64,000 nucleotides of DNA from Candidatus Poribacteria bacterium (GTDB lineage Bacteria; Poribacteria; WGA-4E; PCPOR2b). The stretch lies in NCBI GenBank assembly GCA_022822785.1, contig JAJEAL010000026.1, positions 1 through 64,000 of the forward strand, given 5' to 3'. Numbering within the stretch: the first letter of the stretch is position 1; the number at the start of each line of letters is the position of its first letter. A program made the translations under genes and the position numbers. Below the pieces are notes generated by a model, which was not told where the DNA came from, did no database searches, and saw nothing but the letters and a program-made list of their open reading frames with translations. Below are positions 1 through 64,000 of this stretch, piece by piece.

Positions 1-2
1 CA

Positions 3-1064
3 ATGGTGGTGCACAAATCCCCATTACTCGACGTTGCAGAGACCTTTCTGATGATTCCGGACCTTTTTAACTTCTGGTTGACCGGGCAAAAGGTTTGTGA
101 ATTTACCGATGCAACGACGACACAGTTTTACGATCCACGACAAAGGGAGTGGTCGAAAGAAATCTGTGATGCTCTCAGTTTGCCATCTGATATCCTACCA
201 GAAATCGTGCCGCCGGGTACGCAGCTTGGCACACTGTTGCCCACGGTCGCAGCGGAAACCGGACTGCCTGAAATCCCTGTCATCGCTCCAGCGTGCCACG
301 ACACGGGTTCAGCCATCGCAGCGGTGCCGTCAGAAGGAAAGGATTGGGCGTATATCAGTTCAGGCACATGGTCGCTAATGGGGATTGAAGTGCCCGGTCC
401 GATTATCACAGATCAGGCACGTGCGCTCAATTTTACAAATGAGGGTGGGGTGGAGAACACATTCCGGTTCCTAAAAAATATCATGGGGCTCTGGCTGGTG
501 CAGGAGTGCCGGAGGACATGGGCACAAGCCGGTGATGAGATGTCCTATACTCAGATGACGCAACTTGCTGAGGGCGCAAAACCTTTTATGGCGTTAATCG
601 ATCCGGATGATAATACGTTTTTGCCTCCTGGCGATATGCCCTCGCGTATCATTGATTACTGCAAACGCACGGACCAAACTCCACCATCAGGGGCAGGGGA
701 GATCCTACGGTGTGCACTGGAAAGCCTCGCACTCAAATACCGGTGGACTTTAGCGCAGCTAGAAGCGGTTCGAGGACGTGCAATCCATGTTATTCACATC
801 GTCGGTGGCGGCGCACAGAACCAGACCCTCTGTCAGTTTACTGCTGATGCGACCGAAACAGTAGTTATTACCGGCCCCATCGAAGCAACGGCTGTTGGAA
901 ATATCGCCGTTCAAGCGATTGCATCGGGCTTAATCGGATCTATCTCTGAGGCACGGGAAGTTATCCGCCGGTCGTTCAACGTCATCACTTACGAGCCACA
1001 GAATTCGGCGGGATGGGATGAAGCCTATGCGCGATTTCTGAAGATAACAGGGCTCCCATCTTAG
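3..1064 (+). CDS. rhaB: Rhamnulokinase-like FGGY kinase (5' partial)
   Basis: This is the C-terminal part of an FGGY-family sugar kinase, most like L-rhamnulokinase, which phosphorylates L-rhamnulose on the way to DHAP and lactaldehyde in the cytoplasm. The frame is open to the left edge, so the N-terminal half-domain with the first ATP motif is cut off. Rhamnulokinase-like stretches are visible: ACHDTGSA (about residue 95), the YISSGTWSL phosphate-binding segment (about 116), NFTNEGGVENTFRFLKN (about 143) and HIVGGGAQNQ (about 265), the adenosine-binding motif of the second domain. A PhyH gene follows on the same strand 40 bases on. No rhamnose isomerase or aldolase is visible here; another FGGY substrate is possible. 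Confidence 0.82.
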   Translation: MVVHKSPLLDVAETFLMIPDLFNFWLTGQKVCEFTDATTTQFYDPRQREWSKEICDALSLPSDILPEIVPPGTQLGTLLPTVAAETGLPEIPVIAPACHDTGSAIAAVPSEGKDWAYISSGTWSLMGIEVPGPIITDQARALNFTNEGGVENTFRFLKNIMGLWLVQECRRTWAQAGDEMSYTQMTQLAEGAKPFMALIDPDDNTFLPPGDMPSRIIDYCKRTDQTPPSGAGEILRCALESLALKYRWTLAQLEAVRGRAIHVIHIVGGGAQNQTLCQFTADATETVVITGPIEATAVGNIAVQAIASGLIGSISEAREVIRRSFNVITYEPQNSAGWDEAYARFLKITGLPS

Positions 1065-1104
1065 TCAAATGTCGAAATCTGACTGCGTTAAAGGAGACAT
1101 ACTT

Positions 1105-1920
1105 ATGCTGACCGAAAAAGAAAAATGGCAGTTCGACCTACACGGCTATCTAATACTCAAGGGGGCTGTCCCGAAGGCAGATGTAGAACGAATGGTCGAA
1201 CTGTGCGATACGTGGCATGCACTTGATGATAGTGAACTACCTCCGCCACTGCAAAGCTATCGTGATGTGAATACCAAGCCAACTACACCTCGCTCGATTA
1301 ATAACGTACCGTATGCGGACGAGGTCTTTCAACGGCTCGTTCTCAATCGGGAAATCATGCGGGTAGTGCTTGCACTGACAGGAAACTCACCTCAATTGCT
1401 TTCAGTCGCGCTGACACGAAATACGAAAGAATCTGACGATATCCATTTTCACGGCGGTTTCTCCGGTGGGATTCGCAATCCAGCGAACGATTATCAGGCA
1501 GCCGATGGCAAGCTCTTCGCGACTTTTCTTAACGCCGGCGTTTCACTCGTGGATGTGCCAGCCGGCACAGGATTTGTGTGTATCCCCGGTAGCCACAAAT
1601 CAAATTTCCCCAAACCAAGCCATGTAAACATCTACGATGATCCGCCAACAGTTGTTAACGTCAACGCAAGGGCAGGCGATGTCGTTCTGTTTACAGAGGC
1701 ACTTTGCCACGGTGCACGCCGATGGACGCTCGAGGACCCACGTCGTACCGTCTTTGTCCGCTACGGCACTTCTTACGCCTCTTGGTCGCCGGGCTACGGT
1801 CCCATTGAAGAACACCAGGACAAGCTGTCAGAGGAGGTCTATGAGCTGCTGCAAATGGCGGGCTTCCAGCATCGAAAACGGGTGGTGAATGAACTGCTCA
1901 CAGAGATAGAGAAGCTATAA
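1105..1920 (+). CDS. PhyH-family dioxygenase with H-x-G iron motif
   Basis: A 271-residue member of the phytanoyl-CoA dioxygenase family of Fe(II)/2-oxoglutarate oxygenases. I chose the ATG at 1105 because AAGGAGA (1091-1097) lies at good spacing; an in-frame ATG at 1069 has no such site. Family landmarks are FDLHGYLILKGAV at the N-terminus, GTGFVCIPGSHKSNF, the distal iron ligand His202 in CHGARRW, and the 2OG-binding Arg region RRTVFVRY. At the proximal site, where the family has H-x-D, it reads H116-G117-G118, so the carboxylate ligand is missing. The same substitution occurs in the PhyH at 4817-5629. H-x-G/A centres are known from iron halogenases; whether that applies here is untested. 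Substrate unknown. Confidence 0.85.
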   Translation: MLTEKEKWQFDLHGYLILKGAVPKADVERMVELCDTWHALDDSELPPPLQSYRDVNTKPTTPRSINNVPYADEVFQRLVLNREIMRVVLALTGNSPQLLSVALTRNTKESDDIHFHGGFSGGIRNPANDYQAADGKLFATFLNAGVSLVDVPAGTGFVCIPGSHKSNFPKPSHVNIYDDPPTVVNVNARAGDVVLFTEALCHGARRWTLEDPRRTVFVRYGTSYASWSPGYGPIEEHQDKLSEEVYELLQMAGFQHRKRVVNELLTEIEKL

Positions 1921-1960
1921 CTTAATTGTGCCAGCCCTCAACCATAGATGAATTAACGCC

Positions 1961-2644
1961 ATGTCCTCCCAACTGCTACTCCAGCGGATTAAGAGTCGTT
2001 ATCCCATTGTAGACCGAACCATCTCCCTAATTACTAACCCAATCCGTATGATGATAATCGATGATCCGGATAGCCTGCTCGACACCTTAAGTAAGGAGGA
2101 TCCGGATGGGATACTCCATCTTCCCTATTGGACCTACCTGTGGCCCTCTGCAATTGGTCTCGCACACTATCTTGATGGGATTCACGATTTGACAGGACAA
2201 CGAATCTTAGAAATCGGCTGCGGGTTCGGTCTCGCTGGAATTGTCGCGTGTCAAAAAGGGGGCCGTGTGCTGTTCACGGACTATGAACGCGACACGCTCT
2301 CCTTCGCCCGATACAACGCCTTACAGAACGGGTGTACCGACCAGGCCTATTTTTTACAGATGGATTGGAATGCCCCATGTCTAAAGAGTAAATTTTCGCG
2401 TATCCTCGCTTCAGATGTCATCTACGAACAGGCACATTGGGCCCCAATTCTCACACTAATCCAAAAATATCTTACCCCTGATGGCGAAGCTATCTTATCT
2501 GAGCCCAACCGCACGAGCGCATCTGCTTTCTCTGAGCAGATTGGGCGCTACGGACTCACATACACGAAACGGACCGATGATGTCGTTGGTACGGATGGCG
2601 TCGTCTTCAAAGTGTCCATCTATTGTATGAAACAACACGGATAA
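1961..2644 (+). CDS. Class I SAM methyltransferase, lysine-methyltransferase-like
   Basis: A 227-residue Rossmann-fold methyltransferase. The SAM motif I is ILEIGCGFGLAGIVAC (about residues 85-100), followed by the acidic end of strand 2 in FTDYERDTLSFARYNA and a strand-4 motif ASDVIYEQAHW. The WPSAIGLAHYL segment before motif I and the DVIYE motif are typical of the METTL20/FAM86 group of protein lysine methyltransferases (methyltransf_16 type), so a protein substrate is more likely than a small molecule. It follows the PhyH gene by 40 bases on the same strand and may be cotranscribed. The exact target cannot be read from the sequence. Confidence 0.75.
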   Translation: MSSQLLLQRIKSRYPIVDRTISLITNPIRMMIIDDPDSLLDTLSKEDPDGILHLPYWTYLWPSAIGLAHYLDGIHDLTGQRILEIGCGFGLAGIVACQKGGRVLFTDYERDTLSFARYNALQNGCTDQAYFLQMDWNAPCLKSKFSRILASDVIYEQAHWAPILTLIQKYLTPDGEAILSEPNRTSASAFSEQIGRYGLTYTKRTDDVVGTDGVVFKVSIYCMKQHG

Positions 2645-2718
2645 GGGAGGTTTGAGGCACCCATAGCTTTTCAGCGGATTGTTACTCAGCTAATGCTCAT
2701 AAGAAACAAAGGCAATAC

Positions 2719-2967
2719 TCACTCTAGCAGTTCGTAACGTACATCAATATTAACCCGGCCCTCTAGGGCGTCCGTGAGCATGGCAAGTAATTCCTCATCA
2801 CAGCCATTCTCCGCCAGAAAATTCAGGGATTCTGCATCAATGTAATAATCTCGATCTTCAACACCTTCATCCGCCAGGTTGTCAATGAGGAATTGCACCT
2901 GATCCTCGGCGATAATTCCAATTTCGCTATCGTGTTCTATGTCCATCAATTGATACATCTTGTCCAT
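2719..2967 (-). CDS. Small conserved acidic protein of unknown function
   Basis: An 82-residue, strongly acidic protein beginning MDKMYQLMDIEHDSEIG. I prefer the ATG at 2967, which has GGGGA just upstream, to a TTG at 3030 that would overlap the preceding gene. It resembles small conserved proteins with the pattern 'DxexGxIteeqlqfLidqLeEe...DYYId..tl..L...gad.eLl..L..AL', sometimes labelled galactosyldiacylglycerol synthase without functional support. No catalytic motif, signal peptide or membrane segment is seen. It is the last gene of a minus-strand run with two PhyH genes and a ThuA gene (5629 to 2719), ending 75 bases from the convergent methyltransferase gene. Function unknown. Confidence 0.6.
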   Translation of the reverse strand: MDKMYQLMDIEHDSEIGIIAEDQVQFLIDNLADEGVEDRDYYIDAESLNFLAENGCDEELLAMLTDALEGRVNIDVRYELLE

Positions 2968-3020
2968 GATAATCCCCGACACTTTAATCCTGATACGCAG
3001 CAAAATGTGCCGCTCACTGT

Positions 3021-3830
3021 CTATGTCCAACGGGTTACCATCTTGGTGCGAGGGTCTTCGCCACTGCCAATTTCCTCATGGCGAAACAGTTGTTTGGCGC
3101 GATCCGAAAGCGAATCGTAGATAGCCTGACGGATCCCAATCTGTGGATACATCGTCTTGAACCAGTGTCGGGCGTACATCAGTGCGATATTCGGACGTGG
3201 TTCGTCCGAGACGTTGGGCGTACCACGATGCCACATCCGCGCATCCCGAATTAACAGTGAGCCGGCTGGCATGAGCACTTGCTCCGAGTGCATGATTTTC
3301 GATAGGCTTTCGATATCAAGGCCGCTCGGCATTAGATGCGTACCACCGGGCCAAATCTCCATTGCGCCGTTATCCTTCCGAAACTCGACTAGCGGAATAT
3401 CTAAAACAACGCAGTACACCGGTGAGGGCGCATCTATCTCCGGAAAAAGCTGATGAATATCAGAGTGCGTTGGTTGATAATCGGAACCGGGCAGCGGCGT
3501 ATTATTCCCAAGATAATGACAGATACAGTTGTTGCCGAGTAATTGATCGATCACGGACAGCGCAATTGGATGGCTTATTACGTCTGGATGGCTAAACGGC
3601 AAACGGAAGGGGAGATGCATCTGCCACCGTTTTGCCCCACGATTAGGAGAGTTCTTAGCAATATTGTCGTTCAAAAGATCCATATAATGTGCGCGAAGTT
3701 CGTCGACGAGATCTTCTGACAGAACTGACTCGAAAACGACATAGCCGTTCATTCTGATCTGTTGAAGTGCTGCATCAAGCGTCTCCGAGTTTAGGATTTT
3801 TCCTTTACGCTCTTCTGTGCTTAGCTTCAT
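3021..3830 (-). CDS. PhyH-family Fe(II)/2OG dioxygenase
   Basis: A 269-residue PhyH-family oxygenase with an apparently intact iron site: the proximal H-x-D is H122-S123-D124 (in PTHSDIHQLF) and the distal His lies in MWHRGTPN. The N-terminus IRMNGYVVFESVLSEDLVDELRAHY is the usual family start, and MEIWPGGTHL replaces the commoner IPGSH segment. The ATG at 3830 is preceded by GGAG at about nine bases. It lies 33 bases downstream of the ThuA gene in a minus-strand operon-like run. Family members hydroxylate diverse small molecules and natural-product intermediates; the substrate here is unknown. Confidence 0.85.
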   Translation of the reverse strand: MKLSTEERKGKILNSETLDAALQQIRMNGYVVFESVLSEDLVDELRAHYMDLLNDNIAKNSPNRGAKRWQMHLPFRLPFSHPDVISHPIALSVIDQLLGNNCICHYLGNNTPLPGSDYQPTHSDIHQLFPEIDAPSPVYCVVLDIPLVEFRKDNGAMEIWPGGTHLMPSGLDIESLSKIMHSEQVLMPAGSLLIRDARMWHRGTPNVSDEPRPNIALMYARHWFKTMYPQIGIRQAIYDSLSDRAKQLFRHEEIGSGEDPRTKMVTRWT

Positions 3831-3863
3831 GACATCTCCGCTATTGACTCCATCCGCTTCAGA

Positions 3864-4805
3864 TTAGAGGCTAAAATCGGAGGGACGCATTCCCTTCTGG
3901 AATGTACCAAAACCGAAAAAAGTGGGATCAAACTTATCCACATAATCTACTTGGCTCTTATCCGGAATCTCATGCTCTAGTCCCATGCACCAATAACAGG
4001 CATTAACTAACAGACGCCGCAAACCTTCGCTTTCCAAATCGACCGAAGCCCCCATCGTGCTGCAAAATACACGCGACGTCGCTCCCTGTTCACCTGTATA
4101 GCGCTTAATCCACGCCAATGGCATCGTATCTGTATCGGGTTTGGGCGGATCTGACGGATCCATCCCGACAAGCACTTGGCCATGGAGAAGCACCTGAGGA
4201 TCCCCTGTCAATGTTGTCGTGCCATAAACATCGGTGGGTCCCCAAACATCTTCAACTCCTCTCAGAATAGGATGGTCTCTCATCTCTGCTTCGATGATGC
4301 CGCGCGTACTCTCTTTGCCGTGGTGCCCATGATGATTAATCCACGTTTCTCCTAAAACTTGCCGTCCGTACCCACCGTCAAACGCCTCGCTGTTAAAACT
4401 GTATTTGGCATATGGGCTTTGTAAGTTCCTACTATAACTGAAAGCGTGCGTCGCTGTCCGCAAGCCTATAACCGGCTTACCTGCATTGGTATAATTAACG
4501 ATATATTTCATCTGATCGTCGGGCAGTTCACGGAAGCGCGTGAAAAGCACCATCATATCTGCCGTTTCAAGGTGGTGCAGTCCGGGAATATTGGTCTGTT
4601 CTTCCGGATTGATTTCCCCGGTTTCCCGATCAATTGCGAAAAGCACGGTACATCTGAAGCCGTGATGGACAGCCAGAATTTTTGCGAGCAACGGCAGCGC
4701 TTCTTCGGAACGGTACTCTTCATCGCCACTGATGAATACAACGTGTCTCCCCGTGCCCGGTCCCTTACTGCCTTCATATACAATCCAATTTTCGGAGTTA
4801 TTCAT
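3864..4805 (-). CDS. ThuA-domain protein
   Basis: A 313-residue protein of the ThuA (trehalose-utilisation) family, a class I glutamine-amidotransferase-like fold. Characteristic stretches are RHVVFISGDEEYRSEEALPLLAKIL near the N-terminus, ADMMVLFTRFRELPDDQM, GKPVIGLRTATHAFSY and the C-terminal VFCSTMGASVDLESEGLRRLLVNACYW. The region GETWINHHGHHGKE is rich in His. The ATG at 4805 follows GGGGAG at seven bases. It sits between two PhyH genes with gaps of 11 and 33 bases, which suggests cotranscription and a shared pathway. Many ThuA proteins occur in carbohydrate-degradation loci, but their biochemistry is poorly defined; I make no substrate claim. Confidence 0.8.
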   Translation of the reverse strand: MNNSENWIVYEGSKGPGTGRHVVFISGDEEYRSEEALPLLAKILAVHHGFRCTVLFAIDRETGEINPEEQTNIPGLHHLETADMMVLFTRFRELPDDQMKYIVNYTNAGKPVIGLRTATHAFSYSRNLQSPYAKYSFNSEAFDGGYGRQVLGETWINHHGHHGKESTRGIIEAEMRDHPILRGVEDVWGPTDVYGTTTLTGDPQVLLHGQVLVGMDPSDPPKPDTDTMPLAWIKRYTGEQGATSRVFCSTMGASVDLESEGLRRLLVNACYWCMGLEHEIPDKSQVDYVDKFDPTFFGFGTFQKGMRPSDFSL

Positions 4806-4816
4806 ACTGTGCTCCC

Positions 4817-5629
4817 CTATGGTGTTCGATAAAGCTTTGACCCTTTGTCTTCCCTGCGGTAATGTGGTGCAGAGATGACTGCCTTTTGGCTCTTAGTTAA
4901 TTCATCGTAAAACGGTGGTGGCGTGTAGTTACCCATCAGCGACTCGCCCATAACGCCGGAGTTATAGCGGATAATAACTGAACGTCGTTGGTGCTTGGCG
5001 GTCCACGGCAGCCCACCGTGCATCAAACATTCAACAAACAGAATAGCATCGCCCGCCTTCGCAGCAATCGACACGATCCGATCTTGGTGGGTATGATAGA
5101 GCCGAATGTCGTCTGGACATGAAAAGTTCGCCTTATGACTGCCGGGCAAGCAGGCGAAACCACCATCGTCGGGACCCACATCGGTCAGCTGAACAGCAAA
5201 GTTCGTCATACCACAGTACATGCGACCGTTACGATAGAGGAAACCGCGTGAACGGTCAAACGGTTCGCCTCCCTCATGAAACCAGAAACCTTCTGCCCCC
5301 TCGTCCATCGTGATGATACCGAGACCTTCAAGTCGGGCCCCAGGTCCCAACAGTTCCTCTAAGTACGGCGTGAGTCTGGGGTGGGCTATCATCTCACGGA
5401 ATACATCGCAATGTGGTTTTTCCCACGTCAGCATGCCCCCCAGATCGCCGCGTCCCATCTTGCCTCGCAGCGTTGTGGATCCATTGGCGAGGTCGTTTGG
5501 ACGAATACTAATCTCGTCTGCATGGTAATCCACGGCGGCATTCGCCGCTGCCACTTCTTCCGGTGATAGAGCATTTTCTATTACGAGATAACCGTGCACA
5601 TCAAACAGATATTTTTCTGCATCTGTCAT
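4817..5629 (-). CDS. PhyH-family dioxygenase with H-x-G iron motif
   Basis: A 270-residue PhyH-family protein, first gene of a run with ThuA, PhyH and a small protein. The start ATG at 5629 has AGGAGA upstream. Family landmarks are FDVHGYLVIENALSPEEV at the N-terminus, GGFACLPGSHKANFSCP, the distal ligand His204 in LMHGGLPW and RRSVIIRYNSG for 2OG binding. The proximal iron motif reads H118-E119-G120 (in FWFHEGGEPF), not H-x-D. It shares this and the GSHKxNF segment with the protein at 1105-1920, so the two form a subfamily distinct from the other three PhyH proteins here. It could be a halogenase-like centre, an oxygenase using another carboxylate, or a non-catalytic homologue. Confidence 0.85.
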   Translation of the reverse strand: MTDAEKYLFDVHGYLVIENALSPEEVAAANAAVDYHADEISIRPNDLANGSTTLRGKMGRGDLGGMLTWEKPHCDVFREMIAHPRLTPYLEELLGPGARLEGLGIITMDEGAEGFWFHEGGEPFDRSRGFLYRNGRMYCGMTNFAVQLTDVGPDDGGFACLPGSHKANFSCPDDIRLYHTHQDRIVSIAAKAGDAILFVECLMHGGLPWTAKHQRRSVIIRYNSGVMGESLMGNYTPPPFYDELTKSQKAVISAPHYRREDKGSKLYRTP

Positions 5630-5799
5630 TGTCTTTCTCCTCTCGATTTAGGTCTATATGTATTCTCAACTTGTCTTTCCCTTCTTATCAGAGGGGTTGG
5701 TTAGCCATCGAAAGTGCATAAGTAATTATCGAATTAACCATAATTAGATAGGGGAATCTGTCTCCGATGCGTACGTAACGCCTGAAAAAATTTTACGCA

Positions 5800-6636
5800 T
5801 TATATTTCGGTAGTGACACGAGCGGCACCTATCACTTTCCGAAAGTCATCGATAACCATGCCCACCGACCGAACCCAGCGCCAATTACAATCTGCGAGCG
5901 TCATACTGTACGCCTCCACACGTTCCGGTTTCCCCTTCTCCCACGGCGTGGGGGGCCAAATTGTATGTCCATTCTTGGTACAGACCTGCACCCGCCGGTC
6001 GTCGAGTCGGAGCTGCACTCGTCGGTCATCGACCCATTGCGCCCTCATCCGCGATTGAAAGATAGCGGCGCCCGTCCCGTCGTGGCACTCAAAAATCCAC
6101 GCCTCTACATCGCAGCCATCTATCGGGATTACTTCCCACCGTCGTGCACCGTACAGGAATCGAGAGTCATAAACGGTCATCTCAAATCGCATGCAGGGTG
6201 GGCGTTGGAGCCCAAGGTACTCAGCAAAGGCACCGCCATAGCCCGGAACGCACCCTTCAAACGATTCTCCCCAGAGTTCAGATGTGACTGTGGCCGTGTC
6301 CAACTGGAGCCGATGCGTCGAGATGTGATTGTGGAAATCAGACACAAGACAGCGATAGTATTCGCGCAGATCGCCATTGTCGGGAAACGCTGTCCGCGGA
6401 TAAAAAACAGCAGCATCGCCAAGGCGTTTCACAGCGGCTTCTCGGAGATATTCGGGGCCGCCCAGCTGCAGAAACAGAGTAGCCGCCGGGCGCTCATTTA
6501 GAGCGTGGAGCCACCGCTGCTTTACCTCTTCCTCTCGATCAACAAAGAGGTAGAGGTTATCCCGACGGATAGCGGCAAGGGCAAGATTTTCGTAGCAGCA
6601 CGGATGAATCAAAAAGATTATGTGTTCAATTTTCAT
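5800..6636 (-). CDS. Hypothetical protein, not recognised
   Basis: A 278-residue protein I do not recognise. It opens with MKIEHIIFLIHPCCYENLA, which looks like a first beta-strand followed by a His-Pro-Cys-Cys turn, and the first half (to about residue 120) reads as alternating strands and helices. The second half is rich in Trp and Arg, with a near-duplicated DDRRVQ motif (about residues 200 and 209) and a conserved-looking LADCNWRWVRSVGMVIDDFRKVIGA end. There is no signal peptide or membrane segment. No good ribosome-binding site precedes the ATG at 6636. It lies 48 bases downstream of the ManD-like dehydratase gene on the same strand, so a link to sugar-acid metabolism is possible but unproven. 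Confidence 0.55.
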   Translation of the reverse strand: MKIEHIIFLIHPCCYENLALAAIRRDNLYLFVDREEEVKQRWLHALNERPAATLFLQLGGPEYLREAAVKRLGDAAVFYPRTAFPDNGDLREYYRCLVSDFHNHISTHRLQLDTATVTSELWGESFEGCVPGYGGAFAEYLGLQRPPCMRFEMTVYDSRFLYGARRWEVIPIDGCDVEAWIFECHDGTGAAIFQSRMRAQWVDDRRVQLRLDDRRVQVCTKNGHTIWPPTPWEKGKPERVEAYSMTLADCNWRWVRSVGMVIDDFRKVIGAARVTTEI

Positions 6637-6684
6637 TTTGACATTACTATTTCGCTGTTACTTGGCGCTAAGAGGATTTATAGT

Positions 6685-7926
6685 TTATGGTCTAATCACC
6701 GTACCATCAGCCCGCCGCGCATCGCCCCAGAGCTTACGACCTCCCACATCTTTGGCAGGGAAACGCGCTGCTAACTCCTCGTTTAGGTCTACCCCTATCC
6801 CTGGCTTGCCGTTGGGCCACATATAGCCATTGCGGAGTTCAGGTGTCCCGGGAAACACTTCCTTCAACGTCTCGTGAGTATTCAGGTAAACCGACGCCTC
6901 CTGAATGCCGAAATTCCATACATTCATATCCAACATCAGGTTCGCTGCGTGCCCTACGGGTGAAACGTCCGCCGAACCGTGCCAAGCTGTGCGGACGTTG
7001 AATGCCTCGCACAACGCCGCTAACTTACGCGCCGGCGTTAAGCCCCCTATCGTCGAAATATGCACACGAATGAAATCGATCAGCCGATCCTTAATCATCG
7101 GGACAATCTCTTGAGGGTTGCTGTACAACTCTCCCATAGCGATGGGTACACTGGTCTGTTGGCGGACAAGACGAAAGTAGTCATTGTCCTCTGGTGCAAA
7201 AAGGTCTTCAAGGAAAAAGGGTCTATATTGTTCTAGCTCCTTCGCCAACCCAAGCCCTTGGATAGGTGGCATACGCTCGTGGAGATCGTACAAAATCTCT
7301 GGCGCTGGTCCAAAGGTTGTGCGGAAGTGATCAAAAGCCGCCACAACATCTTGAGCATAGGGCACCGGCTCAAAAATGCTTACCCTGTCATCCGAGACCT
7401 TATTGGTAATGACAACCGGCTCGTCCGGAGATCCGGTCTGTGATATGGAAGGATGCATCGAGCCCAGCTTGAAGTGACGAAACCCTCGTTCCTGGAGTTC
7501 GTGGATATGTTCTTCATACTCCACGAGGTCCCGTCCCGTGGGAATGATGTATACAGCTGCTGCTTCCCTAGACTTACCGCCGAACAACTCATACACCGGC
7601 ATCCCCGCGACTTTGCCTTTAATATCCCACAGCGCCTGATCTACCCCACTGATAGCGTTATTAAGAACCGGCCCATAGCGCCAATAGGCGGACACATTAC
7701 ACGACTGCCAAATGTCTTCGACATCAGCCGGATCCTTGCCGATGAGAAAAGGAGCGAGGTAGTCATCCACAGCAGCAGCAACAGCTGTCGGCCTTGAGAA
7801 AAACGAAGCGCAGCCCAAACCGTACAGCTCCGGTTCATTCGTCTCTACCTTCACGACGATGAGCGTGCGTGCGCCGGGTGGTTGTGTAATAATCGCTCGA
7901 ATATCACGAATTTTTAGGTTACTCAT
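6685..7926 (-). CDS. ManD-like sugar-acid dehydratase (enolase superfamily)
   Basis: A 413-residue enolase-superfamily protein closest in pattern to the D-mannonate/D-gluconate dehydratase (ManD) group, which dehydrates aldonic acids to 2-keto-3-deoxy acids using Mg2+. Visible marks are the N-terminal capping domain with AYWRYGPVLNNAISGVDQALWDIKGK, the metal ligands in LYDLHER, FFLEDLFAPED and AMGELYSNPQE, the HISTIGG strand, and WHGSADVSPVGHAANL near the C-terminus. The ATG at 7926 is preferred to a GTG at 7935. The unknown gene at 5800 follows it. The precise aldonic acid is uncertain because ManD family members differ in substrate and some have very low activity. Confidence 0.85.
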   Translation of the reverse strand: MSNLKIRDIRAIITQPPGARTLIVVKVETNEPELYGLGCASFFSRPTAVAAAVDDYLAPFLIGKDPADVEDIWQSCNVSAYWRYGPVLNNAISGVDQALWDIKGKVAGMPVYELFGGKSREAAAVYIIPTGRDLVEYEEHIHELQERGFRHFKLGSMHPSISQTGSPDEPVVITNKVSDDRVSIFEPVPYAQDVVAAFDHFRTTFGPAPEILYDLHERMPPIQGLGLAKELEQYRPFFLEDLFAPEDNDYFRLVRQQTSVPIAMGELYSNPQEIVPMIKDRLIDFIRVHISTIGGLTPARKLAALCEAFNVRTAWHGSADVSPVGHAANLMLDMNVWNFGIQEASVYLNTHETLKEVFPGTPELRNGYMWPNGKPGIGVDLNEELAARFPAKDVGGRKLWGDARRADGTVIRP

Positions 7927-7991
7927 TCTGTACACTTTCTTTTATTCAAAAATACCTTTAACTTCTGAACCTATAACGGCACGGGCGAACA

Positions 7992-8053
7992 GTAGGTGCG
8001 GTTTCTAACCGCACCGGTTTGGCGTATCTCATTAATTCTAAAATCTACTATAA
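7992..8053 (+). repeat. GTAG-headed REP stem-loop plus conserved AT-rich tail
   Basis: A GTAG tetranucleotide (7992) opens a 9-bp perfect stem GGTGCGGTT / AACCGCACC around a TCT loop (7995-8015). Exactly 42 bases after the GTAG starts an AT-rich tail, AATTCTAAAATC-TACTATAA (8034-8053). The same hairpin-plus-tail layout, with identical spacing, occurs at 51016-51077. GTAG at the foot of the stem is typical of REP elements mobilised by REP-associated tyrosine transposases. Confidence 0.75.
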
Positions 8054-8103
8054 ATTTATGGAGAATCCCAATTCTGAGTAACCACAATCGTTGTTCCCTA
8101 CGA

Positions 8104-8997
8104 CTAGACGCATCCCGGAAATTCACGTCCACGGATAAGGGGCCAGCCGTTGACCGGTTCCGGTCCCACCAGACAACCCAGCTGTTTGATATGCTTAGTC
8201 TCCTCTGGCGTACCGATATAGCGCGTATCCGCCGAAACGTAATGGATAGACCAACCGCGCCTGCGGTGAGGGGTTGTATTGGGACCGCTGCAGTGGAGTG
8301 CCAAGCTATGATGGAAGGTGGCATCTCCCGCTCTAAGCGGCACTGATACCTCTTGTGCTAGCACATCGGCCGTCAACATATAAGGGAGGTGATCCCAGTT
8401 GACTAGGCCGAAATTGTGACTGCCCGGAATGAAACGGACACAACCGTTTTCTACAGTTGCATCATCTAACAGTAGCTGACAGGTAACCTGAAAGTTACTC
8501 GCAAAAAAGCTCCAGAACACAGAATCCTGATGGTATCGGTTCGCTCGTGCATAGGGAGGTTTAGCGAATACCTGATCGTAGTAGAGCTTGATATTCGGTC
8601 CCAGTAGGGCGGCAACGATATCAACAACCTTTGGTGAACGCACCAATGCGTCAAACACAGGATTATAGCGCGAAGGCACGTTCACCTTGCTTATAGCATC
8701 GAGCGGATCCTTGACCGGGGTCTTACGTTCGGTTTCGTAATTCTCCTCACCTTGTGGGAAAACCTGCGTACCGCGCCGATTATGCCACTGCCCGTGCGAT
8801 ATGCACGCTTCAGACGGTGGGCTCTGTTCCGGGTTATGGCGAGAGATGTGTCGTTCGGGAAAATCCGGCATACCTCCCAACACAAGGTTGGCATAGTGTT
8901 CCCGTAGGATTGTAAGTTCGTCGGGGGAGATTAGATTTCTGATAACAACATAACCATCTTGGAAAAACGCACTTTTCTGTGCTTCGCTGAGTCCCAT
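8104..8997 (-). CDS. PhyH-family Fe(II)/2OG dioxygenase
   Basis: A 297-residue PhyH-family oxygenase with an intact iron site: proximal H156-Q157-D158 (in RYHQDSVFW) and a distal His in SLALHCSGPN, followed by RRGWSIHYVSAD for 2OG binding. The N-terminus reads KSAFFQDGYVVIRNLISPDELTILREHY and the central FIPGSHNFG is also typical. An insertion of about 50 residues (roughly 55-105, HISRHNPEQ to ETERKTP) precedes the core and is rich in polar residues. The ATG at 8997 has only a weak upstream GGGAAAG. It stands alone, with REP-containing spacers on both sides. Substrate unknown. Confidence 0.85.
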   Translation of the reverse strand: MGLSEAQKSAFFQDGYVVIRNLISPDELTILREHYANLVLGGMPDFPERHISRHNPEQSPPSEACISHGQWHNRRGTQVFPQGEENYETERKTPVKDPLDAISKVNVPSRYNPVFDALVRSPKVVDIVAALLGPNIKLYYDQVFAKPPYARANRYHQDSVFWSFFASNFQVTCQLLLDDATVENGCVRFIPGSHNFGLVNWDHLPYMLTADVLAQEVSVPLRAGDATFHHSLALHCSGPNTTPHRRRGWSIHYVSADTRYIGTPEETKHIKQLGCLVGPEPVNGWPLIRGREFPGCV

Positions 8998-9315
8998 ATT
9001 AAGTCTTTCCCGTGAAGATTAGTGTAGTGTAAGGTCATACCGCTGGTAGTTGGAGCTAATAAGATTCTTTTAATACTAACCGCAACTCTATCCAAATTTC
9101 CTGGCAAAGTCAAGGATTTTCTCACACTGAACGATGATTGAAACAAGAATATGTCTTGATGGTGTGCAGAGAATCTGGCGACGATGAAAAAATCAGCTGT
9201 GAAATAGGAATTATAAAAAAAGGGCAAGCGCTAGGCTTGCCCCTACATTGTCCTGTCATAAACCACTCGATCGTAAGATAGAAATATAACCGAAGTGAGA
9301 CGTGCAATAGATGGT
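8998..9315. other. Intergenic region with one REP
   Basis: A 318-base stretch between the PhyH and hydroxypyruvate-isomerase-like genes. Apart from the GTAG-headed hairpin at 9222-9246 I see no gene, tRNA or convincing promoter. Short open frames here lack codon bias and ribosome-binding sites. Confidence 0.6.
9222..9246 (-). repeat. GTAG-headed REP stem-loop
   Basis: On the minus strand GTAG is followed by GGGCAAGC, a short CTAGC loop and GCTTGCCC, an 8-bp perfect stem. The architecture matches the other GTAG stem-loops in this window, although the stem sequence is different. Confidence 0.7.
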
Positions 9316-10083
9316 TCAACCGACATCACAGAGCTGTGCTGCTGCGCGTAAACCCTCAATTGGATCACCCTTAGGGACAAACTCATGTCCTACATAAAGG
9401 GTATAGCCCGTCTCTGCAATGGCTCGCATAATGGGCGGGTAGTTGATTTCCTGTTCTTCATCCAGGTCGTGGCGGCCGGGGTTTCCTGCCGTGTGGAAGT
9501 GGCCGATATACTCGATATTATCTTGGAGCGTACGGATAATGTCACCTTCCATAATCTGCATGTGGTAAATATCGTAGAGCAGTTTTGCCCGCGGCGAGTT
9601 GACCCGCTTGCACACCTCTACCCCCCACGCTGTGCTATCGCACTGATAATCTGGGTGGTTGACCTTGCTGTTGAGCAGTTCCAAGCATAGGTTGACACCC
9701 TTCTCTTCGGCAGCTTTCGTGACGCGACTGAGGCCCTCTGCAACAATATCAATACCCTCCTCATCTGAGAGACCGTCATAACGGTTGCCTGAGAAGGTGA
9801 TCAGCCCCGGAATATCATTTGCAGCGGCAATCTCAATATTTGCAAGAAGCTCGTCTTCGATTCGATCATGGTTCTCACGCTTGTTAAGTCCATCTGTCAA
9901 CGAACTGTGTCCAACGAAGGTAGCGATATCCATACCCAACTCTTTCACAAGGGGCCAATACTGCTCATTGACCAGTTCTACCGCTGCCAAACCGACCTCA
10001 GCTGCACCCCTAATAAATCCTTCCGGGGTCAAATCGCCTTGAATAAAACTCCACCCTGTTGCAGATTGCTTAATTCGTGCCAT
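9316..10083 (-). CDS. Hydroxypyruvate-isomerase-like TIM-barrel protein
   Basis: A 255-residue sugar phosphate isomerase/epimerase family (AP endonuclease 2-like) TIM barrel, most like hydroxypyruvate isomerase, which interconverts hydroxypyruvate and tartronate semialdehyde. Metal-binding barrel-end segments are visible: NLCLELLNSKVNHPDYQCD (Glu near residue 145), KLLYDIYHMQIMEGD (Asp and His), IGHFHTAGNPGRHDLDEEQE and a final YVGHEFVPKGD (Glu). These four carry the usual metal-binding Glu/Asp/His set. AGGAGA precedes the ATG at 10083. A related isomerase gene follows upstream at 10279-11124 after a spacer of about 195 bases. Substrate assignment is by pattern only. Confidence 0.78.
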   Translation of the reverse strand: MARIKQSATGWSFIQGDLTPEGFIRGAAEVGLAAVELVNEQYWPLVKELGMDIATFVGHSSLTDGLNKRENHDRIEDELLANIEIAAANDIPGLITFSGNRYDGLSDEEGIDIVAEGLSRVTKAAEEKGVNLCLELLNSKVNHPDYQCDSTAWGVEVCKRVNSPRAKLLYDIYHMQIMEGDIIRTLQDNIEYIGHFHTAGNPGRHDLDEEQEINYPPIMRAIAETGYTLYVGHEFVPKGDPIEGLRAAAQLCDVG

Positions 10084-10278
10084 ATTATTCTCCTAAATTT
10101 CTACTTATACCGTTTCTGAATAATTGTGTCGCATCAAGGTTTGTGGGAGCGAGGAACCGTGTTTTTTAACTCGCCTCTTCGCTTCCCCACCTCGTCACTT
10201 CACGTTTTACGTTTCAACAATGCGCTATTCTTTGTCAGAATTGGTCTTAGATAATGTAACAGTTCCAAGATTTCAATA

Positions 10279-11124
10279 TTATTTCAGATAGGATTGGACG
10301 ACTCCTCGCTCAATAGTCAATCCCTCCCACTCATTGTCACCGGGGCCATCGTAGATAAGCGTATGTGGTCCAGAGAAACCGGCGTCCTGCGTCACATCCA
10401 AGCATCGGATATAATCTTCCTTGTCCATTTCGCCGGGCGCGCTAAAATGCGCTTTAGTATGGCAAGACTCAGCCCGTGGTGCAATTGCCTCGAAATCCGC
10501 ATACTTGGTTTCGCCGCCCCAGTTGCCAAAATCGAGGCACAGCCCGACCTGTCCATCTAAACGATCGAGCAGCGTCAATACGTTCTCCGGGGTTGAGAGG
10601 ACAGAGAACCAATTCTCCGTCATCAAGCGGATACCATTTGCTTCAGCACGCGATGCCAGTGTTTGAAGTCCATTTCGGCTCATCTCCAACGTTTCTGCCG
10701 AGGGCGCCGCTTTTCCCGCAATCGCACGCGCACAAGTGGCACCGAGCCTCCCCGCGATTTCAATCCATTCGCCAATCCACGCGAGATCTCGATCCGCATT
10801 GTCAGGATCTGTAATATCGCCGTGATCGATCAATAGGGAGAATAGTTCAACATTTGCCGCCTGCAGTGCGCTGCGGAGTTCATTCAGATAAACTGTGTCT
10901 AGACTCGGTATATGAAAGTGGCAGAGCTCTAGGGTGTTGATACCGAATTCGGCGACGCGGGCAGGCAGGTCTAGAAGTGAGTGCTCGCCTCTGCCATGCG
11001 TCGCCACAGGGATTTGCTGTCCTTCGTCAGGCCCATAAAAATCGGGCCGACCGAGCTGACGGTGTAGGCTCCAAGTGGAGACCGAGAGGCGTGGGCCTTG
11101 ATCGGTCACATTACTGTTTGTCAT
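10279..11124 (-). CDS. Sugar phosphate isomerase/epimerase family protein
   Basis: A 281-residue TIM-barrel protein of the xylose-isomerase-like family. It shows the expected pattern: LSVSTWSLHRQLG at the first strand, INTLELCHFHIPSLD, GIRLMTENWFSVLSTPENV (metal-binding Glu), VGLCLDFGNWGGE (Asp), CHTKAHFSAPGEMDKEDYIRCL (His) and a final HTLIYDGPGDNEWEGL where a Glu or Asp ligand usually sits. The ATG at 11124 has TTAGGAGAA upstream. It follows the methyltransferase gene (11146) on the same strand with 21 bases between. Enzymes of this family act on ketoses, inosose or related polyols; I cannot tell which. Confidence 0.75.
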   Translation of the reverse strand: MTNSNVTDQGPRLSVSTWSLHRQLGRPDFYGPDEGQQIPVATHGRGEHSLLDLPARVAEFGINTLELCHFHIPSLDTVYLNELRSALQAANVELFSLLIDHGDITDPDNADRDLAWIGEWIEIAGRLGATCARAIAGKAAPSAETLEMSRNGLQTLASRAEANGIRLMTENWFSVLSTPENVLTLLDRLDGQVGLCLDFGNWGGETKYADFEAIAPRAESCHTKAHFSAPGEMDKEDYIRCLDVTQDAGFSGPHTLIYDGPGDNEWEGLTIERGVVQSYLK

Positions 11125-11145
11125 GGTCGTTTCTCCTAAAAGAAG

Positions 11146-11832
11146 TTAATCAAACACTTTTTCAAGCTTGTAAAACAGCGTGACATTTTTTCGTGGATAT
11201 TCCACCCGCCAACCGTACCGGGTTGCGATCCATTCCATTGTCTCTTGTTTGTAGAAACAAACATGCGTCGGTTCACGATGATACCACCAGGTGGCAAAAT
11301 CTTGATCTGATTCCAGCATCTCTGTCATAATCCCCAGCCATCCACCGCGCCGAAGCAGCCGATCCAACCGATGAAATTCCTTCCCGGGACGGTAAAAGTG
11401 CTCAACCGTTTCGGTACAGGTAATAAAATCATAGGTACGTCTAAGGGGGACGGTATTCGGTGCAAAGTAGGGATCGTAGATAGCCATGAGAAACCCCGCC
11501 TCTTCAAGCATCACCGAAAGTGTCGGTCCCGGCCCCGAACCGAAATCGAGCCCATGCGCCCCCGGTTGCAGTTTCGGGATTAGATGGGCGGTCAACCGAC
11601 TCAGAAACCGACGATAGCGACAATCTTCAGGGCTATTTTCATGCAACAGATACCGGGCAAGTTCATCCTCTGGAGAGAGATAGGACTCAGACGAAAGAAA
11701 CGTCAGGTGGCATACGTCGCAACGCCAGTAGATTGTGGAGTCAACGATGGCAAATTGCCGGATCGGTTCAGAGTGGCAAAGCGGACAGGCACCTACATCT
11801 ACGGATGTAACGCAAGCTGCGTTTCTACCCAC
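11146..11832 (-). CDS. Class I methyltransferase with N-terminal zinc ribbon
   Basis: A 228-residue protein with an N-terminal CxxC...CxxC zinc ribbon (ACPLCHSEP, then WRCDVCHLTF) and a C-terminal SAM-dependent methyltransferase domain of the methyltransf_23 type: HGLDFGSGPGPTLSVMLEEAG as motif I, then YDFITCTETVEHFYRPGKEFHRLDRLLRRGGWLGIMTEML. The predicted start is GTG at 11832, preceded by GAGGG at good spacing. The gene therefore overlaps the end of the upstream hydrolase gene (11799) by 34 bases, which implies translational coupling. A zinc ribbon plus methyltransferase is often seen in enzymes acting on sugar nucleotides or RNA; the substrate is not evident. Confidence 0.75.
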   Translation of the reverse strand: MGRNAACVTSVDVGACPLCHSEPIRQFAIVDSTIYWRCDVCHLTFLSSESYLSPEDELARYLLHENSPEDCRYRRFLSRLTAHLIPKLQPGAHGLDFGSGPGPTLSVMLEEAGFLMAIYDPYFAPNTVPLRRTYDFITCTETVEHFYRPGKEFHRLDRLLRRGGWLGIMTEMLESDQDFATWWYHREPTHVCFYKQETMEWIATRYGWRVEYPRKNVTLFYKLEKVFD

Positions 11833-12533
11833 ACAATCACCCTCTCGACCATCACAGGTGTAGACTCCTCACTGAAAACGTGGCTTGCACTTTGGAGCGT
11901 GATGAGTTGTGTTTGATCATTGGCTTTGGCAAAAATATCGTGTGAATGCTCAATCGGTACAACGTCATCTTCGTCGCCGTGGACCAAGAGCCAAGGCACA
12001 GTGATTTTCGGCGCAAGATCTACCACCGTATTTATCTGCGTCAGGTCGTCCATGTACGCTTGCGAAAGTGGACAATCCGGTTCGTCCCACATAAAGCCTT
12101 CATCAGGGGTGACATCGCCAAATTCACGTTGTGCAAACGCTTGGGTATGGACCATTCCGGCAAGCGAAACTAACAGGTGGATTCGCTTGTCCTTGCTAGC
12201 GCGTAGCACGCCAACGGCTCCGCCCATGCTGTGCCCCACATAGCAAACCGTGCGACCTGCCAAAACATCCAACACAGCACCAAGATCCTCAACCTCTTTG
12301 GAGATGGTTGAATCCGTGAATTTACCTTCCGATGCACCATTTCCAGAGAAGGAGAATCGCAGCGCGGGGATTCCTGCCGAAGCTAATCCTTCCCCCAATG
12401 CCACAATAAAAGGACGATCTTTGTTCCCCGTCACCCCATGTCCGAGAACAACGATATTTCTCGAGCCCTTTGCTCCCTCGTGAAACGTATAATCAAGACG
12501 TTCGCCGTGTATGTTTTTAATCTCACCAAACAT
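11799..12533 (-). CDS. Alpha/beta hydrolase
   Basis: A 244-residue alpha/beta-hydrolase-fold enzyme. The nucleophile elbow is CYVGHSMGGAVGV, the acid is in LLVHGDEDDVVPIEHS and the catalytic His in LQSASHVFSEES; the oxyanion strand reads NIVVLGHGVTGNKDRP. The ATG at 12533 is chosen because GGAGAAG lies upstream; a GTG at 12551 would only add six residues. The order resembles serine aminopeptidase/dienelactone-hydrolase-like esterases of unknown substrate. It lies 23 bases downstream of proS and overlaps the methyltransferase gene. Confidence 0.75.
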   Translation of the reverse strand: MFGEIKNIHGERLDYTFHEGAKGSRNIVVLGHGVTGNKDRPFIVALGEGLASAGIPALRFSFSGNGASEGKFTDSTISKEVEDLGAVLDVLAGRTVCYVGHSMGGAVGVLRASKDKRIHLLVSLAGMVHTQAFAQREFGDVTPDEGFMWDEPDCPLSQAYMDDLTQINTVVDLAPKITVPWLLVHGDEDDVVPIEHSHDIFAKANDQTQLITLQSASHVFSEESTPVMVERVIVWVETQLALHP

Positions 12534-12556
12534 AGTTACATGCTTCTCCACAAATT

Positions 12557-14245
12557 TCAGGAAAGATAGCGCTGTGGATCTAATTGATCCAATTTCACCA
12601 TCTCCTTTTCTGCTTCGGTGCGGCGCTTAACCTCGACCGAATCAGCGTCTAAGGTACGTTTGCTGATTGTCAACCGTAAGGGCATACCCAACAGATCTGC
12701 TTCCTTGAATTTGACACCCGGACTCTCTTGGCGGTCATCGTAAAGCACCTCATATCCTTGTGCACGAAGCTGCATATAGAGTGATTCAGCTTGTTGATGC
12801 ACATCCTCGCCTTTGCCGATATACATCAGATGAATCTGATACGGTGCCACAGCGGGGGGCCAGATAATACCGTCCTTATCATGATTTGCCTCAACGATGC
12901 TAGCAAGGACTCGTCCAAGACCGATGCCGTAGCAGCCCATAAAGAGCTGCTGTGGTCGTCCTTGCCGACTTAGGTAGGTCGCGTCCATAGCTTCGCTATA
13001 CCTTGTGCCGAGCTTAAAGATGTTGCCGACTTCAATTCCACGCCTCTCGGTCAGCCTACCCCCACAGTGACGGCAGGTCATCCCCTCTCGCGCCATTGAA
13101 ATATCTGTGACCATGTCCGCCTTAAAATCGCGCGGGAAGTTCATATTTTTCAGGTGGTATCCCGGTTTATTGGCGCCGGCAACCAGATTCGTCGTAGAAG
13201 CGACCGAGTCGTCCACGACCACCCTCACGCCTTTCACATCAATTGGTGAAGCATAGCCAGCGACCAAGCCGTATCTTCGCAGCTCCTCATCCGTCGAAAA
13301 CCAGAGATCCGTCGCCCCCACCGCGTTTTTCAGTTTTGTTTCGTTTACTTCTATATCACCGCGGATTGCCGCAAAAATAAGACTGTCGTCGGTCGAATAG
13401 AATACCGCTTTGAGCGTTTGCGTTTTGGCGACACCGAGATAGTTTGCAACGTCTTCTATGGTCGTCTGACCCGGCGTCCTAAGCTCCTCGATCGGTTCAG
13501 GATCACCGTTATCAATCTGCGGTTTCTGCATCACAGCAATCTCTGCGTTTGCCCGATAATCGCAGCCATCGCAAAAGATCACCTTATTCTCACCGGAATT
13601 AGCAATCAGCATGAACTCATGCGCTTCGTAGCCGCCGATTACGCCGGGATCGGACGCTACCACAGCAACATCAAGACCTAAACGCTGAAAAATATTGAGA
13701 TATACGTGGTGCATTTCTGCGTAGTACCTATCCAGATCGGCTTCATCGGCGTGGAAGCTATACGCGTCTTTCATGGTGAATTCACGGACACGAATTAGAC
13801 CCGCACGGGGACGCGGTTCATCCCGATACTTTAGCTTAATTTGATAGAGCATCAGTGGAAGCTGCCGATAGGAGTTGGTTTGATTCCTGACGAGGTCGGT
13901 AACCGCCTCCTCATTTGTCATTGCCAGTACCAATTGACGACCAAACCGATCCTCAAAGCCAGTTAGCTCCTTACCGACCAGCATCCCCCACCGCCCGGTT
14001 TCTTGCCACAACCCCGCAGGCTGAACAAGCGGCATATCAATCTCTTGTCCCCCAATCGCGTCCATCTCTTGGCGGAGGATGTTCTCAATCTTGTGCAAAG
14101 CGCGTTGAGCGAGCGGCAGGTAGCTATACATACCCACTATCAACCGCCGAATCATACCCGCCTGTAACAGCAGTCGATTGCTCGGAATTTCCGCCTCTGA
14201 CGGAGTTTCTCTGAGTGTCCGACCGAACAGTTGAGATCTTCTCAT
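12557..14245 (-). CDS. proS: Prolyl-tRNA synthetase, bacterial type
   Basis: A 562-residue class II aminoacyl-tRNA synthetase that charges tRNA-Pro. The start MRRSQLFGRTLRETPSEAE and the domain order match the bacterial-type enzyme: catalytic core with motif 2 (KYRDEPRPRAGLIRVREFTMKDAYSFH, about residues 138-165), an inserted editing domain (roughly 225-400, including KAVFYSTDDSLIFAAIRGD), motif 3 (MGCYGIGLGRVLASIVEANHD, about 435-455) and a C-terminal anticodon-binding domain (YEVLYDDRQESPGVKFKEADLLGMP). The length is close to the family norm of about 570. No frameshift is apparent. It appears to head the transcription unit with the hydrolase and methyltransferase genes. Confidence 0.96.
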   Translation of the reverse strand: MRRSQLFGRTLRETPSEAEIPSNRLLLQAGMIRRLIVGMYSYLPLAQRALHKIENILRQEMDAIGGQEIDMPLVQPAGLWQETGRWGMLVGKELTGFEDRFGRQLVLAMTNEEAVTDLVRNQTNSYRQLPLMLYQIKLKYRDEPRPRAGLIRVREFTMKDAYSFHADEADLDRYYAEMHHVYLNIFQRLGLDVAVVASDPGVIGGYEAHEFMLIANSGENKVIFCDGCDYRANAEIAVMQKPQIDNGDPEPIEELRTPGQTTIEDVANYLGVAKTQTLKAVFYSTDDSLIFAAIRGDIEVNETKLKNAVGATDLWFSTDEELRRYGLVAGYASPIDVKGVRVVVDDSVASTTNLVAGANKPGYHLKNMNFPRDFKADMVTDISMAREGMTCRHCGGRLTERRGIEVGNIFKLGTRYSEAMDATYLSRQGRPQQLFMGCYGIGLGRVLASIVEANHDKDGIIWPPAVAPYQIHLMYIGKGEDVHQQAESLYMQLRAQGYEVLYDDRQESPGVKFKEADLLGMPLRLTISKRTLDADSVEVKRRTEAEKEMVKLDQLDPQRYLS

Positions 14246-14284
14246 CGTTTAATATGTTTTAGGAAGTGTGCACTTCAGTTTGTA

Positions 14285-14303
14285 GTAGCGCAATTCATTG
14301 CGC
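14285..14303 (+). repeat. GTAG-headed REP stem-loop
   Basis: GTAG at 14285 overlaps a 7-bp perfect stem GCGCAAT / ATTGCGC (14288-14303) with a 2-base loop, in the spacer between proS and leuB. It has the same architecture as the other GTAG stem-loops but a short loop. Confidence 0.6.
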
Positions 14304-14358
14304 GTCCGAGCGCACAACCGGCCGTAAAAGGTGAAAACCGAATGAACCAATGAACTCA

Positions 14359-15417
14359 TTAACTGGCGACCGATTCCGCAATCATGTCCCCAACTTCCGT
14401 TGTGGTGAATCCCATCCGGCCGGCAGCGAGGTCTTTAATCTGTCCACTAGCCAATAGGTCGCTGGTAGCATCTTCGACCAAGGCTGCCCCTTCAGTTTCA
14501 CCAAGATGTTCTAGCATCATACCCGCTGCGCCGATGGCTGCAATCGGGTTAATCTGATTCTTCCCGGTATATCGTGGGGCAGAGCCGTGAATCGGTTCAA
14601 ACATCGCAACGCTCTCTGGATTCAGGTTCCCTGACGCAGCTACCCCTAAACCGCCTTGAATCATCGCGCCGAGATCCGTGATAATATCACCGAACATGTT
14701 GCAGGTCACAATCACATCAAACCACTCAGGGTTTTTAACCATCCACATCGTTGTCGCATCAACGAAGGCGTAATCTGTTTTGATATCGGTATATTCCTCA
14801 CTGACCTCATCGAACACCCGTCGCCAGAGGTCGTGTGCGTACGTCAACACATTCGCTTTATCACACAGTGTCAACTGCTTCGCTCTGTTCCGCCTGCGGG
14901 TAAATTCAAAGGCGTAGCGGATACAACGCTCCACCCCTTTGCGCGTATTGATCATCTCCTGAATGGCAACTTCATCGGGAGTACCGTGCTTCAAAAATCC
15001 ACCGATCCCTGCGTATAAGCCTTCCGTGTTCTCCCGAACAATAACGAAATCAATCTCTTCAGGTCCTTTGTCTTTAACGGGTGTCCAAACGCCGGGGTAA
15101 AGCTTCACGGGTCGAAGGTTGATATACAAATCCAATTCAAAGCGGGTCCGCAGCAAAATCCCTTTTTCCAGAATACCCGGAGTCACATCGGGATGCCCAA
15201 TAGCGCCCAAGAAGATGGCATCGGTCTGACGGAATTCATCGAGCGCACTGTTAGGTAAAACCTCGCCAGTTTCAAGGTAGCGATCGCCGCCGAAGTCGTA
15301 TTCGATAGTTTCGTATTTGAAGCCTGTTTTGTCCGCAGCAGCCCCGAAGACCTTCATCGCTTCATTTGTCACCTCGGGGCCTATCCCATCGCCGGGGATA
15401 AGGGCAATTTTATACAT
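14359..15417 (-). CDS. leuB: 3-isopropylmalate dehydrogenase
   Basis: A 352-residue NAD-dependent beta-decarboxylating dehydrogenase, the third step of leucine biosynthesis. I place the start at the ATG 15417 ([16 protein letters not shown]) because GGAGG lies seven bases upstream; the longer open frame upstream is intergenic repeat DNA. Family motifs include [16 protein letters not shown] (substrate arginines), [20 protein letters not shown], the metal-binding [22 protein letters not shown] and [28 protein letters not shown]. Tartrate dehydrogenase or homoisocitrate dehydrogenase are close relatives, so the substrate call is probable and not certain. No other leu gene lies nearby. Confidence 0.85.
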
Positions 15418-15461
15418 CAAGTTCCTCCAAAAATGTAGGTTCTGTTGACATTTTACAGTCC

Positions 15462-15562
15462 GTAGGTTGGGTTGAACGGTTAAAGGTAGATTCTCCTCAA
15501 CGACAATAGTGGCTCGGTCTTCCAACAACACCCACCTATAGACAGATAGAGTGAAACCCAAC
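15462..15562 (+). repeat. GTAGG-headed palindrome with enlarged loop
   Basis: GTAGG at 15462 leads into GTTGGGTT (15466-15473), whose perfect complement AACCCAAC lies at 15555-15562, leaving an 81-base interior. The left arm continues GAACGGTTAAAGG, closely similar to the start of the repeat at 17893. It looks like a GTAGG-type hairpin whose loop has been enlarged by inserted DNA. Confidence 0.5.
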
Positions 15563-15651
15563 AAAGTGTTTCATCGGACAGTCTCCTGTTCAAAAACTCA
15601 TTTCATAAAAATCGTCTTTTGTACCACGATCTGTTAGATTGTGATCCGAGC

Positions 15652-15675
15652 CCGCAAACTAACGGTTTGCGCTAC
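15652..15675 (-). repeat. GTAG-headed REP stem-loop
   Basis: On the minus strand GTAG is followed by a 7-bp perfect stem CGCAAAC / GTTTGCG with a CGTTA loop, matching the GTAG-REP architecture. Confidence 0.65.
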
Positions 15676-15843
15676 ATTAACAAAGAGTTATGATACTTCC
15701 TATATCCATACGACTATTCCGAATTTGGTTGCGCTATGGCAAACTGATGAGAGGTTTCAGCCGCTTAAAAACGCACCTACATTTTAACACGCCTTTGGGT
15801 AGACTGACAATCTTTTTCTAGTTGAGTGGGGTTTATAAAGTCG

Positions 15844-15871
15844 TTGACACTTTGAACAACTTTGCTATAAT
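15844..15871 (+). promoter_or_regulatory. Near-consensus sigma-70 promoter for MNT-HEPN pair
   Basis: TTGACA (15844-15849) and TATAAT (15866-15871) are separated by 16 bases, both hexamers perfect. It points at the MNT gene starting at 15921, giving a leader of roughly 40 bases. This is the strongest promoter-like sequence in the window. Confidence 0.75.
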
Positions 15872-15920
15872 ACACACTTGTCAAATCTGAAAAGTATTAT
15901 CCCAATAGTGGAGACTAAAT

Positions 15921-16238
15921 ATGCAATCCGAGCCTGAAGTAATTGAACAACTGATACGACGTATTATAGAGCTTGTCCAGCCCCTACGAATTATTCTTTT
16001 TGGTTCCGCAGCTCGTGGTGAGATGGGACCTGACAGCGACATTGATGTTCTTGTGGTAATGCCTAATGGTGTCCACCGACGACGGACCGCACAACTCCTA
16101 TACCGGCAGATTAGGGGCCTCGGAGTACCTTTCGATATATTAGTGGCAACACCCAATGACCTAGAAATGCACAAAGACAATATTGGTATGATTTATCAGA
16201 GTATACTGCAGGAAGGGAGAGAAGTGTATGCCGCTTGA
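15921..16238 (+). CDS. Minimal nucleotidyltransferase (MNT) domain protein
   Basis: A 105-residue nucleotidyltransferase of the MNT class found in MNT-HEPN toxin-antitoxin-like modules (HI0073/MntA type). The catalytic pattern G-S-x10-D-x-D is visible as G28-S29 to D40-I41-D42 (ILFGSAARGEMGPDSDIDVLV). In characterised MntA-HepT pairs the MNT protein is the antitoxin and AMPylates the HEPN toxin. The last 11 bases overlap the start of the HEPN gene, so translation is probably coupled. The promoter at 15844-15871 lies just upstream. The complete catalytic triad suggests it is active. Confidence 0.85.
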   Translation: MQSEPEVIEQLIRRIIELVQPLRIILFGSAARGEMGPDSDIDVLVVMPNGVHRRRTAQLLYRQIRGLGVPFDILVATPNDLEMHKDNIGMIYQSILQEGREVYAA

Positions 16239-16626
16239 AGAGCACGTGTCCGGAAGTGCTGTAGATTGGCTACGTTATGCCGTAAGCGACTTGGAGATCG
16301 CGCGTATCACTCAGTCTCCCCAGAAGATCTTGCTTGAAGGACTTTGCTTTCATGCTCAACAAGCTGCAGAAAAGGCTCTTAAAGCAGTATTAATCACTCA
16401 TGCCATACCTTTCCCTAGAACACACAACATAACGATGTTAATCGATCTACTTCCGCAAAACATCTCATTACCATCAGAAGTGGAAGCGGCAGCAATTCTC
16501 ACAGACTACGCCGTTTTAACACGCTATCCGGGTAGTCTCGAACCTGTTACTGAGGAAGAATACCATGAAGCTGTGCGTCTTGCCGAAGTTGTTGTCGAAT
16601 GGGCGGAAACGCGCATTCAGTTATGA
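16228..16626 (+). CDS. HEPN-domain protein, MNT partner
   Basis: A 132-residue all-helical HEPN-domain protein paired with the MNT gene. Typical features are WLRYAVSDLEIARI at the first helix, LCFHAQQAAEKALKAVLI at the second and the late LTDYAVLTRYPGSLEPVTEEEYHEAVRLAE. The RX4-6H ribonuclease motif of HepT-type toxins is not evident; the nearest candidate is PRTHNI after helix 2. It therefore fits the HI0074-like/PF05168 HEPN group, for which RNase activity is less clear. It could be a toxin of a TA module or a non-toxic substrate-binding partner. It starts inside the 3' end of the MNT gene and ends 25 bases from the convergent dehydratase gene. Confidence 0.8.
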   Translation: MPLEEHVSGSAVDWLRYAVSDLEIARITQSPQKILLEGLCFHAQQAAEKALKAVLITHAIPFPRTHNITMLIDLLPQNISLPSEVEAAAILTDYAVLTRYPGSLEPVTEEEYHEAVRLAEVVVEWAETRIQL

Positions 16627-16651
16627 AAAATTACCAAGAGATTAGGCAACA

Positions 16652-17800
16652 TCATTCATAGATAATCGTATTGACATGGTGGGCGTTAATGTAGTCCCAA
16701 TCCAATTCCACACCTAATCCAGGTCCCTGCGGCACCGGCACATGCCCATTCGCGTCGATGTTTTCTAACTCATCGGTAAATTCAGGCGGATAGATAGGTG
16801 GTTTCGTATGCTTGATTAGCGGATGCAACAACCCCAGCTCATAGTAGTTGCTGTTACGGATAGCGGCAACGCAGTGGCGATGTGCTATGCCTCCACCATG
16901 GAACTCCACATCTAAACCGAACCCTTCAGTCGCGTGTGCCACCTTCATCGCGCCGGTGATGCCACCATCTTCATAGGTCCCGGTTCGCACGAAATCTGTG
17001 CCGCCATTGACGATAAAATCGACATGCTGCTCCAACCCGAAAATGTGCTCTGTCTGCAGCAGCGGTGTCTTAATCAGCTCCCGTAGCTTCCGGTGACCGA
17101 AGATTGAGACTCCGCCATCTTTATAGGCATCCTCTAACCAGAAGAAATTCTCCTCATCACATGCCCTACCCACCTTGAGCGCGTCCGCCCATGTCTCTAA
17201 CTCGCAGGCAGGGTCGATCATCAGATCCATCCGATCGCCCACACGCTGCCCGACGGCGTGGATGTTCGCTACTTCCCGCTCAATTGGGGCATCCCCCCAA
17301 CCGTGAATCTTAAACGCACGATACCCCAACTCAGCGCACTGCTCTGCGAAATCCGCAAACGCTTCGGGGGTGCTCAGCCCACCGTTTTCATCGCCGTGAT
17401 AGGTGCTCGCATACGCCGGGATGGTCGCTTTCCATCCGCCGAGCATTTGGTAAATCGGGGCATTGTACACTTTCCCCGCAAAATCCCATAGCGCGACATC
17501 GAGGCCGCTGATAGCCGTGCGGTCGGTGTGACGTAAGCCACGTTTCAGGTCGTTGTATATCTTTTCACGCTCGAACGGATTCTTCCCTAGCACGTAGTGG
17601 GCAACATTGCCGGGTAGCTGCCTGCCCGTGGATTCACCGATAACGTCGATATCCGTATGAATCCGCAGAACCGACGACTGTGACTTGAGAACGTTGCCCT
17701 TCTCGTAGACGAGATTAAAGCCGTTGTAATCGGTCCCCATGTCTTGAATCTGATGTTCAAAAATCACCGTTTCAATCTTCGTAATTTTCGGATTTGCCAT
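16652..17800 (-). CDS. Mandelate racemase/muconate lactonizing enzyme-type protein
   Basis: A 382-residue enolase-superfamily enzyme. The barrel shows a catalytic Lys in YRAFKIHGWGD, metal ligands in LMIDPACELET (Asp), FFWLEDAYKDGG (Glu) and LLQTEHIFG (Glu), and a terminal EFHGGGIAHRH that probably supplies the catalytic His. The Lys-x-His arrangement and terminal His suit the mandelate racemase/sugar-acid dehydratase group better than muconate lactonizing enzymes. AAGGAGA precedes the ATG at 17800. It stands alone between the MNT-HEPN pair and the hsd block. Substrate unknown; a sugar acid is likely from the neighbouring region. Confidence 0.82.
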   Translation of the reverse strand: MANPKITKIETVIFEHQIQDMGTDYNGFNLVYEKGNVLKSQSSVLRIHTDIDVIGESTGRQLPGNVAHYVLGKNPFEREKIYNDLKRGLRHTDRTAISGLDVALWDFAGKVYNAPIYQMLGGWKATIPAYASTYHGDENGGLSTPEAFADFAEQCAELGYRAFKIHGWGDAPIEREVANIHAVGQRVGDRMDLMIDPACELETWADALKVGRACDEENFFWLEDAYKDGGVSIFGHRKLRELIKTPLLQTEHIFGLEQHVDFIVNGGTDFVRTGTYEDGGITGAMKVAHATEGFGLDVEFHGGGIAHRHCVAAIRNSNYYELGLLHPLIKHTKPPIYPPEFTDELENIDANGHVPVPQGPGLGVELDWDYINAHHVNTIIYE

Positions 17801-17848
17801 TAATATCTCCTTATTTAGCCCCAGCGGGGCGGACAGCTACTGATTCCT

Positions 17849-17872
17849 GTAGGTCGAGATTCATATCTCGAC
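17849..17872 (+). repeat. GTAGG-headed REP, left flank of the hsd block
   Basis: GTAGG leads into an 8-bp perfect stem GTCGAGAT / ATCTCGAC with a TCAT loop (17853-17872). An exact 24-base copy in reverse orientation lies at 30288-30311, on the other side of the hsd block. Confidence 0.8.
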
Positions 17873-17892
17873 ATCCTAGTGCAGAGCCTTAG

Positions 17893-17940
17893 TAGTAGGC
17901 TGGGTTGAACTGGTTACGGCATACGGCGTATCCCTACTAC
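17893..17940 (+). repeat. 48-base repeat with GTAGTAGG/CCTACTAC ends
   Basis: The element begins GTAGTAGG (17893-17900) and ends in the exact complement CCTACTAC (17933-17940), ten bases before the hsdR stop codon. Its right 33 bases match 28351-28383 at 29 of 33 positions, and its left part resembles 15462-15480. Confidence 0.65.
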
Positions 17941-17949
17941 TTTTCCCAT

Positions 17950-20910
17950 TTAGGAAAGCGGCGGCGGTTCACGATAGCCTTGATAAAGCTGACGTTTGAG
18001 ATCGGTATTTACATCTGGTTTCGATAATTTGGTGTAGAGTTCCAGTTTGCTATTGACGAAATCCAATAAAATTTCATCAATTACCTCATTAAACTTGTGC
18101 TGTCGATTAGACTCCGTATTGTCAGCTTCCATCACCTGCCGAAGCTCTTCGTGCTCGTGTATCTTTTGGTTAATGGTCGCGATATCAACCTTATCTTCCC
18201 CTGTGAAATCTGTTTGATAGGCATCGTTCAGAGCGTCAATAATCCTGGATAGAAAATCCTGCTCAGGTTCCCTGATTGTAGCGACCTCGCCGCCAATCCC
18301 TTCGACCTCACTATCCTCCGCTTCAAGGGAAAGTGTCATATTATCATGCGTTTTCTGTAGGCGAAACGAATCCAAGTCCACAGATGCGAGGACATCGTGC
18401 GGGTCAGCGCTATCTCGTTTCGGCAACTTCTTGTTGAGATGACGACTGAAGATGTACAGCTTTTCTAACGCTACATCGGTGAAGGTAATCAACTGTGAAA
18501 TGTATCCGTAGAGGCGGAGGTAACTCTGCAAGGTAGAGCGGAATTCTTCCCGCTCGTTCATTTTAAGCTCTAACCACTTTTCGACGATGCCATCAAGAAC
18601 TGTCTGTAGCAATTCATCCGGTCGATCCGATTCAAAAAAGATACCGCAAAACTCCTCGATGGCCTCCTCGCCATAGAGTTCAAAACCGTCCAACTGGCTC
18701 TGTAGGTCATACAGCCGATTCGGGTCGATCTCCTCCGGGAGCGTCGTGGTCTGATAGTAAGTCTGAAACGCCTCCCGCACCTGCTCCGGTTCATTCACAA
18801 AGTCGAGTACCAGCGTATCTGTCTTGCCGGTGGCAACGCGATTCAGGCGACTCAAACTCTGAACGCATTGCAGCCCGTCCAACCGCTTATCGACGTACAT
18901 CGTCTGTAGCATCGGTTCATCGAAACCGGTCTGGAATTTGTTCGATACAATCAAAATCCGATACTCAGGGCTTTTGAAGCTATCCGCAATCGAAACGCGC
19001 GATGGCAACCCGTTCATTCCGTCCTCCGTGTAGTCCCGCTCGCTATCGGTGTCGTGCACCGTGCTGCTGAACGCTACCAGACAACCGTAAGGCAGTCCCA
19101 TCTCCCGCATCTGTTTATCGAACTCTATCTTATATCTGACGCAGTGTAACCGGGAGGGCGTAATCAGCATCGCCCGTCCCTTCCCTTCAATCGTCTTTGC
19201 GGTCCGGGTGGTAAAGTGCTCCAAGATAATCCGGGTCTTGGCCTCAATGCTGTGGGGTTGCAGGTCAACGTAGTTGGTCAATGCCCGCAGCGTCCGTGCC
19301 TTCTCGTACTCTTTATCCTCCGGCACACTCTTGACCAGCTGAAAGTATCTCTGAAAGGTGGTATAGTTCTGGAGCACGTCCAATGTAAACCCTTCGCTGA
19401 TACTCTGACGCATCGAATAGACATGGAACGGGACAAATTGTCCATCCGCGCCCTTCCGTCCAAACAGTTCTAGGGTCTTGTTTTTCGGCGTGCCGCTGAA
19501 ACCGAAATAGGAGATATGATCTTGTATCCTGCGCCCCTCCATCTCCTCAAGGATGCGAGCGTCTATATCCGATACGTCGTCGGGGTCATCTTCCGTTACC
19601 TCTGCCTCAATCCCCTTTGAGAGCGAGGCTCTGAGATTCCGGGCGGACTCACCACTCTGCGAGGAGTGTGCCTCGTCGATAATCACGGCGAAGGTCTTGC
19701 TTTTAAGCCTGCCAATCTCTTCTGCAATCACGCTAAACTTCTGAATCGTCGAGATGATGATGTCTTTGCCGGATTCGAGGAAACCTCTGAGTTGTGCCGA
19801 AGTTGCGTCAACCGGATGCACCACACCTGCCGCCCGCTCCACCTGCTTAATTGTGTCTTGAAGCTGCTTGTCAAGCACGCGCCGATCCGTCACAACGATC
19901 ACGGAGTCGAAGATGCGATTGGTATCATCCCGAGAGCGGAACAGATGCGTCAGCAGGTGCGCCAACCACGCGATGGAGTTCGACTTACCGCTCCCTGTGG
20001 TATGTTGGATGAGGTAGTTATGCCCAACTCCTTCCGCCACGATAGCGTCTTTCAATTTACGAATGACATCAAGCTGATGGTATCGTGGGAAAACGAGGAC
20101 GGGGTGCTTCACGTCTCTTACCCCACCGATGTCAGGGTCGTAAACCTTCTCGGTGGTCTCCTGCTCATGGATGAAGTTGTCGATTAACTCCATCAGGTTA
20201 TTGGGCTTTAGGATATCCTCCCACAGATAGGCGGTCTTGTGACCGTCCGGATTCACCGGGTTTTCGATACCCTTGTTAAACGGAAAGAACCGTGTCCCAT
20301 CTCCCTGCAATTGAGTTGTCATTGAGGCCTTTTCATTGCCCACCGCAAAGTGAACCAGGCACCGCTTGAATTGGAACAACGGCTCTCTCCGATCCCGATC
20401 CGCCCGGTACTGTTTCTCGGCATCTGCCAGCGTCTGACCGGTGAGGCTGTTCTTCAGCTCCATCGTCACCAACGGCAGACCGTTGAGGAACAACGCCATA
20501 TCGACCGATTTTTCGTTCCGCTGCGAATACTTCAACTGCCGAACGAGGGAGAATCGGTTCTTCTTATAAAGCCGTTGATGCTCAGGATTCATGCCACTTG
20601 ACGGGCGGAAGTAGGTCAGGTTCAAGCTACATCCCCTATCTTTAATCCCATTCCGCAGCACGTCCAACACCCCACGACGTCCAATCTCTCTACTCACACG
20701 GTCGAGGAGTTTAACCGGTGTATCCTCTCCGTATTGGATTTCCAGTTTCTGATACTCCTCCGGTTGCGTATCCTGAATAAATCGCAGTGTCTCAGTGGGA
20801 ATCAGGCAAAGGTCTTTATTGTAGAGGACAGGTTGTCGAGAATGGTAGCCGGACCGGTTCAGGTGCCCTTCGATGTGATCTTCAAAATTTTCTTCTTTAT
20901 AGGTCGGCAC
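17950..20910 (-). CDS. hsdR: Type I restriction enzyme, R subunit
   Basis: The 986-residue restriction and translocation subunit of a type I R-M system. The N-terminal nuclease domain shows the PD-(D/E)xK-type E151-L152-K153 (VTMELKNS). The SF2 translocase follows with Walker A T305-GSGKS310 (HTTGSGKS), DEAH at 412-415 (IIDEAHSSQSG), FGFSGTP, and the late LIVSNKFQTGFDEP and LSRLNRVATGK helicase motifs, then a C-terminal helical region that binds the methylase. The length suits the family. The start is a GTG at 20910, three bases after the hsdS stop, which implies cotranscription. No frameshift or truncation is seen, so the subunit is probably functional. Confidence 0.95.
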   Translation of the reverse strand: MPTYKEENFEDHIEGHLNRSGYHSRQPVLYNKDLCLIPTETLRFIQDTQPEEYQKLEIQYGEDTPVKLLDRVSREIGRRGVLDVLRNGIKDRGCSLNLTYFRPSSGMNPEHQRLYKKNRFSLVRQLKYSQRNEKSVDMALFLNGLPLVTMELKNSLTGQTLADAEKQYRADRDRREPLFQFKRCLVHFAVGNEKASMTTQLQGDGTRFFPFNKGIENPVNPDGHKTAYLWEDILKPNNLMELIDNFIHEQETTEKVYDPDIGGVRDVKHPVLVFPRYHQLDVIRKLKDAIVAEGVGHNYLIQHTTGSGKSNSIAWLAHLLTHLFRSRDDTNRIFDSVIVVTDRRVLDKQLQDTIKQVERAAGVVHPVDATSAQLRGFLESGKDIIISTIQKFSVIAEEIGRLKSKTFAVIIDEAHSSQSGESARNLRASLSKGIEAEVTEDDPDDVSDIDARILEEMEGRRIQDHISYFGFSGTPKNKTLELFGRKGADGQFVPFHVYSMRQSISEGFTLDVLQNYTTFQRYFQLVKSVPEDKEYEKARTLRALTNYVDLQPHSIEAKTRIILEHFTTRTAKTIEGKGRAMLITPSRLHCVRYKIEFDKQMREMGLPYGCLVAFSSTVHDTDSERDYTEDGMNGLPSRVSIADSFKSPEYRILIVSNKFQTGFDEPMLQTMYVDKRLDGLQCVQSLSRLNRVATGKTDTLVLDFVNEPEQVREAFQTYYQTTTLPEEIDPNRLYDLQSQLDGFELYGEEAIEEFCGIFFESDRPDELLQTVLDGIVEKWLELKMNEREEFRSTLQSYLRLYGYISQLITFTDVALEKLYIFSRHLNKKLPKRDSADPHDVLASVDLDSFRLQKTHDNMTLSLEAEDSEVEGIGGEVATIREPEQDFLSRIIDALNDAYQTDFTGEDKVDIATINQKIHEHEELRQVMEADNTESNRQHKFNEVIDEILLDFVNSKLELYTKLSKPDVNTDLKRQLYQGYREPPPLS

Positions 20911-20913
20911 GGT

Positions 20914-22203
20914 CTAAACCTCGTTTCGGACATCTATCTTGCCGGTCACGGCTTCGGAGATGAGGGATTGACGGTATTCTTTAAGGAGTTCAATCTTTCG
21001 CTGCTCTGTGGATATTAGTTCGTCAATTTGTCCGGTTTTGTGGTTGAGGAAGTTGGCGATTTGCGTTTGTTCTCTATCCGGAGGAAAAGGGATTTTGACA
21101 CCCATTAATACAGTTTTGCTGATGTTATCCCTTGTTGCCCCAAAGAACAGAGGGATAACCGTATTAAGGAAGGAGGCAGAATGTATGAAGTAAAACAGGA
21201 ATTTTGAATCCACTCTTGTTGCGCGGAGACCGGCTACTTGGGCACTTAAAATTGAGGGATAATCAAAAGCGTAATATGTACTTTCTCCTGCTCGCCTGCC
21301 AATCATTACAATCAGTGTGTCACCATGACAGAGTTGGTTTTGCTTGAGTCTTTTCACCTGTTGAGTTGGCACCCGTTTAACTTGTTTCATCTTAATGGAT
21401 TGTGTGATGTCGCCTATACGGAATATTGGGATTCCTTTATCTGTATATGATTCACTTCCGAACTCGGAATAACCGCCTATAAACAGAGCAATTTGTTTGA
21501 TTTGCGTCACTTCCCAATGTGTTGGTATCTCCCCAATCCACTCTATCCCCGACGGTTTCATCTCTACATTCGGGTCAAGTCCCTTTGTTACTACCTGATT
21601 TATCAGGACGGTTCGTTGTTCGTGGAGCAGTTCTACCTGTCGTTCTTTGATGCGGATGAGCTCGTCGATCTGTCCTGTCTTGCGGTCGAGGAAGTTGACG
21701 ATTTGAGTTTGTTCCTGTTTAGGAGGAAAGATTGTGTGGATATTTTTGAAGTCCTTTGGATACAAGCAATACTGATCTTTGCATCCTCCATAGGAAAACC
21801 GGAGTGACTGGGTCATATAGAGCGGAGTTCGGTACAAATACTCAAAAAATTCTGGAATTAAATCTCGTCTCGGTTGACATACAACGTATGCGGTGCTTAC
21901 TCTGCCTTCTGCCGGGGCAACTCCAACCGCACCTTGCCACATTCGCATTTTGTTATAAACTAAGTCTCCTTCACAAATACGTTTACCGTTTTCTGTTCTA
22001 CTAGAAACCCTGACGATTTGATCAGAACTGTACTCTTGAGGAATAACTCCTGCCCGTTGAGTTACTGAAAAGGGCAGAAGATGAGGGTGCCCTCTATCAC
22101 TACGGTCTGAAAATATAGCAAAGTTTCTCAGAACCTGCCAGTGTTTAGGAATTTCGCCAATCCATTCTAAACCACTCTCTTTATATTCAGGATAACGTTT
22201 CAT
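20914..22203 (-). CDS. hsdS: Type I restriction-modification, specificity subunit
   Basis: A 429-residue specificity subunit that determines the DNA target for methylation and cleavage. It has two target-recognition domains, each starting with a WIGEIPxHW motif (GLEWIGEIPKHWQV near residue 13 and GIEWIGEIPTHWEV near 221) and each followed by a conserved helical spacer with NFLDRKTGQIDELI or NFLNHKTGQIDELI. That duplicated layout is the hallmark of HsdS and predicts a bipartite target. The ATG at 22203 lies four bases downstream of the stop of an hsdM relic (22208-22291), while the intact hsdM lies more than 6 kb upstream. The recognition sequence cannot be derived from the sequence. Confidence 0.95.
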   Translation of the reverse strand: MKRYPEYKESGLEWIGEIPKHWQVLRNFAIFSDRSDRGHPHLLPFSVTQRAGVIPQEYSSDQIVRVSSRTENGKRICEGDLVYNKMRMWQGAVGVAPAEGRVSTAYVVCQPRRDLIPEFFEYLYRTPLYMTQSLRFSYGGCKDQYCLYPKDFKNIHTIFPPKQEQTQIVNFLDRKTGQIDELIRIKERQVELLHEQRTVLINQVVTKGLDPNVEMKPSGIEWIGEIPTHWEVTQIKQIALFIGGYSEFGSESYTDKGIPIFRIGDITQSIKMKQVKRVPTQQVKRLKQNQLCHGDTLIVMIGRRAGESTYYAFDYPSILSAQVAGLRATRVDSKFLFYFIHSASFLNTVIPLFFGATRDNISKTVLMGVKIPFPPDREQTQIANFLNHKTGQIDELISTEQRKIELLKEYRQSLISEAVTGKIDVRNEV

Positions 22204-22207
22204 TATT

Positions 22208-22291
22208 CTAAACCTCGCTCAGTAAACCTTCGTTTTCTCGCTCATGTGCTGGAGACTCACCGATAATCTCCTTCGGCAAGTACAGCGATGT
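22208..22291 (-). pseudogene. Relic of an hsdM 3' end
   Basis: Read on the minus strand these 84 bases encode 27 residues and a TAG stop, ending ERENEGLLSEV. They align without gaps to the C-terminus of the intact HsdM (TSLRSRQEIADEM...ERKSEGLLNEV), with about 15 of 27 identities including TSL, ERxxEGLLxEV. An in-frame TAA lies immediately upstream, so nothing longer is coded. The stop codon is four bases before the hsdS ATG, the usual hsdM-hsdS junction. It is best read as the remains of the original hsdM partner of this hsdS, or of a duplicated hsdM end created when the cargo was inserted. Confidence 0.75.
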
Positions 22292-22333
22292 TTATTGAGT
22301 TTAAACAGTGACTTTGATTAAAATTGTATTCGG

Positions 22334-25300
22334 CTAGAATCTTCTTTCTTCGTCAATCTTTTCATATTCAATGGCATCTTTCAATCCATCTACAAATTCA
22401 TCAATCCATCGCTTGACATTCTCGTTATCTTCTCCCTCTTTCAGGCGCAGCAGCTTCTGTTGTTTCTCTTTATAGTGCAGGCTACCTGGCCCCCACCATC
22501 CTTCTGTTAAATAATTTGAACGCAGGCTGCTGCGTACTTCGTCTCGCTCACCGTAACGAACAAGAAGTTCTCGCGCTAGAGAAGTCCGCCATTCTCCCAC
22601 TGAAAGAGTTTTAGGTACAAGTCTGGAGGCAAGATACCATGCCCGGTTTTCTATATCGTCGTCAATCCATTCCCAAATTTTTCCGGGCGGAATGAGTGTT
22701 AGTGATCCTTTTCTTTGTTCTCTAGGCAAATAGCTTCCCTCTCTCAGCCAGCGTTCTAGGGAAGCTACTCTTGAAAAATTCGTTTGGTCCTCTAAAAGTA
22801 TGCTGACTTGTTCCCATACCTCCGCAGGATATTGTTCTGTAATTTGATCGAGCACCGAACACGTTTGCGAGAAAGCACCAACAATCGCCCCATCATGCCC
22901 AAAGTGAGAAAGTATTGGTTCCACAATCTCTAAACTTTTTTCGGGATAATGGTGTAGGAAAACTTTCCCGATTTCCACCCAATAGTAATCAGTCATTGTA
23001 TCAAACCTATATCGATTTAATTCTTCAAACAGGAGTGGCTGAGAGAGTACTCGGAAGGTCAAATCACAGGGTAAAGTCGGCTCTGGTTTGTCGAAAATGT
23101 AGTAGCAGTGGTAAAGATGTAATACAATTGAAGCGGTAGATTTATCGGTGACACTCAACAGAAACTCGATCCACGCCGTGAAGACTTCCTTGGATAGCCT
23201 CTCAATCGCTTTACTGTAGGTGAACATGCCGAAGTGATTGATGTTGATAGTACCACTCGTAGCAAGTTCGAGAATACGTAAACCCGCTCGATCTGTCATG
23301 CTAGAACGATTCGTAAGTTCTGGAATTTCTACATTAAGTGTAGGATCAGCCACTAGTGCATCAAGTTGTTTTTCCCATTCTGCTACATCGCTGTCAAAGA
23401 TTGCGCGGAAATAGCCTCCCAGAAAATAGACACTCGCATTTTCCCCTGCGCTTCGTTGGGCATCAAGAAGTGTTGGCAGCAGGTCAAATCCATCATCTCG
23501 TTTTCCTAGCTCATTCCCAAACCTATAACCATTCTTTGCCTCAACCGTGACAAGCCAATACAATTCCGATTGCAAAAGAGAAGGTCTATCAATAGCTTGC
23601 TGGGCGAGTTTTTCAATCTGAGGTTGTGCTTGATCTGCGTGATTATAATCTTTGTCGAATTTGTCCTCTAGCAAATCCATTCCAACATACCGTTGCATCA
23701 CAGAATGAAAGTCTGAACTAACTAATTCCTCCTTGAGTTTTTCAAACTGTTGTCGGATTTCGGTTAGCAGACCGTGGTCCCCATAGGGTTCATCATAATA
23801 CAGAATTTGGCTAATTGCCTCAATGAGTTGCTTTTCGTTTACATATCTTTTTTCCACAATGCTTTCGACTGTCTCGACAACCATATCACCTATATCAGCA
23901 ATTCTTCCAAGTTCACCTGCATGTTCAAGTAGAATAACCACTCCCTCTTTACGTTCATCCTGGGGCAGATGTTCTAATTGTTCAGACAGAAGTTGCCACA
24001 CTCGTTTGTAAGCTTCCCAAAATTCCCCATATGTTTCAGGTATCCATAGCTTAGGTTCCGGACGTAACCCTTGATATTCCGGACTCCCGATTCGCGAAAA
24101 GTGTCCTGATTGTAATGCAGCATCGCATGCCCTTAATGCAAGAATACGACGTTCTTTTGAGTCTGACTCAAATGCCTCTTTTAAGACAGGAAAGCGCTTT
24201 GCTGGAGAGGCTTCGGTTGGTGCGACTTTGCCGGGAGCTGGTGAAAAGAGTTCAGCAAATATTCCGCTTGCGTTGTTTGAAACGCCCTCATTTTCTGCTT
24301 CGGCAAGGGCGAGAAGTAACCGCGCGGCATCGACAAATAAATCTTCCCACATGGCAATTTTTTCAAGTGCCCATATTACGTTTCTGCGTCCCTCTGTGAA
24401 GTGCAAAAGAGTCTCTTTATCCCAAGTACCTATTGTTCTCATCAAACATCTCAGAGCAGATTTTGGATTCGCTTCAGCCAGCGCTGAAAAAAAACTGCTG
24501 CCCAGCCTAGTTTTCAGATTTTCATTGTTTTGAAAGGGTCCATTAGGACCGAGAAGGTCCTCGACAACTCTTGAGGCGGCTTCTGATTCCGCAGCATATT
24601 GAAACATTTCGTAGAAACACTCAACCAATTCTTCTGGTAGATCTTGGGTAAATATTTCAAGTTTGAATAGCCTGTGATGTCTCTCCCACCACTGCGTCCA
24701 TAATTTGATGTGAAGTGCTTTCGGTGTAATATATAGTGTAAATTCACCTTGAAGGATTTTACGCTCTCTGAGTTGGTGGATGATATCTTCAAACTTATCC
24801 AAAGTAATTTGTGGATTAGCCTCTTCAATCTTTTTGGCGATGGCTTGGGCTTCCCTAGCAACGGATCGCTCATAGCCAAATCGCTTAAAGAGTGCGAGAT
24901 GCTGAAGGACTAATCGCCGTTGTTCCGTGCTGTCGCTATTTGGGGCATCCCCTGCGGCGATATAGCGTTCCCAGGCATCGACTGTGCTAGGAGGTTTAAG
25001 CAAATCCTCTGGGTAATTCACCAAGTTCCATCCGATAACATGTGCTACCCTTGGTGAGCCATCACAAAGTTCTGCCCATCGGTTGGCTTGGTCCGCAGGT
25101 ATCTGATACTCCTCAGTAATAATGTTGCGAATTTGTTCGTCTTCTAGTGGTGGAGTATCATAATAGGTAATGCCTCCGGCTCTCTCCTCGTAATCATTAT
25201 AAATGGTGATCAATTTAATCCTTGGCCCACGATATCTCAGTTTATCCCAGATATAAAATCGGCTGTCCGGATCACATTCATCAATTACCAAAATGGCGGA

Positions 25301-26149
25301 GAAATGATTGTCCTCTCGGAGAAGTTGAATCATCAAATCGCTATACCGAAATTGAGAAGCCGAGCAGTAAATAACAAGTGGGGATAAATCCTCAGTTTTG
25401 GTTGCCTCCAAAACGAGTTTTGTTTTGCCGATGCCGGGCTCACCCCATACCCGTACATGAACCGTGTCATCGTTTCGCCGCAATTCATTTTGAATGTTTG
25501 CAATCAATTCGTTTTGTGATTGACCCGGGAAAAATGGGACTCGCATATTTGCATCTTGCGACCAGCTACTGTGTGTTTGAAATTGAGCATTATCACGTCC
25601 AGTTACCCACAATGCCAGTGATGGAAAGAACTTGAGGAAGCCGATCAGGTTGTTCTGACTCCACACTTCAACTTTGGGGTGCCGATAATCACACTGTTCA
25701 AGGTAATTTTCAATGTGAGTTAGGGCATTTCTACGTTGAGGTTCAACAAGGTCAATTCCAGTACAAACAAGAATGTAAGCACCACCGGCCTCAAGACAAT
25801 CGCGAATACTTTCCCCAAGGTGCTGCCGTTCAGGTGTCTTTGTACCGAAGAGTTCCTTCCGAATTTCTGATTCCCGCCACGGCCTAAAACTTTGCCCTGC
25901 TTTAACCTGGTAACTCGTTCTACCGGGCTTAATTATTCCGGATCCCGTTGCAATTTGAACTTCATCAACGGCAGCATCAACCCCACCATCTGGAATATTG
26001 ATTCGACTGGACACATTAATTTTACCGGTTTCGATTCCAATCCTCCGCGCTTCCACCCGCAGCAACCTCTGAAAGAAGTCAACTGCTGTCCGCTCGTCAA
26101 GCCTGCCGAGATCATCGTTTGTGACGGTGAAAATAGTATTAGAATTCAT
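22334..26149 (-). CDS. Large NTPase with N-terminal nuclease-like domain (Avs/STAND-like)
   Basis: A 1271-residue protein with three parts. Residues 1 to about 170 look like a PD-(D/E)xK restriction-endonuclease-like domain: a helix with E33, then PDGGVDA (D54, D58) and YQVKAG (Q81, K83). Residues about 210-450 form a P-loop NTPase with Walker A G236-EPGIGKT (RVWGEPGIGKTK), Walker B ILVIDECD (D290, E291) and a later CDGSPRVAHVIGWNL resembling a STAND winged-helix region. The remaining 800 residues are mostly helical, with no recognisable catalytic motif, as in sensor regions of antiviral STAND proteins. It sits between the PIN-like gene and hsdS. This layout matches Avs-type defence proteins, but no named family is assigned; an effector or AAA-type nuclease is the alternative. 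Confidence 0.72.
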   Translation of the reverse strand: MNSNTIFTVTNDDLGRLDERTAVDFFQRLLRVEARRIGIETGKINVSSRINIPDGGVDAAVDEVQIATGSGIIKPGRTSYQVKAGQSFRPWRESEIRKELFGTKTPERQHLGESIRDCLEAGGAYILVCTGIDLVEPQRRNALTHIENYLEQCDYRHPKVEVWSQNNLIGFLKFFPSLALWVTGRDNAQFQTHSSWSQDANMRVPFFPGQSQNELIANIQNELRRNDDTVHVRVWGEPGIGKTKLVLEATKTEDLSPLVIYCSASQFRYSDLMIQLLREDNHFSAILVIDECDPDSRFYIWDKLRYRGPRIKLITIYNDYEERAGGITYYDTPPLEDEQIRNIITEEYQIPADQANRWAELCDGSPRVAHVIGWNLVNYPEDLLKPPSTVDAWERYIAAGDAPNSDSTEQRRLVLQHLALFKRFGYERSVAREAQAIAKKIEEANPQITLDKFEDIIHQLRERKILQGEFTLYITPKALHIKLWTQWWERHHRLFKLEIFTQDLPEELVECFYEMFQYAAESEAASRVVEDLLGPNGPFQNNENLKTRLGSSFFSALAEANPKSALRCLMRTIGTWDKETLLHFTEGRRNVIWALEKIAMWEDLFVDAARLLLALAEAENEGVSNNASGIFAELFSPAPGKVAPTEASPAKRFPVLKEAFESDSKERRILALRACDAALQSGHFSRIGSPEYQGLRPEPKLWIPETYGEFWEAYKRVWQLLSEQLEHLPQDERKEGVVILLEHAGELGRIADIGDMVVETVESIVEKRYVNEKQLIEAISQILYYDEPYGDHGLLTEIRQQFEKLKEELVSSDFHSVMQRYVGMDLLEDKFDKDYNHADQAQPQIEKLAQQAIDRPSLLQSELYWLVTVEAKNGYRFGNELGKRDDGFDLLPTLLDAQRSAGENASVYFLGGYFRAIFDSDVAEWEKQLDALVADPTLNVEIPELTNRSSMTDRAGLRILELATSGTININHFGMFTYSKAIERLSKEVFTAWIEFLLSVTDKSTASIVLHLYHCYYIFDKPEPTLPCDLTFRVLSQPLLFEELNRYRFDTMTDYYWVEIGKVFLHHYPEKSLEIVEPILSHFGHDGAIVGAFSQTCSVLDQITEQYPAEVWEQVSILLEDQTNFSRVASLERWLREGSYLPREQRKGSLTLIPPGKIWEWIDDDIENRAWYLASRLVPKTLSVGEWRTSLARELLVRYGERDEVRSSLRSNYLTEGWWGPGSLHYKEKQQKLLRLKEGEDNENVKRWIDEFVDGLKDAIEYEKIDEERRF

Positions 26150-26191
26150 CCCTTATCTCCGATTGATTATAATAGGATCTACGCACATGTT

Positions 26192-26227
26192 GCCCCGCCC
26201 CGATAAATCGGGATTCAAAACTGGGGC
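26192..26227. repeat. Nested inverted repeat upstream of the large NTPase gene
   Basis: An inner stem CCCGAT / ATCGGG (26199-26212) lies within an outer GCCCC / GGGGC pair (26192-26196 and 26223-26227). On the minus strand a TATAAT (26166-26171) sits between it and the start codon at 26149, so it may overlap the promoter of the gene. No clear -35 hexamer was found. Confidence 0.45.
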
Positions 26228-26326
26228 GAAATACACCCATGCACCGCATCCCATTTCACGTTCTTTTTTCTCTCTACATATATGATACCATTTCCACTGT
26301 TAGAAATGCACATTTTGAGAAAAATC

Positions 26327-26827
26327 CTAAGTGTCCTCGCGCAGCCGTTGAATATCATCCTCACATATAAACGCCACCGTCACCCCATTTCGATGGAATA
26401 CGTCACGGAAATCCCACCACCCACTATCCACCGCTTGCAGGATAGCCGGTCTCTCCGAATGGGCAACTGCAACGGCGATAAATTTCCGATCATCGGGATC
26501 GAAGTCATCCAATGCTGGGTCGTCTGGGAACTCTTCAAACGTATTCTCTAAACCATCAATAGGCGTAATGTGGATTAGATCACACCGTTTAGGGTTTCTC
26601 CAGTTTCTCAACACCCACCGGAGAAACCTATCGCCAACGTCATTACCTGTGAAATGTAGATTTTGGGCATACTCACCGAGAATTTGCCAGTTATCATCGA
26701 GCACTAACTTCACCTCACCACGCATAATTTCCTCAAGCCTCTCGGCACAAGTTTCCACGCAATCTTCGGAGGCCTGTTTTGAAAGCGCGTTGGCAACCAC
26801 AGCGACATTTGTATCTACAACAACCAT
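26327..26827 (-). CDS. PIN-like nuclease-domain protein
   Basis: A 166-residue protein with the pattern of a PIN-domain nuclease. The first acidic residue is D5 in MVVVDTNVAVVANALS. A later cluster FDPDDRKFIAVAVAHSE gives the conserved acidic-plus-helix motif, and a final AVDSGWWDF supplies a further acidic position. PIN proteins use such residues to bind Mg2+ and cut RNA. The ATG at 26827 shares its A with the TGA of the ATPase gene upstream, so the two are translationally coupled. It lies 177 bases upstream of the large NTPase gene. A toxin or effector role is an inference from context; no antitoxin of the Phd/VapB type is visible. Confidence 0.72.
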   Translation of the reverse strand: MVVVDTNVAVVANALSKQASEDCVETCAERLEEIMRGEVKLVLDDNWQILGEYAQNLHFTGNDVGDRFLRWVLRNWRNPKRCDLIHITPIDGLENTFEEFPDDPALDDFDPDDRKFIAVAVAHSERPAILQAVDSGWWDFRDVFHRNGVTVAFICEDDIQRLREDT

Positions 26828-28074
26828 CAACTCATCACTTTCCGCTGCTGCATCTCAACTTTGGTCTTTTTAATTAATTCGCCTGTAACATCGCCGAAGA
26901 AGTCTTGGGGCCAATTCCGGATGTTGCCGTATTCATCAACGTCAAGCCGTTCAATTTCAGATGTGCCATCGTTGATTTCGCAGAAATAGAGTGCTGTATC
27001 AACCGAAGCAATTTCTTTCTCGGCGATACGTCGTTGCAATCGACTAAGCAGATACTCGCTGTGACTCTCAAGGATAATCTGTACGTTCCGATTTGTCACG
27101 GCATCAATCAGAACATCCGCTAACTCTGTTTGTGCCTTCGGGTGCAGATGTGCCTCTGGTTGTTCAAGGATGAGGATTGAGCCTTCAGGGGCGTAATAGC
27201 AGAGAATCAGCACCGGCAGGACTTGGGAAACGCCAAACCCAATATCTATCAGTTGGACTTCGGGACCGCCTTTGTACTGTCTGATGAAGAATGCGTAATC
27301 CTGTCCTGTATCAGAAAGAGGTCGAAGTTCATAGGAGTCAATCAGTTCCAGTCGTTTTAACCATTTTGGGATCTGTTCGTCGGTAGGGAGGCCTCGAATC
27401 CTGCCCGAAAGCATAGCGGAAATCGTCTTTTCTCCAAACTGCCCGACCCCTTTTGGATGATCGCCCCCCCAAGGGTAATGGCGTCGAGGATATTCGCGGA
27501 GCGGACCGAGGTAATGGATTCGAGAGAATAAATTTTCAAAGGCATTCTGAAGAGACAAATAATCTTCTCCATAATTACTTGGGCTAACAAGTCCATAACA
27601 TCGAAACGAAGTCGCTGGTATATTATTATTTATGAGCTTGTATCCTTGCGGTGTCCACTCTATCCCCACGTTGTATTTACCAAATGTATAACGGAAACCT
27701 TCTAACTCTGTATCCCCATATTTATTTTTAACAATAACCGTTGAGAAAGAAAGGGAGTCGGTAAAGTTGCTTCTAATATCTATTTGTTCAGGCATCCTCC
27801 ACGACACAGAAATGTTAAGATTTGGATCATGTGCAGGACGGTGAATGATATTATCAAAATTACCCAAGTTGACCAATGACCCCTCATCACCAAAGTAGAG
27901 CGGTTCATTCCAATCCGATGGTTGTTCTGCGGTCTGCTTGAGCATAAGCAGTACCTGCAAGATACTGGTTTTGCCGGAGCTATTCGCGCCGAAAAGCCCG
28001 GTCAATGGGGCGAATTGTAGCCTACCGGTATCTTTCCATGACTTGAAATTCTGTGCTCTGAGTTCGGTAATCAT
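26827..28074 (-). CDS. AAA-family (DUF3696) ATPase
   Basis: A 415-residue ABC/OLD-like ATPase. Walker A is G29-ANSSGKT36 after an N-terminal ITELRAQNFKSWKDTGRLQF typical of this family. The signature and Walker B region SILILEQPEAHLHPKAQTEL and the H-loop IILESHSEYLLSRLQRRI follow near residues 310-350. The C-terminal LDVDEYGNIRNWPQDFFGD matches the DUF3696 tail. There is no TOPRIM domain. A good GGAGGG precedes the ATG at 28074. Together with the coupled PIN-like gene it forms a two-gene module; OLD-like ATPases with nuclease partners are common in defence loci. The gene is preceded by a 451-base repeat-rich spacer after hsdM. Confidence 0.85.
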   Translation of the reverse strand: MITELRAQNFKSWKDTGRLQFAPLTGLFGANSSGKTSILQVLLMLKQTAEQPSDWNEPLYFGDEGSLVNLGNFDNIIHRPAHDPNLNISVSWRMPEQIDIRSNFTDSLSFSTVIVKNKYGDTELEGFRYTFGKYNVGIEWTPQGYKLINNNIPATSFRCYGLVSPSNYGEDYLSLQNAFENLFSRIHYLGPLREYPRRHYPWGGDHPKGVGQFGEKTISAMLSGRIRGLPTDEQIPKWLKRLELIDSYELRPLSDTGQDYAFFIRQYKGGPEVQLIDIGFGVSQVLPVLILCYYAPEGSILILEQPEAHLHPKAQTELADVLIDAVTNRNVQIILESHSEYLLSRLQRRIAEKEIASVDTALYFCEINDGTSEIERLDVDEYGNIRNWPQDFFGDVTGELIKKTKVEMQQRKVMS

Positions 28075-28157
28075 AATTTATCCCTCCTTTCGTAAACAGA
28101 TTGAAAAATCCGCCTAACTGAATCGATACAACGATGTGTAATTGGCTGAGTTGTTAC

Positions 28158-28182
28158 GGGCAGGCACAAGACCTGCCCCTAC
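28158..28182 (-). repeat. GTAG-headed REP, first of a head-to-head pair
   Basis: On the minus strand GTAGG precedes a 7-bp perfect stem GGGCAGG / CCTGCCC with a 7-base loop. Its GTAG end faces the plus-strand REP at 28198, 15 bases away. Confidence 0.75.
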
Positions 28183-28197
28183 ATAGGGATCGTCTCC

Positions 28198-28222
28198 GTA
28201 GGGGCAACCCTCGTGGTTGCCC
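28198..28222 (+). repeat. GTAG-headed REP, second of a head-to-head pair
   Basis: GTAG at 28198 precedes an 8-bp perfect stem GGGCAACC / GGTTGCCC with a CTCGT loop. The adjoining ends CCCCTAC and GTAGGGG of the two elements are also complementary, so the pair can form a larger cruciform like a BIME. Confidence 0.75.
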
Positions 28223-28350
28223 AATTGGACTAATCCCTGTTTTCCGTTTCATCTGTTTAATCCGTGATTCAGACGATAATTATGCTCTCCCTCATTCCCT
28301 TAAAGTATCCACCGATCCGATAAAAGGTTGGAAAGCCGAGACAACCCCTT

Positions 28351-28383
28351 AACTGGTTACAACATACGGTGTATACCTACTAC
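28351..28383 (+). repeat. Second copy of the CCTACTAC-ended repeat
   Basis: These 33 bases match 17908-17940 at 29 positions and end in CCTACTAC. The GTAGTAGG left end present at 17893 is not conserved here, so this is a partial or decayed copy. Confidence 0.6.
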
Positions 28384-28450
28384 CATTATAGTAAACACGA
28401 GAAATAAGGAAACATTTACCAATAACTCCGACCCGATCGAAGTTTCCGAA

Positions 28451-28480
28451 GTCCCCCTGACAAGGGGGATTTAGGGGGTT
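28451..28480 (+). repeat. CCCCCT/AGGGGG stem-loop repeat
   Basis: GTCCCCCTGACAAGGGGG is followed by ATTTAGGGGG, giving a perfect CCCCCT / AAGGGGG-type hairpin with a second G-run. Similar elements are widely dispersed in bacterial genomes from many phyla; this one has no transcript-terminating T-run. Confidence 0.6.
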
Positions 28481-28505
28481 GGTTCTGCATTGAAAATGTA
28501 TCAGT

Positions 28506-28525
28506 AATTCTAAAATCTACCATAA
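28506..28525 (+). repeat. AT-rich tail motif copy
   Basis: AATTCTAAAATC followed by TACCATAA, differing by one base from the tail at 8034-8053. It ends one base before the hsdM stop codon. Confidence 0.55.
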
Positions 28526-30253
28526 TCATAACCCCCAAACTTCATTCAGCAAACCTTCGCTTTTCCGTTCAAGTGCCAACATCTCATCGGCAATCTCCTG
28601 GCGCGAACGCAGCGACGTGTTTTCGTAGAAGTATTGATTGAAGTTAATTTCGTACCCCACCTTATCCTTCTTTCTGTCTATCCAACTGTCCGGCAGGTGC
28701 GGTTTGATCTCTCGGCGGTCGTAATCATCAATATCTTCTGTGAGGGAGACGCGCTCATAATCTCGCAGAGTAGTATCAGGCTTCGGGTTGCCGCGCCTGT
28801 CCCGGAGCACCTCTCCTGTCTCCTCGTCAATCAATGGCCTCTCAACTGTCACCTTCGTGTAACCGAAAAAGTCGTTTGGATAAATTTTAGAGTGCTCGCT
28901 TTCTTCAAAGTTGGTGTAAAGTTCTATCAGTTGGTGTGCATGTCGATTCCCAATTTGTCTTCTTTTTTCACCAAGCCCTCTATCCATGGGTTCCCAGAAG
29001 TCAACTGCATTGATAAGCTGAACCGAGCCTTTTCTTTGTTCTAATTTGTTGTTATTTAAAATCCAGAGGAAGGTTGGGATTCCTGTATTGAAAAATATAA
29101 ATTCGGGTAACGCAATGATACACTCCAACCAATCTTTTTCGATAATCCAGCGTCGGATTTCGCTTTCACCGCCGCCGGCATCTCCCGTAAAGAGCGGTGC
29201 CCCGTTAAAGACAATTCCCACGCGACTCCCGCGGTCCTCCATCTTGGAGAGCATATGCTGCAGAAACAACAACGATCCATCGGAGGTGCGAGGTGTCCCG
29301 GCTGAGAATCTGCCGTTGGCGTTCTGTGCTTCCGTTTTCACCGCCGCTGCATCGGATTTCCAACTGACGCCGAAGGGCGGATTGGTTATCATATAATCGA
29401 ATCGTTCCCCTTGAAATTGGTCATTAGAGAGGCTAGACCCATGTCGGATATTATCGGGATCTTCTCCAGTAATGAGCATATCTGACTTGCAGGTTGCATA
29501 GGTCTGTGCGTTCAGTTCCTGCCCCAACAGCCGAATGTCCGCATCCGGATTAATCTGTTCGCGGAAGTATTCCTTCCCAATCGTCAACATGCCGCCCGTT
29601 CCGCAACACGGATCGAAGATACTGCGTATCACCCCCTGTCCGCTCAGATCTTCACGGTGTTCCGCAAACAGCAGCGAGACCAATAACCGCACCACATCCC
29701 GCGGCGTGTAATGTTCACCGCTCGTTTCGTTGGACATCTCCGAAAATCGCCGGAGTAGTTCCTCAAAGACCTGTCCCATCGTGTGGTTGTCCACCTTATT
29801 CGGGTGCAGGTCTACCTCCGTAAACTTATCGCAGAAGATAAACAGCCGGTTGTTGTTATGCAGTCGCTCGATGAAACGGTCAAGATTGAAGTTTTCGATG
29901 ATGTCGCGCACATCCTGACTGAACCCGTTGAGGTAGTTCTGAAAGTTGAGATAGATATTGTTCGGATCGGCTTTCAGACGAGATAGGTCGTACGGGGAGG
30001 TGTTGTAGAAGCTGGTTTTTATCTCCCTAAGAATAATCGGTGGTAGTAACTCCTCGGCCACTTTGTCGTTGTATTGATCGTAGGTACTGATGGCTTTCTC
30101 TTTTCGCTCGCCCTCGTCCAAGATGCAGTCCAAGCGGCGTAGCACCAGAAACGGGAGGGTGATGTCGCCATATTCGTGCGGTTTGAACAACCCGCGCAGC
30201 ACGTCATCCGCTACATTCCAGACCAAATTTGCAAGTTCTTGATAGTTTGCCAT
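28526..30253 (-). CDS. hsdM: Type I restriction-modification, M subunit
   Basis: The 575-residue methyltransferase subunit of a type I R-M system, which modifies adenine in the target set by HsdS. The N-terminal NYQELANLVWNVADDVLRG domain precedes the SAM motif IFD214-PCCGTGGM and the catalytic N291-PPF (ITNPPFGVSWK). RFSEMSNETSGEHYTPRDVVRLL is the usual segment before the SAM motif. The C-terminus ends ERKSEGLLNEVWGL, which the relic before hsdS echoes. AAGGAG precedes the ATG at 30253. The gene is first in its minus-strand run but is separated from hsdS by 6.3 kb of cargo. It appears intact. Confidence 0.95.
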   Translation of the reverse strand: MANYQELANLVWNVADDVLRGLFKPHEYGDITLPFLVLRRLDCILDEGERKEKAISTYDQYNDKVAEELLPPIILREIKTSFYNTSPYDLSRLKADPNNIYLNFQNYLNGFSQDVRDIIENFNLDRFIERLHNNNRLFIFCDKFTEVDLHPNKVDNHTMGQVFEELLRRFSEMSNETSGEHYTPRDVVRLLVSLLFAEHREDLSGQGVIRSIFDPCCGTGGMLTIGKEYFREQINPDADIRLLGQELNAQTYATCKSDMLITGEDPDNIRHGSSLSNDQFQGERFDYMITNPPFGVSWKSDAAAVKTEAQNANGRFSAGTPRTSDGSLLFLQHMLSKMEDRGSRVGIVFNGAPLFTGDAGGGESEIRRWIIEKDWLECIIALPEFIFFNTGIPTFLWILNNNKLEQRKGSVQLINAVDFWEPMDRGLGEKRRQIGNRHAHQLIELYTNFEESEHSKIYPNDFFGYTKVTVERPLIDEETGEVLRDRRGNPKPDTTLRDYERVSLTEDIDDYDRREIKPHLPDSWIDRKKDKVGYEINFNQYFYENTSLRSRQEIADEMLALERKSEGLLNEVWGL

Positions 30254-30287
30254 CTGTCTCCTTTTCTTGAGTTGAATCTATTGTGAA

Positions 30288-30311
30288 GTCGAGATATGAA
30301 TCTCGACCTAC
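30288..30311 (-). repeat. GTAGG-headed REP, right flank of the hsd block
   Basis: This element is the exact reverse complement of the 24 bases at 17849-17872 (stem GTCGAGAT, 4-base loop). It lies 35 bases upstream of the hsdM start codon, within what would be the leader or promoter of the gene. Confidence 0.8.
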
Positions 30312-30412
30312 ATTAAACCGGATTTCTATTTTTTTTCTCCTGGCAATCCTTCAAATTTTCACCAGCTCAACGACCCGCCTTGATGCGCCGCCGACCATTT
30401 ACGCATCACGTT

Positions 30413-31090
30413 TCAAGCCTCCGCAGGTGCGATGCAGTCCGGGGAATCGTTACTAGGTCGATTGACGAGACGCGATACCGGGTAAGCTTCCATCTCCTCA
30501 GCGGGATAAGCCTTGAGGAGTCCGTCCAACTGTTTGGGGGATTGATCGCTCGGATCCAACCATAGATCGTAGTCGTCGGGTTCAAGGATGACCGGCATCC
30601 GCCGATGGATAGGCTTCATGAGCGAGTTCGGCTCAGTCGTGATGATTGTGCAGGAGAGCAGCGGGTCATCATCTGTAGACGGATACCACGCCTCCCACAA
30701 TCCCGCGAAGGCAAACGGTCCCTCAGATTTGAGTCGAACATAGATGGGGGTTTTGGTCTTGCTCCCCGGCTCACTTCGCCATTCATAAAATCCATCGGTC
30801 AAAACGAGACACCGGCGTCGTTTGTAAGGTGTCCGAAAAGAGGGCTTTTCCGCCACGGTTTCTGCCCGCGCATTAATCATACGATTACCGATTTTGGGGT
30901 CTTTTGCCCAAGACGGAACCAATCCCCACTGGAAGAATTCTACGCTATTCTCGCCGCTGTTTGGTACGACAGCGATTTTCTGCGAGGGGGCGATATTATA
31001 ACGGGGAGCCATTTCTTCGGGCATCGTGAATCCGGGAAAAGCTTCTGTCAAAGTTTCAGGGTCTGTTTTCAATGTGAATCGTCCGCACAT
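30413..31090 (-). CDS. SRAP-domain protein (YedK/HMCES-like)
   Basis: A 225-residue SOS-response-associated peptidase-fold protein that cross-links to abasic sites in single-stranded DNA and protects them. I chose the ATG at 31090 because it exposes MCGRFTL, so that Cys2 becomes the N-terminal nucleophile after Met removal; AAGGAG lies upstream. Further marks are APRYNIAPSQ, FFQWGLVPSWAKD, the NARAETVAEKPSF active-site stretch, LVLTDGFYEW and IHRRMPVIL with the catalytic His. It follows the amidase gene by 33 bases on the same strand and precedes hsdM. Its nearness to the defence island may be incidental. Confidence 0.93.
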   Translation of the reverse strand: MCGRFTLKTDPETLTEAFPGFTMPEEMAPRYNIAPSQKIAVVPNSGENSVEFFQWGLVPSWAKDPKIGNRMINARAETVAEKPSFRTPYKRRRCLVLTDGFYEWRSEPGSKTKTPIYVRLKSEGPFAFAGLWEAWYPSTDDDPLLSCTIITTEPNSLMKPIHRRMPVILEPDDYDLWLDPSDQSPKQLDGLLKAYPAEEMEAYPVSRLVNRPSNDSPDCIAPAEA

Positions 31091-31123
31091 GCTAGTCTCC
31101 TTGAAAATCACGTATGCTGTTAT

Positions 31124-32602
31124 CTATTGCAAATTAGGGTGTTTTGAGCGTTGTTTCACCACCCTTGAAAACGCTTCACGTTCTACTTTTACCGTATGCC
31201 ACGGTGTAGCCTGCTCGTAAGCATGAGCAATTTGAAGCAGCGTTTTTTCTGACCACCACGGCCCCGAAATCTGTAACCCGACCGGCAAACCCTCCTTGCT
31301 ATCCGAATTTTCGATCTGCACAAAGCCACACGGCACAGAAATTGATGGCAAACCGAGTAGGTTAATCAGACGTGTATTGCGGGTCAAGCGTGGACGGATG
31401 CGATTCGACTCGCTGCCGCCGGACAGGTCATGCGTACTCCGAAGTGGCGCGGGAATCGGAGCAGTCGGCGATAAAATGCAATCTACCTCTTCAAACGCAC
31501 CAACAAATTCGCGTCTGACGATTTCCCGCACCCGAACCGCTTTCACATAATCCGTCGCCGATAACGCCAACCCAGCTTCAAGCAGTTCTCGCACATCAAC
31601 CCCGTAATCCTCTCTATGTGCTGCGAGCCGTTCCTGATGAAACTGACCCGCTTCGGCGGTCAAAAGCGTCAACGTCACCTCATGCCCCGCATCCGCAGAT
31701 GGCAGATCGAGTTCAACAACTTCTACTCCCAATCCCTCTAGGACCTTAATCGCTTCACAGACAATTTGCTCAACTTCTGGGTCAACGTTATCGAAGAAAT
31801 GCTGTTTCGGAACCCCTGCCTTACGTCCACGGATAGGTTGGTCTAACCCATCAGTGTAGTCCGGCACCGGTTGATTTGCGCTATGTACATCGCGGGAATC
31901 GTAACCCGCAAGACAATTCATCATCAGGGCAACATCGTGGACATAGCGGCACATCGGACCGACAGTGTCGAGCGACTGCGCGAGTGCAAGCACGCCGTGC
32001 ACACTGATACGTCCGAAGGTCGGTTTCAAGCCCACATGTCCACACACCGCCGCCGGGATACGGATTGATCCACCCGTATCGCTACCTAGTGCACCGGCAC
32101 AGCAGCCCGCAACAACGGCTGCCGCTGATCCCCCACTCGAACCCCCCGGCACCCGCGACCTGTCCCACGGGTTAGCAGTCGCCCCAAAGTGTGGATTCTC
32201 CGTTGTCACACCGAAAGCAAATTCATGGAGATTCGTTTTACCGATGATGATTGCCCCGGCATCTCTCAGCTTAGAGACGAGTGCTGCATCAAACTGTGGC
32301 GATTCCTCCGAAAAGAAATTTGAACCGGCTGTGCTGCGGGTGCCCTCAACGTAAATTATATCCTTGAGAGCGATCGGCAGCCCGTGCAGCGGACCGAGAT
32401 CTGTCCCCCCTCTTATCGCCGCTTCTGCCTCTTTAGCTCTTTCGCGGCTCTCCTCATGAAACACCGTGATAAAAGCGTTTAACTGTGGCTCACACCGGTC
32501 AATTGTCTCAAGGGTCGTTTCAATGAGCTCGACAGGGGAGATTTCGCTTCTGCGAATCTGTGCTGCAAGTTGAGCGATTGATGCGTGCAGAATATCGTCC
32601 AT
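31124..32602 (-). CDS. Amidase-signature hydrolase (GatA-like)
   Basis: A 492-residue amidase-signature enzyme with the Ser-cisSer-Lys catalytic triad: Lys in GLPIALKDII, the cis-Ser and nucleophile in PGGSSGGSAAAVVAG followed by LGSDTGGSIRIPAAVCGHVGLKPTFGRIS. It resembles GatA, the glutaminase subunit of Asp/Glu-tRNA amidotransferase, but no gatB or gatC is nearby, so a general amidase is equally possible. The ATG at 32602 is preceded by GGAGG, while the longer ATG at 32614 has no site. It starts 11 bases after the coiled-coil gene. Confidence 0.85.
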   Translation of the reverse strand: MDDILHASIAQLAAQIRRSEISPVELIETTLETIDRCEPQLNAFITVFHEESRERAKEAEAAIRGGTDLGPLHGLPIALKDIIYVEGTRSTAGSNFFSEESPQFDAALVSKLRDAGAIIIGKTNLHEFAFGVTTENPHFGATANPWDRSRVPGGSSGGSAAAVVAGCCAGALGSDTGGSIRIPAAVCGHVGLKPTFGRISVHGVLALAQSLDTVGPMCRYVHDVALMMNCLAGYDSRDVHSANQPVPDYTDGLDQPIRGRKAGVPKQHFFDNVDPEVEQIVCEAIKVLEGLGVEVVELDLPSADAGHEVTLTLLTAEAGQFHQERLAAHREDYGVDVRELLEAGLALSATDYVKAVRVREIVRREFVGAFEEVDCILSPTAPIPAPLRSTHDLSGGSESNRIRPRLTRNTRLINLLGLPSISVPCGFVQIENSDSKEGLPVGLQISGPWWSEKTLLQIAHAYEQATPWHTVKVEREAFSRVVKQRSKHPNLQ

Positions 32603-32613
32603 TGGAACCTCCA

Positions 32614-33129
32614 TTAGCTCTTAATCAATTCAACGGCGATGGCAGCAAGTATACCCAACCAAACCGGAATCATCAGTCCAATCGTCCACTTGAAATTATC
32701 TCGAATGTCCTTGCTCAAGCTAGCATGAGTATTGGTAATATCTTTGTTCAAGATAGCTTGAGTATCAGTAATATTTTTGCTCAAGCTAGCATGAGTAGCA
32801 GCGATATCTTTACTCAAGCTAGTGTAAGTATCAGTGAGGCGTGCCTCAAACAAGCTCATCCGTTCCTCAAGCGAAATCATTCGATTTTCTACAGAGACAA
32901 TGCGATTTTCAAGTGAATCTATACGGGCATCGAGTGTACTAAATCGCTCGTTTACCTGATCGAGTGCGCCGCGCAAGTAATTCTGTTCTTTGACAACCTC
33001 CAATAATATTTCACTGTGCTGTTGGAGGATTGCTCCATGCTGCTGGAGTGTTATACTGTGCTGTTGGAGAATATCTCGGTTCTGTTGAACGATATTTTTG
33101 ATTTCCGTAATTTCAGGATTGGTATTCAT
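32614..33129 (-). CDS. Coiled-coil protein with 11-residue repeats and a C-terminal membrane anchor
   Basis: A 171-residue protein whose start ATG at 33129 has AAGGAG upstream. Residues 8 to about 55 are Gln-rich with repeated LQQHxxIL units. A second, Leu-rich coiled coil (SLENRIVSVENRMISLEERMSLFEARL) follows. About residues 105-150 contain four near-perfect 11-residue repeats of the type TxxTxASLSKDI, encoded by 33-base DNA repeats. The protein ends in one membrane segment WTIGLMIPVWLGILAAIAVELI. It is probably an inner-membrane-anchored coiled-coil protein. Function unknown; similar proteins are often listed as hypothetical. Confidence 0.7.
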   Translation of the reverse strand: MNTNPEITEIKNIVQQNRDILQQHSITLQQHGAILQQHSEILLEVVKEQNYLRGALDQVNERFSTLDARIDSLENRIVSVENRMISLEERMSLFEARLTDTYTSLSKDIAATHASLSKNITDTQAILNKDITNTHASLSKDIRDNFKWTIGLMIPVWLGILAAIAVELIKS

Positions 33130-33209
33130 GTGAGACTCCTTTTCGGCGGGCCGCATTGTATCAATTGTTTGTCTATCGATCAAGGATAAACAGGTAACCG
33201 TCCCACGAA

Positions 33210-34013
33210 TCACCCCTCACGCTTTAAGAGCGCGTCCGCATTCGGACGGATCTGCGCCAAATCTTCAGGGCGGCTGAGTTCGTACATAAACACCCCAGGA
33301 TACTCAATCTCCTCTAACGCCGTCACAACCCCACTCCAGTCAACGGTGCCACGGCCCGGCAAGAGATGTTCATCCTGCTCACCGTGATTGTCGTGTAGAT
33401 GCAAGGTAATGAGATGCTCACCGATGGTCCGTAGCGCCTCCACCGGATCGCCACCGATATTACGATGACCCGTATCGATAACGACTCCCACGTTCGGCGC
33501 GCCCAAATCGTTCATAAGTCCGACAAGGCGCGCAGGATCACGGGTGTAGCCGCGCGGCACATTTTCGATGGCAAAAGACACCGCTCTAGGGGCTGCATAT
33601 TCTGCAACGGTGTGAAGATTGTCGAGAAATGCCCGTCGTTTCTCTACGTGGAAAGCTTCATCTGGTTCGGGGATCTGGATATGATGTGTCACAAGGATAC
33701 CGCCGCCGAGGACCTCCATCGCATCAACTGCCTGACGATAGGCTATCAGCGTTTTATCCCGTTGTGCAGCGTCGAGCGTAGCAAGGTCATAGTCGTCGAA
33801 TATCTCTAGATGGATGTGAAGCGAATTGAGATGTAACGATAAGTCGTCCAACGCTAAACGCAATGCTGTAAACGTCTCAAGATCTGTGTACGAAAAATCA
33901 AGATGATAATCTGTCAATTCCAAAGATTCAATCCCTGCCTGCTGAAATTCATGAAAGAGCGTCCAGTTCAACGGACGATCCCGATACAGTATTGTCGAAG
34001 CACCAATGTGCAT
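33210..34013 (-). CDS. Sugar phosphate isomerase/epimerase family protein
   Basis: A 267-residue xylose-isomerase-like TIM-barrel protein starting at the ATG 34013, which has AAGGAGA upstream. Barrel and metal-site motifs are IGASTILYRDRP, SFAIENVPRGYTRD (Glu), VGVVIDTGHRNIGGDP (Asp, His), ITLHLHDNHGEQDEHLLPGRGTVDW (His and Asp) and VFMYELSRPEDL (Glu). Such enzymes isomerise or epimerise ketoses and polyol derivatives. It heads a minus-strand run with the coiled-coil and amidase genes, but no common pathway is evident. Substrate unknown. Confidence 0.75.
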   Translation of the reverse strand: MHIGASTILYRDRPLNWTLFHEFQQAGIESLELTDYHLDFSYTDLETFTALRLALDDLSLHLNSLHIHLEIFDDYDLATLDAAQRDKTLIAYRQAVDAMEVLGGGILVTHHIQIPEPDEAFHVEKRRAFLDNLHTVAEYAAPRAVSFAIENVPRGYTRDPARLVGLMNDLGAPNVGVVIDTGHRNIGGDPVEALRTIGEHLITLHLHDNHGEQDEHLLPGRGTVDWSGVVTALEEIEYPGVFMYELSRPEDLAQIRPNADALLKREG

Positions 34014-34162
34014 AATCGGTTCTCCTTTCCTCGTTGTAGGTATGCACGTCAATGGAGTAGGTATTTCTGGATTATTGTGTTAATTTATAGTAAACTTCTC
34101 ACGGTTACTAAACTCTTTACATCTTCAACACTTTTGAAAAATTAGCGTTTATCGGAGGAGAA

Positions 34163-35053
34163 ATGCAGAAGATTATACTCGATACGGATATTGGCGACGA
34201 TATTGACGATGCCCTCGCTTTGGCTTTTACAATTATGAGCGGGAAAATCGACCTTCTCGGCGTAACCACAGTCTTTAAGAATGCGGTGCAGCGTGCGGAA
34301 TTAGCGTGCTGTCTGCTAGAAGCATTAGATCGAACGGATATTCCTGTCTATGCCGGGCTTGGTAAAACCATGCTGCAATCCATCCCGGACTGGGAACAGG
34401 TGGCAGCGAGTCACCGGCCGCGCCAAATGGAGGTGTTAACGGAGAAGGGAGCCTCAATTCAACCGCAACCGGAACGCGCCGTTGATTTCATTATTGACAC
34501 AGTGATGGCAAGCGACGGAGATATTACGCTTGTGCCCGTCGGTCCCTTAACGAACATTGCGGCAGCGTTCATCTTGGAACCACGTTTAGCGCAGAAAACC
34601 AAGATTTGCATGATGGGCGGTGCGACAGATAGGGTGCGTCCGGAGTGGAACGCGCTCTGTGATCCCGAAGCGACGCGAGTTGTCTTCGGAACAGGTGTAC
34701 CAATTACGATGGTCGGGCTCGATGTCACAACGAAGTGTGTCATGAGCTACGATCAGGTCAAAGCAATCGGGGCAGTAAATCGTCCCATCAACAGAATCTG
34801 CTTTGAGCTCATCCATCTATGGGGCGGCGACAACCCCGAACCACGTCCAACCCTCCATGACCCACTAGCGGTGGCGACCCTGATCGATCCTACCCTCTGT
34901 GAGACTCGCGAGATGTGTATTGTCGGTGAAACGCAGGGAGATTACCTGCGCGGGGCGACTGTGCCGGTGGCGGGTGAGCCGAACACATCCGTTTGTGTCT
35001 CGGTGGATGCGGACCGGTTTATGGAGGGCTTTGTTACAACGTTGACTACCTAA
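34163..35053 (+). CDS. Nucleoside hydrolase
   Basis: A 296-residue inosine-uridine-preferring nucleoside N-ribohydrolase family enzyme. The Ca2+-binding N-terminal motif reads ILDTDIGDDIDDALALAF. Further marks are DITLVPVGPLTNIAAAF, MMGGATDRVRPEWNALCDPEATRVVF (ribose-binding Asn region) and LHDPLAVATLIDP, which carries the catalytic-site Asp. Nucleoside hydrolases split nucleosides into base and ribose in salvage. The ATG follows a strong CGGAGGAGAA. The gene is divergent from the isomerase gene and stands alone. Substrate preference is not evident. Confidence 0.9.
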   Translation: MQKIILDTDIGDDIDDALALAFTIMSGKIDLLGVTTVFKNAVQRAELACCLLEALDRTDIPVYAGLGKTMLQSIPDWEQVAASHRPRQMEVLTEKGASIQPQPERAVDFIIDTVMASDGDITLVPVGPLTNIAAAFILEPRLAQKTKICMMGGATDRVRPEWNALCDPEATRVVFGTGVPITMVGLDVTTKCVMSYDQVKAIGAVNRPINRICFELIHLWGGDNPEPRPTLHDPLAVATLIDPTLCETREMCIVGETQGDYLRGATVPVAGEPNTSVCVSVDADRFMEGFVTTLTT

Positions 35054-35093
35054 AACCCGAACGATGCATCAAGGGCTCGACCGTTTCAGGTTT

Positions 35094-35462
35094 TCACCGA
35101 CGCTGATTGCGTGCTTGATAAAGCAGCTCCATCAACTTTGGTACATCAGGATTATCCGGTTCTAATCGCATGACCTGCTCACCTGCAGCGATTGCTGCGT
35201 CTAGCATCCCGACATTGTAGTATGCCCAACCGAGTGCTGCATGGATAATTGCATCCTCGGGCTCCAAGCGCAACGCCTGCTGATATTGCCCGATCGCCTT
35301 GCGATACTGTTTCTGTTTCAGGTAGATATTCCCCCGCTCAAAATATGGGTTGCCGTGTGCAGTTATCCGTGGTTCCCTTGTCGGCTCGGATTGATATGTC
35401 GCCCCACAACCAATAATAAACAGAACTGTGAGCCATATTGAGCCCTTGAAATAGCGATCCAT
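35094..35462 (-). CDS. Small TPR lipoprotein
   Basis: A 122-residue predicted lipoprotein. The N-terminus MDRYFKGSIWLTVLFIIGC carries a signal peptide with a lipobox ending at Cys19. Residues about 40-115 hold two or three tetratricopeptide repeats: GNPYFERGNIYLKQKQYRKAIGQYQQAL, then AIIHAALGWAYYNVGMLDAAIAAGEQVM. The ATG at 35462 has GAGAGGTGG upstream and is preferred to a GTG at 35471. It is convergent with the nucleoside hydrolase gene. A protein-interaction role in the periplasm or at the outer membrane is likely; nothing more can be said. Confidence 0.8.
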   Translation of the reverse strand: MDRYFKGSIWLTVLFIIGCGATYQSEPTREPRITAHGNPYFERGNIYLKQKQYRKAIGQYQQALRLEPEDAIIHAALGWAYYNVGMLDAAIAAGEQVMRLEPDNPDVPKLMELLYQARNQRR

Positions 35463-35575
35463 CGTAACCACCTCTCTTTACTAGATAAGATAGCATTCTA
35501 GCTGGTTTCTGTCAATCTGAAAGCAAGTTACCGTTAGGGCTATTTATGGTGAAATTTATAATTATTTGTACACTG

Positions 35576-35597
35576 TAGGAGGGGCTTCCTAGCCCCG
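35576..35597 (+). repeat. GTAG-headed REP stem-loop
   Basis: GTAGGAG precedes a 6-bp perfect stem GGGGCT / AGCCCC with a TCCT loop. The head and layout match the other GTAG-REPs. Confidence 0.65.
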
Positions 35598-35694
35598 ATT
35601 ATACCAATACCGTTTACTTATTTTTATCATTTACCATAGTTTTCCGTTTTTTGACCGATTTTTGGGGGGTAGACGGAAGATGAACACTTACACC

Positions 35695-35716
35695 CTAGGC
35701 GGGGCATCTTGCCCGC
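35695..35716 (+). repeat. REP-like stem-loop with CTAG head
   Basis: CTAGGCG precedes a GGGCA / TGCCC stem with a TCT loop, and an outer GC pair adds to it with one bulged G. The head departs from GTAG by one base, so this may be a decayed copy. Confidence 0.5.
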
Positions 35717-35754
35717 TCAATGAATTAAATGACACTATCCGCCCGAATGTTAGC

Positions 35755-35783
35755 TTGTGTTTTCGAGAGACTTATGATATTAT
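35755..35783 (+). promoter_or_regulatory. Possible sigma-70 promoter for the ThuA gene
   Basis: TTGTGT (35755-35760) and TATTAT (35778-35783) are separated by 17 bases and lie about 60 bases upstream of the ATG at 35845. Each hexamer differs from consensus by one or two bases, so the call is moderate. Confidence 0.4.
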
Positions 35784-35844
35784 AACCTTCATTCATATCG
35801 CATTAATCGGTAATCATCTAAACCTTTCATGAGGAGAAAGCGAA

Positions 35845-36474
35845 ATGGGAAAGATTAATACACTGGTGTTTGCAGGCGGTGCCGTTCACGATTGGGCAGG
35901 GTGCAGCGAAGCGATAATTGACGCACTGTCCCAACGGGAAGAATTTGAGATTACTAAAGTCGAAGAAGACCTGGACGCCTTGGTCGCCCCAAATTTGGAT
36001 CCGTATGACCTAATCGTCTTCTACTACACCGTCGGAGAAATCTCTGACGCACAAAAGAATGGGTTGTTGAATCATATCGCCTCCGGCAAAGGCTATCTCG
36101 GCGTGCATTCCGCTGCGGATTCGTTTCGAGGCTGCCCTGAATATAGAGCAATGGTCGGCGGATATTTTGTTACCCACCCGCGCTATCGAGATTATCAGGT
36201 CAGTATCGTAGACACCGAGCATCCAATCACCGAAGGGCTCGACGAGACAGTGGTTACTGATGAGCAGTACATCCTCGACTACGATCCGCGGAACCATGTG
36301 CTCGCATCGGCACTGTGGAAAGGCGATGCGATGCCCGTCGCATGGACAAAAAACTGGGGAGACGGTCGAGTCTTCTATCTGGCATTGGGACATGATGCCA
36401 GCGCCTGTCAACATGAGATCTTTGGAACCCTGCTGCAACGGGGGGCACTCTGGGCAGGAACGCCGAGTGAATAA
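35845..36474 (+). CDS. ThuA-domain protein
   Basis: A 209-residue ThuA-family protein, shorter than the homologue at 3864-4805. Landmarks are TLVFAGGAVHDWAGCSEAIIDAL at the first strand, DPYDLIVFYYTVGEISDAQKNGLLNHIASGKGYLGVHSAADSF (the nucleophile-like elbow region with GVHSA), HPRYRDYQVSIVDTEHPITEGL and WTKNWGDGRVFYLALGHDASA. The His-rich end and the overall order fit family members that act on carbohydrate-derived ligands, although the biochemistry is not settled. A GGAGAAAG site precedes the ATG. It is 64 bases upstream of recX on the same strand. Confidence 0.85.
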   Translation: MGKINTLVFAGGAVHDWAGCSEAIIDALSQREEFEITKVEEDLDALVAPNLDPYDLIVFYYTVGEISDAQKNGLLNHIASGKGYLGVHSAADSFRGCPEYRAMVGGYFVTHPRYRDYQVSIVDTEHPITEGLDETVVTDEQYILDYDPRNHVLASALWKGDAMPVAWTKNWGDGRVFYLALGHDASACQHEIFGTLLQRGALWAGTPSE

Positions 36475-36538
36475 AGACATATAGGTTGACTTGAGCGGCC
36501 ACCTATTCAAAAAGCTGCTAGGTTGCCATGAAGGTCTG

Positions 36539-37180
36539 ATGAAAAAACGAATTACGGACATCCAAATAGATAAGGACAAACCGTCTCACCGTATCCTTTT
36601 TCTTGATGGGTTACATTTTGATAGCGTTGATGCGGGCTGCATCCCTAAATTCGGCTTGCGCGTCGGCCTAGAGATTGACGCAGAGGTGCTTCAGAAGCTA
36701 ATTCAAGCTTACGCCGGTATGCAAGCGAAAAACTACGCACTGGAACTGCTGGCCAACCAAGGGTATAGCAGAAATCAGATGAGCGGCCAACTGGCGAAAA
36801 AAGGATTTGCACCGCAGGCAATTGAGACAACCTTGGAGGACTTAGAGCAGCTCGGCTATATCAGAGATGAAGATTTCGCCCAGAAGTGGGTTGATCGCCG
36901 CCGTCGATCAAAACCGAAAGGTAAGAAGATGTTGCAGCACGAATTGCTCGATAAAAACGTCGATAGAAAGACTGTAGACCGCGTGATCGCAGAAATCAAT
37001 GATGCGGAGGAAGTACGCACAGCGCTGCAATTGGCACAAAAGCAGGCGAAGCGATACCGGTCGCTCCCACTACACGTGGCGAAACGCCGATTACACAGCT
37101 TTCTACTTCGGCGCGGATTCGACTATGAAACAATTCAAAATGTGATCGGGCAAGTACTAACCGAGGAAAATGGACAATGA
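36539..37180 (+). CDS. recX: RecX-family RecA modulator
   Basis: A 213-residue RecX-family protein, which in studied bacteria caps RecA filaments and limits their growth. The fold is three-helix-repeat type: LIQAYAGMQAKNYALELLANQGYSRNQMSGQLAKKGF, EDLEQLGYIRDEDFAQKWVDRRRRSKPKGKKMLQHELLDKNVDR, and AKRYRSLPLHVAKRRLHSFLLRRGFDYETIQNVIGQVL. The ATG at 36539 is preferred to a TTG at 36491, with AAGG upstream. The gene overlaps alaS by four bases (ATGA). In Escherichia coli recX lies next to recA and alaS; here recA is 18.6 kb away at 55774. Confidence 0.82.
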   Translation: MKKRITDIQIDKDKPSHRILFLDGLHFDSVDAGCIPKFGLRVGLEIDAEVLQKLIQAYAGMQAKNYALELLANQGYSRNQMSGQLAKKGFAPQAIETTLEDLEQLGYIRDEDFAQKWVDRRRRSKPKGKKMLQHELLDKNVDRKTVDRVIAEINDAEEVRTALQLAQKQAKRYRSLPLHVAKRRLHSFLLRRGFDYETIQNVIGQVLTEENGQ

Positions 37181-39825
37181 CATCAGATGAAATTAGATCG
37201 AATTTTCTAGAATACTTCCGGAAAAAGGGACACACCATCGTTCCAAGTGCCCCGTTAATACCTGCGGACGACCCGACCTTACTGTTTACAAACGCTGGGA
37301 TGAATCAGTTTAAGGATGTGTTTCTCGGGACCGGACGCCGCGAATACACACGGGCTGCGGATACCCAAAAGGTGCTGCGCGTTAGTGGAAAACATAACGA
37401 TTTGGAAGAGGTCGGTTATTCCCCAGGACACCACACCTTTTTCGAAATGTTGGGGAATTGGTCGTTCGGGGATTACTACAAACCGGAAGCAATTGCTTAC
37501 GCATGGGAATTAATTACAGAAATTTGGAAAGTTCCCAAAGAGCTGCTCTGGGCAACAGTTCATGACACCGACGATGAGGCTGAAAAACTGTGGCTTGAAG
37601 AAACCGATATTCCACTTGAGCGTATCCGCCGATTTGACAAGGATAATTTCTGGGAAATGGGCGATACAGGTCCCTGCGGCCCATGCTCCGAGCTTTTCGT
37701 CGATCTCGGCCCTGAGATGGATCCGGCGTCAGTTGACGACCCTGATACAGGGCCCAATGTCAGCGAGCGATTTCGAGAGGTATGGAATCTGGTGTTTATT
37801 CAATACAACCGAGATACGAAGGGAGAACTCCATCCTTTACCCGAGAAACATGTCGATACCGGCATGGGCTTCGAGCGAATTGTTGCCATCTTACAAAACG
37901 TCGATTCCAACTACAAGACTGATGTGTTTGTGCCGATTCTCGACGAAATTTCTAACCTTACCAACCGAGACTACTTTGACGACGAGCGCGGTGTGCCGCA
38001 TCGTGTCATCGCAGATCATATTCGATGTCTTACGTTTGCCATCGGCGATGGCGTCATGCCATCTAACGAAGGGCGAGGCTATGTCATCCGCCGTATCCTA
38101 CGCCGCGCTGTCCTATACGGCAAAAGGTTAGGTATGGAAGAACCGTTCATCTATAACCTTGTGGATAAAGTGATTGATCGACTCGGCCCTGTTTTTCCCG
38201 ATGTGCTGCCCCGTCACGATTTCATTAAACGGATCATTCAAGGTGAGGAAGGACGATTCCATCAGACCCTTGATCGTGGGCTAGAAATTCTCCGCGGTTC
38301 GCTTGATGAACTAGAAGCACAGCATCAATCTACGCTGTCCGGAGATCGCGCTTTTGAATTGTATGACACCTTTGGATTCCCGCTAGACCTAACACAGATG
38401 CTCGCGCGCGAACGCAACTTTGCCGTTGATGAGGAGGGGTTTGCCGCAAGTATGTCTCAGCAGCGCGAACGCAGCCGCGCAGACTGGAAAGCCGCCGGCG
38501 GTGGAGACACAGGAGAAGCAATCTACGCAGACCTCCTCAAAGAATATGAGACCACCACGTTTTTGGGTTATGACCGCTCCACCGCAGAAGCTGAAGTTAT
38601 CGCTCTCATCCGAGGTGATGAACTAGCATCCAGCGCCCATGAAGGCGAAGAAATCTCCGTCCTCCTGAATCAGACACCGTTTTACGGAGACTCCGGCGGT
38701 CAAGTCGGTGATATTGGTGTTATCGCAAGTCAAAATGCGAAACTAAAAGTTATTGATACTGTAAAACCTGTGCCAGATCTGTTCGTTCATAGATGTGAGG
38801 TGATCGAAGGGGAAATTACACCCCAGACACAGGTGGAAGCGCAGATTGATGGAGAACGTCGTCACCACATCGCTGTTAGTCATACGGCAACGCACATCCT
38901 CCATCACGCCTTACGCACTGTCCTCGGTACGCACGTCGGCCAAGCTGGATCGCTTGTTGAGTCAGGTAGGTTGCGCTTCGATTTTACCCATTATGAAGCT
39001 GTCAGTCCAAGCCATCTACAAGAAATAGAAGCCGATATCAACGATAGGGTAAGATTGAACAACGCTGTTGAAACCGAATATCTTCCACTGCAGGAGGCAA
39101 AAGACCGTGGTGCGCTTGCCTTTTTCGGTGAAAAATATGGTGAAATTGTGCGCTTCGTCCAGGTTGGTGATTACAGCAAGGAATTATGTGGTGGAACGCA
39201 TGTGCAGGCTGCCGGCGAAATCGGGCTGGTGAAGATAACCAGTGAAAGCAGCATCGCTGCTGGCGTGCGTCGGATTGAGGCGTTGACCGGAGCCGGCGCT
39301 TATCAACACATCTGCTCAGAAGATGAGGCGCTTACTGCTATAGCGAACCTGCTCAACACCGCAAAACAGTCGGCCCCTGAACGCATCAGGGCACTGCTGC
39401 AAACCAATCGGGAGCTAGAAAGACAGATTAACACGCTTCAATCGCAGATGGCTCAATCACAGGTTGTGGATTTGATGAATAGTGCTGTTACTGTTGACGG
39501 TTTTCGCGTCATTGCGACTGTCCTCGAAAACACCGATCGGAACGGACTGCGACAACTGGTTGATGATTTGAAAAATCGTATCGAGACAGGTGTTGTTGTG
39601 CTAGCTTCCGCGACAGGCAATGATGTTGCCTTTGTTGCCGGAGTAACTTCGGATCTTGTGAAAACACGTGACTTACAAGCTGGCAAGATTATCCAAGCCG
39701 TGACTCGTCTTGCCGATGGTCGAGGCGGCGGACGCCCAGAGCTTGCTCAAGGAGGCGGCAAAAACCCAAGCAAGATGAAAGAAGCAATTGATGCTGTCGC
39801 GCAAATTGTGGCAGATCAAGCTTAA
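37177..39825 (+). CDS. alaS: Alanyl-tRNA synthetase
   Basis: A full-length 882-residue alanyl-tRNA synthetase. The N-terminal catalytic core begins TSDEIRSNFLEYFRKKGHTIVPSAPLIP, with FTNAGMNQFKDVFLG, GYSPGHHTFFEMLGNWSFGDYYK and GDTGPCGPCSE (class II aaRS motifs). The editing domain carries HTATHILHHALRTVLG and the CGGTHV metal-binding motif. A C-terminal C-Ala region contains GRGGGRPELAQGGGKNP. The length and domain order are normal. It overlaps recX by four bases and is followed 56 bases on by a membrane coiled-coil gene. No frameshift is seen. Confidence 0.97.
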   Translation: MTSDEIRSNFLEYFRKKGHTIVPSAPLIPADDPTLLFTNAGMNQFKDVFLGTGRREYTRAADTQKVLRVSGKHNDLEEVGYSPGHHTFFEMLGNWSFGDYYKPEAIAYAWELITEIWKVPKELLWATVHDTDDEAEKLWLEETDIPLERIRRFDKDNFWEMGDTGPCGPCSELFVDLGPEMDPASVDDPDTGPNVSERFREVWNLVFIQYNRDTKGELHPLPEKHVDTGMGFERIVAILQNVDSNYKTDVFVPILDEISNLTNRDYFDDERGVPHRVIADHIRCLTFAIGDGVMPSNEGRGYVIRRILRRAVLYGKRLGMEEPFIYNLVDKVIDRLGPVFPDVLPRHDFIKRIIQGEEGRFHQTLDRGLEILRGSLDELEAQHQSTLSGDRAFELYDTFGFPLDLTQMLARERNFAVDEEGFAASMSQQRERSRADWKAAGGGDTGEAIYADLLKEYETTTFLGYDRSTAEAEVIALIRGDELASSAHEGEEISVLLNQTPFYGDSGGQVGDIGVIASQNAKLKVIDTVKPVPDLFVHRCEVIEGEITPQTQVEAQIDGERRHHIAVSHTATHILHHALRTVLGTHVGQAGSLVESGRLRFDFTHYEAVSPSHLQEIEADINDRVRLNNAVETEYLPLQEAKDRGALAFFGEKYGEIVRFVQVGDYSKELCGGTHVQAAGEIGLVKITSESSIAAGVRRIEALTGAGAYQHICSEDEALTAIANLLNTAKQSAPERIRALLQTNRELERQINTLQSQMAQSQVVDLMNSAVTVDGFRVIATVLENTDRNGLRQLVDDLKNRIETGVVVLASATGNDVAFVAGVTSDLVKTRDLQAGKIIQAVTRLADGRGGGRPELAQGGGKNPSKMKEAIDAVAQIVADQA

Positions 39826-39881
39826 ATATTGACTGGAACTCCCGTCGGATTGGAGGGAAATAACGCCGTAAGGAATAAAAT

Positions 39882-40451
39882 ATGGATACTTTGCTTAATA
39901 ATACCAATGCTTCGCTTTACTGGCAGATTCCTTTAGGTTTACTGCTGTTAGTGCTCGCTGCCTTTCTTATATTCTTGGCAGTCCGGATTGGGAAAACCCT
40001 AAAATTGGTGGATAGCCTGCTTGACAAAAGTGTCCCAAACCTACTCAAGGCAACTGAGCATCTCGTAGGTGTGCATCAAGATTTGAGCACTTTGCTCACA
40101 TCTCTAGATGGAACCGTTGGAGAATTGAATCAGCAACTTCCTCAGCTACTTGAGAATATCACCGCTATTACCGCTTCCATTCAACAAATCAGCGAATCAG
40201 AGATTCAGCCCACAACACATAATATTCAGCAAATAACGGAAACTGTAAACCAAAACATTGCGAAAATTGATGAATTAGTTGATACTGTTACAAATTTTTC
40301 AGAAACCACAATCACGCACGCCGAATACTATCGCGATCAACTTTCCGCCCGCATCACTGATGTTGTTAGCGCATGGAGTGCACTTAAGGCGAGTTGGAAG
40401 ATATTCAGCGGGCCCGAAAATCGCACACATCGGCGCGAAGAAAATGAGTAA
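39882..40451 (+). CDS. Membrane-anchored coiled-coil protein (DUF948-like)
   Basis: A 189-residue protein with one N-terminal membrane segment (WQIPLGLLLLVLAAFLIFLAVRIG, about residues 14-37) and a long predicted helical tail: KLVDSLLDKSVPNLLKATEHLVGVHQDLSTLLTSLDGTVGELNQQLPQLLENI. This order matches DUF948-type proteins that stand beside YtxH proteins, and a YtxH gene follows at 40603. AAGGA precedes the ATG at 39882. Both are probably part of a small envelope-associated unit after alaS. Function unknown. Confidence 0.7.
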   Translation: MDTLLNNTNASLYWQIPLGLLLLVLAAFLIFLAVRIGKTLKLVDSLLDKSVPNLLKATEHLVGVHQDLSTLLTSLDGTVGELNQQLPQLLENITAITASIQQISESEIQPTTHNIQQITETVNQNIAKIDELVDTVTNFSETTITHAEYYRDQLSARITDVVSAWSALKASWKIFSGPENRTHRREENE

Positions 40452-40518
40452 ATCCGGGTTCTAAACATCTGCTCAGAAATTTGGTGTATCGCGGAACCTA
40501 TCTCATACGTTTGCTTTA

Positions 40519-40547
40519 TTGGCAAACTATTATTAAAAAAATATTAG
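40519..40547 (+). promoter_or_regulatory. Possible sigma-70 promoter for the YtxH gene
   Basis: TTGGCA (40519-40524) and TATTAG (40542-40547) are 17 bases apart, about 55 bases before the ATG at 40603. Consensus match is partial and the call is moderate. Confidence 0.4.
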
Positions 40548-40602
40548 AAAGAGGCGTAAAGGTACGCCTAATAACTTAACAATGTTTAAGGAGGATATTC
40601 AA

Positions 40603-40977
40603 ATGGATGGCGAAAAACAAGGTAATGGGGGGTTAGGGATACTTTTGGCGTTTTTTGTCGGAGGCATAATCGGCTCACTTCTCGGCTTACTCTTTGCCCC
40701 TATGACTGGCAGAGAAACACGAGAAAGGATTCGTGATGCTTCGACAGATGTCAAAGAACGGACCATCAATACCGCACAGCGAGCAAGAGAAGCAACCAGC
40801 GAAACGGTGACCGATTTGGTCGACAAAGGTCGATCGCGAGTCGATGAGGCAACGGAGGGGGTAAAAGCTGCTGTTGAAGCGGGGAAAACTGCTTTCGTTG
40901 AAAAGAAATCGGAACTAGCCAGCGTCCTTTCCCGTGATAAAGAAGATGATCCCGCCGCTGATGAATCCTCTAGCTAA
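40603..40977 (+). CDS. YtxH-domain protein
   Basis: A 124-residue YtxH/general stress-type protein. It has one N-terminal membrane segment with the typical LLAFFVGGIIGSLLGLLFAPMTGRETRERIRD pattern, followed by a charged helical tail with repeated AxEGVKxAVEAGKxAF units. The ATG at 40603 follows AAGGAGG at good spacing; an earlier ATG at 40582 lacks one. In Firmicutes such genes respond to envelope stress. It is followed by a terminator-like hairpin at 41044-41082. Confidence 0.85.
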   Translation: MDGEKQGNGGLGILLAFFVGGIIGSLLGLLFAPMTGRETRERIRDASTDVKERTINTAQRAREATSETVTDLVDKGRSRVDEATEGVKAAVEAGKTAFVEKKSELASVLSRDKEDDPAADESSS

Positions 40978-41043
40978 AATCGATACATCGCGTAGAAATA
41001 GGGACACCTCTGAAATCTATCGCTACACAGTTGTCCCTCCCAC

Positions 41044-41082
41044 AGAAGCCACAGGTGTAAACACCAGATGCCTGTGGCTTCT
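41044..41082 (+). terminator. Rho-independent-type terminator
   Basis: A 12-bp perfect stem AGAAGCCACAGG / CCTGTGGCTTCT encloses a 15-base loop and is followed by a short TTAT run. It lies after the YtxH gene and 20 bases before larB, so it should separate the two units. The weak T-run leaves a regulatory leader of larB as an alternative. Confidence 0.6.
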
Positions 41083-41102
41083 TTATCTGGAGCACGCCCT
41101 AA

Positions 41103-41858
41103 ATGAATCTTGACAAATTACGTGAGCTGTTGGAGGAAGTCAAACGCGGTGAAGTAGGCGTTGATGCAGCAGTTCAATCTCTGCGTCGTCTACCGTTTGA
41201 AGACCTCGGATTTTCCAAAGTTGACCACCATCGACAGTTACGCACAGGTTTCCCGGAAGTAATCTTTTGCCAAGGAAAAACGGTCAATCAGGTAAAGGAG
41301 ATTAGCAAACGCATTCTCGCCGCCGGTCAGCTTCTGCTTGCGACCCGCGCCACACCAGAAATTTACGACGCCCTCGCCTCCCTTGATCCAGCTGCGCGCT
41401 TCAATGAGCTCGGACGCACTATTACGATTGGTGAACCGTCCGGCGAACTGCACGATGGTATCTTAGTCGTTTCCGCTGGCACCTCCGACATTCCTGTTGC
41501 TGAAGAAGCCGTAGAAACCGCTCAGATAATGGGCAACCGTGTGGAACGCTTGTATGATGTCGGCGTTGCCGGCTTGCATCGACTCCTCAATAACCATGAA
41601 AAGCTAATGCAAGCCCGGGTTGTAGTCGTGGTAGCAGGCATGGAAGGCGCACTAGCGAGTGTTGTCGGCGGACTGGTAGATAAGCCCGTTGTCGCAGTGC
41701 CAACAAGTATCGGCTACGGTGCAAGTTTCGGAGGCGTAGCAGCGTTGTTGAGCATGCTAAACAGTTGTGCATCAGGCGTAACTGCTGTTAACATTGACAA
41801 CGGATTTGGCGGGGGCTATAGCGCGTCACTCATTAATCAACTGCACGTTTCTAAATAA
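41103..41858 (+). CDS. larB: Nickel-pincer cofactor biosynthesis protein LarB
   Basis: A 251-residue LarB-like carboxylase that carboxylates and hydrolyses nicotinic acid adenine dinucleotide in synthesis of the nickel-pincer nucleotide cofactor. It has an N-terminal helical segment [55 protein letters not shown] followed by an AIR-carboxylase-like domain: [89 protein letters not shown]. The partners larC and larE are not in the window. The gene is alone and convergent with the glycosyltransferase gene. Confidence 0.92.
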
Positions 41859-41880
41859 AAACCGAGAGGCACTGTTTCAA

Positions 41881-43080
41881 TTAGGTACGACCTAACTCGC
41901 CCAATACCTGCTCTTCCCCATCTGCATTGGTTAGGTACTTTTCACATGCTTTCAGGACCCTGTCAACCGGTATTGTATGCATACAGGGCGAAGTCCCGTC
42001 AGAAAACGCCCTGCACCCATACTCAAAGCCGAGGTTAAGGCATGGGCTGCACGGTAAATCTACACCAAGAATTGTGTGATCCCGTCCCCACGGTCCCCAC
42101 TGCAGTGGGTTTGTCGGACCATGTAGAGCAAGGACCGGTGTACCGGTAGCAGCAGCGAGGTGCATGGGTCCACAGTTCCCACAAATGACCAGATCCGCGC
42201 TGCGAAATAATGCTGCTAGCTGATTAATCTGGGTCCTTCCCGCTGCAACAGCAGAAATAGATTGGGCTTGTGAGGCAATAGATTGTGAGAGCTCGACCTC
42301 TGACGGCGCCCCCGTCAAGATAATCTGTGCCTGATACCTTTCGGCTAGCGCATCGATAAGTCCCACAATTCTATCTTGGGGCCAGCGCCGTCTCGGTTCA
42401 TCGCGCCGGCCGGCTTCCGGATGAATGGCAATCACCGGTCTGTCCGGATCTATACCCATTTCATCGAAGAATCCCTTCGCCCAGTCCCAATCTCCTTCCG
42501 TCAACCACACCTCTAGCCCCGTTTCCACAGGTGGACAGTCCAATCGTCTTGCTATCTTCAGAAAATTGACGACCTCGTGTTGACCCGGCACATGCTCGAC
42601 GATATCCGTAAAAAGATAGTGGCGATGTTGCCGTCGTGACCGAAATCCAACCCTTCTCGGTGCGCCGCTCCCGTAAGCGATTAATGGACTGAACCGCACC
42701 CAATGTTCAAAGTCAATTGCCCAATCAAACCGCAGACGACGTAAATTGATGATAAATCCAATCAGCTGTCGAGGTGATTTCATCATCTCCTCTAAGCGGC
42801 ACGGAAGGTACTCGTCAATATATGGGCAGCCTTCAAGATATTGTAGGTTAATCGACGACGCAACCATCGCCAGATGTGCGTTCGGAAAGCGCCTTCGAAT
42901 TGCCCGGATAGTTGGAACTGTTAAGATTGTATCTCCAATCGCGGACAGTTGGATCAGGAGAATCCGTCGCGGGGTATGCCACCGTCGTAAGACCTCACCA
43001 GATTGAAACCCACCGAGAAGTAGACACAACAGGCTACCAATGTAACGATCTAAAATCTTTTGTAATATGTTTGGGTGCAT
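41881..43080 (-). CDS. Glycosyltransferase family 9 (heptosyltransferase-like)
   Basis: A 399-residue GT9 protein, the family of ADP-heptose:LPS heptosyltransferases. Marks are RRILLIQLSAIGDTILTVPTIRAIRRRFPNA at the N-terminus, AIHPEAGRRDEPRRRWPQDRIVGLIDAL, ADLVICGNCGPMHLAAATGTPVLALHGPTNPLQWGPWG (nucleotide-sugar site) and a Cys-rich PCSPCLNLGFEYGCR end near the C-terminus. It would transfer a heptose-type sugar to an envelope glycolipid at the inner-membrane face, implying an LPS-like core. The start at 43080 has GGAG upstream. It appears monocistronic; a decayed gene fragment lies across its start region on the other strand. Confidence 0.85.
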   Translation of the reverse strand: MHPNILQKILDRYIGSLLCLLLGGFQSGEVLRRWHTPRRILLIQLSAIGDTILTVPTIRAIRRRFPNAHLAMVASSINLQYLEGCPYIDEYLPCRLEEMMKSPRQLIGFIINLRRLRFDWAIDFEHWVRFSPLIAYGSGAPRRVGFRSRRQHRHYLFTDIVEHVPGQHEVVNFLKIARRLDCPPVETGLEVWLTEGDWDWAKGFFDEMGIDPDRPVIAIHPEAGRRDEPRRRWPQDRIVGLIDALAERYQAQIILTGAPSEVELSQSIASQAQSISAVAAGRTQINQLAALFRSADLVICGNCGPMHLAAATGTPVLALHGPTNPLQWGPWGRDHTILGVDLPCSPCLNLGFEYGCRAFSDGTSPCMHTIPVDRVLKACEKYLTNADGEEQVLGELGRT

Positions 43081-43168
43081 GGGTCTCACTCCGAGCTTTT
43101 GCACCAGTCGGGGCTGCAGGCTTAGGTTATCTAAACCGTTTTGGGCATTAACAAGCTCTGTTTCGCAG

Positions 43169-43390
43169 CTTCATGAATCATTCGAGACCGCTCCCGCGAC
43201 ATTCCGGCTAGCTGCGGCTGTGGCAGAATTCGCTGCCATCCTTCGCGAAAGCTATTGGGCAAAGGATGGCAGTTTAGATTCGGTCCATCAAGCTGTTAAA
43301 GATGCTTTCCCCAAAATCGATAGCGAGGGGGTTGTCGAATTAATGTATCTGGTCAATAAGGCAATCAGCTATAAGGCAGAACGTTCCTGA
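43169..43390 (+). pseudogene. Fragment of a von Willebrand A/DUF3520 protein
   Basis: This short open stretch encodes LHESFETAPATFRLAAAVAEFAAILRES and ends VVELMYLVNKAISYKAERS. The pattern FRxAAAVAxFxxxLR and the following spacing match the C-terminal DUF3520 domain of YfbK-like von Willebrand A proteins. The vWA domain itself is absent, and the fragment has no ribosome-binding site and lies upstream of the glycosyltransferase gene in divergent direction. It is most likely the 3' remnant of a decayed gene; a functional small protein is less likely. Confidence 0.5.
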
Positions 43391-43400
43391 AATCCCAGTG

Positions 43401-44468
43401 CTACACAAGATTATCAACTGTGGACGCGTCGAGCTGCGGGATTAGGTGCAGCAGTAAATCTAACGTCGCCTGATAATCGTCAATGTTGATGATGGACACA
43501 TGGCTGTGGACATAGCGAGCTGGTACGCCTAAAACAATTGACGGCACACCATGTCCAATTTGGTGAATCGCCCCAGCGTCTGTTGCTCCGGAAGTGCGAA
43601 CGGCGAGCTGATGCGGAATCTGGTGTGCTGTCGTAGTTTCAATCGTCAGCTCTACCAAACGTGGATTAGCAATCATTGACGGGTCAAACAGTCGGATCTG
43701 CACACCACCCCCCAATTTTCCCTGTAGCGTGTCACCGCTAGCCCCCGGCAAATCGTCTGCCGGTGGACCTTCTAGCACAATCGCGACATCCGGTGCCACA
43801 GCAGCCGCAACTGTGCGCGCGCCACGCAGCCCGACCTCCTCTTGCACACTCCCTGTGCCGATAACCGTGTTTGGGTGATCAGCGAGTCCCTGAAGGGTCT
43901 CGATAACCAATCCGACACCGACCCGATTGTCGAATGCCTTAGCGGAAAACAGCTTGGGATTTCTCATCGGCATGAAGGGACCATACGGAACGATAGGACA
44001 GCCCGGTTTCACCCCATACTCTTCCATCGCTTGTTCCGCGCTGTCCGCCCCAATATCAATGTAGAGATCTTTCAGGTCCATCACTTTATCACGCGCCCCA
44101 GCGGCCAGAAGATGCGGCGGCGTAGAGCCAATCACGCCGGGAACGACCCCCTGCTTCGTCCAAATATTCACCCGCTGTGCCAGCAGCGTATGCGCCCACC
44201 AGCCACCGACTGTCAGAAATTTTACATATCCTGCACCTGTCACGTGCTGTACAATAAATCCAACCTCATCCATGTGTGAATCGAGCAAAATGCGCGGTTT
44301 CCCGACATTTCCGGTCTTTGTGCAGTAGATACTGCCTAACCGATCTTTTTGGATGTCTCCGACCCCGTCTAAATGTGAGTGGAAAAGTTGCCTGACCGCC
44401 TCCTCGTGTCCAGGGATGCCATCCGCCTGCGTAAGCTCTGTAAGTAATTCAATTGACCTTTGGTTCAT
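43401..44468 (-). CDS. M42-family aminopeptidase
   Basis: A 355-residue peptidase M42 (FrvX/glutamyl aminopeptidase-like) with a co-catalytic metal centre. Metal-binding segments are ILLDSHMDEVGFIV (His, Asp), AKAFDNRVGVGLVIETL (Asp), GSVQEEVGLRGA (catalytic Glu-Glu) and IVLEGPPADD (Asp/Glu). The late VRTSGATDAGAIHQIGHGVPSIVLGVPARYVHSHVSI gives the last ligand His. It degrades peptides in the cytoplasm as a large oligomer. The ATG at 44468 has AAGGG upstream. It is followed by the gamma-glutamylcyclotransferase-like gene upstream on the same strand at 44490. Confidence 0.9.
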   Translation of the reverse strand: MNQRSIELLTELTQADGIPGHEEAVRQLFHSHLDGVGDIQKDRLGSIYCTKTGNVGKPRILLDSHMDEVGFIVQHVTGAGYVKFLTVGGWWAHTLLAQRVNIWTKQGVVPGVIGSTPPHLLAAGARDKVMDLKDLYIDIGADSAEQAMEEYGVKPGCPIVPYGPFMPMRNPKLFSAKAFDNRVGVGLVIETLQGLADHPNTVIGTGSVQEEVGLRGARTVAAAVAPDVAIVLEGPPADDLPGASGDTLQGKLGGGVQIRLFDPSMIANPRLVELTIETTTAHQIPHQLAVRTSGATDAGAIHQIGHGVPSIVLGVPARYVHSHVSIINIDDYQATLDLLLHLIPQLDASTVDNLV

Positions 44469-44489
44469 CTTTTCCCTTTCTGATTAAAA

Positions 44490-44831
44490 TTAGCGCATCT
44501 GAGTTAAAAAGGTGGCAGTGCCAAAATATGCCCACACCTGCTCTGCACTGTCTCCGATAATGATTTTCCGCTTCTCCCGCTGATATACAAGTGTCTTAAC
44601 ATGACAACCCTCATATCTATCCAAAACAGCTAAATCTTCAACGGTTAATTCGTGCCAAACGACCCCTTCGACCTGCGAGTTCACTTCAGGTATCATCACT
44701 AGATATCCCCATTTAGAGGTAACAGTTGTGCATTCAGGCATTACCGCCGGACTCGGATCTGTGAGTGGACGCTTGAGCAGCGATTGAATCATGCCTCGAT
44801 CTTTCAATGTGCCGTATACAAAAAGGTTCAT
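44490..44831 (-). CDS. Gamma-glutamylcyclotransferase-fold protein
   Basis: A 113-residue GGCT/AIG2-like protein. The start MNLFVYGTLKDRG carries the YGTL substrate loop, and VEGVVWHELTVEDLAVLDRYEGCH has the conserved Glu-rich region including the likely catalytic Glu. I use the ATG at 44831, where the family motif begins; an earlier ATG at 44876 would add 15 poorly conserved residues, and neither has a good ribosome-binding site. Such proteins cyclise gamma-glutamyl or related amines. Its order just upstream of the M42 peptidase gene suggests a role in peptide or amino-acid turnover. Confidence 0.8.
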   Translation of the reverse strand: MNLFVYGTLKDRGMIQSLLKRPLTDPSPAVMPECTTVTSKWGYLVMIPEVNSQVEGVVWHELTVEDLAVLDRYEGCHVKTLVYQREKRKIIIGDSAEQVWAYFGTATFLTQMR

Positions 44832-44916
44832 ACGATAGCATAAAACATGAGAACAAAATTTGGAACGGGACGCCATAAACTAGTACTGAAAGGTTAATAG
44901 GTCAGAGCCCTTGTAA

Positions 44917-47388
44917 TTATGCGCCACGCGTCAGCGTGAGATAGAAGCGGCTCCCTTTGCCCGGCTGGCTCTCCGCCCACACCGTACCCCCGTGGAGTTC
45001 GACGAGGTTCTTCACTATCGGCAGCCCTAAACCGATGCCACCGCTCCCCGAACCCGCTACTCGATGGAACCGATCAAAAATCAGATCCAGCTCTGCTTGG
45101 TTAATACCGATACCCATATCCTCGACACAAATTTGTAGCGTTTCATCCGACAGCACTGTCACACCAATTCCCACATGTTTACCGCTGCTCGTATACTTGA
45201 TGGCGTTATCAAGTAGGTTGGTTATAATTTGCCCCAGTTTGTCTGCGTCAACCAGTGCAACGATATCCGAAGTGCACTCTAGATTAACTTGGATGCCTTT
45301 TTTATCGGCTATCGGTTGAATTCCCGCCACCGCTTCCTCTAGGATAGGGTACAATTTCATCGGTTCGAGCTGCAACGAAACCTTGCCCGACTCTATCTGC
45401 GAGAGGTTTAGTAGGTCATTAATTAGCCGGATAAGCCTATCGCAATTGTCCTTCACGCGTAATAGATAGCTTACCTGCTTCTCTGAAAGTCCGCCGCCCA
45501 CACCGTCAAGCAGATTGTCCACAAACCCTTTGATATGGGTCAACGGCGTCCGTAGCTCATGCGACACGTTATCCAAAAATTGAGATTTAAGGGTGTCCAA
45601 CTGTCTGAGCTGATCATACGTCTCCTTGAGCGCAGCAGCGATATTGTTAAAATCTGTGACCAGATCTCCAACCGTAGTTTTCGGGACTACGCCGCCATAG
45701 GTGTCTAGATAGGTAGCCATCAGCTGTTGCCGCGCGCTTTCCATCGCTTTTGTCCGCGCATTAAGCTGAGCGTAGAGCATCGCATTTTCAATAGCAGTTG
45801 CCCCTTGATGGGCAAGTGTACCCAGCAACGCCAAATCAGCCTGGCTATACGGTTCCCCGGAGGATTTTTCTCCGAGTATAAGCAACCCCACTAGAGTCTC
45901 ATTTTCCTTCGTCCGGGTCACAAACGGAATCCACACCGCCGATTGCATAAAATCAGTAAAGCTTCCTCTTGATTGAGATGATGCGATGTGAATTAGATCC
46001 GGGTCAAGGGGTTGATCTGAAAAATCAAGAGGCCTGTCTGCATTTTGCAGCTGTTCAAGCAGCGATATAGACAGAGTCAGTGAAGCTTTATCTGGAATCA
46101 CGTTAACCCCAATAGCCGCCTCCGGAACAAACTGTACGCCTCCGTGCAAAAGCGGATTTGGTTCATTGTCCTGATTGTATTGAGGTTCAAAGTAGCCTGA
46201 CATGCGATACATTACAACCCCTTGGCTGATGTGTAGCGCTTTCGTAACTTGACGGAGCAAGGTATCTACTAAAATTTCCAAATCGAGGATCGAGTGGAGC
46301 GTCTGACTCAGTGCCAGAAGGGTTTGGCGATAGTTGTACGCTTCACGGTCGAACGCTCGATCTATCATCTTCTGAATGCGTGTTTTGGCAGGGGCAAACA
46401 GCACAGCAGCAATCAGCACCGATATCGCTGTCACCGTCCGAGAACGCGCCGCCGTATGGAAAAACATGGTGAGCCCTTGGATGCTTAATAGATAAATGCC
46501 GAGCGCAAACCCGCTGACAAGCGTGTATACAACGCTACGATTGATGATGAGCTCAATATTCATCAGCCGGTGGCGGATAATCGCAACAACATAACAGATT
46601 GGGATGAGACACAACGTGTAAGCCGAAAAACGGATGTAAGGAATCGAGACAGTCCCAACCCTTGGAAGCGTTGTAAAGATAGCTAAGGGAAGTGTGCCGG
46701 CAACAATGCCGAGTAATAACCATCGCGCTTGACGGCGTCGAGAGGCAGACGGCGCAGCGAAACAGGTGTGCAGCAGTGATAGTTGCCCAACAATCGAATA
46801 GATAAATAGAAATCCGGCTGTGATATGCTCCATAGGCGAGATCTGAATCATGAAAAACTCGCGAGTATAGTTGTGACCACGCAGATAGAACAGAGACATC
46901 AGGAGACACAAGGTAATCCCCGGAAGGTAGAGCACGTTCAACACCCAAGTGTGACGCTGGACGAACCTCTTTTCGGCAGGGAAGATGAGAAAACAGTGGA
47001 GAAATAAGCACGGGGTGATGGTCGCCGAAACAAACTGACAGATCGGTACTACTCGACTGCTCAACGTGCCTTCAGCAGCTGAAAAGGTTGCATCAACAGA
47101 GCATATACTCATGAAACCGATACTCATCAGGTAAGAGATTCGCACAGGACGGTGAGATCCCAAAGCCTCGTCACCGCTATCTTTTCCATCAGATAGGGCG
47201 GACGCCTGATTCTGTGATTGCTGCATCCACACAAGCGTTGCAACCACCCAAGTGATGAGCCCAATAAGGTAGAAGTAGCCTGTTTCAGGAGTGTCCGCTG
47301 CTCTAGCGAAGCTCCGTGCACCGGCGATGAGGTAGATGCCTGACACAAGAATATACAGAATCGTGGTCAAGTCGCGTTGAATCTTCAT
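44917..47388 (-). CDS. Membrane sensor histidine kinase
   Basis: An 823-residue histidine kinase. The first 300 residues contain about eight membrane segments (for example TILYILVSGIYLIAGA, YLIGLITWVVATLVW, VLYLPGITLCLLMSLFYLRG, YTLVSGFALGIYLLSIQGL), a 7TM-type sensor. A GAF-like domain follows (about 370-540), then a HisKA domain with the phosphoaccepting His610 in NVSHELRTPLTHIKG, and a HATPase domain with ITNLLDNAIKYT (N box), EDMGIGI (G1), GGIGLGLPIVKNLVE (G2). No response-regulator gene is adjacent, so the partner is elsewhere. It lies 28 bases downstream of the HD-domain gene and may be cotranscribed. Confidence 0.9.
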   Translation of the reverse strand: MKIQRDLTTILYILVSGIYLIAGARSFARAADTPETGYFYLIGLITWVVATLVWMQQSQNQASALSDGKDSGDEALGSHRPVRISYLMSIGFMSICSVDATFSAAEGTLSSRVVPICQFVSATITPCLFLHCFLIFPAEKRFVQRHTWVLNVLYLPGITLCLLMSLFYLRGHNYTREFFMIQISPMEHITAGFLFIYSIVGQLSLLHTCFAAPSASRRRQARWLLLGIVAGTLPLAIFTTLPRVGTVSIPYIRFSAYTLCLIPICYVVAIIRHRLMNIELIINRSVVYTLVSGFALGIYLLSIQGLTMFFHTAARSRTVTAISVLIAAVLFAPAKTRIQKMIDRAFDREAYNYRQTLLALSQTLHSILDLEILVDTLLRQVTKALHISQGVVMYRMSGYFEPQYNQDNEPNPLLHGGVQFVPEAAIGVNVIPDKASLTLSISLLEQLQNADRPLDFSDQPLDPDLIHIASSQSRGSFTDFMQSAVWIPFVTRTKENETLVGLLILGEKSSGEPYSQADLALLGTLAHQGATAIENAMLYAQLNARTKAMESARQQLMATYLDTYGGVVPKTTVGDLVTDFNNIAAALKETYDQLRQLDTLKSQFLDNVSHELRTPLTHIKGFVDNLLDGVGGGLSEKQVSYLLRVKDNCDRLIRLINDLLNLSQIESGKVSLQLEPMKLYPILEEAVAGIQPIADKKGIQVNLECTSDIVALVDADKLGQIITNLLDNAIKYTSSGKHVGIGVTVLSDETLQICVEDMGIGINQAELDLIFDRFHRVAGSGSGGIGLGLPIVKNLVELHGGTVWAESQPGKGSRFYLTLTRGA

Positions 47389-47416
47389 CCCAATCTCCGC
47401 AAATGATTTTTACGTT

Positions 47417-47974
47417 TTACGCCCTTAAACCGTCTTCCAGAAAAGATCGATAGTACCCAAGATCTGGCGTCACAGCATCGGGATCTTTTCCTATCTCGTC
47501 ATATCGACGTAACCGCACCGCATCAGCAAAATAAGGACTGGCTTCAAATGCTTTCACCTCTGTGTTGCTGAAGGGGCCACCTTGTAACGCTAAGCTCTGA
47601 ACAGAAACAGGAGATAGCTGACTGAAATAGCTCGGTTCAACAGCACAGAGATATCGCTTCGCAGGTACATGCAATCGGGCAGGCTCCGTGACCGCTGGCA
47701 CAAAGTAAGGTTCTAAGAGCGCGGCGACAAGCTCCTCGTGTTTGTCATCTATTCCGCGTGCCACAATCTCTTGGGGCAAATCGTGCACCAGATGTCCGTA
47801 ATCGTGCAGGATAGCCGCTGCTATCAATGTATCGCTAGCACCATCCTGCTCCGCAGCGTAAGCGGTTTGCAGGGCGTGCTGGAGCTGCGTAACTGCCTCA
47901 CCACCCTCGTAAAGTTGATCTCCGTAGTTCTGAAAAGCGTCAAAGATTTGGTCAACAATTCCCATTTGGCTCAT
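47417..47974 (-). CDS. PhnZ/TmpB-like HD-domain oxygenase
   Basis: A 185-residue HD-domain protein of the PhnZ-like mixed-valent diiron oxygenase group. The pattern YEGGEAVTQLQHALQTAYAAEQDGASD matches the PhnZ N-terminus, in which Glu and, seven residues later, His are ligands. ILHDYGHL gives the HD pair and KHEELVAALL the next His, with RLHVPAKRYLCAV further on. PhnZ splits the C-P bond of the hydroxylated product made by PhnY, itself a PhyH-family dioxygenase, so the PhyH at 49175-49969 two genes upstream is suggestive. AGAGGAAAA precedes the ATG. A general HD phosphohydrolase is possible, but the YEGGE-HAL pattern argues against it. Confidence 0.8.
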   Translation of the reverse strand: MSQMGIVDQIFDAFQNYGDQLYEGGEAVTQLQHALQTAYAAEQDGASDTLIAAAILHDYGHLVHDLPQEIVARGIDDKHEELVAALLEPYFVPAVTEPARLHVPAKRYLCAVEPSYFSQLSPVSVQSLALQGGPFSNTEVKAFEASPYFADAVRLRRYDEIGKDPDAVTPDLGYYRSFLEDGLRA

Positions 47975-48017
47975 TTTTCCTCTTTATGTATAGAATGGGT
48001 GAAATATGATTTCTTCG

Positions 48018-49064
48018 TTAAAACACGACCTCGCGCTCGGTTCTTGCTGATTCGTAGCAGCCATCAATTACTTTTTGTAAATTCAGGAGTTGTCGGCGAT
48101 CCTGCATCGACCACGGACGACCTTCTCGCAGATGCCGGATGACATCGGCATCTTGGTTTCGGATGCTCTCACCCCACCCACTACTCTCCGACAATTCTGG
48201 CGTTTTATCAACAACCTTCCCGCCTTCGTCTACTGTCACAATGAACGGATCGCTGTTGAGCTTGCCTTTGGTCGTTACCATCTCGAAACAGTGAGGAGGG
48301 GGGCGATCATCGCACCAGTTCCCCTCCAGCACGCAGGTGACACCATTATCAAATCGAACCAAACCGGTGAGTAAATCTTCGGTGTTGAACCGCTCCCTAA
48401 TCTCCGGTGAGGCGATGGGGCCACGTTTGCCGGGAAACAAACGTCGCATCGACGCACTCACTGAAACCGGATTCGGAGAACCACTCACCCAGATCGCAAG
48501 ATCGAGTGCATGTACCAGCGTAGAAGCAAGAACGCCGCCGGCAGAGCTGCTCAAATAATAGTTAGGTGCCCACCAAGGCGGATTAACATGACAGCCCCAA
48601 ACCTTGGCGAACACAGGGTCCCCAACCGCGCCGGACTCCACCAAATTGTGTAGATACTGAGAGGTACCCATATATCGCATGTTTGTGGCGAGCTGGACCT
48701 GACGACCAAGCCGCTCAGCAGTATCAAGCACGGCCGTAGCTTCCTCTATATTCCGCATGAACGGTTTTTCACAAAGCACATCCGCCCCTGCCTCTAATGC
48801 TGCAAGCACCATCTGCATATGGGTGTTGGGCATGGTCGCGACAATTACTAAGTCGAGTTCGGCTGGACCAAGCATCTCGTTGACATCATCAGTCGCCCGT
48901 GCCTGGGGCCACATATCCTTCGTGTTCTGCAGTCGTTCAGGATCGAGATCGCAGCACGCACTAACGACAGCGGCCTCTGCGCCCAACTCCTTAATAGTCC
49001 GTAAGTGGTTATTGCCCTGTGCACCGCAACCAATCACACCAACACGTATCGGTCGGTTTAGCAT
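48018..49064 (-). CDS. Gfo/Idh/MocA-family oxidoreductase
   Basis: A 348-residue NAD(P)-dependent oxidoreductase. The N-terminal Rossmann fold begins IRVGVIGCGAQGNNHLRTIKELG, followed by LDLVIVATMPNTHMQMVLAALEAGADVLCEKPF with the EKP motif typical of the family. The C-terminal alpha/beta domain includes GGVLASTLVHALDLAIWVSG, where the catalytic His-equivalent lies. Such enzymes oxidise or reduce sugars, polyols or related compounds. GAGGAG precedes the ATG at 49064. It lies between the PhyH and PhnZ-like genes (gaps of 110 and 43 bases), so it may belong to the same pathway. Substrate unknown. Confidence 0.88.
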   Translation of the reverse strand: MLNRPIRVGVIGCGAQGNNHLRTIKELGAEAAVVSACCDLDPERLQNTKDMWPQARATDDVNEMLGPAELDLVIVATMPNTHMQMVLAALEAGADVLCEKPFMRNIEEATAVLDTAERLGRQVQLATNMRYMGTSQYLHNLVESGAVGDPVFAKVWGCHVNPPWWAPNYYLSSSAGGVLASTLVHALDLAIWVSGSPNPVSVSASMRRLFPGKRGPIASPEIRERFNTEDLLTGLVRFDNGVTCVLEGNWCDDRPPPHCFEMVTTKGKLNSDPFIVTVDEGGKVVDKTPELSESSGWGESIRNQDADVIRHLREGRPWSMQDRRQLLNLQKVIDGCYESARTEREVVF

Positions 49065-49174
49065 AGCTACTCCTCTATGTACAATCGTTCACCTAGTGAC
49101 GCATTTTTTTTACTCTGAAAACAGCCCTAATACCCTGAAGACACACGGTTTTCACAAACGCCAGTCGATCGCTG

Positions 49175-49969
49175 CTAGCTGACCCACTTTTCACAGCCTC
49201 GGAAAGCCATGTGAAAACCTTCCACGTACTTGGGCCGCGGCGCGTAATCGTTCACGTCAGGAACAACGTCACCCCGCAACAGAAACGCACAGGGCCACGG
49301 TTCCTCTGAAGTAATTCGTGTACTCGTTGGGATGTACCGAATAGTCAACCCACAACGTCGCTCTGTCGAAGTGTTCGCGTTGGATCCGTGAATGATGTTT
49401 GGGTGATGCACTGAGACATCGCCAGCGTTGAGCACAAAATCAACCGCTTGGGATTCGTCAACCAGGACAGGATCGATATGAGAACTGAGAACGTTAGGAA
49501 CATCAGTACTACGCTGCATTTCGTGGAGTTCCATGTGATGTGTGCCGGGAATAACGCGCATGCAGCCGTTAGCCGGGGTGGAATCATCCACAGCGAGCCA
49601 CAGCGTGGTTACTTCCATCGGCGATAGGGGCCAATAGCTCCCGTCCTGATGCCACAGCACGGGTCTGCCATCGGTGGGTGGCTTGCTGATGTAGTGTGAA
49701 GCGAACAACGCAATATCGGACCCGACGAAAATTTCTGCGATGTCGAGCAACCGCGGATCGCTGATGAGGCGAACCCAGAACGGATCCTCTCTGACAAGCT
49801 GATGGTGTAGATGTTCAGGGCGTAATTCCGGATTCTTCTCAAGCAGCCAATCAACGTGATCGCTTACTTCCTGAATCAAATCTGAATCGAGAACGTCTCG
49901 AAAAATCGCGTAACCATCACGTTCATATTGCTCTCGAACGTGTGCATGTTTGCTTGATGAATTGTCCAT
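49175..49969 (-). CDS. PhyH-family dioxygenase, possibly PhnY-like
   Basis: A 264-residue PhyH-family oxygenase with an intact iron site: proximal H107-Q108-D109 (VLWHQDGSYWPLSP), distal His in NIIHGSNANTS and RCGLTIRYIP for 2OG binding. The segment TTLWLAVDDSTPANGCMRVIPGTH is very like PhnY and other small-molecule PhyH enzymes. Together with the PhnZ-like gene two positions downstream, this suggests hydroxylation of a phosphonate, but PhyH proteins are numerous here and the substrate is not determined. The ATG at 49969 has AAAGGAAA upstream. Confidence 0.87.
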   Translation of the reverse strand: MDNSSSKHAHVREQYERDGYAIFRDVLDSDLIQEVSDHVDWLLEKNPELRPEHLHHQLVREDPFWVRLISDPRLLDIAEIFVGSDIALFASHYISKPPTDGRPVLWHQDGSYWPLSPMEVTTLWLAVDDSTPANGCMRVIPGTHHMELHEMQRSTDVPNVLSSHIDPVLVDESQAVDFVLNAGDVSVHHPNIIHGSNANTSTERRCGLTIRYIPTSTRITSEEPWPCAFLLRGDVVPDVNDYAPRPKYVEGFHMAFRGCEKWVS

Positions 49970-50207
49970 CTGATTTCCTTTCAGGGTAGGTGTTACGGTT
50001 ACGGTTTAGACATCAGTCATAAGCAGTTCTCATGCGAGCCGACTGTAGCCATTTTAGCACGAATTCGCGCACGATGTAAAGCCACCTTTTGCATCGACTA
50101 CGGTCCTCGGTGATGGTGTTTCCTTTTAGCGTTGAACTCGAGTTACCTATTTCCAAATATCGACACGCCCTAGCGAACCAGTCTTTGAGAAACGAGGGTT
50201 TTTTCGG

Positions 50208-50681
50208 TTAATGGGTCGGCGCCTTTGTCTCGCTCGGAACCTGCATCAATTCCAGAATAAAGCCGTCCGGATCTTTGAAGAATACCACATATACAATACC
50301 CCATTCCAAGTCGAAGCTGACCGGCTCCGACACAAATTCGACACCTCCGGTTTTCAAATCACAGTAGGTTCCCCACACATCCGGCACGCCAAAACAGAGA
50401 TGTGAGTGGGCAACATCCCCTAGTTGTGCGTCAGACACCTTTCCTTCCGGCGCCACGTATTGCTGTAGGTCAAGCATAACCCCCGGTGTCTCCGGTGCTT
50501 CCAACCGCACCACTTCCATGATCACCCCCGGCTTGCCTGCCATCTTTGAGATAGTTTCACCCTCCAAACGATGCCTCTCTACCTCTTTCAGTCCAAGCAG
50601 ATCGCAATAGAACGCTAGCGAACGTTCCATATTACTCACTGTCACCGATACATGGTCTAGAATGTTAACAGATTTAATCAT
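50208..50681 (-). CDS. VOC-family (glyoxalase-like) protein
   Basis: A 157-residue vicinal-oxygen-chelate protein. It starts at the ATG 50681, which has AAAGGAGG upstream; the longer frame to 50804 is intergenic. The fold is a pair of beta-alpha-beta-beta-beta repeats, seen as ILDHVSVTVSNMERSLAFYCDLLGLKEVERH and DVAHSHLCFGVPDVWGTYCDLKTGGVEF. Metal ligands are plausibly His11 (LDHVSVTV), His at AHSHLCF and Glu near FILELMQV. Family members include dioxygenases, isomerases and glyoxalases. It is monocistronic, with no assigned substrate. Confidence 0.85.
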   Translation of the reverse strand: MIKSVNILDHVSVTVSNMERSLAFYCDLLGLKEVERHRLEGETISKMAGKPGVIMEVVRLEAPETPGVMLDLQQYVAPEGKVSDAQLGDVAHSHLCFGVPDVWGTYCDLKTGGVEFVSEPVSFDLEWGIVYVVFFKDPDGFILELMQVPSETKAPTH

Positions 50682-50974
50682 CTGACTCCTCCTTTGTCCC
50701 TTGTTCTGTGCAGCTTGGACGAAAAAATATTTCACGTGTTGAGTGCATCTTGGATAAGTTGAAACGATTACTATATTCTCGCAAGAGAAAAGCTTGGAAA
50801 TCATATCCCTTAGAGATCGGAATTTCGGTTGCGATAAGCGATAATCTTAAGTATAATAATCTGAATTATGACCTATGCTAGAACGCCTTAATACTCAACA
50901 ACACATGTTTCGGGTGTTGGCCCACTTGCCCAACGCCAACAAACCTATGTAGACACTTTCGCTCCCCATGTTTG

Positions 50975-50998
50975 GTAGGCGTTGTTTCCAACTACGCC
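50975..50998 (+). repeat. GTAG-headed REP stem-loop, first of a tandem pair
   Basis: GTAG starts at 50975 and GGCGTTGTT pairs with AACTACGCC across a short TCC-type loop, with one mismatch. The downstream element at 51016 differs at only two bases of the hairpin. Confidence 0.65.
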
Positions 50999-51015
50999 GT
51001 CCAGTCCCCCATTTG

Positions 51016-51077
51016 GTAGGCGCTGTTTCCAACTGCGCCGGTATAGAGTGTCCAAGTAATTCTAAAATTCACCATAA
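51016..51077 (+). repeat. GTAG-headed REP plus AT-rich tail
   Basis: GTAG at 51016 precedes GGCGCTGTT / AACTGCGCC (one mismatch), and the tail AATTCTAAAATTC-ACCATAA begins 42 bases after the GTAG. This is collinear with 7992-8053 without a gap. A second partial tail follows at 51076-51095. Confidence 0.72.
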
Positions 51078-51279
51078 TTCTAAACTTTACCATAATTCAC
51101 AGGCAACAGAAATCTATGTTCCGTTCCTCCGTAAACCTTACGTTTTTTCCTCGGTGATGTTGAATGAATTCCAATTCCCACGTTTATACCCTCCCAATCT
51201 AGAATGCTGGGCCGGTCAGTAAATTAAGGTAATTTCTGACGATTCCAAACATCGACCAAAAAAGGAATATACAAACAAC

Positions 51280-52878
51280 ATGAACCGACAGACGCAACTC
51301 ATCCTTGGCATTACCGGAGGCGTTATATTTGTTCTCGTGTGCCTTTACCTTTTCTTCGGTAGACAACGGGAGGCGGATATCTCAATTCTTCCGCCCGCTC
51401 CGCCGCGAGAGGTGACCCCTGTTCCATTGCCACCCCCAATACCGTCAACTATTGCTGTCGGCGTATTCCTTCCAATACAAGATGTCGAAAATCTCATTGT
51501 ATCAGCACTTGATGACTACCTGCGTGACCCTATCTATAAGAAAAGCGATTCAATAGAGTACCATCTGACGCTAGCAGTCCATGAAATCACCATGAAAGGC
51601 TTAGAAGGTTCGTCGCAAGGATATAGCAGATCGAAAAGAATAATTGAGGTAGACATACCGCTCGCATTCAACGGTTGGGCACGCGTTTCTAAACAGATTT
51701 TCGGCAAGGCGATCCAGAAGCGGGAGGATATCACCGGAAATGCAGCTGTCAATCTACAACTTGGATTAGCACTCAACCCAGACTGGAGTGTTACCGCTGA
51801 AGTGGACTCAGCCATCTTCATTCAGCAAGCAAAGATTGAGATTTTGGGCTTAGGCGTGTCGGTCCGAGGTCCGCTTACAAAATTGGTAGAGGAGAAAGTC
51901 CTACCCATACTAGAGGAGAAAATCGTTGAATATATCACCGGCCTAGATATAAAAGAACAAGTCTCTCGTTTATGGAAGCGCCTTTATGAGCCGATAGCAG
52001 TGAGTACGAATCCACCGATTTCCCTTTCAATAGAACCGATAGAAATCCTTGCACAACAGCCCTCAGGCAGTGCCGAAACCCTTTCCATCTACCTCGCGAT
52101 AAGAACTTATATCACAGTAAATATGGGCAGCGAAGCATCGCCTGAATCTGATCATGCACAACAAACAGAAATTGCGGCGAGAAATGACGAGAGATTGGCA
52201 GAAAGAGAACTGCCGAATCTCCATTTTGCACGTGTGCTTGAGTCAGGATACCGTATTACAGCGCCACTCCTAGTCACTTACGAGACTATCGAACAGCTAG
52301 CTCGTCCTTATATCGAGAAAACGCATCAGCTGAAAGGGATTGAAACACTTGTCAATAACCTAACCATCTACGGGAGTCAAACTGAACTCGTTGCCGGATT
52401 GTCCTTTCGTATGCCGAAACTCCATGCAAGCGGACAGATATATCTTCTTGGCACCCCGGATTATAATCCAAACGAAATGACGCTTTCAGTGACCGACTTT
52501 AACTACACCCTCACAACGCGAAATCTGCTTGTGGAGATGGCAGAGCACATAGGTGGCGGCACCTTTCCTCAGCTGCGTCAGCGGGTAGAGTCAAAACTCA
52601 TCTTTTCATTGGAAGAACAGTTGACCTTGCTACAGGAAAAATTGCAAGAGGCGATTGAAAACCGGGCTATCGGTTCCTATGTCCGCCTACATGGTACTGT
52701 GCAGACGATAACACCACAGGCACTTTACCTAACCCCACGAGGCGTCCGTATCCCGTTCCACTTGGCGGGGGAACTGAGCTGTACAGTTGATCTTGCCGTT
52801 ACAAAACGTGCTAACCCGGAAGTCACTTCAGATCCAAGCGAGACGGAGATACCAAGAACGCTTGAGCAAAATCACTAG
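51280..52878 (+). CDS. DUF4403-family protein
   Basis: A 532-residue protein with an N-terminal membrane segment (QLILGITGGVIFVLVCLYLFFG, about residues 6-27), a Pro-rich linker, and a large extracytoplasmic region that fits the DUF4403 family (SMP/BPI-like lipid-binding folds). Landmarks are PSTIAVGVFLPIQDVENLIVSAL, IDIPLAFNGWARVSKQIFGKAIQK and the later VTYETIEQLARPYIEKTHQ. An AAAGGAA site lies upstream of the ATG. Family members are inner-membrane-anchored with a periplasmic tubular domain, but the function is not known. It is separated from the 52961 gene by 82 bases. Confidence 0.75.
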   Translation: MNRQTQLILGITGGVIFVLVCLYLFFGRQREADISILPPAPPREVTPVPLPPPIPSTIAVGVFLPIQDVENLIVSALDDYLRDPIYKKSDSIEYHLTLAVHEITMKGLEGSSQGYSRSKRIIEVDIPLAFNGWARVSKQIFGKAIQKREDITGNAAVNLQLGLALNPDWSVTAEVDSAIFIQQAKIEILGLGVSVRGPLTKLVEEKVLPILEEKIVEYITGLDIKEQVSRLWKRLYEPIAVSTNPPISLSIEPIEILAQQPSGSAETLSIYLAIRTYITVNMGSEASPESDHAQQTEIAARNDERLAERELPNLHFARVLESGYRITAPLLVTYETIEQLARPYIEKTHQLKGIETLVNNLTIYGSQTELVAGLSFRMPKLHASGQIYLLGTPDYNPNEMTLSVTDFNYTLTTRNLLVEMAEHIGGGTFPQLRQRVESKLIFSLEEQLTLLQEKLQEAIENRAIGSYVRLHGTVQTITPQALYLTPRGVRIPFHLAGELSCTVDLAVTKRANPEVTSDPSETEIPRTLEQNH

Positions 52879-52960
52879 TAAATTAGATACTGAGAATATA
52901 TGGGAGGCAGTGCTCTGTATCTCCTGCTTCCGCTACCCATTTAGTAGAGGAACATAAACT

Positions 52961-53455
52961 GTGCGATTTCGACGTAATAAAAAAAACGCAAACTACCCTT
53001 CACCCCCCAACCGACAATCAGAGGCGCCCGGACCGTACCTACAGGCACACAAATATAGTATCCAGTTCGATATTTCACCAGAGATATCTTATCTGAACGA
53101 GTCACTTCCCCAACTACTCCCTGAATTTTTGCCCCTGTTTGAAGGCTATCCCGAAGGCGTTTGGATCTCACAACAGGCTGTGGAAGAGGGGCTTGATTTC
53201 TGTCAAGTCACCTTCTGGGTCTTTGCTGAAGAACCCGATGCCATCAAGGTGTTTTCTAACTGGTTCCAAGCATTTTTTAGAGACGAACAGGTAATTGATC
53301 TGCTGGAACGTTTTGTTAAATACGCGCTCGACGATTCCGACGAAATAGAGGTTTCTTTGCTCGATTGGGCGCGCGTTCACATGACAGAGGAGGAGGTACG
53401 ACAGATTGCAGAACGGGAACGTCCCCCTAGCAAGTTGGCGGAAAAACGGCGTTGA
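52961..53455 (+). CDS. Hypothetical protein
   Basis: A 164-residue protein beginning at a GTG (52961), with a polar, Pro-rich N-terminus (NANYPSPPNRQSEAPGPY) and a mainly alpha/beta body: YLNESLPQLLPEFLPLFEGYPEGVWISQQAVEEGLDFCQVTFWVFAEEPDAI. There is no signal peptide or membrane segment and no motif I recognise. The end ERERPPSKLAEKRR is basic. Its stop codon lies inside the -35 hexamer of the promoter at 53452-53480. It follows the DUF4403 gene on the same strand. Function unknown. Confidence 0.55.
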   Translation: MRFRRNKKNANYPSPPNRQSEAPGPYLQAHKYSIQFDISPEISYLNESLPQLLPEFLPLFEGYPEGVWISQQAVEEGLDFCQVTFWVFAEEPDAIKVFSNWFQAFFRDEQVIDLLERFVKYALDDSDEIEVSLLDWARVHMTEEEVRQIAERERPPSKLAEKRR

Positions 53456-53480
53456 CAAACCACATTGCAAGTGCTATACT
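53452..53480 (+). promoter_or_regulatory. Near-consensus sigma-70 promoter for lolA
   Basis: TTGACA (53452-53457) and TATACT (53475-53480) are separated by 17 bases. The -35 hexamer contains the stop codon of the preceding gene (53453-53455). It drives the LolA-like gene starting at 53627 with a leader of roughly 140 bases. Confidence 0.75.
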
Positions 53481-53626
53481 GCTAGCGTTCTATTTCATCA
53501 CTACTCATACACACTAGCTTGGCGTCGTGCTTGGCACGTAACGCGTGACGCGCAATATCAGTGATTAGTGTTTATCTGTACCGTAAAGGAGCGCGGCTTG
53601 GGTGTATTCTACGCTGCGACGGATTA

Positions 53627-54343
53627 ATGAAAAGCCTCTACTTTCTCTACACGCTTATATTCTTACTACCTATCATCGCAAGCAACGGAGCTGCTGATAC
53701 TATCGAAACGGTGTTTGAAAATTTCAAGACAGCTTACGAAAAATCTGAAAATTTCAGGGCCGACTTTGAGGAAACCACGTTGCGAGATGGGAATAAGAGT
53801 GTGGCACGTGGACGGCTGATGTTTAGCCAACCGAACCTACTACGCAAGGAATATGTCAGTCATAGAGATCCAACACAACTGGCGCAGCTCATCGTTCTTG
53901 ACGGTGAATATTCCTGGTCATATACGCCGCTGCTTAGCCAAGTCAATAAGATGAAATGGGGCAGGGCAAATCGCAAGGAACTGCTGCCGGGACTTGGTAC
54001 ATCGTTGGACGAAGCTGCACAAAAATTCAATATGCAGCTCGTGCCGGATGAGGTGGCGAATCCCAAGGGTATATACCGTATCAAGCTTACCCCCAAACCG
54101 CAGCTGCCGCCCGGTGTTGAAGCCAACACCCCCCGCGAAATTATTGAGATATGGGTCAAGTCTGATGAGTGGTTACCCGTTCAATTCGGCTATCAATCCG
54201 GAACCGATGAAGAAGGCAATATCAGCGTTATCGTGGCATTTGCCAACATCCAACGGGATATAGAAATGGATGCGGAATTATTCAAGTTTGTTATTCCCGA
54301 CGATGCCGAAGTGATCGACCTTTCGACAGAAGCGGATAGGTGA
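53627..54343 (+). CDS. lolA: LolA-like outer-membrane lipoprotein carrier
   Basis: A 238-residue LolA-family protein that would carry lipoproteins across the periplasm to the outer membrane. The ATG at 53627 begins a signal peptide (MKSLYFLYTLIFLLPIIASNGA, likely cut near AADT). LolA patterns follow: FKTAYEKSENFRADFEETTLRDG, ARGRLMFSQPNLLRKEY, IVLDGEYSWSYTPLLSQV and the late REIIEIWVKSDEWLPVQFGYQS. The longer frame from 53561 is untranslated leader. It starts the plus-strand run leading to pgsA. Presence of LolA implies a diderm cell. Related periplasmic LolA-like carriers of other ligands are possible. Confidence 0.82.
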   Translation: MKSLYFLYTLIFLLPIIASNGAADTIETVFENFKTAYEKSENFRADFEETTLRDGNKSVARGRLMFSQPNLLRKEYVSHRDPTQLAQLIVLDGEYSWSYTPLLSQVNKMKWGRANRKELLPGLGTSLDEAAQKFNMQLVPDEVANPKGIYRIKLTPKPQLPPGVEANTPREIIEIWVKSDEWLPVQFGYQSGTDEEGNISVIVAFANIQRDIEMDAELFKFVIPDDAEVIDLSTEADR

Positions 54344-54454
54344 GTGGCACGGACATCAAATATGCGTAGCCGCCTATTGATATCTAATTCCCCACAGCAC
54401 AGAGAGCACTAGCAAATCGAACCAGAAGCCGCAAACAGTGAGACCTGAAAGTAT

Positions 54455-55081
54455 ATGAATCTTCACAACGTGATGCGCCTTGCAAATTACTTGACGATTG
54501 CGCGTATGCTCCTCATCCCTTTCTTTATGCTCTCTTTTCGATATGAGCGTATGTTGCCGGCGCTCATCATCTTCTGTGTTGCTGCCATCACCGACTATTT
54601 TGATGGAGTCATTGCTCGTAAACAGGGAACAACCAGTTTTGGGAAGTTTATGGATCCACTTGCAGATAAACTGCTTGTCGGTGCAGCGTTGATTTGCCTG
54701 ACACGTTTTAAGGGAGGATTGATTCCGGGCTGGATGGTGTTAATTATTATGGGGCGCGAGGTCGTCATCACGACCCTACGCTCGGTTTTTGTTCGACGTT
54801 ACGGCACCGTGGTTGCTGCCACTATGTGGGGGAAATACAAAACATCTTCACAGATGATTGTCATTATCACTAGTCTCGTGCTGCTTGTTAGCCAAGAATA
54901 TAGCTGGTTATTGAATATAGACGTTGATTTTGTCATTCGACTTCCGGGACCAATCTACTTCATGATGTATATTCCCTTAGTACTTACAGTTATTTCAGGC
55001 TTAGAGTTTCTATATAACAATCGCAAGGAGCTCCACGAATTAATGAGATCTCCGGATACTTACACAGACGATGACATTTAA
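54455..55081 (+). CDS. pgsA: CDP-diacylglycerol-glycerol-3-phosphate phosphatidyltransferase
   Basis: A 208-residue CDP-alcohol phosphotransferase, which makes phosphatidylglycerol phosphate in the inner membrane. The catalytic motif is TDYFDGVIARKQGTTSFGKF followed by MDPLADK, but seven residues, not the usual eight, separate the AR from the next Gly. Four or five further membrane segments are visible (PFFMLSFRYERMLPALIIFCVA, LLVGAALICLTRF, GWMVLIIMGREVVITTL, QMIVIITSLVLLV, PIYFMMYIPLVLTVISG). Related enzymes use other alcohols, so PgsA is the likeliest but not the only reading. It follows the lolA gene after 111 bases. Confidence 0.85.
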   Translation: MNLHNVMRLANYLTIARMLLIPFFMLSFRYERMLPALIIFCVAAITDYFDGVIARKQGTTSFGKFMDPLADKLLVGAALICLTRFKGGLIPGWMVLIIMGREVVITTLRSVFVRRYGTVVAATMWGKYKTSSQMIVIITSLVLLVSQEYSWLLNIDVDFVIRLPGPIYFMMYIPLVLTVISGLEFLYNNRKELHELMRSPDTYTDDDI

Positions 55082-55173
55082 CACTAGCGAATAGTGCTAG
55101 TTTGCGGAGACTGATACGCTCGTAGGTTAAAAAGTCAGCGTAATGCGTAAAACGTGAAGGTCTGAAAAGCACA

Positions 55174-55743
55174 ATGAATCAATCTATTCGATGTTTCGTT
55201 GCAATCGAGATACCCGAACCGATTCAGAATCAGTTGGCAAGGATTCAAGGTACGCTACGCAAACAGATTCAGAAAGCATCGTGGGTGAAACCGGGCAACA
55301 TTCACCTGACGTTGAAATTTTTGGGAGATGTTGATGCCGATAACCTTGAGTCCATTGGAGAGGCGATTGAGTCGGCAACCAACCGTCACCGTAGCTTTTC
55401 ATTGCGAATTGGAGGCCTTGGGGCATTCCCTAATCTCGCCCGACCACGAGTGATGTGGGTGGGTGTAAAAGCGGGAAAGGAATGCGCATCGGCCCTTACC
55501 CAAGATATCAACTTGGCACTAAGGGGGTGTGGAATCGCACCGGAGGGGAAGAGATTCAATCCCCACTTAACAATCGCCCGGTTGAAAGAAAGAATCGACC
55601 TCAGACCTTACACCAATCAGTATTGCCAATATGATCGCATCCATGGCGCAGAAATGACCGTCGATGCAATCTCGCTTATTCAGAGTCAGCTCCACCCAAA
55701 AGGCGCAATTTATTCCACTTTACAACCCTATTCACTCACATAA
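55174..55743 (+). CDS. thpR: RNA 2',3'-cyclic phosphodiesterase
   Basis: A 189-residue 2H phosphoesterase (LigT/ThpR). The two signature His-x-Thr motifs are IHLTLKFLGDV and FNPHLTIARLKE, and they would open 2',3'-cyclic phosphates on RNA. The start MNQSIRCFVAIEIPE and the RPRVMWVGVK segment also fit. It is 30 bases upstream of recA on the same strand and close to rtcA, so RNA-end and DNA-repair genes are adjacent. No strong ribosome-binding site is seen before the ATG. Confidence 0.88.
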   Translation: MNQSIRCFVAIEIPEPIQNQLARIQGTLRKQIQKASWVKPGNIHLTLKFLGDVDADNLESIGEAIESATNRHRSFSLRIGGLGAFPNLARPRVMWVGVKAGKECASALTQDINLALRGCGIAPEGKRFNPHLTIARLKERIDLRPYTNQYCQYDRIHGAEMTVDAISLIQSQLHPKGAIYSTLQPYSLT

Positions 55744-55773
55744 AATTGAGAATGCAATCAAAGGAGATTTAGC

Positions 55774-56823
55774 ATGGCACCAGAGGATAGAAACAAAGCA
55801 ATTGATTCCGCAATCTTGCAGATAGAACGCCAATACGGCAAAGGCGCAATTATGCGTTTCAGCAGTGAAGATATCCTACCGGTCGAAGTCATTCCAACCG
55901 GTTCCCTCGCACTCGATATCGCACTTGGCGTCGGCGGCGTGCCTCGAGGACGAATTATAGAGATTTTCGGACATGAATCTAGTGGTAAAACAACGCTTGC
56001 TCTACACATCATCGCTGAAGCGCAAAAGATAGGAGGCAGTGCCGCATTTGTCGATGTCGAACACGCGATTGATCCGATGTATTCCAAGCGAATCGGTGTC
56101 AACATGGAGCAGCTGCTCATATCGCAGCCGGACACGGGCGAACAGGCGCTAGAAATTGTTGAAACGTTGGTGCGTAGCAATGCCATTGATGTGGTTGTAG
56201 TAGACTCCGTGGCAGCACTCACCCCCCAGGCAGAAATTGAGGGGGAAATGGGGGACGCGCATGTGGGTTTGTTGCCGCGCCTGATGTCCAAAGCATTGCG
56301 AAAGCTCTCCGGCGTAGCGAGCAAGTCCAAAGCGAGCATAATCTTCACGAACCAAATTCGCCAAAAGATTGGCGTTATGTTTGGCAATCCAGAAACCACA
56401 CCCGGTGGACTTGCACTGAAGTTCCACGCCTCAGTCCGACTTGAGATTCGACGGGCGGAAACCCTAAAAGATGGGGATGAGATGGTTGGAAACCGGGTCC
56501 GTGTGAAGGTTGCTAAGAACAAGGTGGCACCGCCGTTTACTCAAGCTGAATTTGAGATGACCTTCGGAGAAGGTATCTCTAAGATTGGTGACCTGCTCGA
56601 CGTGGCAGCGGATCAGGAGATCATACAGAAAAGCGGTGCTTGGTTCTCCTATAACAATGAGCGTCTTGGTCAGGGCAGAAATAATGCGAAAGAATACCTA
56701 ATCCAACATCCGGAGATTATCGAAGAGATAGATACAAAGGTTCGCGAGAATCTTGGGATTTATGCTCAATCGGCTCCGGCATCAATCACCGGTGTGGACT
56801 CAGACGAACCCGACAAAAAGTAA
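55774..56823 (+). CDS. recA: Recombinase RecA
   Basis: A 349-residue RecA recombinase. Walker A is G66-H-E-S-S-G-K-T73 ([14 protein letters not shown]), in Escherichia coli numbering too, but with His where Pro67 is normal. [24 protein letters not shown] (Walker B and L1 region), [14 protein letters not shown] and [39 protein letters not shown] (L2) follow. An AAGGAG site precedes the ATG. Its regulator recX lies 18 kb upstream, with alaS. rtcA begins 22 bases after it. No LexA box is visible in the 30-base spacer before the gene. Confidence 0.98.
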
Positions 56824-56845
56824 GTGTCATCTCGTATCGGCAGCC

Positions 56846-57898
56846 ATGAATACCCTTGAAATTGACGGAAACTATGGTGAAGGTGGTGGACAAATCCTAC
56901 GCTCTAGCCTCAGTTTATCTGCAATCCTTAACCGTCCCATCCGTATCAAGGGTATACGTGCCGGCCGAAAAAAGACAGGACTCGCCGCCCAACACCTAAC
57001 CTGCGTTAATGCAGTTGCGGCAATAACCGACGCTCAGGTAATTGGTGGAGCGCTCGGTTCTCAGGCGTTGACTTTCCAGCCCCAAGAAATTCGCGGGGGC
57101 CACTATACCTTCGATGTTGCTGATGTACAGCCAAGTGCTGGGGCACTATCGTTGGTTTTTCAATCGATTGTGTTGCCGCTGTCGTATGCTAAAGTGCCCT
57201 CAACCGTTATTTTGCGCGGCGGAACACATGTCTCCTGGAGTCCCACCGTTCATTATCTGCGGGAAGTCTTTATACCGATGGCAGCAAAATTCGGGTTTGA
57301 GGCGTCAATTCAGTTGAACCAGTGGGGGTGGTATCCCAAAGGAGGCGGGGAAGCAATCGCAGCTGTGCAACCAACCACCAATCGGCGCGGCGTCGAGCTC
57401 CGACGCCGCGGGAAGCTGCAAACGATTTGTAGCGTCTCAGCCGCTTCCAATTTACCTGAACATATCATCAATCGACAGCAGAACCAAATCCAAAAACGCT
57501 TAGCACAATTTAAAGTGCCGGTCAAGGTAGAGCGGATTAAAGGAGAATCAATCGGGCAGGGAACGCTCGTCTTCTTAAACCCCATATTTGCAAACACCCG
57601 GACTGGCTTCTCCGCGCTTGGCGCACGTGGCAAACGTGCAGAACGCGTTGCAGATGAGGCGTGTCGAGCATTGGAGGATTTTCTAGTTTCAGACGCAGCG
57701 ATTGATCCCTACCTTGCTGATCAACTCATTCTCCCGATGGCGCTTGCAAAAGGAGAATCCCGCTTTACTACCTCTCGAATCACGCGGCATCTCACCACAA
57801 ATATTTGGTTGGTCCGACAGTTTTTACCCGTTGAGTTTCAGGTAAATGGCGCTGAAAACGAACCGGGAGAAATTGTGAAAATAGATTCCGGGGCTTAA
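56846..57898 (+). CDS. rtcA: RNA 3'-terminal phosphate cyclase
   Basis: A 350-residue RtcA-type cyclase that makes 2',3'-cyclic phosphate ends on RNA using ATP. The start is the ATG at 56846 (MNTLEIDGNYGEGGGQILRSSLSLSAI); the open frame before it overlaps the recA end. Further marks are GIRAGRKKTGLAAQHLTCVNAVA, VILRGGTHVSWSPTVHYL, GWYPKGGGEAIAAV and the C-terminal TTSRITRHLTTNIWLVRQFL with the nucleotidylated His. It sits directly after recA and close to thpR. No rtcB or rtcR is nearby. Confidence 0.92.
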   Translation: MNTLEIDGNYGEGGGQILRSSLSLSAILNRPIRIKGIRAGRKKTGLAAQHLTCVNAVAAITDAQVIGGALGSQALTFQPQEIRGGHYTFDVADVQPSAGALSLVFQSIVLPLSYAKVPSTVILRGGTHVSWSPTVHYLREVFIPMAAKFGFEASIQLNQWGWYPKGGGEAIAAVQPTTNRRGVELRRRGKLQTICSVSAASNLPEHIINRQQNQIQKRLAQFKVPVKVERIKGESIGQGTLVFLNPIFANTRTGFSALGARGKRAERVADEACRALEDFLVSDAAIDPYLADQLILPMALAKGESRFTTSRITRHLTTNIWLVRQFLPVEFQVNGAENEPGEIVKIDSGA

Positions 57899-58058
57899 AA
57901 AACCTGACATTGCTGTATATCAGCGTTGATAACTCGTAATTTTCACCGGTTTTACGTTCTATCTAGGTGGGAAAATTTAGGTTTGTGGTTCTCGTTATCC
58001 AATGTGCCTGAAGCTTATACAACGAGGCTCATGTAAAAAGAAAGTGCAAAGCACAACG

Positions 58059-58092
58059 AGAAACCAAGTTTTTTCTTGAAAACTCGGTTTCT
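58059..58092 (+). repeat. AGAAACC/GGTTTCT stem-loop
   Basis: AGAAACCAAGTTTT (58059-58072) pairs with AAAACTCGGTTTCT (58079-58092) with one mismatch across a TTCTTG loop. Outer CAAC / GTTG bases extend it. It lies after rtcA in the spacer before the M48-like gene and could end the upstream transcript, although no T-run follows. Confidence 0.5.
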
Positions 58093-58143
58093 GTTGCACG
58101 ATTTCTTAACATGACCGTACAACGATAATATATTGAAGAGAAT

Positions 58144-59127
58144 ATGATGAAGAGGACCCTAACACTATGCCTTATTGGTATCCTTATATCCGTGTTAAGT
58201 TATGCCCAGAGGGCCGACTACAAAGTCCCGAAAAAGCTAGATGCCGACGATTTTCAGTTGGCCCAGGACAAGGAATTTCTGAAGAAATTTGATTCGATAA
58301 AAATCCCGACTCTAGTACGTACAATGCTAAAAACCGAGGAAGAATATATCGTTCCCTGGTTGCACAAGCATATTGCCGATGCCCAAGATTACGAACTGAC
58401 CATCAAAATGATGCGGCAAGGGGTACTCGTGACGGAAAAACAGTTTGCATGGGTTAAATCAGAGGTGGATGTCTGTGCAGAAATTCTACATATTTCACCC
58501 CCACCGGCAGTTTTCATTGTTGGCGAAGGCGGGATGACGGCTGATGCAGTTAATTTCAAAACACCCTTTATCGTCCTACCGTCTGAGCTGATTGACAAGT
58601 CAAGTCCTACGGCACTGCGATTCGCCATTGGACGCCAGATGGGACATATTAAATGTGGGCATGTCTTCTACAAACTCCTAACCGCTGAAGCTACCGGTTC
58701 ACTTCAATTTATTCTGGGAAAGTGGGGAGAAGAGCTACTTAATGCGTTCCTCGGCAAGGCCAATGATCTAATCCTCGTAGATTGGATACGCGCTCGTGAA
58801 ATGTCGGCGGATCGGGCAGGGCTTATCGCTTGCCAAGATTTGACTATCGCTCAACGAACACTGCTCAATTTTAGATTGGCAATATCGTTTCAGGGTGTGG
58901 AACTCAATGTCACAGATTACCTTGAGCAGGCAAAAATCGTGGAAGAGAAACGGAAACTGGTTTTGGACAATTTGCCGGAACAGGTGCGAAATGGAATCTA
59001 CCATTGGGAGCGATCGGAACGCTTGAAGTCACCACACCCGTTCATATTTCAACGGGTAAAAGCGTTACAAGAGTATGCGGAATCGGAGACGTATCAGCAG
59101 CTATTCGGGCCCTCTGAAAACCCTTAA
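58144..59127 (+). CDS. Degenerate M48-family protease homologue
   Basis: A 327-residue M48-like protein with an N-terminal signal peptide (MKRTLTLCLIGILISVLSYAQ). The fold is recognised from ALRFAIGRQMGHIKCGHVFYKLL and REMSADRAGLIACQD. In an active peptidase the first segment reads H-E-x-x-H; here it is R164-Q165-M-G-H168, so both the first metal His and the catalytic Glu are lost. The third ligand E219 (REMSADRAG) is kept. It is probably a non-catalytic periplasmic homologue acting by binding, and an unusual chemistry is less likely. A related beta-lactamase-fold gene follows. Confidence 0.8.
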   Translation: MMKRTLTLCLIGILISVLSYAQRADYKVPKKLDADDFQLAQDKEFLKKFDSIKIPTLVRTMLKTEEEYIVPWLHKHIADAQDYELTIKMMRQGVLVTEKQFAWVKSEVDVCAEILHISPPPAVFIVGEGGMTADAVNFKTPFIVLPSELIDKSSPTALRFAIGRQMGHIKCGHVFYKLLTAEATGSLQFILGKWGEELLNAFLGKANDLILVDWIRAREMSADRAGLIACQDLTIAQRTLLNFRLAISFQGVELNVTDYLEQAKIVEEKRKLVLDNLPEQVRNGIYHWERSERLKSPHPFIFQRVKALQEYAESETYQQLFGPSENP

Positions 59128-59132
59128 ATCAG

Positions 59133-60236
59133 GTGAGCGAAACTCAAGCTTCGGTCAAGAACCTATCGGCACAGCAGATGAGACCACTGAACAAAGTTAG
59201 AAAACCGAATCATCAGAAAATTGACACACTTATACGGGACGGTATTGCCGAAAAAATCTTTCCTGGTGCCGTCGCCTATATTGTTGAGGAAGGGGTGCCC
59301 ACATGCTTCCAAGCGTTTGGGAACAGAATGTGCACGCCTAAAGTTAAACCGATGGAGTGCGACACCATCTTTGACCTCGCCTCACTCACCAAACCGATTG
59401 TGACGGCAACACTCACCATGCGCCTCGTTGAAAAAAGCACTGTCAAACTTAACGCTCCGATTCAAACTTACCTCCCTGAATTTAGCCATCCACAAGTGAC
59501 AATCTGTCACCTTTTGACCCACACCTCCGGGCTTCCAGCGTGGCGTCCGACCTACCTAGAATCGAAAGCTAAAGATGAGGTGCTCAATTATCTTTGCCGG
59601 ATGCCTTTGGAATATCCGACAGGAACGCAAGTAGTGTACAGTTGTCTAGGCTATATCCTTCTCGGAAAACTGCTTGAACGCCTAACAAGTGAACCGCTAG
59701 ATACACTCGCACAGAAATGGATTTTTCAGCCGCTTGAAATGAACTGGACACGCTATAATCCGCCATCGGCGTGGATCGATGAATGTGCGGCGACAGAGGA
59801 TTCTAACAGCTTTGAAGAACGGATGGTCAACTATCAGCCGCACAATTGGAGAGAAGGAGTTATCGTTGGGGAGGTCCATGACGAAAATGCCCATTTCCTT
59901 GGCGGGGTGTCCGGAAATGCAGGACTCTTTTCGACTGCTGCTGATATTGGAAAATTCTGTCAGATGCTACTTAAGGGCGGAGACAGTGTCTTAACGTCCG
60001 AAAGTATCAACCGAATGGCAACCGTTCACACAGCTAGATTAAACGAATCACGTAGCCTTGGCTGGATGATATTAGAAGATGGTTCACTGTACCACACCGG
60101 ATTTACAGGAACGTCAATCCGGGTCGATCTGGAAAGGGAGCTGTTTGCTATCTTGCTGACGAATCGTGTTCATCCCGATGCGTCTCAGTCCGGCATTATC
60201 GATTTTCGATCCAAGTTTCATCAATCTATTTTTTAA
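59133..60236 (+). CDS. Serine hydrolase, beta-lactamase/PBP fold
   Basis: A 367-residue class C beta-lactamase-like serine hydrolase. The catalytic Ser-x-x-Lys is in FDLASLTKPIVTATLTM, followed by the Tyr-x-Ser-type VYSCLGYILLGKLLERL and HTSGLPAW segments. The late YHTGFTGTSIRVDLE corresponds to the Lys/His-Thr-Gly motif. There is no obvious signal peptide. The start is GTG at 59133 with a weak upstream site. Family members include esterases and D-aminopeptidases as well as beta-lactamases, so the substrate is open. It lies five bases after the M48-like gene, so the two are probably cotranscribed. Confidence 0.85.
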   Translation: MSETQASVKNLSAQQMRPLNKVRKPNHQKIDTLIRDGIAEKIFPGAVAYIVEEGVPTCFQAFGNRMCTPKVKPMECDTIFDLASLTKPIVTATLTMRLVEKSTVKLNAPIQTYLPEFSHPQVTICHLLTHTSGLPAWRPTYLESKAKDEVLNYLCRMPLEYPTGTQVVYSCLGYILLGKLLERLTSEPLDTLAQKWIFQPLEMNWTRYNPPSAWIDECAATEDSNSFEERMVNYQPHNWREGVIVGEVHDENAHFLGGVSGNAGLFSTAADIGKFCQMLLKGGDSVLTSESINRMATVHTARLNESRSLGWMILEDGSLYHTGFTGTSIRVDLERELFAILLTNRVHPDASQSGIIDFRSKFHQSIF

Positions 60237-60257
60237 CTTTGAAAGGAAGGTAACGAC

Positions 60258-61190
60258 ATGCGTGAAACGTTACAAGAGTTTATAGATAGTATCAAAGAAC
60301 TAATAACGAAGGTATTGGGAGAATCTATAATTAGTGTCCTATATGCCATCCTAATTTTAATTGGGTTACTCATTGCTTATAAAGTATCGAAGCGATTGAT
60401 TATCGGTGCGATGCAGATTCACGACCGCACCGATAACCAAGTTCGTCAGTTTATAGCGATGTGGAGATATGGGTTTTTGTTAGGAGGTATTGTCTTTGTC
60501 ATTGTAAGTATGTCAGGATCACTCGCTGCGATGGGCTTAACGGTCGCTTTTGTGAGTATGATTTTGGGTTGGTCACTCCAGCGACCGGTGACGGGGGTCG
60601 CAGCGTGGTTAATGGTGATGATTAAACGTCCCTTTATGATTGGTGATCGCATCATCATTCAAGGCGTGCGCGGCGATGTGTTGGAAATCTCACCCACACA
60701 CATTCTGCTCGGCGAAGTCGGCGGCACGGTGGGCGGTGAGGAGTCTTCTAATCGCGGTATTCTGATTCCCAACGCGGTGTTGTTTGATCAGATGGTAATC
60801 AACTATGCTGTTTCTGACGACACAAAGTATATCTTGGATGAAGTCCCCGTCAGGGTGTCCTACGATTCGGATTATAAACTGGCAGAGGAAACCTTAATTG
60901 CTTGCGCTGAGGAGGTCACAAAGGAGATCATAGAGGAGACGGAAAAAGCGCCCGAAGTGCGAGCGGAGTTTTTCGATTCAGGGTTTATGATGCGTCTTCG
61001 CTATCAATCAATTGCCGTAGACCGACAAAAGATTTCAACCCAGATTGTAGCAAAGGTTGTAGAAGCATTTGGAAAGAGCGATCAAATTGGCTTCGCATAC
61101 CCCCATTCCGCCGTAGAGTATAAATTGTCTGAAATGGCGTCTCTGCCACCGATGTTTAAGGAAGTCCCTCTCAATCAAGAAGCTGACTGA
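60258..61190 (+). CDS. MscS-family mechanosensitive channel
   Basis: A 310-residue MscS-like channel with N-terminal membrane segments (SIISVLYAILILIGLLIAYKVSKRL, YGFLLGGIVFVIVSMSGSLAAMGL and a pore helix AFVSMILGWSLQRPVTGVAAWLMVMIKRPF), then a cytoplasmic beta-domain DRIIIQGVRGDVLEISPTHILLGEVGG and a C-terminal alpha/beta vestibule. It would gate solute release during hypo-osmotic shock. AAAGGAAGG precedes the ATG. It has 310 residues, close to the small MscS class. It follows the beta-lactamase-like gene after 21 bases. Confidence 0.88.
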   Translation: MRETLQEFIDSIKELITKVLGESIISVLYAILILIGLLIAYKVSKRLIIGAMQIHDRTDNQVRQFIAMWRYGFLLGGIVFVIVSMSGSLAAMGLTVAFVSMILGWSLQRPVTGVAAWLMVMIKRPFMIGDRIIIQGVRGDVLEISPTHILLGEVGGTVGGEESSNRGILIPNAVLFDQMVINYAVSDDTKYILDEVPVRVSYDSDYKLAEETLIACAEEVTKEIIEETEKAPEVRAEFFDSGFMMRLRYQSIAVDRQKISTQIVAKVVEAFGKSDQIGFAYPHSAVEYKLSEMASLPPMFKEVPLNQEAD

Positions 61191-61192
61191 AA

Positions 61193-61492
61193 TTGAGTCA
61201 AGTTGCAACATTTGCCACGTCAGGACGATCCTCGCTGACACTAGATCACGGGGATGAAATGACCGTTGTACTGGTTGTCCTCAAAGCAGGATTTGTGCTT
61301 AAGCAACATCCAGCGCCAGCAGCTGCCACCGTCATTACGCGTGGTGGAAACATCATGTTTTCAACAAAAACTAGGGAAATTACGCTAGAGCAGGGAGAGG
61401 CGGTTACTTTCACCGCTGATATCCTTCACTCTGTCAAAGCTAACGAAGATAGGGCCTTTCTTGTTATCATTGGTGGAGCAGCACATGCGTAA
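61193..61492 (+). CDS. Cupin-domain protein
   Basis: A 99-residue single cupin barrel. The predicted start is a TTG at 61193, two bases after the mscS stop; no good ribosome-binding site is seen. Cupin strands appear in VVLKAGFVLKQHPAPAAATVITRGGNIMF and LEQGEAVTFTADILHSVKANEDRAFLVIIG, with His ligands in KQH and ILHSVKA. It is likely a small metal-binding protein. It lies between the channel and the nitric oxide reductase genes. Confidence 0.65.
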   Translation: MSQVATFATSGRSSLTLDHGDEMTVVLVVLKAGFVLKQHPAPAAATVITRGGNIMFSTKTREITLEQGEAVTFTADILHSVKANEDRAFLVIIGGAAHA

Positions 61493-61543
61493 TACACAGA
61501 ATTTTGGATGTGGATTGGCTCAATTTGGAAGGAGGATATGGTG

Positions 61544-63763
61544 ATGAGGCTTACAATTTCTCAAATGAATCGCTTCCTGCTTGCTGTGATTGCAGTCAGT
61601 GCAGTTGTTCTCATTTGGGGAACGGTTCAGACATACCGTCATGTTCCTCCAATACCGGAAGAACTTGTTAGCACGGAAGGAGAAACCGTATTCACTCGCA
61701 CAGATATCCGCGACGGGCAAGCGGTGTTCCAAAAGTACAATCTCATGGGCTTCGGCACATTACTCGGCAATGGCAGTTACTTTGGTCCCGATTTCACAGC
61801 AGAATATCTAGCACTGCTTCGTGATTTTATAGCGGAAACGATAACACAACGGGAATTTGGTCAGGCCTTCACGGATTTGACCACGGTTTCTCGGCAACAG
61901 GTTATGGCTACTGTACAGGTTGTTGTAAGAGCTACTAATAGCCACGAGGATCATGTAGTCTCTCCCGAGTGGGCAGCAGCACACCGGCATATCGTAGAGG
62001 TTTATAGACAACGCTTTGTCGATGGGGATCGCGACTTAGGCGTGGCATCGGGGACACTGCTGTCGGAAGATATAGACGAACTGGCTGCGTTTGTTGGGTG
62101 GACATCGTGGTTCAGTATCACTACACGTCCAAACAGCGATGGTTCCTATACGAATAACTTTCCGCCCATCCCTGACCTTGGCCTGACAGCAACACCACAC
62201 ACATACGCATGGACAGCATGGACTGTTGGACTGGTTTTACTCATTGCACTTCTGATTGTGATTGGCTACAGTTTTGTAGAAGTCGAACCCATCCCCGAAC
62301 TTCCCCCTCTTGAGGAACGTGCTCACACCCCATTGGTATTCCTTCAGAAAGTAGCGTTGCTGCTTTTAGCCGGATGTACACTGGTCTTCTTAATCCAAAC
62401 TTTGGCGGGCGGCTATCTGGCGAACGCCTACGCCAGCCGCGGAGATTTCTACGGACTATTTAATCGATTGGGATTGGAACGGATGAAAATTTTCCCATTC
62501 CAAGGTATTCGATCGGTGCATACGGCGACTGCCGTTATCTGGGTAGTTGGGATGTGGATGTCCGGGGCACTTTACGCGGCGATTTTGCTTGGTGGACGTG
62601 AAAAGCGATGGCATCACCCTGTGACCTATTTTGCGTTGATTATCCTCACAATTTCTGTTGTTGGTACGTTGGTTGGCGTATACGCTAGTATTAGGGGGTG
62701 GCTTGGTGATTCATGGTGGCTCGTCGGCAGTGAAGGTACAGAATACCTAGAAATGGGGAGGTTATGGCGGGTTGGTATTGGAGTGGGCTTCGTAGGCTGG
62801 ACGATTGTGCTCACCTCTGTTCTAAGAAGTGCTCAAACCCGATGGCAACCCCTGCTGAATTTATTGATACTGAACAGCGTCGGTATTACTGCAGCGTTCT
62901 TTGCCAGTTTCTTGTACCGACCCGACAGTCATTGGGTCATTATTGATTTCTGGCGCTGGTGGGTTGTTCACCACTGGGTTGAAGGAATCTTCACATTCTT
63001 CCAGATACTCGTAATGGGGTGGTTCTTTGCGGGGCTTCGTCTCGTCACCAATGAGGAAGTCACCAAGAGTCTCTATTTGGAGGGTGCTATCGTTTTACTG
63101 GCAGGTTTTTTAGCCATTGGACATCACTACTGGTGGGTTGGTGAACCCACATTCTGGATAGGGATTGGCAGTGTCTTTAGCACGCTGGAGGTGTTACCCC
63201 TTTTCCTCTTGCTTTCTAGTGCCTTGAACACATTTAAATCAGACGCGACCCACAAAACTCAACATAAGTTACCACTTTACTTTTTCATCGCCTCTGCCTT
63301 TTGGCAGTTCATCGGATCGGGAATTTTAGGACTACTGATTAACTTGCCGATTGTCAATTACTACGAACACGGAACCTTCCTCACGGTTGCACATGGCCAC
63401 GCTTCGTTTTTTGGAGCATTCGGTTTCTTAGCGCTGGGAATGCTACTTTATGCAACACGTCACGCTCAGTTTGATGGATGGAACGAAAGATGGATCAAGA
63501 TAAGTTTCTGGCTGTTTAACATCGGTCTAGCTATTATGCTCGTGTTTTCAGTTGTTCCCATCGGCGTGCTGCAACTGTTGGAAGCGATACGTGTGGATTA
63601 CGCCGCCGCTCGAACACTGTCCTTTTACGAAGGGACATGGGTTCATCTGTTCAATAAATTGCGGATGCCTGGAGACACGCTCATTATTATTGGTGCTGCG
63701 CTGTTAGCGTGGGAAGTGCTGCCGAAGACAGTACGAATCGTATTGAATTCAAAGGATATTTAG
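61544..63763 (+). CDS. norZ: qNOR-like nitric oxide reductase (heme-copper oxidase superfamily)
   Basis: A 739-residue single-subunit quinol NO reductase-like protein that would reduce NO to N2O. The ATG at 61544 follows GGAGG; an earlier ATG at 61508 lacks a site. The N-terminal part is a fused periplasmic domain after one membrane segment ([38 protein letters not shown]), as in NorZ. The 12-helix core carries low-spin heme His in [13 protein letters not shown], FeB ligands in VHHWVEG (H476, E480) and AIGHHYWW, and the b3 ligand in [14 protein letters not shown]. The usual second Glu (VEGxWE) is replaced by Thr484. Some alternative NOR families lack this Glu too, so activity is likely but its type is uncertain. 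Confidence 0.85.
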
Positions 63764-63769
63764 GGAAAT

Positions 63770-64000
63770 ATGAAGATTGCCCACATGTACCCAATAAAAT
63801 ATACTGCAGCTTTGACCTGTCTGCTTGCCCTGTGCACGAGTGTTAAAGCACAGGTCAATATTGAAACTAAGCGGCGGATAGACTCAAAATCAGGTTGGTA
63901 TAATGATATTGGTTTAAGTTTAAAATACCAATCCGGCAATACAGACCTACTCAAACTTGAGACGAGTTTGCGATCAGATTATTTAGTTGGCAGGTATCAC
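63770..64000 (+). CDS. DUF481-family outer-membrane protein (3' partial)
   Basis: The first 77 residues of a gene that runs off the window. The ATG at 63770 has AGGGA upstream, six bases after the NOR stop. An N-terminal signal peptide (MKIAHMYPIKYTAALTCLLALCTSVKAQ) is followed by KSGWYNDIGLSLKYQSGNTDLLKLETSLRSDYL, the pattern of DUF481 beta-barrel proteins. They are outer-membrane barrel proteins of unclear role. It may be cotranscribed with the NOR gene. Confidence 0.75.
   Translation, partial: MKIAHMYPIKYTAALTCLLALCTSVKAQVNIETKRRIDSKSGWYNDIGLSLKYQSGNTDLLKLETSLRSDYLVGRYH

Follow-up and report, generated by a model that had tools for sequence, protein, structure and literature searches.

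A decayed hsdM 3′ end directly upstream of hsdS in a poribacterial type I restriction-modification operon carrying defence genes

A type I operon with embedded defence genes

The stretch of DNA that we analysed (64,000 nucleotides; hereafter the window) belongs to a poribacterial genome of 5.6 Mb in 147 contigs. The host bacterium is sponge-associated. The gene order on the minus strand is hsdM, AAA ATPase, PIN-like, STAND, a short hsdM-like relic, hsdS and hsdR, with the following features:

28526–30253, minus strand: complete hsdM, methyltransferase subunit, 575 aa (Pfam N6_Mtase, HsdM_N)
28526–28618, minus strand: intact own tail of the complete hsdM
28258–28274, strand not given: single copy of the 17-bp repeat GTCTGAATC(A/G)CGGATTA, in the gap between hsdM and the cargo
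26827–28074, minus strand: cargo AAA ATPase, HEC-03B-like, 415 aa (PADLOC HEC-03B, E 1.3e-111)
26327–26830, minus strand: cargo PIN-like protein, HEC-03A-like, 167 aa (PADLOC HEC-03A, E 5e-30)
22334–26149, minus strand: cargo PD-Lambda-4A-like NTPase, here called STAND, 1271 aa (PADLOC PD-Lambda-4_A, E 1e-38)
22292–22333, minus strand: possible but uncertain 5′ extension of the relic, up to where the preceding cargo gene ends (reached by the best alignments; upstream homology in sister species G001)
22208–22291, minus strand: hsdM 3′-end relic, 27 codons and TAG, directly 5′ of hsdS (match to HsdM aa 546–572)
22213–22216, minus strand: GAGG Shine-Dalgarno-like motif within the relic, 9 nt before the hsdS ATG
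20914–22203, minus strand: hsdS, type I specificity subunit, 429 aa (Pfam PF01420; PADLOC Specificity_I, E 6.5e-112)
17950–20910, minus strand: hsdR, type I restriction subunit, 986 aa (Pfam SWI2_SNF2, HSDR_N; PADLOC REase_I)

With hsdM, hsdS and hsdR on one strand and their diagnostic domains present, the locus has the make-up of a type I restriction-modification operon and is predicted to methylate and restrict DNA. Genes scoring as HEC-03A/B and PD-Lambda-4_A lie between its hsd genes and constitute embedded defence cargo. This cargo is missing from the empty-site relatives described below.

The relic matches the end of hsdM

Translation of positions 22208–22291 on the minus strand gives TSLYLPKEIIGESPAHERENEGLLSEV and a stop. 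The peptide aligns without gaps to the C-terminus of the local HsdM, TSLRSRQEIADEMLALERKSEGLLNEV (aa 546–572), with 15 of 27 residues identical and a BLOSUM62 score of 58. The highest score among 20,000 shuffles was 42, and elsewhere in the six frames of the 64 kb no 27-aa window scored above 26. The original prediction, made from the sequence alone, had reported a gapless match of 27 in-frame residues plus a stop with about 15 identities, ending four bases before the hsdS ATG. Both details hold, since the relic TAG and the ATG at 22203 are separated by AATA. The match extends to the DNA level (67.8% over 87 nt, E 6e-9). An in-frame TAA lies directly 5′ of the relic and an in-frame ATG is absent, which makes it a stop-to-stop fragment rather than a leader gene.

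In sister species G001, homology to the relic runs on upstream with a 4-nt insertion (GCTGTGCTCCCTGAatgaAGG), suggesting that the original relic was probably longer than the present 84 bp. The corresponding 5′ extension in the window (22292–22333) is plausible but not significant alone, as 42% of shuffles reach its score. It had also been proposed to compare the relic with HsdM families other than the local one. A closer family did not emerge: the local hsdM ranks 12th among 38 poribacterial hsdM tails by closeness to the relic and most of these are about equally distant, so that the relic could not be assigned to a different HsdM lineage.

Empty sites and sister species

Orthologues of hsdM with 77–85% identity occur in more than 30 related poribacterial genomes. 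In four of their loci (L086, L101, L102 and L103) the site is empty: hsdM is followed directly by hsdS, with stop and start overlapping as ATGA. Loci of other relatives carry ~1 to 8.5 kb of variable genes between hsdM and hsdS, whose matches include HEC-03, a Piwi-domain protein with DUF4365, a ParE-like toxin, Uma2, PD-(D/E)XK and a CAAX protease. At L107 3859–6707, within the hsdM–hsdS slot, a DUF4365 protein adjoins a Piwi-domain protein, and the pair is possibly an Argonaute-type defence module.

Three species of this genus (G000, G001 and G002) share the order HEC-03, STAND, relic and hsdS. Their orthologous relics are 71–73% identical to each other over a 45-nt core and differ at second codon positions by 6, 5 and 3 changes, compared with 0 in the hsdM orthologues, a pattern showing that the sequence has ceased to encode protein. 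It is most simply read as a non-coding remnant older than the three species. By its significant homology, its occurrence at the expected place and its lost coding constraint, 22208–22291 is an hsdM pseudogene relic. The four empty-site relatives, together with a relic and cargo common to three species, support the original view that hsdS once directly followed hsdM. The prediction had further held that the relic is not a fresh target-site duplication; orthology in three species with the same cargo and the non-coding pattern of change agree with this and point to an old scar.

The HsdS proteins of G001 and G002 are only 35–38% identical to that of the window, and this divergence suggests that HsdS specificity probably changed after the scar had formed. 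STAND homologues (57–64%) occur outside hsd in 14 other Poribacteria with no hsdM tail nearby, which argues that the tail is a feature of the hsd locus rather than of the cargo.

hsdM-tail copies across Poribacteria

The scar phenomenon is wider than a single relic. Using a position matrix built from 32 real hsdM ends and a cut-off of 28 bits, we detected ~30 further hsdM-tail copies in 22 loci (the window and L141 included). All of them lie on the same strand as hsdM, most at the boundaries of modules. With reversed sequences the matrix gave at most 27.7 bits. No tail above threshold was detected in six cargo-bearing loci. Across 73 whole genomes, the tail core was found almost only on contigs holding an hsd locus, and in complete chromosomes only at the locus itself; the reversed core pattern had no matches in these genomes. 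A genome-wide mobile repeat is ruled out by this near-complete confinement. Among the non-poribacterial loci within L051–L076, a search for own-tail copies downstream of hsdM returned two weak matches (L055 and L059), both probably due to chance.

A single locus can hold up to three tail copies, with a ~43 bp core whose identity to the end of the local hsdM reaches 100%. In L036/L096, the tail and a near-identical 3′ flank precede two modules. The 5′ limits of the copies vary from 17 to >115 nt, with a complete hsdM upstream. Of 28 tail copies, 24 are closer to the hsdM of their own locus than to others (permutation p 0.0005), which fits either recipient remnants or local duplication. In genome G033 (L047 and L115), hsdM is followed by a second, broken hsdM in which aa ~376–402 are joined to ~545–575. 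This piece represents a stage in the decay of a longer copy. Besides the loci of the three relic-bearing species, a fourth one has a longer hsdM pseudogene in the same position.

Isolated hsdM-tail copies were also observed away from the complete locus, in G029 (C24, ~44599 and 46800) and G038 (C8, 43788–45004). Those of G029 include an hsdS-tail. They are perhaps the remains of an older type I locus.

The ends of the PIN-like gene

Away from hsd, HEC-03A genes end in ordinary stop codons. Most copies within the locus instead run into the hsdM tail and stop at an internal TGA, in a frame other than that of hsdM, which supports insertion of HEC-03 into the hsdM–hsdS junction and speaks against a shared functional peptide. 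Tail-derived stops of this kind were seen at the ends of the PIN-like gene in L085, L087, L089, L099, L106, L111 and L112. Positions 26327–26345 of the window possibly hold the same stop, in a stretch too decayed for certainty.

A short repeat and a second slot

Copies of the 17-bp repeat number 23 in 136 kb of hsd loci and 3 in 208 kb downstream of hsdR, a 12-fold higher density within the loci. The repeat and its inverse were seen in L096, L100, L110, L091, L112 and others, often directly beside the end of a module and in some cases fused to the start of hsdS. This inverted repeat may contribute to the origin of the scars. Relics of the same kind were noted at the hsdS–hsdR junction, a second slot, namely an hsdR start in L083 (10130–10276) and an hsdS end in L104 (9932–10102). 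Transposase_31 (YhgA/Rpn-like) genes recur between hsdS and hsdR (L091 6358–7476, L108, L111 and others; cargo cluster 3) and are possible agents of recombination at that slot.

Probable retention of the tail for hsdS translation

A GAGG motif lies in the hsdM end, ~9–10 nt before the hsdS ATG, so that the ribosome-binding site of hsdS is itself hsdM coding sequence. All three orthologous relics have the motif, as do most hsdM tails at empty sites, and Shine-Dalgarno-like motifs precede most other genes of the window. Identity to the hsdM consensus is 51% for the last 18 nt ahead of hsdS in 17 cargo loci. Both the 38 nt further upstream and the corresponding stretch ahead of 98 other cargo genes stand at a background level of 29%. 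Three hsdS starts mis-called by motif (L087, L089 and L104) weaken this contrast. Several loci retain a mere 17–22 nt stub of the tail. Within the three relics alone, the part proximal to the motif was not significantly more conserved (14/18 vs 25/42, p 0.24). As the tail holds the GAGG of hsdS and cargo loci often keep its last ~18 nt, selection for hsdS translation probably explains their retention. The original prediction is amended here in two respects: the relic cannot be assigned to a different HsdM lineage, and it is one of many scars, with the hsdS ribosome-binding site as the likely reason why it is kept.

Origin of the relic

We consider it likely that the relic is the degenerate 3′ end of an earlier hsdM, left by a gain of cargo through homology at one end, and that its last ~18 nt were kept for the hsdS ribosome-binding site. 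At the start, an old hsdM would have stood directly ahead of hsdS. Cargo (HEC-03 and the PD-Lambda-4-like gene) would then have entered beside a complete hsdM. Only one end of the incoming DNA would have recombined through homology, within hsdM, and the opposite end would have been joined illegitimately. The recipient would thereby have acquired a new complete hsdM together with the cargo, and a remnant of its old hsdM would have stayed in front of hsdS. That remnant would subsequently have decayed except for the ~18 nt serving hsdS.

The hsdM identity of the relic, the empty sites, the presence of the relic in three species, its lost coding constraint and the many comparable scars at defence-module boundaries were all observed. 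From these we infer the entry of cargo by recombination, including the mechanism of joining, for a relic that has no nearest particular hsdM. In homology-facilitated illegitimate recombination, one end joins by homology and the other illegitimately, as described for natural transformation and conjugation (PMC3240628). An exchange of this kind would leave behind part of the recipient gene, broken at a variable point, as is seen at the hsd locus. The architecture of the loci, with hsdM complete, cargo that varies and an hsdM fragment of differing length before hsdS, fits recombination with homology at one end, and it corresponds to the complete donor gene and variably broken recipient gene that this process is predicted to yield. 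The poribacterial case is deduced from architecture only.

Local tandem duplication of hsdM, or of hsdM with cargo, followed by decay of the downstream copy, would require no foreign DNA at that step. The broken second hsdM piece in L047/L115 and the closeness of tails to their own hsdM are both compatible with it. We nevertheless regard it as unlikely, because the cargo differs among loci and occurs elsewhere, so that a gain of DNA is also needed, and because the window relic is ~32% diverged from the local hsdM.

The hsdM tail might instead be a recombination site, comparable to integron attI/attC, at which a recombinase inserts cassettes that each bring a copy of the site. Tail copies do lie in one orientation at module boundaries, up to three per locus, with a ~43 bp core that can be identical to the local hsdM end, and in L036/L096 even the 3′ flank recurs before two modules. 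Like integron gene cassettes, the poribacterial modules are separated by repeated sequences in a single orientation; unlike in integrons, the element repeated here is the end of a gene, derived from the neighbouring hsdM and varying in length. A site of constant extent is not seen, given 5′ limits between 17 and >115 nt. No conserved or linked recombinase was seen in the representative cargo clusters examined, among which some ORFs are unannotated, and a recombinase could lie elsewhere. The tail core is also almost absent elsewhere in the genomes, and HEC-03 outside hsd carries no tail. Because the copies vary in length and the clusters examined showed no linked recombinase, this reading is the less likely one, and we consider it very improbable.

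Similarly small odds attach to insertion of a transposon or repeat at the hsdM–hsdS junction with a long target duplication. The 17-bp inverted repeats, enriched 12-fold in the locus, abut several tail stubs, but known target-site duplications are much shorter and less variable than those seen here, and most tails, including the window relic, do not abut the repeat.

That the tail peptide is a functional docking tag common to HsdM and cargo proteins could be suspected because the PIN-like gene often ends right at a tail, which reads LERKSEGLLNEVL. We rejected this idea, and see next to no chance for it, as the frame in which the PIN-like gene enters the tail is a different one, with a TGA stop inside, and as the window relic has neither a start codon nor coding constraint. 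Chance resemblance, or the unrelated hsdS leader peptide named in the original prediction as its counter-case, draws on the mere 27 residues of the relic and deserves practically no weight, being contradicted by a score far beyond the shuffle distribution, a match also at the DNA level, orthology in two sister species, a real hsdM at that position in empty-site loci, and the near-restriction of this hsdM-derived core to the hsd locus in 73 genomes.

The hsdM–hsdS junction of Poribacteria could be an ordered archive, in which each gain of defence genes was added beside hsdM and left one tail scar. Scars would then be older towards hsdS, and the operon would record its acquisitions while the embedded ribosome-binding site kept hsdS expressed. 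Scar polarity is visible in four of six multi-scar loci, and the overall correlation between scar age and distance from hsdM is not significant (Spearman −0.17, p 0.38). We regard the archive as a whole as a rather improbable proposal.

Relation to known systems and implications

Defence genes embedded in type I operons are already known (PMC11411939; PMC12255303). Examples are tgvAB within the type I operon of Vibrio cholerae VPI-2 (PMC11411939), DarTG2 between hsdS and hsdR in EPEC (PMC12255303), and RloF between hsdR and hsdS in Campylobacter jejuni (cited in PMC11411939). Like these operons, the poribacterial loci carry anti-phage genes between hsd genes, with cargo that scores as HEC-03 and PD-Lambda-4 (PADLOC). 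Unlike in these operons, the cargo lies mainly between hsdM and hsdS and is highly variable across ~25 related genomes. The poribacterial module boundaries are also marked by displaced hsdM ends, scars that do not feature in the passages of PMC11411939 and PMC12255303. The searched portions of open-licence full texts contained no description of hsdM-end scars marking embedded defence modules.

Such scars provide a readable record of insertions in a setting where it is otherwise unclear how cargo enters without breaking the operon. They suggest a simple rule by which insertions are tolerated upstream of the hsdS ribosome-binding site, which lies within hsdM. The hsdM-tail scars may also serve as a sequence signature for finding embedded defence modules.
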